Shown here: in pieces, positions 1-51,520 of the stretch | Position numbering within the stretch: position 1 is the first letter of the stretch | How the letters are laid out: every line of letters begins with the position of its first letter | Source of the DNA: Candidatus Stercoripulliclostridium merdipullorum | GTDB lineage: Bacteria > Bacillota > Clostridia > Christensenellales > DTU072 | DNA length: 51,520 nucleotides | Assembly: GCA_018713745.1 (NCBI GenBank) | Contig: DVOH01000011.1 | Coordinates: 1-51,520 of the forward strand | Direction: 5' to 3' | Translations under genes and position numbers: made by a program | The notes under the pieces: model-generated | Told to the model about the DNA's origin: nothing | The model's database searches: none | The model's input: the letters and a program-made list of their open reading frames with translations, nothing else

Positions 1-37
1 TGCGAACGCATCGCTCTACCAACTGAGCCATATCCCC
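1..37 (-). tRNA. tRNA-Ala(CGC), 5' half, truncated by window edge
   Basis: Reverse complement reads GGGGATA TG GCTC AGTTGGTA GAGC G ATGCG TTCGCA: acceptor, D-arm and anticodon 5' strand; positions 34-36 = CGC. Confidence 0.85.
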
Positions 38-138
38 GAAGCATTGCAATTATAGCAAATTGCAGGGGACGATGTCAACTGTTCCGCTTCGGTTTTTCAT
101 GAGATCGGCAAAAACCGTCAGACATCCGCGCAAATAAG

Positions 139-167
139 TTGTCAATGTGTTTCCGTTGCGTTACAAT
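139..167 (+). promoter_or_regulatory. sigma-A type promoter for alpha/beta hydrolase
   Basis: TTGTCA-17 nt-TACAAT, followed by GGAGG RBS before ATG 186. Confidence 0.7.
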
Positions 168-185
168 AACGGAGGAAGGTAAGCA

Positions 186-866
186 ATGAACGTAACTGTC
201 AACGGAATTTCGTTATATTATCGGGTCGAAGGGAGCGGGGCGGTTCCGATGGTGCTTTTGCACGGAAACGGAGAGTCTGAGGAGATTTTTGCTTCCTTCC
301 GACATGCGCTTCAAGCGGCATTGCCGGGGTGCTTCCGCGTTTGGTCCTTCGATTCCAGGGGGCAAGGCCAAAGTCAAAAAGGCGTTCGACTGAGCTATCG
401 GCTGATGGCGGAGGATATCGACCGTGCCATGCGGATGCTCGGGATCGACAATCCCGTTGTACTCGGATTCAGCGACGGCGCGATCGTTGCGCTGATGATG
501 GGCGCGCGACTCGATACGCCCATGCGCAAAATCATTGCCTGCGGTCCCAATCTTTCTCCGCGCGGCCTTAAGTTTTCCGTTCGTGCCGCCGGCGCCATCG
601 GATGGATGCTGACTCGCAATCCTTTGCTTAAAATGATGATTCGGGAGCCCGACCTCAAGGAATCGGAACTCGATAAGATCGGTATCCCCGTCTTGGTGAC
701 GGGCGGAGCGCATGATATGATCCGCCGCAGAGAGCTTGTTGCCATTGCCGACGCATTGCCGCAGGGTACGCTGAAAATTCTTCCCGGCGAAGGGCATTCG
801 AGCTATATCACGGACGGCGAAAAACTGCTGGATGCGGTCAAAGAATTCCTTCTGAAAGACCGCTGA
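186..866 (+). CDS. alpha/beta fold hydrolase
   Basis: LLHGNGES, DSRGQGQS, GFSDGA nucleophile elbow, late GEGHSSY His motif; RBS GGAGG. Confidence 0.85.
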   Translation: MNVTVNGISLYYRVEGSGAVPMVLLHGNGESEEIFASFRHALQAALPGCFRVWSFDSRGQGQSQKGVRLSYRLMAEDIDRAMRMLGIDNPVVLGFSDGAIVALMMGARLDTPMRKIIACGPNLSPRGLKFSVRAAGAIGWMLTRNPLLKMMIREPDLKESELDKIGIPVLVTGGAHDMIRRRELVAIADALPQGTLKILPGEGHSSYITDGEKLLDAVKEFLLKDR

Positions 867-906
867 AAAAGCCTTGCGCGGGAAGGAGTAAATACATCGT
901 AAATCG

Positions 907-943
907 ATCAAAAAAGTCGACGCGGCGCGTTGACTTTTTTGAT
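907..943. terminator. Long bidirectional hairpin/terminator
   Basis: ATCAAAAAAGTCGACGC-GGC-GCGTTGACTTTTTTGAT, about 17-bp stem ending in T6. Confidence 0.7.
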
Positions 944-958
944 TGTCGGGAGTAGAAT
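930..958 (+). promoter_or_regulatory. promoter of MATE gene, -35 inside terminator stem
   Basis: TTGACT-17 nt-TAGAAT. Confidence 0.65.
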
Positions 959-1036
959 ATCGCAGAAACCGAGAGGGAAAAATTAAGTAAATCAAATTTC
1001 GGTTCTCCTGCATATAACGAAGTAGAGGAACAAGCA

Positions 1037-2470
1037 ATGATCAAAGACCTGACAGTTGGCAAGCCGATGAAGCGGATCATCGCATTTACGATCCCGGTTG
1101 TGATCGGCAATATATTTCAGCAATTATACAGCATTATCGACACGTTGATCGTGGGACGCACGTTGGGGCTGGACGCTTTGGCGGCAGTCGGCGCGACGGG
1201 CGCGATTTCCTTTTTGATCATCGGGTTTATCCAAGGCATTACGGCGGGGTTTGCCGTCATTACGGCAAAATATTTCGGTGCCCACGACGAAGCGATGGTT
1301 CGCAAGTCCGTCGGCGCCTCGATGTTGCTTGCCGTAGCGGTTACGGTCGTGATGACGGCGGTTGCCGTTTTGACGGCGATGCCCTTGCTTAAACTGATGG
1401 CGACGCCCGACAATATTATGATCGGAGCGTATCAATATATCGTAGCGATTTTCTACGGAATTTTTGCCACGGTTTTTTACAATCTGTTCTCCAATATTCT
1501 GCGTGCCTTGGGCGACAGTCGCACGCCGCTGATCTTTTTGCTCGTGGCAACGTTGATCAATATCGTACTGGACTACGTATTTATCGTATACTGCAATATG
1601 GGCGTAGCGGGTGCCGGTTGGGCGACGGTCGTCGCGCAGGCTGTTTCGGCATTGCTGTGTTTGGTTTACAGTCTGAAAAAGTTTGAAATTCTGCGTTTGA
1701 AGAAATCCGACTTCGTCGTAACGCTCCGGTTTATGTGGGAGCATGTTCGGGTGGGGCTTCCGATGGCGTTTCAGTTTTCGATCACGGCAATCGGCATGAT
1801 GGTGGTGCAGAGTGTGCTGAACGGATACGGTTCGCTGACCGTTGCCGCCTATACCGCGGCAAGCAAGATCGACTCCCTGATCGGGCAGACCGTGCTGATG
1901 GCGCTCGGTGTAACCTCTGCAACGTTTGCCGCTCAAAATTACGGCGCCAAGCAATACGACCGCATCCGTCAAGGAATCCGCGATTGCATGAAGTTAGGCG
2001 TTATGTTGTCGGTGTTCGGACTTGCGTTTGTCATACTGGCGGGCAAACCGCTGATGCGCCTCTTTGTCGAAAACGTCGATCCCGCTTTGATGGCGGAGGT
2101 CGAAGAACTGGGTATGACCTATCTTATTCTCAATGCGGCATTCTATATCCTCTTGGCGGCGGTGTTTGTCTATCGCAATGCCTTGCAGGGGATGGAGCGG
2201 AGCGCGATTACGATGCTTGCAGGGGTTGCCGAACTTGCCATGCGTTCGGCGTCAACCATTCTGCTGGGCGCGATTTGGGGATATGCGGGGATCTGTGTCG
2301 CATCTCCGATGGCATGGCTTGGCGCCGATATTTTGCTGCTCGCCGTTTATCTTCCCTTGATCCGACGGCTGATGCATCCCAACCGTCGGCGTATGGCGCG
2401 TGTGGACGTTTCGGATTGGCAGTTCCGCGAACGGATGAGCGCGCTGTCTCATGCCTTCTTCCTCCATTAA
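1037..2470 (+). CDS. MATE family efflux transporter
   Basis: Start MIKDLTVGKPMKRIIAFTIPVVIGNIFQQLYSIIDTLIVGRTLG; 12-TM pattern typical of MATE/DinF. Confidence 0.9.
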   Translation: MIKDLTVGKPMKRIIAFTIPVVIGNIFQQLYSIIDTLIVGRTLGLDALAAVGATGAISFLIIGFIQGITAGFAVITAKYFGAHDEAMVRKSVGASMLLAVAVTVVMTAVAVLTAMPLLKLMATPDNIMIGAYQYIVAIFYGIFATVFYNLFSNILRALGDSRTPLIFLLVATLINIVLDYVFIVYCNMGVAGAGWATVVAQAVSALLCLVYSLKKFEILRLKKSDFVVTLRFMWEHVRVGLPMAFQFSITAIGMMVVQSVLNGYGSLTVAAYTAASKIDSLIGQTVLMALGVTSATFAAQNYGAKQYDRIRQGIRDCMKLGVMLSVFGLAFVILAGKPLMRLFVENVDPALMAEVEELGMTYLILNAAFYILLAAVFVYRNALQGMERSAITMLAGVAELAMRSASTILLGAIWGYAGICVASPMAWLGADILLLAVYLPLIRRLMHPNRRRMARVDVSDWQFRERMSALSHAFFLH

Positions 2471-2501
2471 GCTTTCTCATCTCTCCTTTATTTTTGAAAG
2501 G

Positions 2502-2525
2502 GTCGCTCCGAGAGCGGCTTTTTCT
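2502..2525 (+). terminator. intrinsic terminator
   Basis: GTCGCTC-CGA-GAGCGGC followed by TTTTCTTTT. Confidence 0.65.
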
Positions 2526-2570
2526 TTTGCGGTTCGGATGCGGTTTTCGGGCGGGGATGGCGTCCGATCG

Positions 2571-2599
2571 TTTACTTTTTTCGGCAGGTGTGCTATAAT
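2571..2599 (+). promoter_or_regulatory. promoter of YgiQ-family gene
   Basis: TTTACT-17 nt-TATAAT. Confidence 0.6.
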
Positions 2600-2640
2600 C
2601 GGATTGACCGATCGCCCGATTCGATCGGCAGAGGAGCCGT

Positions 2641-4464
2641 ATGTTTTTGCCAGTCAAGCGGTCGGAACTTGCCGACCCCGAGCATATTGATTTTGTATTG
2701 ATTTCCGCCGACGCTTACGTCGATCATCCCACGTTCGGGCATGCCTTGATCGCACGGCTTGTCGAGTCGCTTGGGTTTTCGGTCGGGATCATTCCGCAAC
2801 CTGTCTCGGACGACGATTATCGCGTGTTTCCCACGCCTCGTTACGGATTTTTGGTGTCGGGCGGCGTGGTTGACAGTATGGTCAACAATTATACCGCTTC
2901 CCTCAAAAAGCGCTCGGACGACGCCTACAGTCCCGGCAATCGCGCCGGAAGGCGACCCGACCGTGCCGTAACGGTGTATACGCGCAACCTCAAACGCCTT
3001 TTCCCGGGGGTGCCCGTCGTAATCGGAGGAATCGAGGCATCTCTCAGACGATTTGCGCATTACGATTATTGGTCGGACAGCGTGATGCCCTCGGTTTTGG
3101 TGGACAGCGGCGCCGATCTTCTGATCTACGGGATGGGAGAAAAACCGATTTTCGATATCGCATCACGCTTGAAACAGGGGATTCCGCTTGCCGAAATCAA
3201 AGACGTGCGCGGAACTTGCTATCTCGCGGACGAAAGTCGTTTGCCTGAACTTTTTGCCGAAGGGGCGTCGGCGTTGCCGTCGTGGGAGGAAGTCCGCAGC
3301 GACAAAAAGCAGTATGCCCGTGCTTTTCGCCGTCAAAGCCGATCGACCGATCCCGTCAGCGGCGAAATTTTAATTCAGAAGCAAGGCAAAAACCGCTATC
3401 TCGTTGCCAACCGCCCCCAATTTCCGTTGACAACGGCGGAAATGGATGCCGTTTACGATCTTCCGTTCGAGCGCGAAGCGCATCCGATGTATGAGGGGGG
3501 CATCAAAGCGTTGGAAGAGGTCAAGTTTTCGGTGACCAGTCATCGCGGGTGCTTCGGGAGCTGTTCCTTTTGCGCACTGAACTATCATCAAGGGCGCAGA
3601 ATTCAGAAGCGGAGTATCGAGAGTATTGTCAAAGAAGTCGAAGGATTTGTCCGTGATCCCGCATTCAAAGGAAACGTCCACGACGTGGGAGGCGCGACGG
3701 CAAACTTCCGCAATCCGTCTTGCGATCTGCAGGAGCGGCACGGGGTATGCAAAGACCGATACTGTATCGGCAGTAAACCTTGTCCCAATCTGAAAGTCGA
3801 TCATACCGAATACATTGACTTATTGCGGCGGGTAAGAGCCATCCCCGGCGTCAAGCGGGTATTTGTCCGAAGCGGGGTGCGGTTCGACTATGTGATGTAC
3901 GACAAGGACGAAACGTTTTTGAAAGAACTGATCGCGCACCATATCAGCGGACAGCTGAAAGTAGCGCCCGAGCATGCCTCGGACAAGGTGCTGAAGGTGA
4001 TGAACAAAGCGCCGTTTGCGGTATACGAAGCGTTTTACAAGCGGTATTTCGAACTGAACAAGGAGATGGGGAAGGAGCAGTATCTGGTGCCGTATATGAT
4101 CGCGTCGCATCCGGGGTGCGGGCTGAAAGAAGCGGCGGAACTGACGGAGTATCTCAAAAAAATCCGATATATGCCCGAACAAGTACAAGACTTTTATCCC
4201 ACGCCTTCTACACGTTCGACCTGCATTTATTATACCGGGATCGACCCGGACACGATGGAAGAAGAATATGTGCCGCGCACGCGGGAAGAGAAGCGGATGC
4301 AGCGTGCGCTGTTGCAATACCGCAAGCCCGAAAATGCCGAACTGTTGCGTAAGGCATACGGGATTCTTGCCGAGGAGGGCAACAAGCAAGGCGGGCATAA
4401 GAAGGGTGCGCAAGGAAAAAAATCTTACGGGCGAAAGAACAACGGAAAGGGGCAAAAACGATGA
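2641..4464 (+). CDS. YgiQ family radical SAM protein (UPF0313)
   Basis: GCFGSCSFCALNYHQGR radical-SAM CxxxCxxC-type motif; MFLPVKRSEL...DFVLISADAYVDHPTFGHALIARLVE N-terminus typical of YgiQ. Confidence 0.93.
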   Translation: MFLPVKRSELADPEHIDFVLISADAYVDHPTFGHALIARLVESLGFSVGIIPQPVSDDDYRVFPTPRYGFLVSGGVVDSMVNNYTASLKKRSDDAYSPGNRAGRRPDRAVTVYTRNLKRLFPGVPVVIGGIEASLRRFAHYDYWSDSVMPSVLVDSGADLLIYGMGEKPIFDIASRLKQGIPLAEIKDVRGTCYLADESRLPELFAEGASALPSWEEVRSDKKQYARAFRRQSRSTDPVSGEILIQKQGKNRYLVANRPQFPLTTAEMDAVYDLPFEREAHPMYEGGIKALEEVKFSVTSHRGCFGSCSFCALNYHQGRRIQKRSIESIVKEVEGFVRDPAFKGNVHDVGGATANFRNPSCDLQERHGVCKDRYCIGSKPCPNLKVDHTEYIDLLRRVRAIPGVKRVFVRSGVRFDYVMYDKDETFLKELIAHHISGQLKVAPEHASDKVLKVMNKAPFAVYEAFYKRYFELNKEMGKEQYLVPYMIASHPGCGLKEAAELTEYLKKIRYMPEQVQDFYPTPSTRSTCIYYTGIDPDTMEEEYVPRTREEKRMQRALLQYRKPENAELLRKAYGILAEEGNKQGGHKKGAQGKKSYGRKNNGKGQKR

Positions 4465-4898
4465 AACTGGTGATACAAAGGGTATCGCAAGCCGAACTCG
4501 GCGTCAACGGAGAGCGAATCGCGGCAATCGGACGGGGCTTGGTGGTTTACGTCGGGATCGGACAGGGGGACGGAGAGGAAGCCGTCCGATATCTTGCGCG
4601 CAAGGTAGCCAATCTGAGAATCTTTGAAAACGACAAAGGCAAACTGGATTACTCGGTACTCGATAGGGGATACGAAATTTTGTCGGTATCGCAGTTTACG
4701 TTGTACGGAGACTGTCGACACGGCAACAGACCGGACTTTACGGGGGCGGAGGAACCGCTTCGCGCGCGGGCGTTATACGAGCAATTCAACGAGGAATTGC
4801 GCGGCTTCGGCGTAACGGTCGAGACGGGGCGGTTCGGCGCCGAAATGCAGATCCGACAAGTCAACGAGGGTCCCGTGACGATTCTTGCAGAACGTTAA
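4461..4898 (+). CDS. dtd: D-aminoacyl-tRNA deacylase
   Basis: MKLVIQRVSQAELGVNG..., SQFTLYGDC, GRFGAEMQ, NEGPVTI motifs; ATGA overlap with upstream gene. Confidence 0.95.
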   Translation: MKLVIQRVSQAELGVNGERIAAIGRGLVVYVGIGQGDGEEAVRYLARKVANLRIFENDKGKLDYSVLDRGYEILSVSQFTLYGDCRHGNRPDFTGAEEPLRARALYEQFNEELRGFGVTVETGRFGAEMQIRQVNEGPVTILAER

Positions 4899-4965
4899 AA
4901 TCGAAGGTATAATTTGTTTCTCCCGGGTCAAACTAACAGTGTAGCCTAAAAAGGAGGAGCGACTG

Positions 4966-5109
4966 ATGAATCATACGATCAGAACGGGTGAAAAACCCGG
5001 GCGTGGCACTTACAGCTGCTTGAACTGCCAGACCAAAGTCAATCTGGACGCGCAAGACAAAATGCCTCCGTGCCCCAAGTGTAACAACAGCGAATTCAAA
5101 AAGGCGTAA
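4966..5109 (+). CDS. small (47 aa) zinc-ribbon protein, not in ORF track
   Basis: MNHTIRTGEKPGRGTYSCLNCQTKVNLDAQDKMPPCPKCNNSEFKKA: two CxxC knuckles; GGAGG RBS 9 nt upstream. Confidence 0.85.
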   Translation: MNHTIRTGEKPGRGTYSCLNCQTKVNLDAQDKMPPCPKCNNSEFKKA

Positions 5110-5128
5110 CCGATACAAGGTTACAAGG

Positions 5129-5165
5129 ACGCAAAGGACTGCCGCAAGGCAGTCCTTTGCGTTTA
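5129..5165 (+). terminator. hairpin after zinc-ribbon gene
   Basis: ACGCAAAGGACTGCC-GCAA-GGCAGTCCTTTGCGT perfect 15-bp stem. Confidence 0.6.
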
Positions 5166-5173
5166 GAAAACGA

Positions 5174-5202
5174 TTGAAAGCGGCATGGTTTTGTGTTATA
5201 AT
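5174..5202 (+). promoter_or_regulatory. promoter of P1 peptidase
   Basis: TTGAAA-17 nt-TATAAT. Confidence 0.75.
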
Positions 5203-5242
5203 CTTAGCGTAATCGAAAATTGACCGACACGGAGGGAAAACT

Positions 5243-6127
5243 ATGCTCGAAGGATTTTTGATCGGCCATGCCGACGATCAGAAGGGCGGTACCGGGGTAA
5301 CGGTATTGCTTGCTAAGCAGGACGCCGTCGGCGGCGTCAGTGTGCGGGGGGCGTCTCCCGCCACGCGCGAAACCGATCTTCTGCGCTCCGAAAACACGGT
5401 AGAACGCATCAATGCCGTTGTGCTTTCGGGCGGAAGCGCATACGGACTGGAAGCTGCTTGCGGCGTTGCCGAGTTTCTCAAAGAAAAAGGTTTGGGGTAC
5501 GATACAGGGAAGTTAAGGGTACCGATTGTATGCGGAGCTTCGATCTACGATCTCGAGTACAAGTCTTTTTGCTATCCCGACAAAGAGATGGGGAAGGCTG
5601 CTTGTCTTGCCGCAGCTCCTCTCGAGGACGGGGGCGGCATGATGGGCGCGGGTGCAGGCGCAACGGTAGGCAAATTGCTGGGGATGAAGTGCGCTGCCAA
5701 AAGCGGAATCGGGATTGCGTCCATCCGGCGCGGTAAGCTGGAAGTTGCCGCGGTGGTCGTCGTCAACGCCTTCGGCAACGTTTACGAACCCGACAGCAAG
5801 CATTTTGTGCGCGGGTGCAAAATCGGATTTAAGGCCATCGATATCGAAGACGCACTTGCCGCCCTCGAGCGCGTGAGCATCAATTATACCAATACGACGA
5901 TCGGTTGTATTTTGACCAATGCAAAACTTTCCAAAGCCGACGCCAACCGTCTGGCAGACGCCACGCACGACGCTTATTCGCGTTGTATCCGTCCCGTCCA
6001 TACCCGTTATGACGGCGACGCGATTTTTGTCATGGCGGACGGCGACGTCGAGGCAAACGCCGTTGCCCTGCATACCCTTGCGGTCAAAGCAATGTCGCAG
6101 GCGATTCTCAATGCCGTATCGCTCTGA
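5243..6127 (+). CDS. P1 family (DmpA/S58-like) peptidase
   Basis: GSAYGLEAACGV, GAGAGATVGK, VVNAFGNV, NTTIGCILTNA motifs. Confidence 0.88.
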   Translation: MLEGFLIGHADDQKGGTGVTVLLAKQDAVGGVSVRGASPATRETDLLRSENTVERINAVVLSGGSAYGLEAACGVAEFLKEKGLGYDTGKLRVPIVCGASIYDLEYKSFCYPDKEMGKAACLAAAPLEDGGGMMGAGAGATVGKLLGMKCAAKSGIGIASIRRGKLEVAAVVVVNAFGNVYEPDSKHFVRGCKIGFKAIDIEDALAALERVSINYTNTTIGCILTNAKLSKADANRLADATHDAYSRCIRPVHTRYDGDAIFVMADGDVEANAVALHTLAVKAMSQAILNAVSL

Positions 6128-6141
6128 GGAGGGCGGGGGTT

Positions 6142-7293
6142 GTGAAACGAGCGTTCAATTATATCGTAGTCATTATAGCGACGGGCGTTGTCCTCGGAGC
6201 AATGTTGGCAGCCGCGTTTTTTGTTCCGACCTATTCCCCCGAGTTGCCCGGAACGGAAACGCCAACCGACGGAACGAAATTGCGGTTTCGGGAGGGATCG
6301 TTCAAAATCGTGCAGTTCAGCGACTTTCACGAGTGGCTCGGCATCGAGCACGATTCCAACGGTCTTGCGATAGAAGAAAAAGACGATCTCAAACCGTTGC
6401 TCAAAAATTATATCGCGTCGGTGCTGGACGCGGAAAAACCCGATCTCGTCGTTTTGACGGGGGACAATACGTTTTCGTTGTCGTTCTTTTATGATTTGGG
6501 CAGAAAAATAACGCTGAAAACGTATGCGGCAATCGCCGCCGTGTTCGAGGAGCGTCGTCAGCCATGGACGCTGACATTCGGCAATCACGACTCCGAAGGC
6601 CTTTACAACAAAAGCGATTTGTTTGCCGTATTGACACAATATCGCTATTTTATCGGTGCCTTATCCGATACCGACGAGATTCTTGCCTATTCGGACGGAA
6701 TCGGAACCGACGACGAACGCATCGGCAATTATGCCATTCCCGTATATGACGGGGATCGGACGGCGTTTGCGGTATATTTGTTGGATTCGGGGTCGTACAA
6801 CAGCTCCCAAGCGGCAAAGGATAAGCCTTATCGTTACATTACGGAGGCGCAGACCGCATGGTTCCGCAGTGCAAGCGAACGCCTTGCGCAAAACGTACAA
6901 CCCGTTCCCGCATTGATGTTCACGCATATTCCGCTGTGGGAGCATATCGAAGCCGTCGAACAGGGGAACGAGTCGATCGGACATCCGTACGGGTTCAGTC
7001 CTTCCGACACCAGAAGTCCGATTTTTGAAGCGGTGGTCGAGACCGGCGGCGTAAAAGGGATTTTTGTCGGACACAATCATTCCAACAGCGTCGCAACGTT
7101 TTACCGCCGCCCCGGCGTCGAAATCATGATGGGCGTTACGCCTCAGGCGGCTGCCGCCTCTTATGACGACACGACTTCGATTCTGTATTCCCGCATTTTT
7201 ACGGTCACCGCGGATGGGAGCGTGACCACCCGCCTCCATACTTCGGAGAATGGCGGCGGGATTTATCTCGGTCAGTCCCTTACGATTGCGTAG
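6142..7293 (+). CDS. metallophosphoesterase, membrane-anchored/secreted
   Basis: FKIVQFSDFHE, LTGDN, TFGNHD, FTHIPLW, GHNHSN metallophosphoesterase motifs; N-terminal TM; GTG start. Confidence 0.88.
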   Translation: MKRAFNYIVVIIATGVVLGAMLAAAFFVPTYSPELPGTETPTDGTKLRFREGSFKIVQFSDFHEWLGIEHDSNGLAIEEKDDLKPLLKNYIASVLDAEKPDLVVLTGDNTFSLSFFYDLGRKITLKTYAAIAAVFEERRQPWTLTFGNHDSEGLYNKSDLFAVLTQYRYFIGALSDTDEILAYSDGIGTDDERIGNYAIPVYDGDRTAFAVYLLDSGSYNSSQAAKDKPYRYITEAQTAWFRSASERLAQNVQPVPALMFTHIPLWEHIEAVEQGNESIGHPYGFSPSDTRSPIFEAVVETGGVKGIFVGHNHSNSVATFYRRPGVEIMMGVTPQAAAASYDDTTSILYSRIFTVTADGSVTTRLHTSENGGGIYLGQSLTIA

Positions 7294-7807
7294 GCGTAAC
7301 GTATTTCCGATACAACAGTTCGAAGATTTCGAGGTGGCGCTTTTCGTCTTCGATGATGCGTTCCAGCGCAATGCGGACGCCTTTGTCGGTGATCGATTCG
7401 TACTGCCGGGTATATTTGGCAATCGCGGCGCGTTCGCCGTCGGCGGCGTTGCGTAACAGCGCGTTTAAGCGTATGGGATACTTGTTGTAGGACGGCGACC
7501 ACCAGTATTTGGCATGGCGATAGACGCCGAGCAGCTTGGGATCTTCGCCGAGGTCGAGTGCCAGTTCGCCAAACACTTCGAGGTGCCGCATTTCTTCGAT
7601 CGAAATCACTTCAAAGATTTCGGCAATTTCCTGTTGATCGTGCGTGATCAGATGATTGTAAAAATACAATGCAACCGCGCTCATTTCCGAAACGATGCCA
7701 CCCATATTGTCCAGCATTTCGCGCGCGTATGTAAGATTGACGCCTTCTGTTTCAAATTCGGGGAAGGGCGTCTTGTCCAATTTTTGCAAAAGCGATGACG
7801 TTTCCAT
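7280..7807 (-). CDS. ferritin-like diiron/dimanganese family protein
   Basis: Repeated E...EExRHLE and EDEKRHLEIFE ferritin-like metal motifs. Confidence 0.75.
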   Translation of the reverse strand: METSSLLQKLDKTPFPEFETEGVNLTYAREMLDNMGGIVSEMSAVALYFYNHLITHDQQEIAEIFEVISIEEMRHLEVFGELALDLGEDPKLLGVYRHAKYWWSPSYNKYPIRLNALLRNAADGERAAIAKYTRQYESITDKGVRIALERIIEDEKRHLEIFELLYRKYVTPTQS

Positions 7808-7854
7808 AAAAAACCCTCCGCTTCAGTCTATGCCGAAAGAAGGGGGAAAGGTGT

Positions 7855-8262
7855 TCAGATCCGCGTAAGATCGCCGTTCAGAACGATGGGCGAAAACCCG
7901 TCCAGCTCATCTTTGAAAAAGCAGTTGTCGTAGGGATAATAAAAATAAATTGCTTTTCCGTGGCGGAAGGCGTCGTATACTTCGAGGAACGTCGCGCCGC
8001 CGATATAAAAATCGCGGTCGCCGTCTTTGGGAAAATTGAGGGTCAGAACGCCGTCGCACCCTGCGATCGTACGATCGGAGCGCCGAAACATTTCGGCTTT
8101 GAATGCGGCATGGCGCAAGGGATCCGTGCGCGTCGCGTCTTCGGCGCCGGGTCGGTCATAGCAGTTGGGAAACACGACTTCGTGTCCTTGTCGCTTCAGT
8201 GCATCGGCAATCGCGGCAAGCCGAGGATAAAAGCGTTTGGAACAGATCAGCAGAAGTTTCAT
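7855..8262 (-). CDS. nucleoside 2-deoxyribosyltransferase-like (Rossmann) protein
   Basis: MKLLLICSKRFYPRLAAIADALKRQGHEVVFPN... CDGVLTLNFPKDG...YIGGATFLEVYDAFRHGKAIYFYYP resembles deoxyribosyltransferase-like fold. Confidence 0.55.
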   Translation of the reverse strand: MKLLLICSKRFYPRLAAIADALKRQGHEVVFPNCYDRPGAEDATRTDPLRHAAFKAEMFRRSDRTIAGCDGVLTLNFPKDGDRDFYIGGATFLEVYDAFRHGKAIYFYYPYDNCFFKDELDGFSPIVLNGDLTRI

Positions 8263-8264
8263 AA

Positions 8265-9428
8265 CTATTCGTATTTCCGGTCGATATCGATGACGAAATA
8301 GTATTTGGTTTCCTCTCCGACAAAGGCGGCGTCAAGACTGCAGACGATATCGTCACGGGTCAGTTTGCATTCAAAAGGAACGACGACGTCAAACAATACG
8401 TTTGTATGGGTGATGCCGCGGACGAGACGGAAGTCGTGCATGGTAAGGTTTTGATCGAGCGAAGCGATGACGGCAGAAACTTTTTGCAAGATCGCATTGA
8501 GTTCGGGGTCGTCGGTTACGATGGGATCGTAATGAATGGTCAGATGGATGCCGAGATTCTTTTTGAAATCGAGTTCGATATCGTCGATCATGTCGTGGGC
8601 TTCCATCAGGTCGGTGTCGGCGGGAATCTCGACGTGCACGACGGCAAAGCAATTTGCGGCGCCGTAATTGTGGATCATCAGATCGTGGATCCCTTTGACG
8701 TGCGGATAGGACAGGAGTTTTTCGCGAATCAGTCGGACCTGATCGGGGTCGGGACGGGTGCCGAGGATGGGATCGATGCTTTCGCGGATCAGTTTGACGG
8801 CGGAAACGACGATAAAGACCGACACGGCAAGCCCGAAATATGCGTCGAGATTGACGCCCGTCGTGTCGATGACGACGGTTGCGATCAGTACGGTCAAGGT
8901 AGACAAAATATCGTTGCGGGCGTCCGCCGCGCTTGCCATCAAAGGGGCGGAGTCGATGGCTTTGCCGAAGTTGCGGTTGAGAAGCGCCAAAAACACTTTG
9001 ATGCCGATCGATAAGGCGAGGACGACGTAAGTCAGCGTCGTAACGCTGACCACTTCGGGGGTAATCATTTTTTCGACCGAAGATTTGGCAAGCAATACGC
9101 CGATGGCAAGGACCAGGAAGGCAACGACCAGACCCGAAACGTATTCGTAACGGGCATGTCCGAAGGGGTGTTCTTTGTCGGCGGGGCGGGAAGAAAGTTT
9201 GAATCCGAACAGTGTAACGGCGGAGCTTCCCGAGTCCGACAAATTGTTGACGGCATCGGCGACGACCGTCAGACTGTTGCCGATCAGTCCCACCGCGATT
9301 TTGGCACCGAACAGCAGGAGATTGAAGACGATGCCGATCACGCCCGCGACGATTCCGTAACGGAAGCGGACCTCGGGACGATCGGTATCTTTGTAATTGC
9401 GGATCAGTAATTTTTTGATAAGAGTCAT
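8265..9428 (-). CDS. cation diffusion facilitator family transporter
   Basis: VVADAVNNLSDSGSSAVTLFGFKLSSRPADKEHPFGHARYEY signature; start set to M10 of the ORF (MTLIKK). Confidence 0.93.
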   Translation of the reverse strand: MTLIKKLLIRNYKDTDRPEVRFRYGIVAGVIGIVFNLLLFGAKIAVGLIGNSLTVVADAVNNLSDSGSSAVTLFGFKLSSRPADKEHPFGHARYEYVSGLVVAFLVLAIGVLLAKSSVEKMITPEVVSVTTLTYVVLALSIGIKVFLALLNRNFGKAIDSAPLMASAADARNDILSTLTVLIATVVIDTTGVNLDAYFGLAVSVFIVVSAVKLIRESIDPILGTRPDPDQVRLIREKLLSYPHVKGIHDLMIHNYGAANCFAVVHVEIPADTDLMEAHDMIDDIELDFKKNLGIHLTIHYDPIVTDDPELNAILQKVSAVIASLDQNLTMHDFRLVRGITHTNVLFDVVVPFECKLTRDDIVCSLDAAFVGEETKYYFVIDIDRKYE

Positions 9429-10333
9429 GATTTGTATTGTAAGAAGAATTTGCACATTTCTTTGTTTGTGATCACCGATTGATTGTATTCGGGATACAAT
9501 ACGTTGAAAACATGCGTCAGACGGGGTTTTGCGTTTTTCTGCCAGCGGCGCATCTCGACGGGGACGCCCAAGGCTTTAAGCTTTGCCGAAAAGCGTTGCG
9601 ATTCTTTCAGCAGAAAATCCTGTTGGGAGGACATCAGATACGCGGGCGGAAAGCGGTCGTTGACGACATTATAAACTGAAGTAAACGGGAGATAAACGCT
9701 GTTGCGATAATCGGCATCGAGATAATACGAGCAAAAAGCTTTTGCAAGTCCGTTGCGCATTCGGACAAAACGGTCGATATCGTAGATGCCGCAGATCAGT
9801 CCGATCGCGCGGAAGCGGATAGGGGACTGTAAGCCGATTTTTTCACGCGCCTCGGGGCTTTCGGCAAGGGCGGCGGTAAGAGCGGCAAGGTGCGCGCCTG
9901 CCGAGTCGCCCGTAATAAAAACGTTGTCGAGATCGGCGCCGTAATCGGAGCCGTATTCCTTCAGCCATGACAAAGCGAGGTCAACGTCCTGAAGCTGTGC
10001 GGGAAAAGGTGCCTGATGAATCAGACGGTAGCTGACGTTGACAACGACGAATCCGTAGGAAGCGAGGGTCATGGCATAATTTTTGTTGAGATCCTTATCT
10101 CCGTAGATCCATGCGCCGCCATGGATATCGACGATAACGGGGAGATCTTCGGTGGCATCGGCGGGACGGTAAACGTCCAGCCACTGATAGGACGACCCGT
10201 CTTCGACATAGGGAATATTGCAAAACGTTTCGACGCCGACAGGCGGTTTTTGATCGGCAAGGCGGCGTTCGTCGTTGCGCTTCATCCGCGCGGGAATTCG
10301 CTCGCGGATCAGCCGCTGAAAAAATTGCATCAT
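9425..10333 (-). CDS. alpha/beta hydrolase (carboxylesterase/acetylhydrolase type)
   Basis: VDIHGGAWIYGDK oxyanion motif, GDSAGAHLA elbow. Confidence 0.88.
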   Translation of the reverse strand: MMQFFQRLIRERIPARMKRNDERRLADQKPPVGVETFCNIPYVEDGSSYQWLDVYRPADATEDLPVIVDIHGGAWIYGDKDLNKNYAMTLASYGFVVVNVSYRLIHQAPFPAQLQDVDLALSWLKEYGSDYGADLDNVFITGDSAGAHLAALTAALAESPEAREKIGLQSPIRFRAIGLICGIYDIDRFVRMRNGLAKAFCSYYLDADYRNSVYLPFTSVYNVVNDRFPPAYLMSSQQDFLLKESQRFSAKLKALGVPVEMRRWQKNAKPRLTHVFNVLYPEYNQSVITNKEMCKFFLQYKS

Positions 10334-10372
10334 GGTACTCCTGTCCCTTTTATCTTATGATAATTTTTGATT

Positions 10373-10401
10373 ATTATAGCACACGCGTAACGAGGTTGCA
10401 A
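10373..10401 (-). promoter_or_regulatory. promoter of alpha/beta hydrolase
   Basis: Minus strand TTGCAA-17 nt-TATAAT. Confidence 0.65.
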
Positions 10402-10480
10402 TCGAATTGCGCCTTCCTTGCAAAGAAAGCAGGCGTCCATCCCCGATTTTTCGACGATTGACTTTCCCCACGGAAAGCGG

Positions 10481-10509
10481 TTGATTTTTTTCGGCGCATC
10501 GTTTATAAT
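10481..10509 (+). promoter_or_regulatory. promoter of uracil permease
   Basis: TTGATT-17 nt-TATAAT. Confidence 0.65.
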
Positions 10510-10538
10510 GGTTGAAGATTATACGCAGGAGGGCATTT

Positions 10539-12056
10539 ATGCAAAAGGTCAATCTCAAAAAAATTCCGTTGACCCCCAAGGAACTGGTGTTCGGCTTCCA
10601 ACATATGTTTGCAATGCTTGGTGCAACCGTTCTCGTTCCCATTCTCAGCAATATGAGTATTTCGATGGCACTGTTGGCAGCCGGTATCGGCACGATAGTG
10701 TTTTATTTTATTACCAAAAAGAAAGTTCCCGTCTTTTTGGGCTCCAGTTTCGCGTTTTTGCCCGCTTTGCAGGCGATTCTCGGCAAAACCGATCCCGAAA
10801 CCGGTGCGTTCTTGCTCGAACGCTACGGCATCGAATGGCAGAACGCAATGGCTGCCGTTTGTATTTCGCTCGTGCTTGCGGGACTTGTTTACGTCGCGCT
10901 TGCCGTCGTTATTAAGACAGTCGGCGTTCAGAAAGTCAAAAAACTGTTCCCGCCCATCGTTGTCGGTCCCGTCATTATCATCATCGGTATGATTCTTGCT
11001 CCCAAGATGTTCTATAACAACATCATCGGACCCGCAATGTGGAACGGCGTCGACGCCTGGAAAGAATGGACGACCGCGATCGTCACCGCATTGGTCATCG
11101 TCATCGTCAATGCATACGCAAAGCCCAAGAGTTTCCTCAAAGTTATCCCCATCCTGCTCGGGTTTGCCGCAGGATATGTTTATGCGTTTGCCATCAGCTT
11201 CGCTCCCGGCGGATCCCTTCTTTCGTTTATCGTGCAGGAAAACGGAAAATTTGCCGCATTCGATCTCGGCAAAGCGTTCAGTGCCGATCGCATCATTCTG
11301 TTCCAGAACATCGGCAAAGAATTCAGCTTCTACAAAGGATTTGCCAATATGACGGGCGCAACCTTCGGGACTGCCGCATTGATGATCGTTCCGCTGGCAA
11401 TCGTTACGTTTATGGAACATCTCGGCGACATCAGCGCCAACAGCACGGTCTGCGGCAAAGACTTTATGGTTGACCCCGGACTGCACCGTACCGTTATGGG
11501 TGACGGTATCGCTACCGCTCTCAGCGGTTTGTTGGGCGGTCCTGCCAACACCACTTACGGCGAGAACACCGCAGTACTTGCCATCACCCAGAACTACAGC
11601 ACCAAAAATATCTTTATCGCTGCCTGCCTTGCCGCTGTTTTCGGTTTGTTTACGGTATTTGCCGACTTCCTTGCCACAATTCCCGCTGCCGTAATCGGCG
11701 GTGCGTCGATCATCCTGTTCGGTATGATTTCGGCAAGCGGTCTGCGCGCAATGGTCGAAGGCAAGGTTGACTTCGGCAACACCAAAAACCTGATGGTCGT
11801 ATCGATCACGCTTGCCATCGGATTGGGACTCGGCGCGATGAGTCTGGCAGGGGACGTCACTGGCAACGCCGCATTCAAAATCAAAGCGGGTGACGTCGAA
11901 ATTTCGCCCCTTGCAATCGCAACCGTACTGGCAATCGTTCTCAATCTGATCATTCCCGACAGCAAACCCCGCAACGAGGAAGAACTGGAAGGCAAAATCA
12001 ATCTGACCAGCGACGCCGTTGACGTCGAAGAAATTGCGAAAGAAGAAGAAAAATAA
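10539..12056 (+). CDS. uraA: uracil permease (NCS2 family)
   Basis: [47 protein letters not shown]2 signature; ATG at 10539 behind AGGAGGG. Confidence 0.93.
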
Positions 12057-12066
12057 TTTAAACCCG

Positions 12067-12102
12067 AACCGTGCGTACGCTTGGCGTCCGCACGGTTTTT
12101 TT
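12067..12102 (+). terminator. intrinsic terminator between uraA and upp
   Basis: AACCGTGCG-T-ACGC-TTG-GCGT-C-CGCACGGTT + T run. Confidence 0.8.
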
Positions 12103-12114
12103 ACGGAGGCAAAC

Positions 12115-12753
12115 ATGAAGCAATACCCCAACGTAACGATTTTCGATCATCCGCTGATCAAACACAAGGTCGCAATTTTGAGAGACAAAAACACCAAGAC
12201 CAAAGAGTTCCGCGAACTGGTGGAAGAAATCACGACGCTGATGACTTATGAAGCGTTTAAGGACGTCCCGACGCGCACCGTCGAAGTCGAAACGCCTCTC
12301 GAAACTACCGAACAAACGATGGTATGTGAAAATTCCGTTGCCATTATTCCCGTTCTGCGTGCAGGACTCGGGATGGTCAACGGAGTCCATACGCTGTTTC
12401 CCACGGCTAAAGTCGGACATATCGGGATGTATCGGGACGAAGAAACGCTCGAACCCAAAGAGTATTATTGCAAACTTCCCGAAGGGATCGAAAGCCGCGT
12501 AGCGGTGATCCTCGACCCCATGCTGGCAACGGGCGGATCCGCCGTCGCCGCAATCGATATGCTCAAGAAAAAAGGATGCAAGCACATTAAGCTAATGTCT
12601 ATCATCGCGGCACCCGAAGGCATTAAAACGGTTGCCGAAACTTATCCCGACGTTAAAATCTATGTTTCGACCTGCGATCGCTGCCTCAACGAGCACGGCT
12701 ATATTCTTCCGGGACTCGGAGACGCAGGAGATCGATTGTTCGGTACAAAATAA
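12115..12753 (+). CDS. upp: uracil phosphoribosyltransferase
   Basis: [44 protein letters not shown] motif. Confidence 0.97.
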
Positions 12754-12781
12754 AGATTTCTTGACAGTTGTCAAAAAAGCA

Positions 12782-12810
12782 TTGTCCTTCATCTCCCGAT
12801 GTGCTACAAT
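12782..12810 (+). promoter_or_regulatory. promoter of YitT family gene
   Basis: TTGTCC-17 nt-TACAAT; -10 sits in the loop of a 9-bp inverted repeat. Confidence 0.55.
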
Positions 12811-12829
12811 AGCCTCGGGAGATTTTGTT

Positions 12830-13786
12830 ATGAAAAAACTGCAGAAGAAAGCATCATATTATGTAGGATTTTACTTGTTGTTCAGCGCACTGTCATTTAT
12901 TCGCGCGTTGGCGACCTATATGTTTATCGTGCCCAATGCGTTTGCACCGGGTGGAATCGGCGGTATTGCCTCGTTGCTTTATAACATCGTGGGGCAATAC
13001 GACGTTCGGCTTGCCGAAACGGTTTTCAATCCCGCTGTTACGATTTTTGTTTTCAACGTGCCGCTCCTTATCCTTGCGCTGATCAAACTTAACAAGCAGT
13101 TTTTTATCAATACGACCATCGGCGTTCTGCAGTATTCTTTGTTTATGGCGTTGTTCAGCCTATGCAATTTTCCCGTGTTCCGCGGTATGGATTACGAGAG
13201 CGGCGTTATGTTTCTCGCCGCGCTTTCGGGCGGCGTGATTTCGGGGATTTCGCTGGGCGGTATGCTTTTGATGAACGGCAGCATGGGCGGTACCGATATT
13301 ATCGCCAAACTCGTTTATCTCAAAAATCCGATGATCAACGTTGCGTGGCATCTGTTTATTTTCGATTCGATCGTTGTCGTTGCCTCTGGTGTTATGGGGC
13401 TGATCGGTGCGCAGGGGGACGACTCTCCCACCGTTTTTATCAACGTGCTTTCTCCCATTTTGTACAGCTTTATCACGCTTTATGCCACCAGCAAAACCGC
13501 CGACATTATTACGACGGGCTTGCAGTCCAGTGTCGTGTTTAATATCGTGACCGAAAAGTATCAGGAAATTTCCGATATGATCGTGACCAAAATGCACCGC
13601 GGCGCAACGGTATTTCAAGGCGAAGGGGTGTTTACACATCAGAACCGCCATGTCGTCGTTTGCGTCGCAAAGCGCAAGCAGGTAGCGCAACTGAAAAAAG
13701 AAATCAAAGCCATCGATCCCAACGTGTTTATGTATATCACAAACGCGCGGGAAGTCAGCGGATTCGGCTTCCGCTCGGGGAACTGA
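12830..13786 (+). CDS. YitT family membrane protein
   Basis: Multi-TM N-terminus, GGIGGIASLLY, GGVISGISLGGMLLMNGSMGGTDIIAKLVY, C-terminal DUF2179-like domain; ORF-track start (12632) is too early, ATG at 12830. Confidence 0.9.
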   Translation: MKKLQKKASYYVGFYLLFSALSFIRALATYMFIVPNAFAPGGIGGIASLLYNIVGQYDVRLAETVFNPAVTIFVFNVPLLILALIKLNKQFFINTTIGVLQYSLFMALFSLCNFPVFRGMDYESGVMFLAALSGGVISGISLGGMLLMNGSMGGTDIIAKLVYLKNPMINVAWHLFIFDSIVVVASGVMGLIGAQGDDSPTVFINVLSPILYSFITLYATSKTADIITTGLQSSVVFNIVTEKYQEISDMIVTKMHRGATVFQGEGVFTHQNRHVVVCVAKRKQVAQLKKEIKAIDPNVFMYITNAREVSGFGFRSGN

Positions 13787-13787
13787 T

Positions 13788-14225
13788 ATGAAGCATCTCA
13801 ATTTTTTGCAGTATCGATTGGAAAACGTGGATTTTCGCGTCGTCGAAGAAAATTTGTCGGGTGTCAAATTTGCGGCGACACCGCGCCTGACGGCACAATG
13901 CGCGCGACGCGGCAATCAATATCTGGTCAAAATGACCGTCGAAATCGAAAATGACGGAAAATCGAACGTTATGCCGTTCGATCTGAAAGTGACGGCTGCC
14001 TGTACGTTTCATATCGTTGCCGACGCCGACGTCGAAACGCTTCGGCTCGAGGCAAGCGAATTTGTTTATCCCTACCTGCGCGCGTCGGTAACTTCGATCG
14101 TAACCGCTGCCAATTTTCCGCCGCATTTTCTGCCGCCTGTCGATTTCGGCAAGGTGATTCGCGGTGCAGAACCCAAAGAAAGCGGAGGGTCCGTAATCGT
14201 CCGACCGTTGGTCGATCTCGATTAA
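13788..14225 (+). CDS. SecB-like protein-export chaperone family protein
   Basis: FVYPYLRASVTSIVTAANFPPHFLPPVDF matches the SecB C-terminal signature (YPYxR...PPxxLPPxxF). Confidence 0.7.
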   Translation: MKHLNFLQYRLENVDFRVVEENLSGVKFAATPRLTAQCARRGNQYLVKMTVEIENDGKSNVMPFDLKVTAACTFHIVADADVETLRLEASEFVYPYLRASVTSIVTAANFPPHFLPPVDFGKVIRGAEPKESGGSVIVRPLVDLD

Positions 14226-14243
14226 TGAATCAACCGATATCGT

Positions 14244-14268
14244 GCGCGCCGATGTGCGCGCTTTTTAT
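14244..14268 (+). terminator. intrinsic terminator
   Basis: GCGCGC-CGATGT-GCGCGC + TTTTTATTT. Confidence 0.65.
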
Positions 14269-14301
14269 TTGAAAGCATTCCCTGTTTTCCGGAAAAATAT
14301 C

Positions 14302-14330
14302 TTGACATTCCAACTTAATGGAAATATAAT
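14302..14330 (+). promoter_or_regulatory. consensus sigma-A promoter of giant surface protein
   Basis: TTGACA-17 nt-TATAAT, perfect consensus; spacer contains TTCCA-N6-TGGAA. Confidence 0.85.
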
Positions 14331-14389
14331 AAATCTATATAGTGCTGTAATTCTTGTGAATTATGATGGCTCGTTTTGGGAGGATGGTA

Positions 14390-17300
14390 ATGAGACAGAA
14401 GCGTTGTAGCGCAGCAAAGTTGGTTTTAATCGGAATTTTTGCTGTCGCATGGATCATAGGAGGGGTGTTCGGTGTTTCTTCGCTTGCTTCCGCAGCGCCT
14501 CAGACAATTATGATTGATTTTCATGACAGCGCATATTATATCGGGGAAGTTCCTTATGAAAATCTTAACGATGCTATTGCAACGGCAGCAGACGGCGATA
14601 CGGTTAAGTTGAATTTGGAAGACCATGTTGTTCAAAATCAATCGATAAAAATCACGCAAGATATTACGCTGTCCGGTACTTTGACCACGGCGGTTCTCGA
14701 GGATGAGGACGGAATCGTCATTGAAGGCAACGTGACCTTTTCCGATTTAACCTTCCGATCCGGACATCTGATCCCGACTATAAGTGCCGTTACGGTTCGA
14801 CCCGGCGGCAAATTAACCGTTTCGGGCGGTTTGTTTTCGATTGCGGCGGGAATCGCTATCTCTGCAGATGGCGCCGTTATCTTAACCGACGGAGCGTCGG
14901 TACAACTTGAAGGAAACGGCACAATAGGTATCGTTACGGACGAATCCGCAACGGTAACGATTTCGGAATCCTCGATTGTTAACAAAGACGGTCAATATCA
15001 GATGCCCGTAGTCGTTCACTCCGGGAAGGCTATGCTGGAAAGCGGTTTGATTGAGATGGATGATACTGACTTTGTCCGTGTCAGAGAAGGCGCAGCTTTA
15101 GAAGTAATGCCCGGTTTTATGTTCGCTTCGGCGACATTGCGCAGAAACGGGCGCGCCGTTAACGAGGAAGGAAAATTCTATAACGGCATCCTGCCCGGTA
15201 TAAAAGGCGATTTGGATTTTGACGGGAATTTTGTGCTAAGAGACAGGTTTGAAGCATACCCGAGTCAAAAAACGGATTTTTATAATTATTACGGTTTGTT
15301 AGATCCGATTGTTGAGTCTGTCGAACTTCTCGAGGGAACCCCGCTTGTGTATGACTATCTGAAGCCGTCCGATCTCAAAGTAACTCTAAGCGGATATGCG
15401 GCTACACTGCATTTGGATTATACGGTAAACTGGGAAGGAGGCGATCGTTTCGGATTAAGCGGAAGCTATCGTTACACATTGGAATTCCGTCCGTCGCCTG
15501 AATCTCCCGAAGGGGTGATTGCCGATACCATCTTTCCTTATACATCCGAGATGGAACTGGAAATCGAACGTGCAGAATTGCGTTTTGAGAGATTGCCTGA
15601 ACTTTCGGACTCGGTGCGCAGAATGTATTTAGTTCCGATCGACGGTTCTGATCTCGAAGGTGCGGTCGTGTATGCCAAACGCGGTCCGGGAGAAGAGGAC
15701 TGGGGAACGCAGCCGATTGCAGGGTCGTTGCGTTTTGTCGAAGATACCTATTTACGAACCGGTACGCAACTTTATGAAATACAGTTTATACCGCAAGCCG
15801 AGGAATGTTATTTGTCCACTACCGGAACCATTACGATTGCAGACGTGGCAAAAAAGGACGATTACGCACAGGCTGAGCATTTTATGCCGCAATCGCTTAT
15901 TTACGGTCAAACAGTAGGGGAATCGCAAGTGAAAATCGACCAAAGCATCGAGTCTTTGATCGATGCCGAGGCTTCGGCTTGGCAGAAAGAAATTACGGAC
16001 CGTATGCCTACCGTCGCGGAAAGCGGAACGGCTTATCCGTATCATGTGGTTCCCTCCGATCCCGCAAATTATGCCGAACTCGATTTTGACCTGCCCGTTG
16101 TGATCGGTCATAAAAATATCGATCTGGAATGGGTTTTGCCCGACTCCACGGTTTGGAAATACCGGAGTCATCAAATTATTGAGCGTTATGGCTTTACGGA
16201 AGAAGGCGGTGAGTTTGCATACGGCTACCGATTTGCCGACGTATCGCAATTTGTAGGAGATGACCTTGCGTCGGTATCTCCGGATGACTACAAGGAAACG
16301 TTGACTTTGCCCGACGGGAAAGCCTCTGCCGCAGGGACTCATCAATTATACTATTTTACGCGAGAAAGGGGAAACTATCGTTATCAAATGCAGGGAGATA
16401 ACTTCTTTACCGTCACGATCGAAAAGGGAGATCTTCTTTTAAGCGGTACCATGCGCTATGATGCGACTCTGCCTTTATATTATTATGATTCGGTTACGGT
16501 CGGGCGCCTGAATCCGATTGATATTACGGTTGCTTTATCGGATGACGACTTTGATCCTGCTTCGGCAAATCTTGCGGTAGACTACCGGTTTGCAGACGAA
16601 GCGGCACATTTGTCGGTCGGAAGTAACGAGGTCGGTTGGCTGATGATTCCGCAGGACTCGAGTTATAATATCATCTCGGGTACTGTTACAGTCGCAAACG
16701 TTTTGGCAAGACCCATTGAATCGGTAGCGTTTCATTATATTCAAGAAATTGAGTACGGCATAGCCTACAATCAGCTGCAACTCAAAGCCGTTTGGAATTT
16801 AGACGAACAATATATTAAACTCCTTAATCTCCCTGTCGTAACGATCATATCCACAGGATATCCGGAGGTTGCGACTACTTCGTTTAATGTTCGCATTGCG
16901 ATGAACGCAGACGATCAGCATAATTTCGAATTCACCGGGCCAACCGAATATAGTTTGCGGCTGAAAGTCAATCCGGCGCCGCTTAAGCTTCAGTTGGCAG
17001 AGTCCAACACCAATTTATATTACGGTGATCTGCAGACATCGTTTGCGGCTTATGCCGACAGCAAAGGACTTTTGAAGCTCGATGAACGGATTTTAGCTCA
17101 GTACCTGAAAGCGGATGATACCGTAGAAGAAATTTTGGCAGAACTGAATGCGGTTCCGGAATTTGACGCGTTATTGGAAGGGGATCCGAGCAAGGTATCG
17201 GTGGGAGAATACCGTTACGGTGTCCGCGTAAAGTCGCTGCGCAATTATCAGCTCGATGCGATGGTGTTGAACGCCAAGTTGATCATAGTAAAAGCTAAAG

Positions 17301-18349
17301 ATCCGCTGGAAATTTCCTTGTCGTTCGACGGCATTCGCTATTTGCCGGGGGAAGCGTTCCGCTATACCGTTAAGTATAAAGGATTTTTGTATAACGATAA
17401 ACCTGAGACCGTTTTTTCGAAGTTGCCGGTGATCGAAAAAACCTCCATCGGAGAAAGCGGTTATTACGATTTGCAGGCAACGTCGGAAACCCCTAAAAAC
17501 TATAACGTAAAGTATACCAAGCATCAGGTTATTGTGATGCGGACTGAGTTTAGCGGGGAAGATTGGTATATCAAGGGCGTTGCGGTGGAACCCGATATCG
17601 ACCTGACTTTAGAAGTTGTGAAAAGAAGCGAATCAACCGGTTTGTATCGGGAAAACGAACTGGAATTTGCAAAATTCAAAAAGACCACAACGTTAGCCCA
17701 TAATTATAAAGCGACCATCATTTATCGTCTGATTTTGAGTAAAAAAAGCGATTATAATCGTTTCGAAAACATGGAAATCGGAGTGATGGCTCCCGTCCCG
17801 GAAAAAGGCCCCTTATTGTTCAGTTATTATTATCAAGATCCGGCAGACAAATATCAAGCAGTTCGGCAGGCAAACAACGGATTCACCATACTGAATATCG
17901 ACAAATTGGATCACAACGGTTATTTTGTATTGTATGCACAAAAGGAGTTAATAGACTATTGGTATTTCTTTGTGATCGGAGTAGTGTGTTTGTTGATCAT
18001 TATCATTGCAGCACTCATTGCAGCAAAACAATACAGGATTCTCCTTGCCGCCGAAGAAGCCGCCAGAATCGCGGCAGAGCGTAATGCGATTGTAGAAGAA
18101 ATCGAGGAAATCATCGGGTATCTCGATCCCGTTCTTTACGATACGCATGTTCGTTACGATGAGGACGCAACGGTAGCCGCTGTTTTGAAAGAACTGAAAC
18201 CGTATCCGCCCGAACACGAACGCTTTGTCCGTAAGACGGTCAAAAAATACAACCGAGAGCGGAGGAAGATGATGGAGCGCCAAATTAAAGAAGCAGCAAT
18301 CCGCTTTCGCGCCCAACATACGCCAGATAAAAATATAAAACTCAAATAA
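14390..18349 (+). CDS. giant cell-surface protein: signal peptide, beta-helix-like N-region, MBG/Ig-like modules, C-terminal TM and about 100 aa charged cytoplasmic tail
   Basis: GGGAGG RBS 6 nt before ATG 14390 (M10 of ORF); LVLIGIFAVAWIIGGVFGVSSLASAAP signal; WYFFVIGVVCLLIIIIAALIAAKQYR TM near C-terminus. Confidence 0.8.
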   Translation: MRQKRCSAAKLVLIGIFAVAWIIGGVFGVSSLASAAPQTIMIDFHDSAYYIGEVPYENLNDAIATAADGDTVKLNLEDHVVQNQSIKITQDITLSGTLTTAVLEDEDGIVIEGNVTFSDLTFRSGHLIPTISAVTVRPGGKLTVSGGLFSIAAGIAISADGAVILTDGASVQLEGNGTIGIVTDESATVTISESSIVNKDGQYQMPVVVHSGKAMLESGLIEMDDTDFVRVREGAALEVMPGFMFASATLRRNGRAVNEEGKFYNGILPGIKGDLDFDGNFVLRDRFEAYPSQKTDFYNYYGLLDPIVESVELLEGTPLVYDYLKPSDLKVTLSGYAATLHLDYTVNWEGGDRFGLSGSYRYTLEFRPSPESPEGVIADTIFPYTSEMELEIERAELRFERLPELSDSVRRMYLVPIDGSDLEGAVVYAKRGPGEEDWGTQPIAGSLRFVEDTYLRTGTQLYEIQFIPQAEECYLSTTGTITIADVAKKDDYAQAEHFMPQSLIYGQTVGESQVKIDQSIESLIDAEASAWQKEITDRMPTVAESGTAYPYHVVPSDPANYAELDFDLPVVIGHKNIDLEWVLPDSTVWKYRSHQIIERYGFTEEGGEFAYGYRFADVSQFVGDDLASVSPDDYKETLTLPDGKASAAGTHQLYYFTRERGNYRYQMQGDNFFTVTIEKGDLLLSGTMRYDATLPLYYYDSVTVGRLNPIDITVALSDDDFDPASANLAVDYRFADEAAHLSVGSNEVGWLMIPQDSSYNIISGTVTVANVLARPIESVAFHYIQEIEYGIAYNQLQLKAVWNLDEQYIKLLNLPVVTIISTGYPEVATTSFNVRIAMNADDQHNFEFTGPTEYSLRLKVNPAPLKLQLAESNTNLYYGDLQTSFAAYADSKGLLKLDERILAQYLKADDTVEEILAELNAVPEFDALLEGDPSKVSVGEYRYGVRVKSLRNYQLDAMVLNAKLIIVKAKDPLEISLSFDGIRYLPGEAFRYTVKYKGFLYNDKPETVFSKLPVIEKTSIGESGYYDLQATSETPKNYNVKYTKHQVIVMRTEFSGEDWYIKGVAVEPDIDLTLEVVKRSESTGLYRENELEFAKFKKTTTLAHNYKATIIYRLILSKKSDYNRFENMEIGVMAPVPEKGPLLFSYYYQDPADKYQAVRQANNGFTILNIDKLDHNGYFVLYAQKELIDYWYFFVIGVVCLLIIIIAALIAAKQYRILLAAEEAARIAAERNAIVEEIEEIIGYLDPVLYDTHVRYDEDATVAAVLKELKPYPPEHERFVRKTVKKYNRERRKMMERQIKEAAIRFRAQHTPDKNIKLK

Positions 18350-18375
18350 CCGAAAAACAAATCAAATCGGATAAC

Positions 18376-18405
18376 GAAAACACGCTTGATTCAAGCGTGT
18401 TTTTT
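18376..18405. terminator. bidirectional terminator
   Basis: AAAACACGCTTGATTCAAGCGTGTTTTT between convergent genes. Confidence 0.75.
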
Positions 18406-18406
18406 A

Positions 18407-18610
18407 TTAATCTTCCTTTCCTGCCAAATAGTCGAGACTGACGTCAAAAAAAGTTGCGACGGAAATTAAATTCGACAGGGTAGGCTCACATTGGTTGCGT
18501 TCCCACAAGCTGATAATCGATTTGCCGACTTTCAGTTCTTTTGCCAAAGCCACTTGTCCCAAACCGCGCTCCAACCGTAAATCTTTTAAACGCTCGCCGA
18601 ATGTTGTCAT
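18407..18610 (-). CDS. Xre-family HTH transcriptional regulator (67 aa)
   Basis: MTTFGERLKDLRLERGLGQVALAKELKVGKSIISLWERNQCEPTLSNLISVATFFDVSLDYLAG: classic HTH_3. Confidence 0.92.
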   Translation of the reverse strand: MTTFGERLKDLRLERGLGQVALAKELKVGKSIISLWERNQCEPTLSNLISVATFFDVSLDYLAGKED

Positions 18611-18679
18611 AATGCACCTTCTTATCTTTGCATTTTGTCCGCTCCTTTTTTATTCTATTGGTTCAAATGTACAAAAGTC

Positions 18680-18707
18680 ACGACATCCCACAAAGTTGGA
18701 ATATAAT
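18680..18707 (+). promoter_or_regulatory. putative promoter upstream of second MATE gene
   Basis: ACGACA-16 nt-TATAAT; spacer contains TCCCA-N6-TGGAA. Confidence 0.5.
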
Positions 18708-18820
18708 TATTATGCCCAATCAATGTGAAAACGGTGTGTTTTATCCGTTAAAACCATTTGTATAGTTTAGGAGGCGGAAGCCTATCGTATAGCTTTTCCG
18801 TTTGTCATAATAATATAAGT

Positions 18821-20212
18821 ATGAACGTATCAAAAAACTTGACCCAAGGAAATGTCGCCAAAGTTTTGCCGCTGTTTGCCTTTCCGTATTTGCTGGCAAA
18901 TCTGTTGCAGGCGGCGCTCGGGATTGCGGATATGGGGATTACCGCAATGTACTGCGGCGAGGGCGGCGCGGCGGCGATCGGCGTTGCAAGTCAGATTGTT
19001 TATTTGGTTGTCAATGCGGCGACGGGGCTTGCATCGGGCGCAACGATTCTGATCGGTCAGCGTTACGGCGCAGAAGATCGCGAGGGCGTCCGAAAGGCTG
19101 TTGCGACGTTGACGTCGATCTCCTTGATGGTTGCGGTGCCGACGGCAATCGGAGTAGGAGTCGGCGCAAAAGGGCTGCTCGGCTTGTTGCAGACTCCGCC
19201 CGAAGCGATGGAAGGTGCTAAGGCTTATCTCATTGTTTCAATGGCGGGCTTGCCGTTTGTCTTTGCCTATAACGGACTGTCGGCAGTGATCCGTGGACTC
19301 GGCAACAGCAAAATCCCCTTGATGATTATCGGTGGGGCAGCGATTCTGAATATCGGCCTCGATTTTGTGACGGTCGGATTGTTGAAGTGGGGTGTCGGCG
19401 GCGCGGCGGCGGCGACGGTACTTGCCGAGGCATTGTCTGCAGCGGTTGCGCTGGGATTTTTGGTACGCAAGACACCGTTTCGGTTGGGAGATTTTAAGCC
19501 GGCGTGGGATAAGGCTTCGGCAAAGGAAATCGTCAAAATCGGCTTTCCGACCGCGGTGCAAAATGCGACGGCAAGTCTTTCTTTTTTACTGCTGACCGTG
19601 ATTGTCAACCGACTGCAGGTCGCTTCGGTGCTGACCGTTGCGGCGGCGCATGCCATGGCAACCAAATTCAACAATTTTGCCGTCCTTGCACCGCGCGGGA
19701 TGTCGCAGGCAATGGCTGCAATCGTGGCACAAAACGTGGGCGCAAAAAAATTCAGGCGCAATCGGAGTGTTTTGTTGTGGGGGGTGATTTATTCGGTCGC
19801 GTTCGGTGCGGTTTTTGTTTTGGTCGCAATGTTTGCAGGGGGCGCGATATTCCGAATGCTGGGGGCGGAAGGCGAAACGCTTGCGGCAGGGATCGGTTAT
19901 CTGAAGCGTATTTCTGCCGATTATATTCTTTTGCCCCTTGCGGTTTGTCCGTTCGGAATTCTCGACGGGTACGGCAAAACTTCCTTGACCATGACAATCA
20001 ATCTCATCGGTTCTCTCGGAGTCAGAGTGCCGTTTGCCTATCTGATCGGAATCGTCAAAGGAACGGGACTTGCCGGGATCGGATGGTCGATTCCGCTTGC
20101 TTCCTTGTTTTGCGCGATCTGTGCCTGGATCGCGGTCGTCGTCGTGCTGCAACGCAGCATCAAAAAAGCGACGCGTCAGAGCACGTCGCTTTCCGTCAAT
20201 ACAGAGTCTTGA
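18821..20212 (+). CDS. MATE family efflux transporter
   Basis: VSKNLTQGNVAKVLPLFAFPYLLANLLQAALGIADMGI...; 12-TM MATE pattern. Start uncertain (TTG 18758 also in frame). Confidence 0.88.
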   Translation: MNVSKNLTQGNVAKVLPLFAFPYLLANLLQAALGIADMGITAMYCGEGGAAAIGVASQIVYLVVNAATGLASGATILIGQRYGAEDREGVRKAVATLTSISLMVAVPTAIGVGVGAKGLLGLLQTPPEAMEGAKAYLIVSMAGLPFVFAYNGLSAVIRGLGNSKIPLMIIGGAAILNIGLDFVTVGLLKWGVGGAAAATVLAEALSAAVALGFLVRKTPFRLGDFKPAWDKASAKEIVKIGFPTAVQNATASLSFLLLTVIVNRLQVASVLTVAAAHAMATKFNNFAVLAPRGMSQAMAAIVAQNVGAKKFRRNRSVLLWGVIYSVAFGAVFVLVAMFAGGAIFRMLGAEGETLAAGIGYLKRISADYILLPLAVCPFGILDGYGKTSLTMTINLIGSLGVRVPFAYLIGIVKGTGLAGIGWSIPLASLFCAICAWIAVVVVLQRSIKKATRQSTSLSVNTES

Positions 20213-20230
20213 ACCGAAACAAAAGGGGAT

Positions 20231-21463
20231 TTATTTGAGTCCCTCTTCGTCAAACAGTTCGACGGCTTCGAGCGCGATATCCAGCCCGAGCGCCATGCAT
20301 TCGGGATTCAGATTGTCGCTGTCGTCGTTGCGGGTGTGATAGTAGCGGGCAGGAGCGGGATCCATGGACGCCAAGGTACAGGCGCAAAGTCCCGCTTGCG
20401 TCAGAGCTGCCGCGTCCGAAGCTCCGATAAATACCGACGCGTGGGGCAGGGGATCGAGCCCCAGACGCTCGACCGCACGATCCAGGAGACGCACGGCTCT
20501 TTCGTCGTGTTTGACCGTCCCCGAAAGATCGCGGTGATAGATCGACATGTGCTCGTAATCGCGGAAAGTTTCCAGCCCGATAAAGACGGTTTCGACACCG
20601 TCGGTTTTCAGTCCGTGGGCATATTGCTCGGCATAGGCTTTTGCACCGCGAAGACCTGCTTCTTCACTTCCGGTCAGTACGGCGACGACTTCGGTATGTT
20701 CGAAGTCGATCCCTTGATCTTTCAGACACTTCAGGGCGCCGACCGCGCCGAGACAGCCCGTCAGGTTGTCGTTTGCGCCGGGAACGACGCGGTTATAATT
20801 GCTGTAAAGGAACAGCGCAAGATAAAACGGAGCAAAGCAAGCCGCAACGATCAGCATCCAGACAGGGGTATGCGCCCAAAGTGCGGGATCTGCGGCGTAA
20901 ATCACGGTAGCGGCGATCGACAGCCCGATGGAAACGAATGCGCCGATTGCGGCAAGGACCAGGGAGCCGATATGAACTTTAGGTCCGAAGTGGTGAAACA
21001 CCGTCCACTCGTAAGCGCAATCGCTGTGACCCGACAAAATGATGCGACGTTTGACTTCGCCGGTCGGCTTTTTGGTAGCGATGAGATTGGAAGAAGTCGA
21101 TTTTTTATAAAGGGGATCGAGGAATCTCCAGTAGAGCAGAAATTGGAAGAAGAGGATGGCAAGACCGATGACATTAAAGACCAACGGTGCCCAAGGGAAC
21201 CACCAGAACATGACGATGCCGATTGCGATCAGAACGGGGATGATGCGGGAGAAACCCATAAACGCTTTGGGCGCAACGGAAAACTCCTGGAATTCGACGG
21301 AATCCGCCCAATTATTTTTGATGATATCGTCGGCAAGATACTGTTGGGCGGCGCGTTCTTCGGGGCTGCCGGGTTCGCGGGGGCCGATTTCGGTGCAGAT
21401 ATGCTTGATGGCTTGAACGGAATAGTCAACGGTCTGCTGACGGACGTTCTTGTCGATTTTCAT
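20231..21463 (-). CDS. M28-family metallopeptidase with central TM segments
   Basis: ILSGHSDCAYEW, PGANDNLTG, TGSEEAGLRGAKAY, FIGASDAAALTQAG zinc aminopeptidase motifs. Confidence 0.85.
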   Translation of the reverse strand: MKIDKNVRQQTVDYSVQAIKHICTEIGPREPGSPEERAAQQYLADDIIKNNWADSVEFQEFSVAPKAFMGFSRIIPVLIAIGIVMFWWFPWAPLVFNVIGLAILFFQFLLYWRFLDPLYKKSTSSNLIATKKPTGEVKRRIILSGHSDCAYEWTVFHHFGPKVHIGSLVLAAIGAFVSIGLSIAATVIYAADPALWAHTPVWMLIVAACFAPFYLALFLYSNYNRVVPGANDNLTGCLGAVGALKCLKDQGIDFEHTEVVAVLTGSEEAGLRGAKAYAEQYAHGLKTDGVETVFIGLETFRDYEHMSIYHRDLSGTVKHDERAVRLLDRAVERLGLDPLPHASVFIGASDAAALTQAGLCACTLASMDPAPARYYHTRNDDSDNLNPECMALGLDIALEAVELFDEEGLK

Positions 21464-21491
21464 AAGAACTCCTTTGTTTCAGAATGTTTCT

Positions 21492-21520
21492 ATTATATAG
21501 GGCGGAGTGAGAAAAGTCAA
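21492..21520 (-). promoter_or_regulatory. promoter of M28 peptidase
   Basis: Minus strand TTGACT-17 nt-TATAAT. Confidence 0.75.
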
Positions 21521-21538
21521 GGAGGAGGGCATGCTTCG

Positions 21539-21567
21539 TTGACTTTTTTGCGAAAAAGTAATACACT
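21539..21567 (+). promoter_or_regulatory. promoter of uvrC
   Basis: TTGACT-17 nt-TACACT, 6 nt before ATG. Confidence 0.7.
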
Positions 21568-21573
21568 GAAATC

Positions 21574-23391
21574 ATGAAAGATCTGAGTCAGAAACTGAAA
21601 GAATTGCCTACGCAAAGCGGCGTATATCTGATGTTGGACGAATACGACCAGATCTTGTATGTCGGCAAGGCGAAAAACTTAAAAAATAGGGTGCGCCAGT
21701 ATTTTCAGCACTCCGCTTCCAAGACCGAAAAAACGATGTTGCTGGTTGAGAAGATAGCGGATTTCCGTTATATTATCACCAAAAACGAGATCGAAGCGCT
21801 GGTGCTCGAAAACAATCTGATCAAGCTGCACAAGCCGTATTACAACATTCTGCTCAAAGACGACAAGACCTATCCGTATGTCAGGATCAATCTGAAAGAA
21901 AAGTTTCCGCGCGTCGAAGTCACGCGCAAACTGAAAGCGGACGGATCGAAGTATTACGGGCCGTACATGATCGGGTTGTCGGCGCGCACGATTATGGATC
22001 TGATCCACAGCGCGTATCCCGTCCGGAGTTGCTCGGGCGAACCGGACAAAAAGCGCAAGGGAAAGCGGGAGTGCCTGAATTACCATATCGGCAGATGTCT
22101 TGCGCCCTGCGTCGGAAAGACGACGGAAGAGGAATACCGCAAAGTGATCCGGAAGGTGATGGATTTTCTTGGCGGAAACGACAAAGAAATCCGCGCCTTG
22201 CTGACCGAAAAGATGAAATCGGCGGCAGAGCACGAAGAATTTGAATTGGCAATGCAGTATCGCGATCAGATCGAAGTGCTTGAAAAACTGGTGCGCAAGC
22301 AGATCATCGCCCTTCCGAAAGACTTCAATCTCGATATATTCGCCTATGCCGACAACGGGATGTACGGAGTGATCAACTATATGGTAGTCCGCGGCGGGAA
22401 GGTGATCGGCGCCGAAAATCATCCCGTCAATCAGGCGGTGCAAGGCGAGGACGTATTGTCGAGCTATCTGATGCAGTTTTACGAGCAATCGCCGATCGTT
22501 GCCGAAGAAGTCGTCGTCAGCGAGCCGCTTACGTTCCGTGCCGAACTTGCCGACTACCTTTCGCAAAAGAAGGGAAGCCGCGTGCAGGTTGTGTGTCCCT
22601 CGGGCGGGGCGCGCGGTCAGTTGGTTGAGATGGCACGCAACAACGCAAGCGATCATCTCGAAAAAACGGTAACCAAAATCGCGACGAAGGAAGCCTTAAC
22701 CGTAGGATCCGTGCAGCAGCTCCAAGCCTATCTCGGACTGGAGCGTCCGCCGAAGCGGATCGAGTGCTTCGATATTTCCAACATCAGCGGGACGGACAAG
22801 GTGTCCAGCATGGCGGTGTTTGTCAACGGCGAACCGGCCAAAGAAATGTATCGGCGGTTCCGGATCAAGACGGTCAAGGGGATCGACGACTTTGCTTCGA
22901 TGCACGAAACGTTGTCCCGTCGGATTGCCGAGTTGCGGGGGAGCGATCTGTCGTTTTCCGACCGACCCGACCTGATTGTGGTGGACGGCGGCAAGGGACA
23001 GTTGTCCAGCGCCAACGCCGTTGTCGAAGGGACGGGAATCGCATTGATCGGACTTGCAAAGCGCGAGGAAGAGGTATTTCGTCCTCATTGCAGCGAGCCG
23101 GTCATTTTGCCGCGGGACAGTCTTGCGCTCAAGTTGTTGCAACGGGTGCGGGACGAAGCGCATCGCTTCGCCGTCACTTACCACAGGACGTTGCGCAAAG
23201 CGCGGCAGACGCGGAGCAATCTGACCAATATCGAAGGAATCGGCGAAGCCAATGCCCGCCGTCTGATCGTACATTTCAAAAAAATCGAAAAAATCGCATC
23301 GGCAAGCGTCGAAGAACTTGCCGAAGTCGAAGGGCTCGGAAAGGTGAAAGCCGAAGCCGTATACCGATATTTTCACGAGGTGGAAGAATGA
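21574..23391 (+). CDS. uvrC: excinuclease ABC subunit C
   Basis: GVYLMLDEYDQILYVGKAKNLKNRVRQYF GIY-YIG; ECFDISNISGT; C-terminal HhH. Confidence 0.97.
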   Translation: MKDLSQKLKELPTQSGVYLMLDEYDQILYVGKAKNLKNRVRQYFQHSASKTEKTMLLVEKIADFRYIITKNEIEALVLENNLIKLHKPYYNILLKDDKTYPYVRINLKEKFPRVEVTRKLKADGSKYYGPYMIGLSARTIMDLIHSAYPVRSCSGEPDKKRKGKRECLNYHIGRCLAPCVGKTTEEEYRKVIRKVMDFLGGNDKEIRALLTEKMKSAAEHEEFELAMQYRDQIEVLEKLVRKQIIALPKDFNLDIFAYADNGMYGVINYMVVRGGKVIGAENHPVNQAVQGEDVLSSYLMQFYEQSPIVAEEVVVSEPLTFRAELADYLSQKKGSRVQVVCPSGGARGQLVEMARNNASDHLEKTVTKIATKEALTVGSVQQLQAYLGLERPPKRIECFDISNISGTDKVSSMAVFVNGEPAKEMYRRFRIKTVKGIDDFASMHETLSRRIAELRGSDLSFSDRPDLIVVDGGKGQLSSANAVVEGTGIALIGLAKREEEVFRPHCSEPVILPRDSLALKLLQRVRDEAHRFAVTYHRTLRKARQTRSNLTNIEGIGEANARRLIVHFKKIEKIASASVEELAEVEGLGKVKAEAVYRYFHEVEE

Positions 23392-24206
23392 AATACAAAA
23401 TGATCGTATCCGATTTTGACGACACTTTGATTGCAGACGATCTGCGTTATTCCGAAAACACGCAGCGCGCGATTCGGGAGTACACTGCCGCGGGCGGAAG
23501 ATTTGTCATTGCAACGGGAAGAATGCTCAACGCGATTCTCCCCGCGGCGCGCGCACTGGGGTTGAAAGGCGAAGTCCTTGCTTATCAGGGCGCGATTGTC
23601 GGCGATATCGAAAGCGGTGCGGTGCTGGAACAGACCTTTATCGATACCGACGTACTGATTGCCGTGCTGGAACGTTTGGAGCAAAACGGGTTTTATATTC
23701 AGATTTACGTTGACGAAACGGTTTTGGTTGCGGAATTGACCGACTATTCCCGTCTGTACGAAAAGTTTTGTATGTGTCCGATGCGGGCGACGGGGATGCC
23801 GCTCAGTCGATATGTCCGCGAAAGCGGCGTACATACGGTTAAGATCGTTGCAATGGGCGACCCGAAAGCGATATCCGAAGAAATCGACGATCTCAACGCT
23901 TTGTTCGGAGATCGCGTGCTGATCAACACCAGCAAGCCGTTTCTGTTGGAAGTGGTTTCCGACCGAATCGACAAAGGAAAAGCCGTCCTTCGGCTTGCCG
24001 AGCGTTACGGGATCCGACGGGAGGAAACGATCTGTGTCGGCGACAGTGCCAACGACGTTCCGATGCTGCGCGTTGCGGGACTCGGTGCCGCCGTTGCCAA
24101 TGCTTCGGAAGTTGCAAAAAGCAACGCCGACGTCGTTGTTCCTTCCAACAACGAGGACGGCGTTGCCTATGTCATTGACCGATACGGGTTGGAAAAACCG
24201 ATTTAA
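23388..24206 (+). CDS. Cof-type HAD-superfamily hydrolase
   Basis: MIVSDFDDTLIADD, VIATGR, DKGKAVLRL, CVGDSANDVPML; ATGA overlap with uvrC. Confidence 0.93.
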   Translation: MKYKMIVSDFDDTLIADDLRYSENTQRAIREYTAAGGRFVIATGRMLNAILPAARALGLKGEVLAYQGAIVGDIESGAVLEQTFIDTDVLIAVLERLEQNGFYIQIYVDETVLVAELTDYSRLYEKFCMCPMRATGMPLSRYVRESGVHTVKIVAMGDPKAISEEIDDLNALFGDRVLINTSKPFLLEVVSDRIDKGKAVLRLAERYGIRREETICVGDSANDVPMLRVAGLGAAVANASEVAKSNADVVVPSNNEDGVAYVIDRYGLEKPI

Positions 24207-24316
24207 GGTCGCGGAACGGGGAAGGTAGACTCTTCCTTGTTCGCCTGCTGTAAGTTCTGTTGATCGACCGGACGCATTTTAACGGAGCCGGCAGAGGAAT
24301 TTTTACGTTTTTTCAT
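24203..24316 (-). CDS. possible 37-aa small protein downstream of dnaE
   Basis: MKKRKNSSAGSVKMRPVDQQNLQQANKEESTFPVPRP; ATG AAA AAA CGT AAA start, but no RBS. Confidence 0.3.
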   Translation of the reverse strand: MKKRKNSSAGSVKMRPVDQQNLQQANKEESTFPVPRP

Positions 24317-24368
24317 ACCGATAGTATGCGCGGAAAGGGCTTGCCTGATTCGCGCGTTTTTGTCGGAA

Positions 24369-27300
24369 TCAGAAAACTTTGACGTTATGTCCGCCGACAA
24401 TGCCTGCCAGTTCACGCGCGACGAGATCGGGATCGCGGATCGTCGCGTTGTGCAGATAAATTTTTCCGTCTATCTGGAGTTTGACGGCACCCGAACCGGG
24501 ATGTGCACGCAAAATTTTGTCGATCCGATCGAGTTTGTCAAGATTTTCGGGACGGATGTTGAGATACAGGGTACGGGTATCTTCGGGCTCGGGCGGTGCT
24601 TCGGGCAGATCGGCAGACGACAGTTCCCAGGGGCGAACGTCGTTGCAGGTGATCTTTGCTTCGTCGTCACGCAAGGACAGCTTGCCGCGGACGCGTACGA
24701 CGCTGTCTTTGACGAGGTATTGTTTGCTTCCGGCAAGGGCGCGGGAGAACAGCAGAATTTCGATTCTCCCATACAGATCTTCGAGAAGACAGACCGCCAT
24801 TTCTTTGCCGTCTTTGGTACGCTTAATGTTGACTGCCGTCAGCAGACCGCCCGTCGTGACGTCCATATTGTCTTTTGCTTGCGGTTCTTCGGCGTCGGCG
24901 GACTCGAATTCTTCTTCCCCTTCTTCGTCCTTGCGAGGCTTGGGTAACATCGAGGTGTTGAAGTTGAATCCCGCAAAATCTTTTTCGTAGCCGGCAAGGG
25001 GGTGTCCCGAAACATACATTCCGAGCATTTCCTTTTCCTGCAAGAGTTTGTCAAGGTTGGAAAACTCTTTGATCGTTTGATAGCGGAAGGTTTCGGGCTC
25101 GTCCTCCAACATCGAGAAGAGATCGAACTGACCGCTCAAAGCCCGCTTTCTGTTTTGGTCGACGGTAGCGATAACCGCTTCATAGTTACCCATAAGGGTT
25201 GCTCTGGTATACCCGAAGCAGTCAAACGCGCCGCCGCGGATCAAACTTTCGATCATGCGCTTGTTGACGGAAGAATTGGCGTTGCGCTCGACAAAATCGT
25301 ACAGATCGCGATACGGTCCGTTTTTGGCGCGTTCGGAAATGATGACGTCCATTGCCGCTTTGCCGACGTTTTTGATACAGGCGAGGCCGTAACGGATGGC
25401 AGAGCCTTCGGGCGAAAACAACGCTTCCGAACGGTTGATGTCGGGGGGCAGCAACGCGATTTCCATATCTTTCAGGACGCGCATGTATTTTTCGGTATCG
25501 TCTGGTTTGTCGATACGGTTGTTGATGACCGCGGCAAGGAATTCGACGGGGTAATACCGTTTGTAAAACGCCGTGATATAGCTCAGTACCGCATAAGCCG
25601 CGGCGTGCGATTTGTTGAACGCGTAGGAGGCAAAACTCTCCATTTCGGCAAAGATGCTGTCGGCAACTTCGGCGGCAATGCCGTTGCGCACACATCCGGC
25701 AATGACGACGTTGCCGTCTTGATCGAGCAGACCGTCGCGGAATACCTGGCGTTCGATGGGGATTTTGTCGACTTTTTTCTTGGAAATAATGGCGCGGAAG
25801 GAGTCGGCGCGCGTCATGTCGTAGCCGGCAAGTTTACGCGTGATCATCATCGCCTGTTCCTGATAGACGATGATACCGTTGGTTACGCGGAGAATGGGTT
25901 CGAGCAAAGGATGCTTGTAGCGGATTTTGTCGGGCTCGGCGCGGTTTTGCAAGAAGGTATCGATGTTGTCCATCGGTCCCGGGCGGTAAAGGGAAATTCC
26001 TGCAATGATATCTTCCATGTTTCTCGGGCGGAAGCGCGCCATAAATTTTTTCATCCCGCCGCCTTCGAGCTGGAACACGGCGTCGGTATTTCCCGAACCG
26101 ATCAACTCGTAGACGGCAGCGTCGTCATAACCGAGCTTTTCGAAGTCGATATCGCGCCCCGTGCGTTCCAGGACGTAGTCGTGCGCCATCTTGATGTCGG
26201 TCAAGGTCATCAGCGCGAGGAAGTCCATTTTGAGAAGTCCGAGCTTTTCGACTTCGGTCATGTTGAACTGGGTCGTGATTTCGTCCCCGTTTTTGGCAAG
26301 CGGAATGGTATCCGCGGCGGGGTTTTTGTAAATCACGACGCCTGCGGCGTGGACCGAAGTGTTGCGGGGCATCCCTTCGATCTGCGAAGCGATGTCGATG
26401 ACTTTTTTGTATTCGGGGCGGTTGCGGTATAACTCGAGGAGTTCGGGGACGCAGTACTTCGATTCGGGATTGACGAGATCGAGGATATGAACCTTTTTGT
26501 CGTCCCCGCCGAAGTCGCCGATGTTTTTGGTCATCGTCGAAACGTCCGAAAACGGAATGCGGAAGACCCGCGCCACGTCTTTGATGGCGGCTTTCTTTTT
26601 CAGTTTTCCGAAGGTGATGATCTGACTGATGTGATCGGCGCCGTATTTGTTTTTGACGTACTGAATCACTTCTCCGCGGCGGTTGTAACAAAAGTCGATG
26701 TCGAAGTCGGGCATCGAAGTTCTGTTTTTGTTGAGGAACCGCTCAAAGATCAGATCGTACTTGAGCGGATCGACGTTGGTGATACCGATGGCATAGGCGA
26801 CGATGCTTCCGACACCGCTGCCGCGCCCGTATCCGACGGGAATATCCTGACTGCGTGCGTAAAAAATAAAATCCCAGACAATCAGATAATATTCGGGAAA
26901 TCCCATCGAAATAATAACTTCCAGTTCGCTTTCGGCGCGTTCACGGATTTCATCGGTGATGGTGCCGTAACGCCGCTCCAGCCCTTCGTAAGTGATTTTC
27001 CTCAGATATTCGGCAGGCGTCAGATTGTCGGGGCAGGCAAAACGCGGCAACTGATATTGATTATATATAAAACTGATATTGCATTTGTCGGCGATTTCGT
27101 AAGGGGTTTGGAGCGATTCGGGACACCAACCGAGGATCTGTTCCATCTCGTCATAGGTCTTGAGATAGAATTCGTCGTTGGGGAAGCTCATTCGCTTGTC
27201 CTTTGGATCGTCATAGTAGGACGCCGTCTGAATGCAAAGCAGAACGTCGTGCATTTCGGCGTCCGAACGGTTGATGTAATGCACGTCGTTGGTGGCGACG

Positions 27301-27914
27301 CATTTGACGCCGATTTCTCTCGCGATTTTGACCAACAAAGGATTGGTTCGCTTTTGTTCCTCCAGTCCGTGGTCCTGCAGTTCGATATAAAAATCGCCTT
27401 CGGCAAACATCGACTTCAGCGTCAAAGCGTATTGTTTTGCGCCTTCATAGTCGTTTTTGAGCAGCAGTTGCGGAATTTTTCCGGCAAGACAGGCGGAAAG
27501 ACAAATTACGTCCTCGGTGTATTGCTTCAGCGTTTCGAGGTCGATACGCGGTTTGTAATAAAAGCCGTCGATCCAGGCAATGCTGTTGAGTTTGGCAAGG
27601 TTACGGAATCCTTTGGGGCTTTTGGCAATCAGAACAAGGTGATTGAGCTTGTTTTCTTCCTCGGTGTTTCTGCCGCCTTTGCGTTTCAGGTCGTCGGTGA
27701 CATAAAATTCACAACCGATGATGGGCTTGATTTTTTTGGCGACGCATTCGTCATAGAACTGTATGGCGGCATACATGTTGCCGTGATCGGTGATCGCAAC
27801 GGCAGGGGCGCCGCGCTCGACGGCTTTTGCCACCAACTTTTTGACGGCAGCCGCTCCGTCCAGCAGACTGTATTCGGTGTGAACGTGAAGATGAATGAAT
27901 TCGGGCGTGTGCAT
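24369..27914 (-). CDS. dnaE: DNA polymerase III subunit alpha
   Basis: FIHLHVHTEYSLLDGAA PHP domain; PDFDIDFCYNRRGEVIQYV; FQLEGGGMKKF; C-terminal OB domain. Confidence 0.97.
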   Translation of the reverse strand: MHTPEFIHLHVHTEYSLLDGAAAVKKLVAKAVERGAPAVAITDHGNMYAAIQFYDECVAKKIKPIIGCEFYVTDDLKRKGGRNTEEENKLNHLVLIAKSPKGFRNLAKLNSIAWIDGFYYKPRIDLETLKQYTEDVICLSACLAGKIPQLLLKNDYEGAKQYALTLKSMFAEGDFYIELQDHGLEEQKRTNPLLVKIAREIGVKCVATNDVHYINRSDAEMHDVLLCIQTASYYDDPKDKRMSFPNDEFYLKTYDEMEQILGWCPESLQTPYEIADKCNISFIYNQYQLPRFACPDNLTPAEYLRKITYEGLERRYGTITDEIRERAESELEVIISMGFPEYYLIVWDFIFYARSQDIPVGYGRGSGVGSIVAYAIGITNVDPLKYDLIFERFLNKNRTSMPDFDIDFCYNRRGEVIQYVKNKYGADHISQIITFGKLKKKAAIKDVARVFRIPFSDVSTMTKNIGDFGGDDKKVHILDLVNPESKYCVPELLELYRNRPEYKKVIDIASQIEGMPRNTSVHAAGVVIYKNPAADTIPLAKNGDEITTQFNMTEVEKLGLLKMDFLALMTLTDIKMAHDYVLERTGRDIDFEKLGYDDAAVYELIGSGNTDAVFQLEGGGMKKFMARFRPRNMEDIIAGISLYRPGPMDNIDTFLQNRAEPDKIRYKHPLLEPILRVTNGIIVYQEQAMMITRKLAGYDMTRADSFRAIISKKKVDKIPIERQVFRDGLLDQDGNVVIAGCVRNGIAAEVADSIFAEMESFASYAFNKSHAAAYAVLSYITAFYKRYYPVEFLAAVINNRIDKPDDTEKYMRVLKDMEIALLPPDINRSEALFSPEGSAIRYGLACIKNVGKAAMDVIISERAKNGPYRDLYDFVERNANSSVNKRMIESLIRGGAFDCFGYTRATLMGNYEAVIATVDQNRKRALSGQFDLFSMLEDEPETFRYQTIKEFSNLDKLLQEKEMLGMYVSGHPLAGYEKDFAGFNFNTSMLPKPRKDEEGEEEFESADAEEPQAKDNMDVTTGGLLTAVNIKRTKDGKEMAVCLLEDLYGRIEILLFSRALAGSKQYLVKDSVVRVRGKLSLRDDEAKITCNDVRPWELSSADLPEAPPEPEDTRTLYLNIRPENLDKLDRIDKILRAHPGSGAVKLQIDGKIYLHNATIRDPDLVARELAGIVGGHNVKVF

Positions 27915-28894
27915 TAGTGTTTCGATGGTTCGGTTTCTTTGAATTGCTCGGCAATTTCGAGCAGTTTGCGCAGTCTGTGATTCAGTCCGCTTTTACTCGG
28001 CGGGTTGGGCATGATCCGCAACAGTTCGGCAACCGACAAATCGGGGTGCTCCAGTCGGTAACGTGCGGTTTCGCGCAGCGTTTCGTCCAGATTGTTCAGC
28101 CCGATCGCACGGTCGATCTTGCGGATTGCGGCAATGTGTTTGGTTGCCGTTTCCACGGCGCGATCGGCATTGGCGACAATGCAGTTTGCCTGACGGTTGG
28201 CGCTGTTGCGCGCCAATCGACCGATTATGGTATTGACGATTGCAAAATACGCCTTCATTGCCTTCATCTCGGCAAAGAAGTCCGAGATTTCGTTGCCGTT
28301 CTTGACATAAACGGCATAGGTCGTCTTGCGTTCGCGCAGTTTGGCGTTGATGTTCAATCCGATCAGCAAATCCTTGACCTGTTCGGCAATATCTCGATCG
28401 GTCAGCGTAAATTCGAGATGATAACCTTTGCTGGTCTTAACGCTGCCGTCGCCACCCGACTCGGGGAGGGACAGCGACCCCGCTGCCAAAAACAGTCCTT
28501 GCAAAAAACTGCGCAGGCAACACGGTTTTCCGACAATTTCTTCGGGGAGCTGATGCAGAACGGAGTAGGGGGAGTCAACGATTCCCGCCGAAGTCAGTAC
28601 GACGCGCGTTGTTGCGGCATCGAGCTTCATTTCATAAACAATTTTGTTGCCAAGGATACGATCTTTTTCTTTTTTGCTGATTTCGGGTTGGACGCCTGTC
28701 AGTTTTTTGACCAGGACGGCGCACTTTTCGATCAGTTCGGGGACGGGATGCTGCAGGATCAGCCCGAAGCCTTCGGGTTCCAGCGAAAGAGAGCCGGCAC
28801 CGCGGATGACGCCTGCCAGAAACGCGCGCTTGCAACAAGGACTGGAAATTTTGTTCTCCAACAATTCCTGTTTGGTATCGTTCAGTAAACTCAA
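27914..28894 (-). CDS. whiA: DNA-binding protein WhiA
   Basis: KQELL...CCKRAFLAGVIRGAGSL LAGLIDADG-like fold and C-terminal HTH (LSVAELLRIMPNPPSKSGLNHRLRKL). Confidence 0.95.
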   Translation of the reverse strand: MSLLNDTKQELLENKISSPCCKRAFLAGVIRGAGSLSLEPEGFGLILQHPVPELIEKCAVLVKKLTGVQPEISKKEKDRILGNKIVYEMKLDAATTRVVLTSAGIVDSPYSVLHQLPEEIVGKPCCLRSFLQGLFLAAGSLSLPESGGDGSVKTSKGYHLEFTLTDRDIAEQVKDLLIGLNINAKLRERKTTYAVYVKNGNEISDFFAEMKAMKAYFAIVNTIIGRLARNSANRQANCIVANADRAVETATKHIAAIRKIDRAIGLNNLDETLRETARYRLEHPDLSVAELLRIMPNPPSKSGLNHRLRKLLEIAEQFKETEPSKH

Positions 28895-29799
28895 GTATAC
28901 TCCCCGCCTTCGTATATAAACTCGGGCACCAGTGTGATTTTGAAGATGCGGTAAACCGCCGTGCGGATTTTGTCGGCAAGCATCAGATAGTCGTCTGCCG
29001 TACCGCCTCCCGTGTTAACGATAAATCCCGCATGTTTGGGACTGACCATTGCGCCCCCGACGGCGACGCCTTTCAGTCCCGCGCGATCGATGTAGTATCC
29101 TGCGCCGATGCCCTCCGCTTTGCGGAAAGTCGAGCCGAGAGAGGGTTGGCGCGGTTGGGTGTTAAATCGCAAGTCAATCGCTCTGCGTTGATTTGCCTCA
29201 ATGACGCCGGGATGCTCTTCGTGCAGGCGCAAACGGGCTGACACGATTAGTTTGTCGTCAAAACAGTTGCTTGAGCTACGGTAATCAAACTTCAAGGCTG
29301 TTTTATCCATCGTGTGGCATGACCCGTCGGACAGATCGAGTACGGTGACGTCCTCGATCAGATCGCCGATTTCGCTGCCAAACGCTCCGGCATTCATTTT
29401 CAGTGCGCCGCCTAACGTCGCGGGGATCCCTGACAGGGCTTCCATCCCGCCGAGCCCGTGTTTCAGGGCAAAGGCGGCAAGACGCGGCAACGATTCGCCC
29501 GCCGCGGCAGAGATCAGCGTTCCGTTTGCTTCGACGCCGCGCAACTGTTTGGTGACGATTGCAAGGCGGTGAACGCCTCGGTCGGCGATCAGGGTATTGC
29601 TTGCGTTGCCGATCAACGTATACGGTACGCCTTTTTGCAGGAGACGCGCGATCCGTTCGAGATGCGCTTCCGACTGCGGCAGCAGGACGCAGTCCAGATT
29701 GCCTCCTCCGCGGTAAGCGGAAAGAGCGGCACCGCTTTGATCGGTGACAAGGGGAATCCCCTGCAAAAGTCTGAGGTCGGACGTCGACAACAAATTCAT
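28891..29799 (-). CDS. murB: UDP-N-acetylmuramate dehydrogenase
   Basis: YTLIGNASNTLIADRG, GIPATLGGALKMNAGAFG, PSLGSTFRKAEG; GAGAGG RBS before ATG at 29799. Confidence 0.95.
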   Translation of the reverse strand: MNLLSTSDLRLLQGIPLVTDQSGAALSAYRGGGNLDCVLLPQSEAHLERIARLLQKGVPYTLIGNASNTLIADRGVHRLAIVTKQLRGVEANGTLISAAAGESLPRLAAFALKHGLGGMEALSGIPATLGGALKMNAGAFGSEIGDLIEDVTVLDLSDGSCHTMDKTALKFDYRSSSNCFDDKLIVSARLRLHEEHPGVIEANQRRAIDLRFNTQPRQPSLGSTFRKAEGIGAGYYIDRAGLKGVAVGGAMVSPKHAGFIVNTGGGTADDYLMLADKIRTAVYRIFKITLVPEFIYEGGEYT

Positions 29800-29822
29800 T
29801 ATAGCACCTCTCAGCAAAAATT

Positions 29823-30776
29823 TCAATGCCGCGCACACATCAAAGCGCAAGATTCGTTATCGTGACAGACGACGCGGTAGAAGGCTACGATTGACATCGC
29901 AATTCCCGCAGCGCCGAGGACGGGATAGAGCTTGTCGACCAGAACGCCGAAGCCTGCCATTCCGAGAGTAAACGCCGCGGCAAGCGCGCCGAGAGCGGAG
30001 GTTGTCGTCTTTCCGGAGGACAGCGTAAGACAGCCGATCATCGTCGTCATGACCGATAGATAAATTAAAATTCCGCCCGTAAATCCGATTCCGAAACGGG
30101 AGGCAAGGGACAAGAGGGGCATTTCTTCTCCCTCCGAACCGATCACGGCAAAGCGGATCAGAAGCAGCAACGCCGCGATCACGACAAATATGATCAGGGC
30201 GGAAAAGAGATTGCCGCGGCGGGAAGTATCTGCCGAGAATTCCGCAATCAGGGCGCCGCCCGATACGATATTGAGTGCGGCGTAAAGCAAAGAGGAGGAA
30301 AACAGCAGACGTCCTCCGACGGTGATCCGAGGCGAAAGGGCATAAAGAACTACGACAAGCAGGACAATGAGCGGGACGGCAAAGAAGTTGACGTTTTTGA
30401 TGCGCTCGGCGCCGCCGATCACGATTGCCAGGGCAAGAAGTCCCGACAGAAGTCCGCCTCCGGAGAAGGAAAACGTGGTTTGAAGAATCAATTCGGCTCC
30501 GGCAATCATCGCCGCGAGCATGGCGAGGTTGGTAACCTTCAAAAAAATTTTCATGACTTGCGGGGCGCGCGGAAATAAAAAAGCGGCGGGATTTCCGTGC
30601 GAGAGCCTGCCGACTTCGAGAAACAAAAAGGCAAGCGCACCGAGAAGAAGTGCCGAAAAAATCGGAGCAAAGATACCGCCGTCTCCGAAAAATACGGCAA
30701 CTTCTTTCCCGGACGCAAAGCCCGCCCCGATAACGGTTCCGATAAAGGTAAACGCGATTTTCCAATATTTCAGCAT
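29823..30776 (-). CDS. YkvI-like multi-TM membrane protein
   Basis: FTFIGTVIGAGFASGKEVAVFFG N-terminus characteristic of YkvI family; about 10 TM. Confidence 0.75.
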   Translation of the reverse strand: MLKYWKIAFTFIGTVIGAGFASGKEVAVFFGDGGIFAPIFSALLLGALAFLFLEVGRLSHGNPAAFLFPRAPQVMKIFLKVTNLAMLAAMIAGAELILQTTFSFSGGGLLSGLLALAIVIGGAERIKNVNFFAVPLIVLLVVVLYALSPRITVGGRLLFSSSLLYAALNIVSGGALIAEFSADTSRRGNLFSALIIFVVIAALLLLIRFAVIGSEGEEMPLLSLASRFGIGFTGGILIYLSVMTTMIGCLTLSSGKTTTSALGALAAAFTLGMAGFGVLVDKLYPVLGAAGIAMSIVAFYRVVCHDNESCALMCARH

Positions 30777-30828
30777 ACAGCAATATATGCCGAAAAGGGG
30801 GCGGGCATACGGAAAACCGCGCAGGAAG

Positions 30829-31617
30829 TCAGTATCGCCTTGCGATCAGTTTTTCAAACAAAGCGACGATGAGATACATTGCCGTTGCCAGAAGGCACAG
30901 GACAAGGGTCATGGTCATGACGAGGTCGAGTTTGAAGATCTGCGAGCCGTAGACCAGGAGGTAGCCGATGCCTTCCCGCGAAACAAGGTATTCGCCCATA
31001 ATCGTACCGACCCAGCTCAACCCGACGTTGATTTTGAGTGTGGACATCAGCGTCGGAATGTTGGCGGGCAGGACGAGTTTGGTCAAAATTTGCAGTTTGG
31101 AAGCGCGCATAGCGCGGAGTAACTGGATTTTTTCTTTGTCGACTTCGTTGAATCCCGACAGCATGCCGATCGTCGTGATAATGACGGAAATCAGCAGTGC
31201 CATCGTAATGATTGCGGCGCGACCCGCACCGACCCAGATGATAATCAAAGGGCCGAGCGCGATTTTGGGCAATGCGTTGAGTACGACGACATAAGGTTCG
31301 GTCACCTTGCGCAGGGTATCGCTCCACCACAGTACGATTGCGACTGCCGTTCCGATCGCCGTTGCCAGCAGAAAGCTGACCACGGTTTCCCAAAGCGTCG
31401 CCGCAACGTGCGGGAAAAACATTCCGTCCCGAATCAGTCCCGCCAGCGTCGAAGCCATGCGGGAGGGGGAACTGATGATAAACGGGTCGATCCATTCGAG
31501 TGCGGCGACCAGCTCCCAGATCCCGAAAAACAGAAACAGGATCCCGATTTGCGCCAATCGAATTGCCAATTTGCGTCGTTTGAGTTTTTTACAGTAGTTC
31601 AGATGTTCGGTTGTCAT
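30829..31617 (-). CDS. ABC transporter permease (SsuC/ThiX-like)
   Basis: ALPKIALGPLIIIWVGAG EAA-type loop; start at M24 of ORF. Confidence 0.88.
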   Translation of the reverse strand: MTTEHLNYCKKLKRRKLAIRLAQIGILFLFFGIWELVAALEWIDPFIISSPSRMASTLAGLIRDGMFFPHVAATLWETVVSFLLATAIGTAVAIVLWWSDTLRKVTEPYVVVLNALPKIALGPLIIIWVGAGRAAIITMALLISVIITTIGMLSGFNEVDKEKIQLLRAMRASKLQILTKLVLPANIPTLMSTLKINVGLSWVGTIMGEYLVSREGIGYLLVYGSQIFKLDLVMTMTLVLCLLATAMYLIVALFEKLIARRY

Positions 31618-32374
31618 CGGTAACCTCCAGCTCCTTCCAGAGTTGTTTGAAATATTTGGCAAACAGAGGGGACTCCCTTCGCGCAAGGGGGGATTGTCCC
31701 GGAGAGAATTGCGGGGTCAAAACGGTCTTGACCACGGCGGGACGCTCGCTGAGCACGATGATTTTATCCGCCATCGAGATGGCTTCGGACAGATCGTGGG
31801 TGACAAGCATCGCCGTTTTCTTCTCCTCTTTTATAATGCGATAGACGTCGTCGCAGACGGTGAGACGCGTCTGAAAATCCAGTGCCGAAAACGGTTCGTC
31901 CAGCAAAAGAAGTCGGGGCGAAGTGACCAGCGTCCGGATCAGTGCCGCGCGTTGGCGCATTCCGCCCGACAGTTCGGAAGGGCGTTTGTTCAGACAATCG
32001 CCCAGTCCGTATTTTCGGAGAAGTGCGCGGGCTTTCTCGACGGTTTCGGGCGATTTGCTTCTTTGAATTTCCAGCCCCAGCGTTACGTTTTTCAGGATCG
32101 AACGCCATTCGAACAGTTGGTCGCGTTGGGGCATCAGTCCGACCTGCTTGCTTCCCGCAATCGGTTTCCCGTCGAGTTCGATCACCCCGGAAGACGGTTC
32201 GATCAGCCCCGCAAGCAACGAAAGCAGCGTCGTTTTGCCGCAACCCGACGGTCCTACAATGACGACAAATTCTTCTTCCCGCACTTCAAAACCGATATTT
32301 TTCAGCGCAAGCGTTTCGCTTTCGGGGCTGTGATAGCTCAAAGAAACGTCGTTTAATTTCAATAAGTTATGCAT
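31589..32374 (-). CDS. ABC transporter ATP-binding protein (SsuB/ThiZ-like)
   Basis: VGPSGCGKTTLL Walker A, LSGGMRQRAALIRTL signature, LLLLDEPFSALD Walker B. Confidence 0.93.
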   Translation of the reverse strand: MHNLLKLNDVSLSYHSPESETLALKNIGFEVREEEFVVIVGPSGCGKTTLLSLLAGLIEPSSGVIELDGKPIAGSKQVGLMPQRDQLFEWRSILKNVTLGLEIQRSKSPETVEKARALLRKYGLGDCLNKRPSELSGGMRQRAALIRTLVTSPRLLLLDEPFSALDFQTRLTVCDDVYRIIKEEKKTAMLVTHDLSEAISMADKIIVLSERPAVVKTVLTPQFSPGQSPLARRESPLFAKYFKQLWKELEVTDDNRTSELL

Positions 32375-32399
32375 AATGGCTCCTTTGTAAAGGTTGCGT

Positions 32400-33395
32400 T
32401 CAGGCGGCATCCGCGATGGATTGCGCAATCGTATTGTCAATAATATCGGTAAATGCCACGCGCCGATCGATCGATCCGGCAAACATCAGCACGTCCAGTA
32501 ATGTATTGAATTCGGCCTCGCTCATGACGGGTGAAGTTTTGTATGCGTCGATCGCCTTGTAAGCGCGGACTGCGTTTTTTAAGGTTTCGACGCTTGTCGA
32601 CGGAAAACTCGGTTGAAGTGCCGCGGCGATTGTGGCGTCATCCTGCTCGGTGACGTAATCGATCCCGCGCATGACGGCGCGCATAAACGCTTTGACGGTA
32701 TCGGGCTTTTCGCGGAGATAGCTTTGCGTTGCCATAAAGCATGTGTACGGAACGTCGGACACGGCTGCGCCGACCGAAGTGATGACATGTCCTTTCCCCG
32801 CCGCTTGATATTCGGTCGCGTTGGGTTCGAACATCGTGCAATAGTCGCCCGTGCCGCCTTCGAACGCCGCGGTGATCAGATCGAACTGGACGTCGTAATT
32901 GATCGTTACGTCCTGACCTTCGGTCAAACCGTTGGCGTACAAGGCGTATTCGAGCATCATTGCGGGCATGCCGCCTTGCCGTCCGCCGATGATCTCTTTG
33001 CCGCGGAGATCTTGCCAGCTGAAATCGGGATCTGCCGATCTGCCGATCAGGAAAGATCCGTCTTTGCGCGTCAGTTGTCCGAATACGACGGGATAGTTTT
33101 TGCTGCCGCCGAGGCGAACATACACTGCGGTTTCGGGTCCCATAAGTCCGATATCGGCTTGCCCGCTCATAACCGCCGTCATCGATTTGTCGGAGCCTCC
33201 GCCGTTGGTCATCTCGATCGTAATGCCTTCGTCTTCAAAAAACCCTTGGTTGATCGCGACGTAAAGGGGCGCGTAAAAAACCGAGTGCGTGACCTCGTTG
33301 ACGCGGACGACGTTATCCTTTTCGTTTTTGCAACCGACAAGACAAATGCCGAAGGTCAGCACAACGATCAGGAGAAGGATAAGATATTTTTTCAT
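32400..33395 (-). CDS. ABC transporter substrate-binding lipoprotein (THI5/NMT1/SsuA-like)
   Basis: LVGCKNEKD lipobox; HSVFYAPLYVAINQGFFEDEGITIEM; GRQGGMPAMMLEYALY. Confidence 0.85.
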   Translation of the reverse strand: MKKYLILLLIVVLTFGICLVGCKNEKDNVVRVNEVTHSVFYAPLYVAINQGFFEDEGITIEMTNGGGSDKSMTAVMSGQADIGLMGPETAVYVRLGGSKNYPVVFGQLTRKDGSFLIGRSADPDFSWQDLRGKEIIGGRQGGMPAMMLEYALYANGLTEGQDVTINYDVQFDLITAAFEGGTGDYCTMFEPNATEYQAAGKGHVITSVGAAVSDVPYTCFMATQSYLREKPDTVKAFMRAVMRGIDYVTEQDDATIAAALQPSFPSTSVETLKNAVRAYKAIDAYKTSPVMSEAEFNTLLDVLMFAGSIDRRVAFTDIIDNTIAQSIADAA

Positions 33396-33494
33396 GTTGT
33401 TTCCTCCAAAAGATAATCACTACATACTATGTAAAAACGGGGTGACGAGTTGACGAAACGGTAAAGAATGGCAACGGAAAATAGGGGCAGAATA

Positions 33495-33523
33495 TTTACG
33501 ACGCCGAAAAGATGTGGTAATAT
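33495..33523 (+). promoter_or_regulatory. putative promoter of surface protein
   Basis: TTTACG-17 nt-TAATAT, 6 nt before ATG 33530. Confidence 0.45.
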
Positions 33524-33529
33524 ATAACT

Positions 33530-35557
33530 ATGCTTCAGTATAAAAGAGCTTTTATGATTCTGATGATTCCGCTTTTTCTCGTCGCATGGATGCTCGTTGC
33601 GGCGATGCCCGGTCTGCACGCGACGGCGTATGCGGAAGATGCGGAGAGCGGACTGACCTATATCGGCGCAACGGCGAACGTCAACGGCGTTGCCGAAGCG
33701 TTTGATCCGTCTGAGGGCGCATACGGCAGCGGAATCCGTTTGCAGTACGCAACCGATCTGCCGTATTATCGCGTAACGTTGCAGGGAGCGGGAGATCCCG
33801 TCGTTTCATCCGTCCTCCAAACCCAAAACGGAACGATCGGATTTGCGATTGTCGACGCAGGGGGCGTTCCGATCGAAGGCAAAGTGGATGTGACGCTTGA
33901 AGGGCTTCGTCACCCCGATGCTTTGGCGGTTGCGACCGAGCGGATTACCGTATGGCAGGACACCGTGTTGCCGCCCGTACCGTACTTTGATTCCGATACG
34001 TTTTACGCAACGCACGATCAACCGTTTTTGTTGCGTTATCGCTTGTTTGCCGACGAAATGTCCGGGATCGATTTTGCCGAAAGCGGTTATCGCTACGAAG
34101 ATTTCAAAGGAAATACCGTCATTCCTTATACGCCGTTTGCCGCCGATTATCTCGAGCACGGTATTACGATCGACCGCAACGGACGGCTGACGTTTACCGT
34201 CTATGACAAGGCGGGCAACGTCGGCGAAATTTCCGTCGATTGTACGGGCTTTGATTATCAAGTTGCCGAAGTTCCCGTCATTACCGTCGATCCGACCGAG
34301 GGTTACGCACAGGCAATCCGGGTCGCAATGACCTGGGGAGAGCGTTACGATCAGTACGAAGGGGGATATCGCTACTACGCCGTAGTGACGGAGAGCGGCG
34401 TTTTGCAAAAACTTCCTTACAAAGGACCCGTAACGATCGATACCGAAGGGCGAGTCGAAGTCTATGCGTATTACAAAAAAGCGGACGGAAGCGAAGCGAG
34501 CGTATCGACCGTGATCGAAAATCGCATCGACAAAACGCCGCCTCTGACAACGCCGACGACCGAAAGTCTGGAGATTGCCATCGATCTGACCGCGGCAAAC
34601 CCCTTGACGTTTTCGGTGGTGGCGGAAGATCGTGTCAGCGGGATAGCAACGGTCGAGAAAGGGGACGGAACGCCGCTTCTGTTTGACAGCGGACGGTATT
34701 ACGGCGTGCTGGACGGGGGGGACGATCTCAGAGAAGTCGTACTGATTTTAACCGATGTTGCCGGCAACCGTACGCGGATTGCGTTGACCGACTTTGCCGG
34801 GATCCCGTATGCGACAATCGAAAAATACGCCGGGATTTACCGGGGACTGACCGAAGCCGACTATACGGCGGCGGCATGGACGGAACTGCAAAAACAATTC
34901 CGTACTTTGAGTTATTATTTGCTGACCCCCAATCCTTCGAGTTCGGCAATCAACCAAATGGGACTTGCCATCGAAGAAGCGGTACGGGGCAAAACGGCCG
35001 TGACCAACCGAATCGAAACATATCCCGAAGGACTCAGCGGCGACTTTACGTTCGATGCGGCATCCGATGCCTTCGGCGTCCGCAAAGGCGACAAAGTGAC
35101 CTTGACGGTCAATGCCGGGAGCGGGAGTGCCGCCGATCTCACAGCCTGGAAAGAGCAAGGGATCCGCCAAAGCGGATTTCAAACGGCAAGGGGATTTGTA
35201 TTCCGGATCGACGCGAAGGGGACCGAAGGCGCGGCTCCTCTTGTGCGTGCGATTACCGTCGGGGTGGGACTGCCCGAAGGCAGTGTTCGAGGCCGCGTGT
35301 ATGCGGTGTCCGACGACGGAACCTTGACCGAACTCAATACCTATCTCCAAAACGGCAGACTGTATTTTGTCACGGATACCACGGGGAACTTTGTTTATGT
35401 CGTCGACGACGCGGGGACGGGTAAGGTGGAAGGCGGCTTCATGATCGGCGGCAGATATTATAATAACGTCGCGGTGGGAGTGACGGCGGCGGTCATCGTA
35501 GTCGTTTGTGTCGGCGTCTTTTTCGGCGTGTATTTTCTTTTGAAAAAACGGAAATAA
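33530..35557 (+). CDS. surface protein with signal peptide, Ig-like modules and C-terminal TM (675 aa)
   Basis: Signal LIPLFLVAWMLVAAMPGLHATAYA; repeated DxAGN(V/R) and IDKTPP Ig-like motifs; VAVGVTAAVIVVVCVGVFFGVYFLLKKRK anchor. Confidence 0.75.
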   Translation: MLQYKRAFMILMIPLFLVAWMLVAAMPGLHATAYAEDAESGLTYIGATANVNGVAEAFDPSEGAYGSGIRLQYATDLPYYRVTLQGAGDPVVSSVLQTQNGTIGFAIVDAGGVPIEGKVDVTLEGLRHPDALAVATERITVWQDTVLPPVPYFDSDTFYATHDQPFLLRYRLFADEMSGIDFAESGYRYEDFKGNTVIPYTPFAADYLEHGITIDRNGRLTFTVYDKAGNVGEISVDCTGFDYQVAEVPVITVDPTEGYAQAIRVAMTWGERYDQYEGGYRYYAVVTESGVLQKLPYKGPVTIDTEGRVEVYAYYKKADGSEASVSTVIENRIDKTPPLTTPTTESLEIAIDLTAANPLTFSVVAEDRVSGIATVEKGDGTPLLFDSGRYYGVLDGGDDLREVVLILTDVAGNRTRIALTDFAGIPYATIEKYAGIYRGLTEADYTAAAWTELQKQFRTLSYYLLTPNPSSSAINQMGLAIEEAVRGKTAVTNRIETYPEGLSGDFTFDAASDAFGVRKGDKVTLTVNAGSGSAADLTAWKEQGIRQSGFQTARGFVFRIDAKGTEGAAPLVRAITVGVGLPEGSVRGRVYAVSDDGTLTELNTYLQNGRLYFVTDTTGNFVYVVDDAGTGKVEGGFMIGGRYYNNVAVGVTAAVIVVVCVGVFFGVYFLLKKRK

Positions 35558-35590
35558 TACCCGGGTCTTCCAATATAATATAGGAGCGGT

Positions 35591-36448
35591 ATGGTTAAGT
35601 CGGCACTGAAACTGTATTACAAAAATTGGCGTTTGATTTTTATTCCGATGGGCATCATTTATCTTGCGCTGATTTTGTCGATGCTGTTTTTGTTTTCGGG
35701 TCTGGTCAACATACTGTTGCAAGGGGCGTCGGAATCGTTTGACGAAATTTATGCCGCGGTTTCGCGTTTTTTTGTCGACAGCGATATCGGTGCAATGATC
35801 GACAAAGGGTATGCCGAGCAAATTTTTTCCGAAACCATCGATATGCTGCGTGCCAACGGTGCCATGGTTGCGGCTTCGGCAAAATCACGGCTGACGCTCA
35901 GCGTGTTTTTTGTCATGGCTTGCATTGTCTTTGCGCAAAAACTGACGCGTTCTATGTTACGCAAGGATGCTCGGTGGGACGACTCGAGAAGGGGGCTGAT
36001 CGTGATCGTCTTTCGCTATCTGATTTCTACGGGGCTGGTCTTTCTGTTCACCTGGCTGAGTTTTTTGTGGGTGTATTCGTTGCTGTTTACCGTAATCGTA
36101 TATATAGTATTGTCGGCAATTACCAATTTATTTTCCACATGGTTTTTGCATTATCACAACTATCCGATGTCCGCCATTCTCAACGGGAAAAGCGTGCTTG
36201 CGCTGGTCGGAACGCGTTTAACGACGTTTTTTATCAACGTTGTCAGCGTGATGGTCATTGCCTCGGTGTTCAGTATGTTTGTGGGCATTCTGCTGGGGAT
36301 CCCGTTGTTTGCCTATAACTCAGCCGTCAATGACGTGATCGGATTGGAATACTTCAAAAAAATCATCAAGTCAAAACCCACCCTCTCCGAGTCACAACCT
36401 GCTCAGGAAGCAAAGAAGGAAGGAGCCGTTTCTGCCGAAAAAGCATAA
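35591..36448 (+). CDS. uncharacterised multi-TM membrane protein
   Basis: About 5-6 hydrophobic segments, charged C-terminus; GGAG RBS; 33 nt after surface protein. Confidence 0.7.
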   Translation: MVKSALKLYYKNWRLIFIPMGIIYLALILSMLFLFSGLVNILLQGASESFDEIYAAVSRFFVDSDIGAMIDKGYAEQIFSETIDMLRANGAMVAASAKSRLTLSVFFVMACIVFAQKLTRSMLRKDARWDDSRRGLIVIVFRYLISTGLVFLFTWLSFLWVYSLLFTVIVYIVLSAITNLFSTWFLHYHNYPMSAILNGKSVLALVGTRLTTFFINVVSVMVIASVFSMFVGILLGIPLFAYNSAVNDVIGLEYFKKIIKSKPTLSESQPAQEAKKEGAVSAEKA

Positions 36449-36501
36449 GGCGCAGTCCGGTAGGAGGGGAACTCTTAACCTTTCAGAAGTCGAGTCAATC
36501 A

Positions 36502-36538
36502 AAAAACCCGCCGTTCGGGAATCCGCAGGCGGGTTTTT
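36502..36538. terminator. bidirectional terminator
   Basis: AAAAACCCGCC...GGCGGGTTTTT between convergent genes. Confidence 0.85.
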
Positions 36539-36562
36539 CGATGCTTAAAATTTGTTTTTCGA

Positions 36563-37723
36563 TTAGATCAGACGGATGCTGACGATATTGTCGAGCGCGC
36601 CGAGACGATCGAAAAGGTCGTCGTCCATTTCGCCGAGGCAGACGTCCGTGTCGATAACGGCATACCCCACACCTTTCTTTTCGACCGAGTGGATTTGGTA
36701 ATTGATCCCGTCGAGGATCTGCCGCAGACAGGCAATCGCGTCGGTTCCGGCGTTGTAAATGACGCACATCCGATGCTCGGCACTGCGTTCGACCTGCAGG
36801 GAGGGGAAATTGACGCTGTTGCGGATATTGCCGTTTTCGAGATAGTCTTTGAGTTGGGCAGCCGCCATAACGGCGCAGTTGTCTTCGGCTTCTTCGGTGC
36901 TGGCGCCGAGGTGGGGGATTGCAATGATATGCTCGGTGTTGAGTACGTCCTCGGTGGGGAAGTCGACGACATAACGCGCGATTTTGCCCGATGCCAATGC
37001 CTCTTTGAGATCGGGAACGTTGACGAGTTCGGCGCGGCTCATGTTGAGGATAACGGCGCCGTCTTTCATGGTTGCAATGCTGTCGCGGTTGATCATTGCG
37101 CGTGTGCTGTCGAGGAGAGGGACGTGCAGGGTCAGGAAGTCTGCGGAAGCAATGACCGTTTCGGCAGAGTCGGCAAAGGTAGCTACGCCGTTAAGAAGCG
37201 TTTTGACGGTATCGGACAGGAAGGGATCGTAGCCGATGACTTCCATACCGAGCGCGTGGGCGGCGATTGCGATTTTTGCTCCGATGGCACCGAGTCCGAT
37301 GACGCCGAGCGTTTTGCCGAGGATTTCGTGTCCGCCGAATTGCGACTTGCCTTTTTCGACCATTTTGGGGACTGCGTCTCCGTTGCCGGCAAGCCCGTTT
37401 GCCCAACTGATTCCGCCGATGACGTCACGGCTTGCAAGCAGCATGCCGCAAAGGACAAGCTCTTTGACGGCGTTTGCGTTGGCGCCGGGGGTGTTGAATA
37501 CGACGACACCCTTTTCGGTCATGCGGGGCAAAGGAATATTGTTGACGCCCGCACCCGCTCTTGCCACGGCAAGCAGATTGTCCTTGATGTCGAATTCCGC
37601 CATGTTGGCACTGCGGACAAGGACTGCGTCGGGTGCTTCGACGTCGTCGGCAACGTGATAGCTGTCGTCGAGCACGTCGTAGATTTTTTTGCTGATCGAA
37701 TTGAGTTTCAAGATTTCGTACAT
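36563..37723 (-). CDS. serA: phosphoglycerate dehydrogenase
   Basis: LGVIGLGAIGAKIA, ILNMSRAELVN, IPHLGASTEEAEDNCA; C-terminal ACT domain. Confidence 0.92.
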   Translation of the reverse strand: MYEILKLNSISKKIYDVLDDSYHVADDVEAPDAVLVRSANMAEFDIKDNLLAVARAGAGVNNIPLPRMTEKGVVVFNTPGANANAVKELVLCGMLLASRDVIGGISWANGLAGNGDAVPKMVEKGKSQFGGHEILGKTLGVIGLGAIGAKIAIAAHALGMEVIGYDPFLSDTVKTLLNGVATFADSAETVIASADFLTLHVPLLDSTRAMINRDSIATMKDGAVILNMSRAELVNVPDLKEALASGKIARYVVDFPTEDVLNTEHIIAIPHLGASTEEAEDNCAVMAAAQLKDYLENGNIRNSVNFPSLQVERSAEHRMCVIYNAGTDAIACLRQILDGINYQIHSVEKKGVGYAVIDTDVCLGEMDDDLFDRLGALDNIVSIRLI

Positions 37724-37725
37724 AT

Positions 37726-38802
37726 TCAGCGGTTCTCCGTTTCGAATTTTTTCATGAAGTCGATCAATGCTTTGACTCCTTCCACGGGCATCGCGTTGTA
37801 AATACTTGCGCGCATTCCGCCCGCAAGACGGTGACCCTTCAAGGAAACCAGTCCGTTTGCGGCAGCTTCTTTGATGAACTTGGCGTCGGTTTCGGGCGAA
37901 GGCGTGACGAAGGGAACGTTCATGATCGAACGGTCGGCGGGATTGACGCGGTTGGTATAGAAAGAACTGTTGTCGATAAAGTCATACAAAAGACCGGCTT
38001 TGTATTCGTTGATCTTTTGGATTTCGGCAACGCCGCCGAGCTTTTTGAGCCAACGGAACGTCAGCATACTCATATAAACGGAGAAGCAGGGGGGCGTGTT
38101 GTAAAGGCTGTCTGCCGCCGCTTGGGTGGAGTATTTGAGCATGGTCGGGCAGATCGCCATCGGGTGGTCGATCGCATCCTTTTTGACAATCACGATGGTG
38201 ACGCCTGCGGGCCCGATATTTTTTTGTGCGCCGGCATAAATCAGCTGAAAACGATTGACGTCAACGACTTCAGACAGGATGTTGCTGGACATATCGGTGA
38301 CGAGGGGTGCGGCAGTTTTGGGGAATTTGGTAAAGCGGGTCCCGAAAATCGTATTGTTCATCGTAAAGTGAACATAATCGATATCGTCGCGGAATTCGAC
38401 GGTGTCGAGGTCGGGGATATAGGTGAAGGCTTTGTCTTTGGAGCTTGCCGCGATGCGGATATCGCCGTATTTTTGGGCTTCTTTGGCGGCTTTTTCGGCA
38501 AAGTTTCCGGTGACGAGATAGTCGGCTTTGCCTTTGACGAGAAGGTTGAGGGGAACCGCCTCAAACTGGGTGGAGGCGCCGCCCTGCACAAACAGAACAT
38601 AATAGTCGTCGCCGATGCCCATGAGTTCGCGCAGGAGAGCGCCGGCTTCGTTGTTGATGTCTTCGTACCATTTGGAACGGTGACTCATTTCGGTAACGGA
38701 CATACCGCTGCCGTTGAAATTCAAAAAGTCTTTTTGAGCCTGTAATTTGACTTCGTCGGCAAGAACCGAAGGTCCTGCCGAAAAATTGTAAACTTTCTGC
38801 AT
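37726..38802 (-). CDS. serC: phosphoserine transaminase
   Basis: VYNFSAGPSVLADEVK, YAGAQKNIGPAGVTIVIV PLP-lysine motif. Confidence 0.96.
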   Translation of the reverse strand: MQKVYNFSAGPSVLADEVKLQAQKDFLNFNGSGMSVTEMSHRSKWYEDINNEAGALLRELMGIGDDYYVLFVQGGASTQFEAVPLNLLVKGKADYLVTGNFAEKAAKEAQKYGDIRIAASSKDKAFTYIPDLDTVEFRDDIDYVHFTMNNTIFGTRFTKFPKTAAPLVTDMSSNILSEVVDVNRFQLIYAGAQKNIGPAGVTIVIVKKDAIDHPMAICPTMLKYSTQAAADSLYNTPPCFSVYMSMLTFRWLKKLGGVAEIQKINEYKAGLLYDFIDNSSFYTNRVNPADRSIMNVPFVTPSPETDAKFIKEAAANGLVSLKGHRLAGGMRASIYNAMPVEGVKALIDFMKKFETENR

Positions 38803-38832
38803 AAAAACCTCGCAAATGGATTTGATAAATAC

Positions 38833-38861
38833 ATTATATACTTTTCCGATGAAAGTGTCTA
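38833..38861 (-). promoter_or_regulatory. promoter of serC
   Basis: Minus strand TAGACA-17 nt-TATAAT. Confidence 0.75.
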
Positions 38862-38905
38862 ATATTTACGGTCCATTTGCGAAGATTTTGATACGAAATT
38901 CGGGT

Positions 38906-39619
38906 TCAGGTCGCGGCGTAAGCGGGGGTGGCGGCGACCAGATAATTGGTGTAGTAGTAGGAAGGCAGAGTTCCGATATCCGACCAATAATCGAACGTGA
39001 CATAGCAATAGGCTTCGCCGCAAAGATTCGGAATCAGTTGTCTGCCGAAATCGTAAAATCCGTCGGGAATCCGATCGAGGATCGAGCGGTCGGCAATATA
39101 GATGCCGCAGTTGATCAGGGCGGGGCGGGGATCGTCGGGCTTTTCGACAAAGGCGATCAGCTTGCCGTCGTGATCGGTTTCGGCAACGCCGAAACCCGCA
39201 GGATTTTTGCAGGGAGTAGAAACAATGGTAAAAGGAGAATGTTTGGCGTAATGATAACGAATTGCGCGGGTCAGATCGAGGTCGGTATATGCGTCGCCCG
39301 AAATCACAACGAAATCCTCATCGAGAAAGGCTTTGGCGTTTTTGACGCTTCCCGCGGTGCCGAGGGGTTCTTTTTCGACGAAGTAAGTCAGGCGGACGCC
39401 GTAATCGGAGCCGTCTCCGAAGCGATCGATAATCTGATCGGCGCGATAGCCGAGGGTACAGGCAATCTCTTCGATGCCGTGCCGTTTCAGCAGTTCGATG
39501 ATGTGCGCCATGACGGGCTTATCGATGATGGGGACAAGGGGTTTGGGAATTTCGTCGGTCAGAGGACGCAGCCGCGTGCCTTTGCCGCCTGCCATAATAA
39601 CAGCTTTCATAATTTTCAC
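38906..39619 (-). CDS. sugar-phosphate nucleotidyltransferase family protein
   Basis: [50 protein letters not shown]. Confidence 0.92.
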
Positions 39620-39697
39620 CTCTCGTCGTTAGTTTGCGGACAAACGGGAAAACTATGCGTTGCCGAGCCGAGCAATGCGATTTTATCGCAAAGACGA

Positions 39698-39726
39698 TTG
39701 AAAAGGAAAAAATTTTGTAGTATAAT
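39698..39726 (+). promoter_or_regulatory. promoter of RNase J gene
   Basis: TTGAAA-17 nt-TATAAT. Confidence 0.8.
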
Positions 39727-39757
39727 TTACATAGAGAAATTTTGAGAGGATAACAAT

Positions 39758-41410
39758 TTGTCTAAAAAATCGAAACTGAAACTGATTTTCCTCGGAGGAG
39801 TGGGCGAAATCGGCAAAAATATGTATGCGCTGGAATACGGCGATCATATTTTGGTCGTCGATTCCGGAATGTCGTTTCCCGATTCCGAACTGATGCCGGG
39901 GATCGATTATGTCATTCCCGATTACAATTATCTTGTTGCCAACAAATCGAAAATCAGAGGAATCGTTCTGACCCACGGGCATGAAGACCATATCGGCGCG
40001 TTGCCGTTCTTGCTGAAGGAAATCGAAGCGCCGTTGTACGGCTCCAATTTGACGTTGGCATTGGTCGAACACAAACTCAAAGAGCATAAGATCCGCGGCG
40101 TCAAAACGTATGTCGCAAAAGATCGCGAAGCCTTTACGATCGGGTGTTTCCGGGTCGAATTTGTCCGCGTTACGCATTCGATCGCGGGTGCGTTTGCGCT
40201 TTCGATCGAAACGCCGCAGGGCGTGGTGTTTTTTACGGGCGATTTCAAAATCGATCACACCCCCGTTGACGGCAAAACCATCGATCTTGCCCGCATTGCG
40301 GAAATCGGTACGCGGGGCGTACTGCTGATGCTGCAAGACAGCACCAATGTCGAGCGGGACGGCTTCAGCATGTCCGAGCGCAGAGTAGGGCAGAGTCTTG
40401 AAAACATCTTCAGTCAGAATATGCACAAACGGCTGATCATCGCAACGTTTGCGTCCAATATTCATCGCGTACAGCAGATCATCAACTGCGCCCTCAAATA
40501 CAACAGGAAAATCGCTTTCAGCGGCAGAAGCATGATCAATATTGCCGAGATCGCGGCAAAAATCAAAGAGCTCAATTATCCTGCCGACAGCGTGGTCGAT
40601 ATCGAAAAGATCGGCGGGATTCCTTACGACCGCCTCTGCATTATTTCGACGGGAACGCAAGGTGAGCAGGACTCGGCGCTCGCGCGGATGGCGCAAGACG
40701 ATTTCAAGCGCGTCACGATTTCTTCAACCGATACCGTCGTGCTGTCGTCAAGCCCCATCCCCGGCAACGAAAAAGGGATCTACAAAGTGATCAACAATCT
40801 CTGCCGCAAAGGGGCGGACGTTATCTACCAGTCTTTGACGGACGTCCATGTTTCGGGACACGCCTGCCGCGAAGAACTCAAGATGATGATGGCGTTGGTC
40901 AAGCCCAAATACTTTATACCCATCCACGGCGAGTACCGGCACCTTAAGCAGCATGCGGAACTCGGAATGCGGATGGGGATCCCAAAAGCCAATATTCTGA
41001 TTCCCGAACTCGGCAATGTGATCGAAGTCAGCAAGGCGGGACTGAAAAAACTCGAGCCCGTGCGCGCCGGAAGCGTTATGTTGGACGGGAGTGCCGCGAG
41101 CGACAACGTCGATATGGTGGTACGGGATCGTCTGCAGCTGGCGGAAGACGGTTTTGTCGTAGCCATTGTCATTGTTTCGGCAACGGGGGAACCGACGGTC
41201 ACGCCCAATATCATTATGCGCGGAATCAGCGTCCCCGACAACGTTTACGACGATATGAAGGATACCATCGTCAATCGTCTGCGGGACGGGAGTTATCGCG
41301 AGCTGGACGGTGCCGAACTCAACCGTACGGTGCGCAAATTGCTGGCAAAGATTCTGTTTAACCGTCTGAAAAAGAGACCGATGATCGTACCCGTAATTGT
41401 GGAGAACTGA
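39758..41410 (+). CDS. rnj: ribonuclease J
   Basis: LIFLGGVGEIGKNMYALEY, LTHGHEDHIGALPF, GTQGEQDSALARMA, PIHGEYRHL; TTG start after GAGAGGA. Confidence 0.96.
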   Translation: MSKKSKLKLIFLGGVGEIGKNMYALEYGDHILVVDSGMSFPDSELMPGIDYVIPDYNYLVANKSKIRGIVLTHGHEDHIGALPFLLKEIEAPLYGSNLTLALVEHKLKEHKIRGVKTYVAKDREAFTIGCFRVEFVRVTHSIAGAFALSIETPQGVVFFTGDFKIDHTPVDGKTIDLARIAEIGTRGVLLMLQDSTNVERDGFSMSERRVGQSLENIFSQNMHKRLIIATFASNIHRVQQIINCALKYNRKIAFSGRSMINIAEIAAKIKELNYPADSVVDIEKIGGIPYDRLCIISTGTQGEQDSALARMAQDDFKRVTISSTDTVVLSSSPIPGNEKGIYKVINNLCRKGADVIYQSLTDVHVSGHACREELKMMMALVKPKYFIPIHGEYRHLKQHAELGMRMGIPKANILIPELGNVIEVSKAGLKKLEPVRAGSVMLDGSAASDNVDMVVRDRLQLAEDGFVVAIVIVSATGEPTVTPNIIMRGISVPDNVYDDMKDTIVNRLRDGSYRELDGAELNRTVRKLLAKILFNRLKKRPMIVPVIVEN

Positions 41411-42486
41411 TGATGGATTACCGCAAGACGATCCTGATCATGACCGACGCCGACGGCGCCGAAACGGCAAAGGCAATCAAATTGCGCTTGACGCAGGCGG
41501 ATGCCTCGGTTGCTGTCATTGTGATCGGGGTCAACGAGTTGCAAAACAGCATTGTCGAAGCTGCAAAAAATTATTTGTGGAAAAAGGACGGATTTACGAG
41601 GCGGCGTTGGGAAGCGCATCGCCTTGCGCAAGCCGAAAAGGCGCTGGACGAAATCCCCAAAGGCGTGCCGAAGTTTGACGCCACCAAATTAAAGCACGTC
41701 AAGATGCAAAATATTCTGATGCGGTACCGTCCCGCATTGATGTTGTATCTGACGCCGCAGGAGCTCGGCATCGGGCTTAGCGCGCGGAACAAGCTGATGC
41801 CGGAGTGCAAAATCATTGCACTGTGTCCGGGCGTGGTCGGCGATCTCAGATGGATTTATCCGGGGATCGACGGATACTGGGTCGAAAACGCGGGGGTTCT
41901 GACAACGCTTGCCAATCACGGCGTAGCCGAACGGCAAATGCGCGTCGTCACGTTCCCGTTCGGAGAAAGCGAAGAGGCAAAAGAGCGCAAAGTCGGCGAA
42001 ACGCGACCGTCGGTTCTGGTCGAAGTGCCGCCCGCCGACGAGGGCGCCGTCCGACCGTTGCTCAACGCGCTGAAAGGCGAAACCCATCGCTTTTCGATCG
42101 ATATTGCGGCGGGGGAGGATCGCGAGGCATACGCCTATGCGGTGGAACAAGGCTTCCGTGTTTGCAATGAAGGAGGGGATGTCGCCGGGCTGCGCCGTAA
42201 CGCCGACGTTGTGCTGACTCGACCGCACGGGGGTGTTTTGCCCGTTCTGTTCGGCGCGGACAAACAAATCGTTTTTTATGCCGCCCGCGGAAAGACCGAA
42301 ATACGCGCCGCGGCGTTTCTTGCAAAAGAGTCTCCGCTTTGGGACGGAACCGAAAAAATAGGACGCCTGCTGGAAGAAGCCTCACGCCCCGAAGTGGTAA
42401 GCGAGCGCGCCCTTGCCAGACAAAACCGTTATTCGTTGCGCGCGCGTTCCGATCTGATAGAAAGTATTTGCCAATTGATCGGCTAA
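41410..42486 (+). CDS. divergent MGDG-synthase/MurG-like (GT-B) protein, function uncertain
   Basis: ILIMTDADGAETAKAI N-terminus; VVGDLRWIYPGIDGYWVEN..L..HGVAERQMRVVTFPFG resembles the MGDG synthase N-domain; RPHGGVLPVLFGADKQIVF resembles the nucleotide-sugar site. Confidence 0.5.
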   Translation: MMDYRKTILIMTDADGAETAKAIKLRLTQADASVAVIVIGVNELQNSIVEAAKNYLWKKDGFTRRRWEAHRLAQAEKALDEIPKGVPKFDATKLKHVKMQNILMRYRPALMLYLTPQELGIGLSARNKLMPECKIIALCPGVVGDLRWIYPGIDGYWVENAGVLTTLANHGVAERQMRVVTFPFGESEEAKERKVGETRPSVLVEVPPADEGAVRPLLNALKGETHRFSIDIAAGEDREAYAYAVEQGFRVCNEGGDVAGLRRNADVVLTRPHGGVLPVLFGADKQIVFYAARGKTEIRAAAFLAKESPLWDGTEKIGRLLEEASRPEVVSERALARQNRYSLRARSDLIESICQLIG

Positions 42487-42555
42487 TCGTTTGTAAAACA
42501 GATTGAGGTATAAAATTTCACCGAATTCTTACAATAATCGTAGAGAGGTGAAATT

Positions 42556-43155
42556 ATGATCGCAATGATTATGTTGGGAGCCCTCGGGCTCCTTGCCATT
42601 TTAGGGCTCGGCAAACCCGTGCTCAAAGACTTCCGCCTGAATGCGGCGGTTGTCGTAATCTTTTTTGCAATGGTCATCGGACTGAATTTTGTCCCGACGA
42701 TCGTGTGGGGCGGATTTTCCTTCCGCGTCGGTACGATGATCTTTTATGCAGGGATCCTGACGATGTTTTTCCTGTTCGGCAAGCTGTCGTCGCGGTTTAC
42801 GGCGTTTGCCATCGCCGTTGTACTGGGCGGCTTGGCTTATGCGGCAACCCGCCTTGCACTGCTCGGCGGGGGCGGATATTTTGCCGACTCCAACGTCGTA
42901 TACGGCGTCGTGATCGGACTGATCGCAATGGTTGTGACGCGCAACGGTAAGTACGCGTTTCTGATTGCCGCCGAAGCCATGATGCTGTTTAACCTGTTGG
43001 TGCAGATCGGCGGTCCCGTCTCCCTCGATTACGGCTTTGACTGGACGGTGACGGCAAGTACGGTGGCTGTGGTACTTTACGGACTGATGGCGTTGATGAC
43101 GACCAAGCCGAGCAAAGTCAGCTACTATTTCGAAGCTGGAAGGCTCGAGGACTGA
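42556..43155 (+). CDS. multi-TM membrane protein, possibly DUF1614-like
   Basis: About 6 TM; FVPTIVWGGFSFRVGTMIFYAGILTMFFLFGK; GAGAGG RBS. Confidence 0.55.
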   Translation: MIAMIMLGALGLLAILGLGKPVLKDFRLNAAVVVIFFAMVIGLNFVPTIVWGGFSFRVGTMIFYAGILTMFFLFGKLSSRFTAFAIAVVLGGLAYAATRLALLGGGGYFADSNVVYGVVIGLIAMVVTRNGKYAFLIAAEAMMLFNLLVQIGGPVSLDYGFDWTVTASTVAVVLYGLMALMTTKPSKVSYYFEAGRLED

Positions 43156-43171
43156 CGTCGGACGATCCGAC

Positions 43172-43201
43172 AAAAAAAGGCGACCGGAGTCGCCTTTTTT
43201 T
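43172..43201. terminator. bidirectional terminator
   Basis: AAAAAAAGGCGAC-CGGA-GTCGCCTTTTTTT. Confidence 0.88.
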
Positions 43202-43781
43202 AATATTCTTTGCGATCGTTCAAAGCACGCATTAACGTCAGCTCGTCGGCGTATTCGATTTCGCATCCCATCGGGATACCGTGCGCAAGGCGCGTAACCT
43301 TGATGCCGAGGGGGCGCAGAAGATTGCCGAGATAAGCCGCCGTCATTTCCCCGCTCATATCGGGATTGAGTGCGACGATCACTTCTTTTACGCCCTCTAA
43401 GCGATCCATCAGCTCTTTGATGCGGATGCGGTCGGCGCCGATCCCTTTCTGAAAGTCCAGCGTGCCGTGCAGGACGTGGTATAGTCCCTGATAGCACCCC
43501 GTCTTTTCGATGGCGGTAATATCGCGCGGTTCTTTGACCACGCAAATGGTCGAGGGGTCCGCCGTCTGACACCGGGGACAAATCTCTTGATCGGTATAAT
43601 CGCCGCATTGCTTGCAAAAACGGATATGCGCTTTGGCGTCGGTCAGGGCGGTGACAAAACTTTCGAATTCCGCGTCGTCCATATCGATGACGGCGTAGGC
43701 ATAACGCGTGGCGTTTTTCAGTCCGACCGACGGAAGTTTGCGGAACTCTGCAATCAGTCGGGTCAGCTCATCGGGTAGCAT
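43200..43781 (-). CDS. recR: recombination mediator RecR
   Basis: LIAEFRKLPSVGLKNATRYAY, CxxC...CPRC zinc finger, Toprim VALNPDMSGEMTA. Confidence 0.96.
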   Translation of the reverse strand: MLPDELTRLIAEFRKLPSVGLKNATRYAYAVIDMDDAEFESFVTALTDAKAHIRFCKQCGDYTDQEICPRCQTADPSTICVVKEPRDITAIEKTGCYQGLYHVLHGTLDFQKGIGADRIRIKELMDRLEGVKEVIVALNPDMSGEMTAAYLGNLLRPLGIKVTRLAHGIPMGCEIEYADELTLMRALNDRKEY

Positions 43782-43784
43782 TGC

Positions 43785-44126
43785 TTAAATCAGACCTCCC
43801 AAACCGCCGCTTAAGGGACCCATAATGCGGTTGTGCTCTTCTTCTACCAGTTTGAATGCCTCGTTCATCGCGGCAACGATCATATCTTCGAGCATCTCGA
43901 CGTCGTCGGGATCGACCGCCGCGGGATCGATCTTGATCGAAGAAAGTTTGCGGTCGCAACTCATCACGACTTCGATCATGCCGCCGCCTGCCGTTGCAAC
44001 GACTTCGGTATCGGCAAGCTCTTCCTGCGCTTTTGCCATTTCCTGCTGCATCTTTTGGGCTTGCTTCATCAGCTGCTGCATTTGGTTGCCGCCGCCGAAG
44101 CCGCCGTATCCGCCGAATTTTGCCAT
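43785..44126 (-). CDS. YbaB/EbfC family nucleoid-associated protein
   Basis: NQMQQLMKQAQKMQQEMAKAQEEL...SSIKIDPAAVDPDDVEMLEDMIVAAMNEA. Confidence 0.95.
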   Translation of the reverse strand: MAKFGGYGGFGGGNQMQQLMKQAQKMQQEMAKAQEELADTEVVATAGGGMIEVVMSCDRKLSSIKIDPAAVDPDDVEMLEDMIVAAMNEAFKLVEEEHNRIMGPLSGGLGGLI

Positions 44127-44171
44127 ATTCTCAATTCTCCTTGATCGTTTTTTCTATTTTACGTTTTTGTG

Positions 44172-45809
44172 TTAATGTTTGTTCGGGTTTCGGGTAAGCA
44201 AATCGCCGAACAGATCGTTAAGCGATTGCCGCGCCTGATCGGTCAACGTCTTTTTTTTGCCCGCGTTGACGACCGAAAACGTATATTGGGGCCCCGCGAT
44301 TTCACGCAGGATCCGATTGATTGCCGTAAGGTAGGTGTCGTTCGCGAGCAGATCGAGCGTCGCCGTTTCTTTGGTGTAAAGGGTCAATGCCGTGTCGTTC
44401 AGACGAATGTCGTCTTGATTCTGCAGAGAGTAATACAGCATATTGTATTGCTCTTCTCTAAGACGGGTCAGAATTGCACCCCAATATTCCCGCACGCGGG
44501 CGTCCGCTTCGGGGGGCGCGTCCTCATCGTCGGCAAAGACGGGCGCGCTTTCGGTCGAAACGGCATATTTTCCGACCAGATCTTCGATTTTCGGAGGCTC
44601 TGCTTTGGGTGCGTCGGCGGGTTGCGCTTTGGGCGCGGGCGCGGCAACGCGGATGCCGTTTTGTTCGAGCGAATTCAGTTTGCTTTCCAAAAGGGCAATG
44701 CGGCTGGTCAGCCCGTCGAGGCTGGGGTCGGTTCGCATTTCGGCGGCGCGGACCAGGACGGCTTCCAATATGATGCGGGGTTGTGTGCTGTATCGCAACG
44801 TATTCTCGACACCGGCAAGCAAATCCATTGCCCGCGCGATGCGGTAATTGTCGCTTGCGTCGGCAAGAGCTTTTGCCGCCGGAAAATCCCGTTCGGCAAA
44901 TCCTGCCCGATAGTCCCGCACGTTTTTGATTGCGATCAGGTCGCGGAAAAATGCGGCAAGTTCTTTCCCGAGTGTCGAGATCCCTTTGCCGCGATCGGCA
45001 ACGGCGTCGACGATGCGGAGCAACTCGCCGGGATTATCGGTTAAAACGGCTTCGGCAAGACGGTACAGCGTTTCGAAATCGGACGCGCCGAGGACTTCGA
45101 GTACGGCGTCTGCCGTCAGCCGATCGGGACAGAAAGACAGACACATATCGGCAATCGACAGCGTATCGCGGACACTGCCTTCGCCGTGCGCGGCAAGAAG
45201 TTCGAGTGCTTTTTCTTCGTAAGGGTATCCGATTTCGTCAAAAACGCGACCGAGCAGGGCGATCAGCTCTTTGTCGGCAACCAGACGAAAATCGAAGCGC
45301 ATGCAGCGCGACAAAATCGTCTGCGGCAATTTGTGCACTTCGGTGGTGGCAAGAATAAAAATAGCGTGTGCGGGCGGCTCTTCCAGCGTTTTGAGCAGGG
45401 CGTTGAATGCCGCCGCCGTCAGCATATGGACTTCGTCGACGATATATACTTTATATTTACCGACCGAAGGGGGATACTGGATGTTTTCGCGCAGTTCGCG
45501 GATTTCGTCGACGCCGTTGTTGCTTGCCGCGTCGATTTCGAGGATATCGGTGTTGGCGGGATTGGAAAGCGCAAGGCAGACTTCGCAGGTGCCGCAAGGC
45601 GATCCGTTTTGCGGATGGAGGCAGTTGACCGCACGGGCGAAGATTTTGGCGGAGCTTGTTTTTCCCGTTCCGCGCGTTCCCGTAAACAGATAGGCGTGAC
45701 CGACCCGATCGGTAGCGATCTGGTTGATCAGCGTTCTGACGATGTGGTCCTGACCGATTACCTTATCCCAAGTAGAGGGACGGAATCGGCGATAAAGCGA
45801 TACTGCCAT
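44172..45809 (-). CDS. dnaX: DNA polymerase III subunit gamma/tau
   Basis: YRRFRPSTWDKVIGQDHIVRTL, GTRGTGKTSSAKIFARAVNC, VDEVHMLTAAAFNALLKTLEEPP. Confidence 0.97.
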   Translation of the reverse strand: MAVSLYRRFRPSTWDKVIGQDHIVRTLINQIATDRVGHAYLFTGTRGTGKTSSAKIFARAVNCLHPQNGSPCGTCEVCLALSNPANTDILEIDAASNNGVDEIRELRENIQYPPSVGKYKVYIVDEVHMLTAAAFNALLKTLEEPPAHAIFILATTEVHKLPQTILSRCMRFDFRLVADKELIALLGRVFDEIGYPYEEKALELLAAHGEGSVRDTLSIADMCLSFCPDRLTADAVLEVLGASDFETLYRLAEAVLTDNPGELLRIVDAVADRGKGISTLGKELAAFFRDLIAIKNVRDYRAGFAERDFPAAKALADASDNYRIARAMDLLAGVENTLRYSTQPRIILEAVLVRAAEMRTDPSLDGLTSRIALLESKLNSLEQNGIRVAAPAPKAQPADAPKAEPPKIEDLVGKYAVSTESAPVFADDEDAPPEADARVREYWGAILTRLREEQYNMLYYSLQNQDDIRLNDTALTLYTKETATLDLLANDTYLTAINRILREIAGPQYTFSVVNAGKKKTLTDQARQSLNDLFGDLLTRNPNKH

Positions 45810-45832
45810 ATACTTAAAGATTCTCCCGCGGA

Positions 45833-47371
45833 TTATTCTTTATACGCGCCCACTTCTTTCAGGAATTTTTCAAATGCCTGTTGCCCTTCTTCGGTATTTT
45901 TGAAGACGGCGGTGCATTCGAGAATCTTGACGCAGGTGTTGTTGATATAATCGACGACGGCGCGTTCTGCGGCTTCGGGGGAGAGGGAGGTGCCGCAGTC
46001 GTTGGTCAGCTGGGCAATCATTCCGAGGTGCTTGCCGAGCGGGTTGTCCTCTTTGGAAAGGGCGGAAAAATCGAGGGGAGCGGCGCCCGTCAGAATGTTG
46101 ACGATCGCTTCGGTTTCGGCGGCGAGGCGTCCGGGCAAAATGAAAATTCCCATGGCTTCGATCAGTCCGATGCCCTCTTTTTTGATATTGTGCATGTCCG
46201 CCGTGGGGTGGAAGATGCCGTCGGGATGCTTGTCGTCGGTGCGGTTGTTGCGCAGAATCAGATAAATCACGTAACCGTGTTGCTTATCGTAAGTCGCAAT
46301 GGGCGTAACGGTGTTGTGCGGTTCGTCGGTGCGGGCGATCACGCCGACGGTCTGATCGGTATAGACCCGCCAATGTTGCAGAACATGGGCGGCGGCTTTT
46401 TCGAGTTCGGCTCGGTTGAAGGAGCTGAGACGAACGACCGAGTTATACCAGTCGAGGATGGCAAACTGCGTGTTGGGGAAGGTGGGGTGCGCAAAGACTT
46501 TGCGGGCGTCGCGGCGGAACATCGGCAAAACTTTGTTGCCGCCCTGGTAGTGGTCGTGCGACAGAATCGATCCGCCGACAATGGGGAGATCGGCGTTGCT
46601 TCCGATAAAATAGTACGGGAAGAGATCGCAAAAGTCCAATAAGCGCGTAAAGGTTTTGGGCGTGACCGCCATCGGGCGATGTTCTTTGGAGAACGCGATG
46701 CAATGATTGTCGTAATAAACGTAGGGCGAAAATTGGAAAAACCATTCTTCGTCCCCGAGAATGATCGGGATGGTTCTTAAAGTCTGGCGCGCCGCGCGTT
46801 TGACGTTGCCGGCAAATCCCACGTTTTCGATGCAAAGGGCGCACTTGGGATAATTGGTTGCCGCCATTGCTTTTTCGAGCGCAACCTGCTTTGCGTCCTT
46901 TTCGGGCTTGGAAAGATTGATGGTTACGGTGATATCGCCCATCGTGCCGGGAGCGGTCCAGCGAATGTTTTTGCGGATGTCCGCCATGCGGATATAGTTG
47001 GAGTTGACCGAGAGGTCATAAAGGTAATCGGTGGCTTTTTGGGGCGACTCGACGGCGGCAATGTTGTCAAAGCGCGATACGACGTAAGAAGGCGCCGGCG
47101 TGACCAGTCCCATGATTTCGGTTTCGAAGAGGAGGGCGCTTGCTTCGTCGGTCAGTTTGTTTTTGACGGCGTAGCGCACCATCGGGTCAAGGAGATCGGT
47201 CTGAAGATCGCGTTGTTTGCCGGTCGGCTCTTGCGGTTCGGTTGCGCCGAAGAGGCGGAGCAGACGGTTTTGGGCATATACTGCGTCGAGATCGTCAAGA
47301 TCCAGATGTGATTTGGCGTATACGATCAGGTCGGCGATGCATTTTTCGATGCTGAACGGGGGGCGTGCCAT
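45833..47371 (-). CDS. galT: UDP-glucose--hexose-1-phosphate uridylyltransferase (Firmicute class)
   Basis: NYPKCALCIENVGFAGN, EEWFFQFSPYVYYDNHCI, ILSHDHYQGGNKVLPMF. Confidence 0.95.
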   Translation of the reverse strand: MARPPFSIEKCIADLIVYAKSHLDLDDLDAVYAQNRLLRLFGATEPQEPTGKQRDLQTDLLDPMVRYAVKNKLTDEASALLFETEIMGLVTPAPSYVVSRFDNIAAVESPQKATDYLYDLSVNSNYIRMADIRKNIRWTAPGTMGDITVTINLSKPEKDAKQVALEKAMAATNYPKCALCIENVGFAGNVKRAARQTLRTIPIILGDEEWFFQFSPYVYYDNHCIAFSKEHRPMAVTPKTFTRLLDFCDLFPYYFIGSNADLPIVGGSILSHDHYQGGNKVLPMFRRDARKVFAHPTFPNTQFAILDWYNSVVRLSSFNRAELEKAAAHVLQHWRVYTDQTVGVIARTDEPHNTVTPIATYDKQHGYVIYLILRNNRTDDKHPDGIFHPTADMHNIKKEGIGLIEAMGIFILPGRLAAETEAIVNILTGAAPLDFSALSKEDNPLGKHLGMIAQLTNDCGTSLSPEAAERAVVDYINNTCVKILECTAVFKNTEEGQQAFEKFLKEVGAYKE

Positions 47372-47433
47372 AGATAACCTCGATAATTAAAAAGATAACG
47401 CGGGCAAAGGGCGTCCGCAGAGGGCTTAAATTA

Positions 47434-47462
47434 TTGCAATGCAGATCGGGATATGCTATAAT
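47434..47462 (+). promoter_or_regulatory. promoter of galK
   Basis: TTGCAA-17 nt-TATAAT. Confidence 0.75.
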
Positions 47463-47510
47463 TCAGTTACCACTGATAAAAATATTACCATAATATAGGA
47501 AGGATTGGCA

Positions 47511-48770
47511 ATGTTTTACGACAAAAAAGTTTTGCTGAGCAACGAAAAATTCCTGGAAGCGGCGCGCAAAATGTACGCTTGTTCTCCCGAGCAAAGCGCG
47601 GCGCGTCTTGCCGACCTTGCCGCCCGTCATGCCGAGCGTTTCGGGATCGAGGGCGCAAGAGTGTTCAGTTCGCCGGGACGCATCGAGGTGTGCGGCAACC
47701 ATACCGATCACAACAACGGTAAAGTGACAGCCGCCGCGGTCAGCGTCGATACGCTTGCCGTCGTAACGCCTCTGGCAGAAAGAAAGGTCAAAATCTGTAG
47801 CTTAGGCTACCCTTATGTTGAGGTTGACGTCGACGATCTCAAGATCGATCCCAACGAAGAAGGGACTTCGGCGGCGTTGATCCGCGGGGTGCTGAAGGGG
47901 ATGCAAGAGCGCGGTTATGCCGTGGGCGGCTTTGCCGCGACCATGACGTCCAACGTCTGCAAAGGGGCGGGGATGAGCAGTTCCGCTTCGTACGAAGTTT
48001 TGATCGCGGAGATCGTCAACGTCCTTTACAACGGCGGCAAGGCGGGCGCGGTCGAAAAGGCGCAGATCGCGCAGTTTGCCGAAAACGTTTATTTCGGCAA
48101 GCCGTCGGGCTTGATGGATCAATCGGCGATTGCGCTCGGCGGAATCAGTTATATCGACTTCCGCGATACCAAAAATCCCGAAGTCCGCAAACTTGACTGG
48201 AAATTCGACGACGTCAGCGTCGTTGTCATCAACTGCGGCGGAGATCATTGCGACCTGACCCCGCAATATGCCGCCATCCGTACCGAAATGGAGATGATCG
48301 CCGCGCATTTCGGCAAAGAAAAATTGCGCTTTGTCGAAAAGGCGGATTTCTATGCCGCAATCCCCGCATTGATCGGGAAGTACAAAGGGAGAGCGATTTT
48401 GCGCGCCATGCACTTCTTCGAAGAAAACGACCGTGTCGACGCCCTGGTCGACGCCATCGACCGCGGGGACGAAGCAACGGCGCTTTCGCTGATTACGGCA
48501 TCGGGCAAGTCGTCGCTCGAAAAGTTGCAAAATCTTTATGCCGAAGGCGACAACAGCGAGCCGATTCCGCTTGCGCTTGCCATCGCTTCGGAGTTTGACG
48601 GCGTAAAAGCATACCGTGTCCACGGGGGCGGTTTTGCCGGAACGATTCTGACATTTATCGCGCGCGAAAAAGAAAAAGCGTTCTGCGACTATATGGCAAA
48701 ACTGTACGGAGCCGAATCGGTATTTCCCGTACGGATCCGCGAAGCGGGCGGCACCGAAATCTTATTATAA
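47511..48770 (+). CDS. galK: galactokinase
   Basis: SSPGRIEVCGNHTDHNNGKV, GAGMSSSASYEVLIAEI, VHGGGFAGTILTF GHMP motifs; ATG 47511 after AGGAAGG. Confidence 0.95.
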   Translation: MFYDKKVLLSNEKFLEAARKMYACSPEQSAARLADLAARHAERFGIEGARVFSSPGRIEVCGNHTDHNNGKVTAAAVSVDTLAVVTPLAERKVKICSLGYPYVEVDVDDLKIDPNEEGTSAALIRGVLKGMQERGYAVGGFAATMTSNVCKGAGMSSSASYEVLIAEIVNVLYNGGKAGAVEKAQIAQFAENVYFGKPSGLMDQSAIALGGISYIDFRDTKNPEVRKLDWKFDDVSVVVINCGGDHCDLTPQYAAIRTEMEMIAAHFGKEKLRFVEKADFYAAIPALIGKYKGRAILRAMHFFEENDRVDALVDAIDRGDEATALSLITASGKSSLEKLQNLYAEGDNSEPIPLALAIASEFDGVKAYRVHGGGFAGTILTFIAREKEKAFCDYMAKLYGAESVFPVRIREAGGTEILL

Positions 48771-48777
48771 CGGAAAC

Positions 48778-48802
48778 GGACGGCTTCTGCCGTCCTTCCT
48801 TT
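48778..48802 (+). terminator. terminator after galK
   Basis: GGACGGC-TTCT-GCCGTCC-TTCCTTTT. Confidence 0.7.
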
Positions 48803-48859
48803 TGAATCCGAATCCGAATCGAAATTCAATTTTACAAAGCAAGCCGAGGAGTTCTGACG

Positions 48860-50284
48860 ATGCGCAACCTTACCATGATGACCGATCTGTATCAGCTGAC
48901 GATGATGAACGCCTATCTCAAAATGGGGATGGCAGACCGCGAAGCGGTGTTCGACGTATTTTACCGCAGCGCGCCGGGGCTGGAATTTGCCGTGGCGGCG
49001 GGGCTGGAACAGGCGGTCGAGTATATCAACAACCTGCATTTTACCGAGGAAGAAATCGAATATCTGAAGAGTCTCGCTTTGTTTGACGAAGCGTTTTTCG
49101 ACCGACTCCGCAAGTTCCGTTTTACGGGCGATATTTTTGCCGTGCGCGAAGGCGAAATCGTTTTCCCCACCGAGCCTATCCTGACCGTCCGCGCGCCGCT
49201 GTTCGAAGCGCAGCTGGTCGAAACGGCATTGCTCAACATTATCAATCACCAGACGCTGATCGCGACCAAAGCCCTTAAGATCACTCAAGAAACGACGGGC
49301 GCCGTATCGGAGTTCGGATTGCGTCGCGCGCAAGGGCCCGACGCGGGAATATACGGTTCGCGCGCCAGTATGATCGGCGGTTGTACATCGACGTCCAACG
49401 TGTTGGCGGGACAGCTGTTTGACGTACGCATCAGCGGAACGCACGCCCACAGCTGGGTCATGAGCTTCCCGACCGAACTCGAAGCCTTCCGTCATTATGC
49501 CGAAATTTATCCCGAAAACTGTCTGTTGTTGGTCGACACTTACAATACATTAAAAAGCGGCGTACCGAACGCCATCAAAGTGTTTGACGAGCTCAGCGCC
49601 AAGGGATACCGTCCCGTCGGCATCCGGCTTGACAGCGGCGACCTTGCCTATCTCAGCAAAATAGCACGCAAAATGCTGGACGACGCGGGTTATCCCGACG
49701 CCAAAATTTTTGCCAGCGGCGATATTGACGAAAACATTCTGAGTTCGCTGAAAAGCCAGGGCGCAAAGATCGACGTCTGGGGGATCGGCACCAAGCTGAT
49801 TACGGCGTCCCCCAACCCCGCGCTGGGCGGCGTTTACAAACTTGCGGCGATCAACTTAAACGGAGAATGGGAACCCAGGATGAAGTTTTCGGATACCCCC
49901 GAAAAGCTGACTAATCCCGGCTTCAAAACGACGTATCGCATCTACGGCGGGGACGGGATGGCGGCTGCCGATCTGATTGCGTTGCGGTCGGAGCGGTTTG
50001 ACGAAACGAAACCGCTGACGATTTTCCATCCCCTGGAAACCTGGAAAAAGACGACGTTTACCGACTACCGGATGCGGGATCTGATGGTACAGGTCTTTGA
50101 TCGGGGCAAGCAGGTTTACGAGCTGCCTCCGCTCAAAGAAATCATAGCGTTTGCTGCGCGGTCGAGAGAGGAATTCTGGGAGGAGTACAAGCGCCGCGTC
50201 AATCCCCACCGTTATAAGGTCGACTTGTCGGACGGACTGTACGCGCTGAAGCAGTCGCTGTTGCGGGCAAATCAGGAGCATTAA
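48860..50284 (+). CDS. pncB: nicotinate phosphoribosyltransferase
   Basis: MTDLYQLTMMNAYLKMG; SGTHAHSWVMSFPTELEAFRHYAE; GIRLDSGDLAYLS; GIGTKLITA. Confidence 0.96.
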   Translation: MRNLTMMTDLYQLTMMNAYLKMGMADREAVFDVFYRSAPGLEFAVAAGLEQAVEYINNLHFTEEEIEYLKSLALFDEAFFDRLRKFRFTGDIFAVREGEIVFPTEPILTVRAPLFEAQLVETALLNIINHQTLIATKALKITQETTGAVSEFGLRRAQGPDAGIYGSRASMIGGCTSTSNVLAGQLFDVRISGTHAHSWVMSFPTELEAFRHYAEIYPENCLLLVDTYNTLKSGVPNAIKVFDELSAKGYRPVGIRLDSGDLAYLSKIARKMLDDAGYPDAKIFASGDIDENILSSLKSQGAKIDVWGIGTKLITASPNPALGGVYKLAAINLNGEWEPRMKFSDTPEKLTNPGFKTTYRIYGGDGMAAADLIALRSERFDETKPLTIFHPLETWKKTTFTDYRMRDLMVQVFDRGKQVYELPPLKEIIAFAARSREEFWEEYKRRVNPHRYKVDLSDGLYALKQSLLRANQEH

Positions 50285-50351
50285 CAAGGAATCGACGTTT
50301 TTCGACGCAATATGCCGATTTGCGCTGCCATATCACGGTTATAATCTGGGT

Positions 50352-50942
50352 ATGGCACGTTTATTTTGGAGAAAAAAGAAAGAGAAAGAGGACAAAGACG
50401 CACAGGCGTTGCGATTGCAGAGCGAGCGGATTGCCGAATTGAAAGAGGAAATCGGGCGTCTGCAAAAAGAGCTTTCCGCTTTACGCGCGCGCGAGTCGAA
50501 CGTACTGGAGGAAGTGGAGTTTTGCCGCAGGCTTTCGGCGGACGCCGAAAAGGAAATTCGGCTTCGTTACACGCTGGAAGCCGAACGTCTGGACACCTTC
50601 CGCAAGCGTTGGACGGGTTACGTCGACGGCTTGAAGCAGGAAAGTTTCGGCGCGGCGCTTAAGGAAGCGGACGAGCGGTTCGATCGCTGTCGCAACGAAA
50701 TCGCACGCTATATTGCCGAAGACTTTTTCGGCGGGGCGGGACCCGAAGCCGATCTTGCCGCCGAGCGGTTGCGGCTGGAAGAGGAACCCGACGACTGCGA
50801 TTTGTCCGGACGGGAGGAACGGGTAGACGATGTTTTGCCGGACGCTGAACTGAAAGCGCTCCTCGGTCAGCTGATCGACGGAGAACAGGCAAAAGCAAAG
50901 CGAATCGTTGACAATCGCGCGGGCGCAAGGTATAATAAATAA
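50352..50942 (+). CDS. uncharacterised coiled-coil protein (196 aa)
   Basis: Lys/Glu-rich heptad-like N-region; no recognised domain; followed directly by pepF. Confidence 0.65.
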   Translation: MARLFWRKKKEKEDKDAQALRLQSERIAELKEEIGRLQKELSALRARESNVLEEVEFCRRLSADAEKEIRLRYTLEAERLDTFRKRWTGYVDGLKQESFGAALKEADERFDRCRNEIARYIAEDFFGGAGPEADLAAERLRLEEEPDDCDLSGREERVDDVLPDAELKALLGQLIDGEQAKAKRIVDNRAGARYNK

Positions 50943-50961
50943 AAAATTTGTGAGGAAGAGT

Positions 50962-51520
50962 ATGGCTTCGACCTTGACAAGAGACAACGTGATTGCCGAA
51001 CGCAAATGGGATCTCAGCGGATTGTTTGCAGACGAAACGCAATGGCAATCGCTGTATGACGAAGTCGATGCTTCGCTCGGGGCAATCGGCGCCTATCGCA
51101 ACCGTCTGAATGTCGACAACGTTTTCGAATGTCTCAGACTCGAGAGCGATACGAGTCGCCGCATCGAACGCTTGTATATGTACGCGGCGTTGCGAAAAGA
51201 CGAAGATACCTCCCGCGCCGTTTATCAGTCGATGGCGGAAAAAGCCGAAATGCTGATGGTGCGGTTTTCGACCGAAGCGTCGTTTGTTACGCCCGAAATC
51301 GCCAAGTTTCCCGTCAAAACGTTGCGCGCGTTGGCGGCGGATCCCGCAGGGGAAGCGTTCAGCGTCTATTTTGAAAACGTAATTCGCGAAAAAAAGCACA
51401 TTCTTTCGGCAAAAGAAGAGAAAGTATTGTCGCAGATTGCTTCGTTTACGCGGGATTTCCGTCAGATTTTTTCGATGTTCGACAACGCCGATATCAAATT
51501 CGGTCGGGTCAGCGACGGCA
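50962..51520 (+). CDS. pepF: oligoendopeptidase F, 5' part (runs off the window)
   Basis: Manual translation from ATG 50962: MASTLTRDNVIAERKWDLSGLFADETQWQSLYDEV... KAEMLMVRFSTEASFVTPEI; GAGGAAGAG RBS. Confidence 0.88.
   Translation, partial: MASTLTRDNVIAERKWDLSGLFADETQWQSLYDEVDASLGAIGAYRNRLNVDNVFECLRLESDTSRRIERLYMYAALRKDEDTSRAVYQSMAEKAEMLMVRFSTEASFVTPEIAKFPVKTLRALAADPAGEAFSVYFENVIREKKHILSAKEEKVLSQIASFTRDFRQIFSMFDNADIKFGRVSDG

Follow-up and report, generated by a model that had tools for sequence, protein, structure and literature searches.

A small Xre-type regulator and a shared palindromic operator that probably control a surface-protein gene and a MATE transporter gene in an uncultured clostridial lineage

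Two promoters in the 51.5-kb window (the whole stretch of DNA analyzed here) carry the same palindromic motif in the spacer between their -35 and -10 elements, one ahead of a gene for a predicted surface protein and one ahead of a gene for a MATE-family transporter. Our analysis suggests, with a probability of roughly 85%, that a dimer of the Xre protein encoded between these sites represses both genes and its own gene through this palindrome, and that the arrangement stems from an ancestral cassette. Dimer binding, repression over activation, autoregulation and the ancestral-cassette origin are what we infer from sequence comparison.

The surface-protein gene (14363..18349, plus strand) encodes 1328 aa with a signal-like N-terminal segment and a C-terminal transmembrane segment and tail. 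Its product matched no Pfam or NCBIfam family, and its relatives within the bacterial family are weak and partial only. A terminator at 14242-14261 parts the gene from the preceding SecB-like gene, and a terminator hairpin (18376..18404) lies between it and the convergent xre gene (18407..18610, minus strand). The preliminary description had placed a 67-aa Xre-type helix-turn-helix (HTH) protein between both sites, and this was borne out. The protein, read from 18610 to 18407, is an HTH_3/HTH_19 regulator of the recognition-helix class GKS..C41, with matches to PF01381 (45.7 bits, cut-off 23) and PF12844 (43.4 bits, cut-off 30.2). It consists of the HTH only, without a sensor domain, and its relatives with solved structures include ImmR of ICEBs1, the P22 C2 repressor, SinR and C.AhdI. 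On the far side of xre lies the MATE gene (18821..20212, plus strand; PF01554, E 7e-48; TIGR00797 above cut-off), with its likely ATG at 18821 in an open reading frame whose longest form begins at 18758. Because xre and the MATE gene are transcribed divergently, with xre on the minus strand, the site ahead of the MATE gene is at the same time upstream of xre.

Site 1 (TTCCAACTTAATGGAA, 14308..14323) lies within the surface-protein gene promoter (TTGACA-17-TATAAT, 14302..14330, plus strand), which matches the consensus at 12/12 positions. Site 2 (TCCCACAAAGTTGGAA, 18686..18701), located in the interval from which xre and the MATE gene diverge, lies within the MATE gene promoter (ACGACA-16-TATAAT, 18680..18707, plus strand), where the -35 is poor and the spacer 16 bp. 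A candidate xre promoter (TTCACA-18-TATATT, 18700..18729, minus strand), recognized by consensus match only (10/12), has a -10 that overlaps the edge of site 2. The promoter sequences and palindrome coordinates of the preliminary description were exact. Its statement that the dyad is placed identically between -35 and -10 held for the register to the -35; at the -10 the two sites are one base off, with spacers of 17 and 16 bp.

The extended motif GACATYCCAN6TGGAA has two exact matches in the window and no more when up to two mismatches are allowed (0.68 expected at two). Across the 1.73-Mb source genome, which was scanned beyond the window by pattern search, the window sites were again the sole two exact matches. 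The bare palindrome TTCCAN6TGGAA was rejected as a discriminating motif: it proves little alone, because five genomic copies stand against three of a reversed control and two of the five are inside genes. The copy on contig C47 was set apart, as it is embedded in an extended palindrome that covers a -10 ahead of what looks like a structured RNA; this RNA had no Rfam match.

Combining the operator with an adjacent -10 gave four matches in 40 genomes of the family, namely both window sites, one adjoining the xre orthologue of genome G039 and one within a coding gene. Across the order (396 genomes) the same pattern was found at 34 places, and its reversed control at 0. Most of these places adjoin an xre orthologue. 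Those that do not include window site 1 and a second target in genome G175, as well as an orphan zinc-ribbon gene in G053, where the best match to xre (47%) is no clear orthologue. Two further sites adjoin a 37%-identical Xre, and three are inside genes and chance-like. Within the source genome, a palindrome in a lipoprotein promoter on contig C15 outscores both window sites under an operator-only profile. The locus had been described as a small self-contained regulon; one operator for regulator, surface protein and transporter is well supported, but the regulon may not be self-contained, given this higher-scoring lipoprotein site.

To place the palindrome in its wider context, we collected 80 loci with xre orthologues (60-77% identity; 573 kb in total) from a scan of bacterial genomes. 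YYCCAN6TGGRR occurred at 130 sites, 128 of them within 300 bp upstream of xre, while composition-matched controls gave 6 and 1 sites in all 573 kb. The motif is just upstream of xre in 68 of the 80 loci, usually as TCCCA-N6-TGGGA. The other 12 loci lack the strict pattern; classed by eye from their upstream sequences, they comprise eight of TCTTAC type, two of TCCCG type, one degenerate and one with none, such that 79 of 80 loci have an operator at xre's own promoter when variants are counted. The usual cassette, seen in 59 loci, has a pair of operators spaced exactly 29 bp apart. The outer operator, O1, occupies the spacer of a TTGACT/TATAAT promoter directed away from xre, and the inner operator, O2, sits just before the xre start codon, giving the order xre, O2, 29 bp, O1, divergent target. 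The pairing of protein and palindrome recurs in about a hundred uncultured gut Clostridia.

Both window sites are of the O1 type. Site 2 has the cassette's usual relation to xre, as an O1 in the spacer of the divergent promoter. No O2 was seen 29 bp from it on the xre side, where 18% of window 16-mers score as well as the sequence at the O2 offset. By inferred homology, a decayed O2 (TCCCTGTTTTCCGGAA, 14279..14294) lies exactly 29 bp from the O1 of site 1. It agrees at 8 of 10 operator positions, is equalled by 0.08% of window 16-mers under an O2 profile, and is the fourth best operator match in the window under the operator-only profile. Binding of this copy by Xre may have been lost.

A promoter profile trained on 67 other xre loci, with the window excluded, gave its highest score within the window to site 1 (31.2) and its next highest to site 2 (3.0). 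Among 60 simulated windows the top score was 8.6, above site 2 and below site 1. The operator-only profile likewise ranked site 1 first and site 2 second. Site 1 is therefore significant unaided; site 2 relies on its linkage to xre, which makes chance unlikely. The region around site 1 is identical to the ancestral promoter consensus at 39 of 58 positions, and we infer that the surface-gene promoter probably descends from the ancestral cassette promoter.

The genes served by the cassette vary among relatives. Its commonest divergent partner is a zinc-ribbon/DUF4190 membrane protein gene (37 zinc-ribbon and 30 DUF4190 matches among 64 divergent products scanned; start sites were chosen by rule, and a few may be wrong). 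Roughly half of the relatives have another gene at this position, including genes for radical SAM, AbrB/MazE-like and polysaccharide deacetylase proteins and lipoproteins. The window departs from its relatives in having a MATE gene in the divergent position, in place of the zinc-ribbon/DUF4190 gene, and a surface-protein gene in the convergent one. This topology recurs in genome G175, as target B, convergent xre and divergent target A; each target there has its own O1 promoter, and both are zinc-ribbon genes. The DUF4190/zinc-ribbon two-helix membrane proteins that are the commonest partners of xre in relatives are absent beside the window xre, and the source genome encodes only distant relatives of them elsewhere.

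Recognition-helix residues follow the operator class. In all 68 loci with TCCCA/TTCCA operators, residue 31 of the Xre protein is S or A and residue 41 is C, S or A. In contrast, for all eight proteins with G31 and R41 the corresponding operator positions are taken by TCTTAC-N4-GTAAGA or a near match; the helix of this sister clade reads SKG..R, against GKS..C in the TCCCA class. Searching the 396 genomes for TCTTAC-N4-GTAAGAAGTCAA yielded 15 sites (control 0), every one adjoining a G31/R41 protein. Four genomes (G080, G152, G189 and G261) contain both classes, with each operator beside its matching protein. In a tree built from 67 columns, which resolved little else, the TCTTAC class forms one clade (support 100/97). 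Its single origin means that the co-segregation counts as one evolutionary event and not many; as read from these sequences, it is a single specificity switch followed by strict co-inheritance. By alignment-based numbering, residue 31 corresponds to Val33 of P22 C2, a base-contacting residue that occupies a pocket formed by thymine methyl groups (PMC3865217, citing Watkins 2008). At sequence level, the co-segregation argues for direct operator binding by Xre itself and not by another protein. Together, orthologue linkage, helix-operator co-segregation and the top profile ranks of the window sites uphold the view that the Xre protein owns the operator and that it is used at both promoters.

We propose that a dimer of the 67-aa Xre would bind T(T/C)CCA-N6-TGG(A/G)A and that, bound within the -35/-10 spacers, it would exclude RNA polymerase and so repress the surface-protein and MATE genes. 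Because site 2 overlaps the likely xre -10 on the other strand, the same binding would limit xre. The arrangement would derive from an ancestral two-operator cassette of related Clostridia, the targets in this lineage being the surface protein, whose promoter would carry the decayed O2, and the MATE gene, with a second O1-type site. As Xre has no sensor domain, derepression must come through the amount of Xre, through a partner protein or through a different regulator.

It is unlikely, though worth weighing, that Xre binds the sites but activates, or acts both ways depending on concentration. RcoLS20 of plasmid pLS20 and restriction-modification controller proteins do both depending on concentration. 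Activation through dyads between -35 and -10 is mainly of the MerR type, which twists DNA at spacers of 19-20 bp. The poor MATE -35 (ACGACA) would suit an activated promoter, and in the ancestral layout O2 precedes the -35 of the target. Where divergent promoters overlap, an arrangement of two operators can act in both ways (PMC4207663). However, the window spacers are 17 and 16 bp and the regulator is an HTH_3 protein, the surface-protein promoter needs no activator at 12/12 consensus, and O1 is within the spacer of consensus or near-consensus promoters. Repression is the likeliest outcome because an operator inside a 16-17-bp spacer should exclude RNA polymerase. We consider it quite improbable that the locus is instead a degenerate prophage or mobile-element immunity module with a C2/ImmR-like repressor. 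The nearest solved structures (ImmR of ICEBs1, P22 C2 and SinR) and the two operators with divergent promoters recall lysogeny switches, and the best NCBIfam match is RstR. This match is below cut-off (51.1 bits against 80), and 2.9 million viral contigs held one distant relative only (36% identity) and no match to the operator-promoter pattern. Assignment as a phage immunity repressor (RstR, C2, ImmR) was not supported on these grounds, namely a model below cut-off and no close relatives among these viral contigs. The neighbors are permease, YitT, SecB-like, MATE and UvrC genes, and in relatives the cassette serves genes for membrane proteins, lipoproteins or enzymes.

Linkage alone cannot separate a regulator from an autoregulated-looking target, and the source genome encodes several further Xre-type proteins, such that another regulator might own the palindrome and xre be merely one of its targets. 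We regard this as very improbable, as the operator class shifts with the recognition-helix class of this Xre, the four two-class genomes have each operator beside the matching protein, and the operator-promoter sites of the 396 genomes mostly adjoin an xre orthologue. Scarcely credible is that the likeness of the two window sites is a chance product of promoter hexamers and a short dyad. The bare palindrome, with its five copies against three and two of these inside genes, leaves room for such an origin, but the operator with its -10 was found at 34 places against none in the control, only three of the places away from xre seem to be chance matches inside genes, and site 1 ranks first under a profile trained without it.

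Xre repressors that are autoregulated and have palindromic operators are already known (P22 C2, ImmR, RcoLS20 and C proteins). The window Xre belongs by sequence to the same HTH family as P22 C2/lambda-type repressors and ImmR of ICEBs1, and resembles P22 C2 and ImmR in its palindromic operators inside overlapping divergent promoters, with autoregulation likely. It differs from them in its length of 67 aa, without a C-terminal oligomerization or protease-sensitive domain, in its envelope-gene targets, and in not being on phages as far as searched. RcoLS20 (PMC4207663) shares the overlapping divergent promoters for regulator and target and the multiple operators, but is tetrameric, loops DNA over distant operators and controls conjugation, whereas the Xre cassette has two short operators 29 bp apart, or a single one at site 2. 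Restriction-modification C proteins are likewise tiny Xre-fold proteins with their own palindromic operators; they control restriction genes, often as activators, and none of the immediate neighbors examined around the window xre was identified as a restriction gene.

In the open-licence papers searched, we did not find this Xre family, its operator code or its cassette layout. On balance, we lean toward a family of mini-regulons that is widespread among uncultured Clostridia and so far undescribed, in which a 67-aa Xre repressor with one operator class would serve one or two envelope targets that are swapped between lineages. A recognition-helix switch would have given rise to two insulated specificity classes (TCCCA with GKS..C and TCTTAC with SKG..R), sometimes in one genome. 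The two co-segregating classes offer a small, testable case of a repressor and its operator changing specificity together. For an uncultured lineage with little known regulation, sequence alone yields a regulator together with its DNA code and probable targets. A single switch for both the surface protein and the transporter suggests controlled changes of the cell envelope.

On contig C15 of the genome from which the window derives, an operator-like palindrome (TTCCATTAATATGGAA; 53271-53286, locus L014) lies immediately 3' of the TATAAT box at a predicted lipoprotein gene. Its score of 18.7 with the operator profile exceeds those of both predicted Xre operators in the window, making the lipoprotein gene a possible third target of this regulator. 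A longer palindrome (TCAGGATTCCAATATAATGGAATCCTGA; contig C47:284-299, locus L016) covers the -10 element of a TTGACA promoter, which reads into a structured-looking stretch closed by a terminator; an Rfam search of this stretch returned no match. Within the window, this Clostridia genome encodes a SecB-like protein (13788-14225; PF02556, E 5e-10), its gene divided by a terminator from the giant surface-protein gene immediately after.

Among the other genomes, G053 (99% complete) has an operator promoter, still intact, in front of a zinc-ribbon/DUF4190-like gene (L141), and the top Xre match in this genome reaches only 47% identity; this operator is an orphan. TCCCA-type palindromes also occur upstream of a distinct Xre (37% identity) in G057 and G140 (L154 and L155), with spacing unlike that at xre-orthologue loci and a divergent short-protein gene opposite. 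Both operator classes, TCCCA-N6-TGGGA and TCTTAC-N4-GTAAGA, are present in G080, G152, G189, and G261, where every class adjoins an Xre of matching class.
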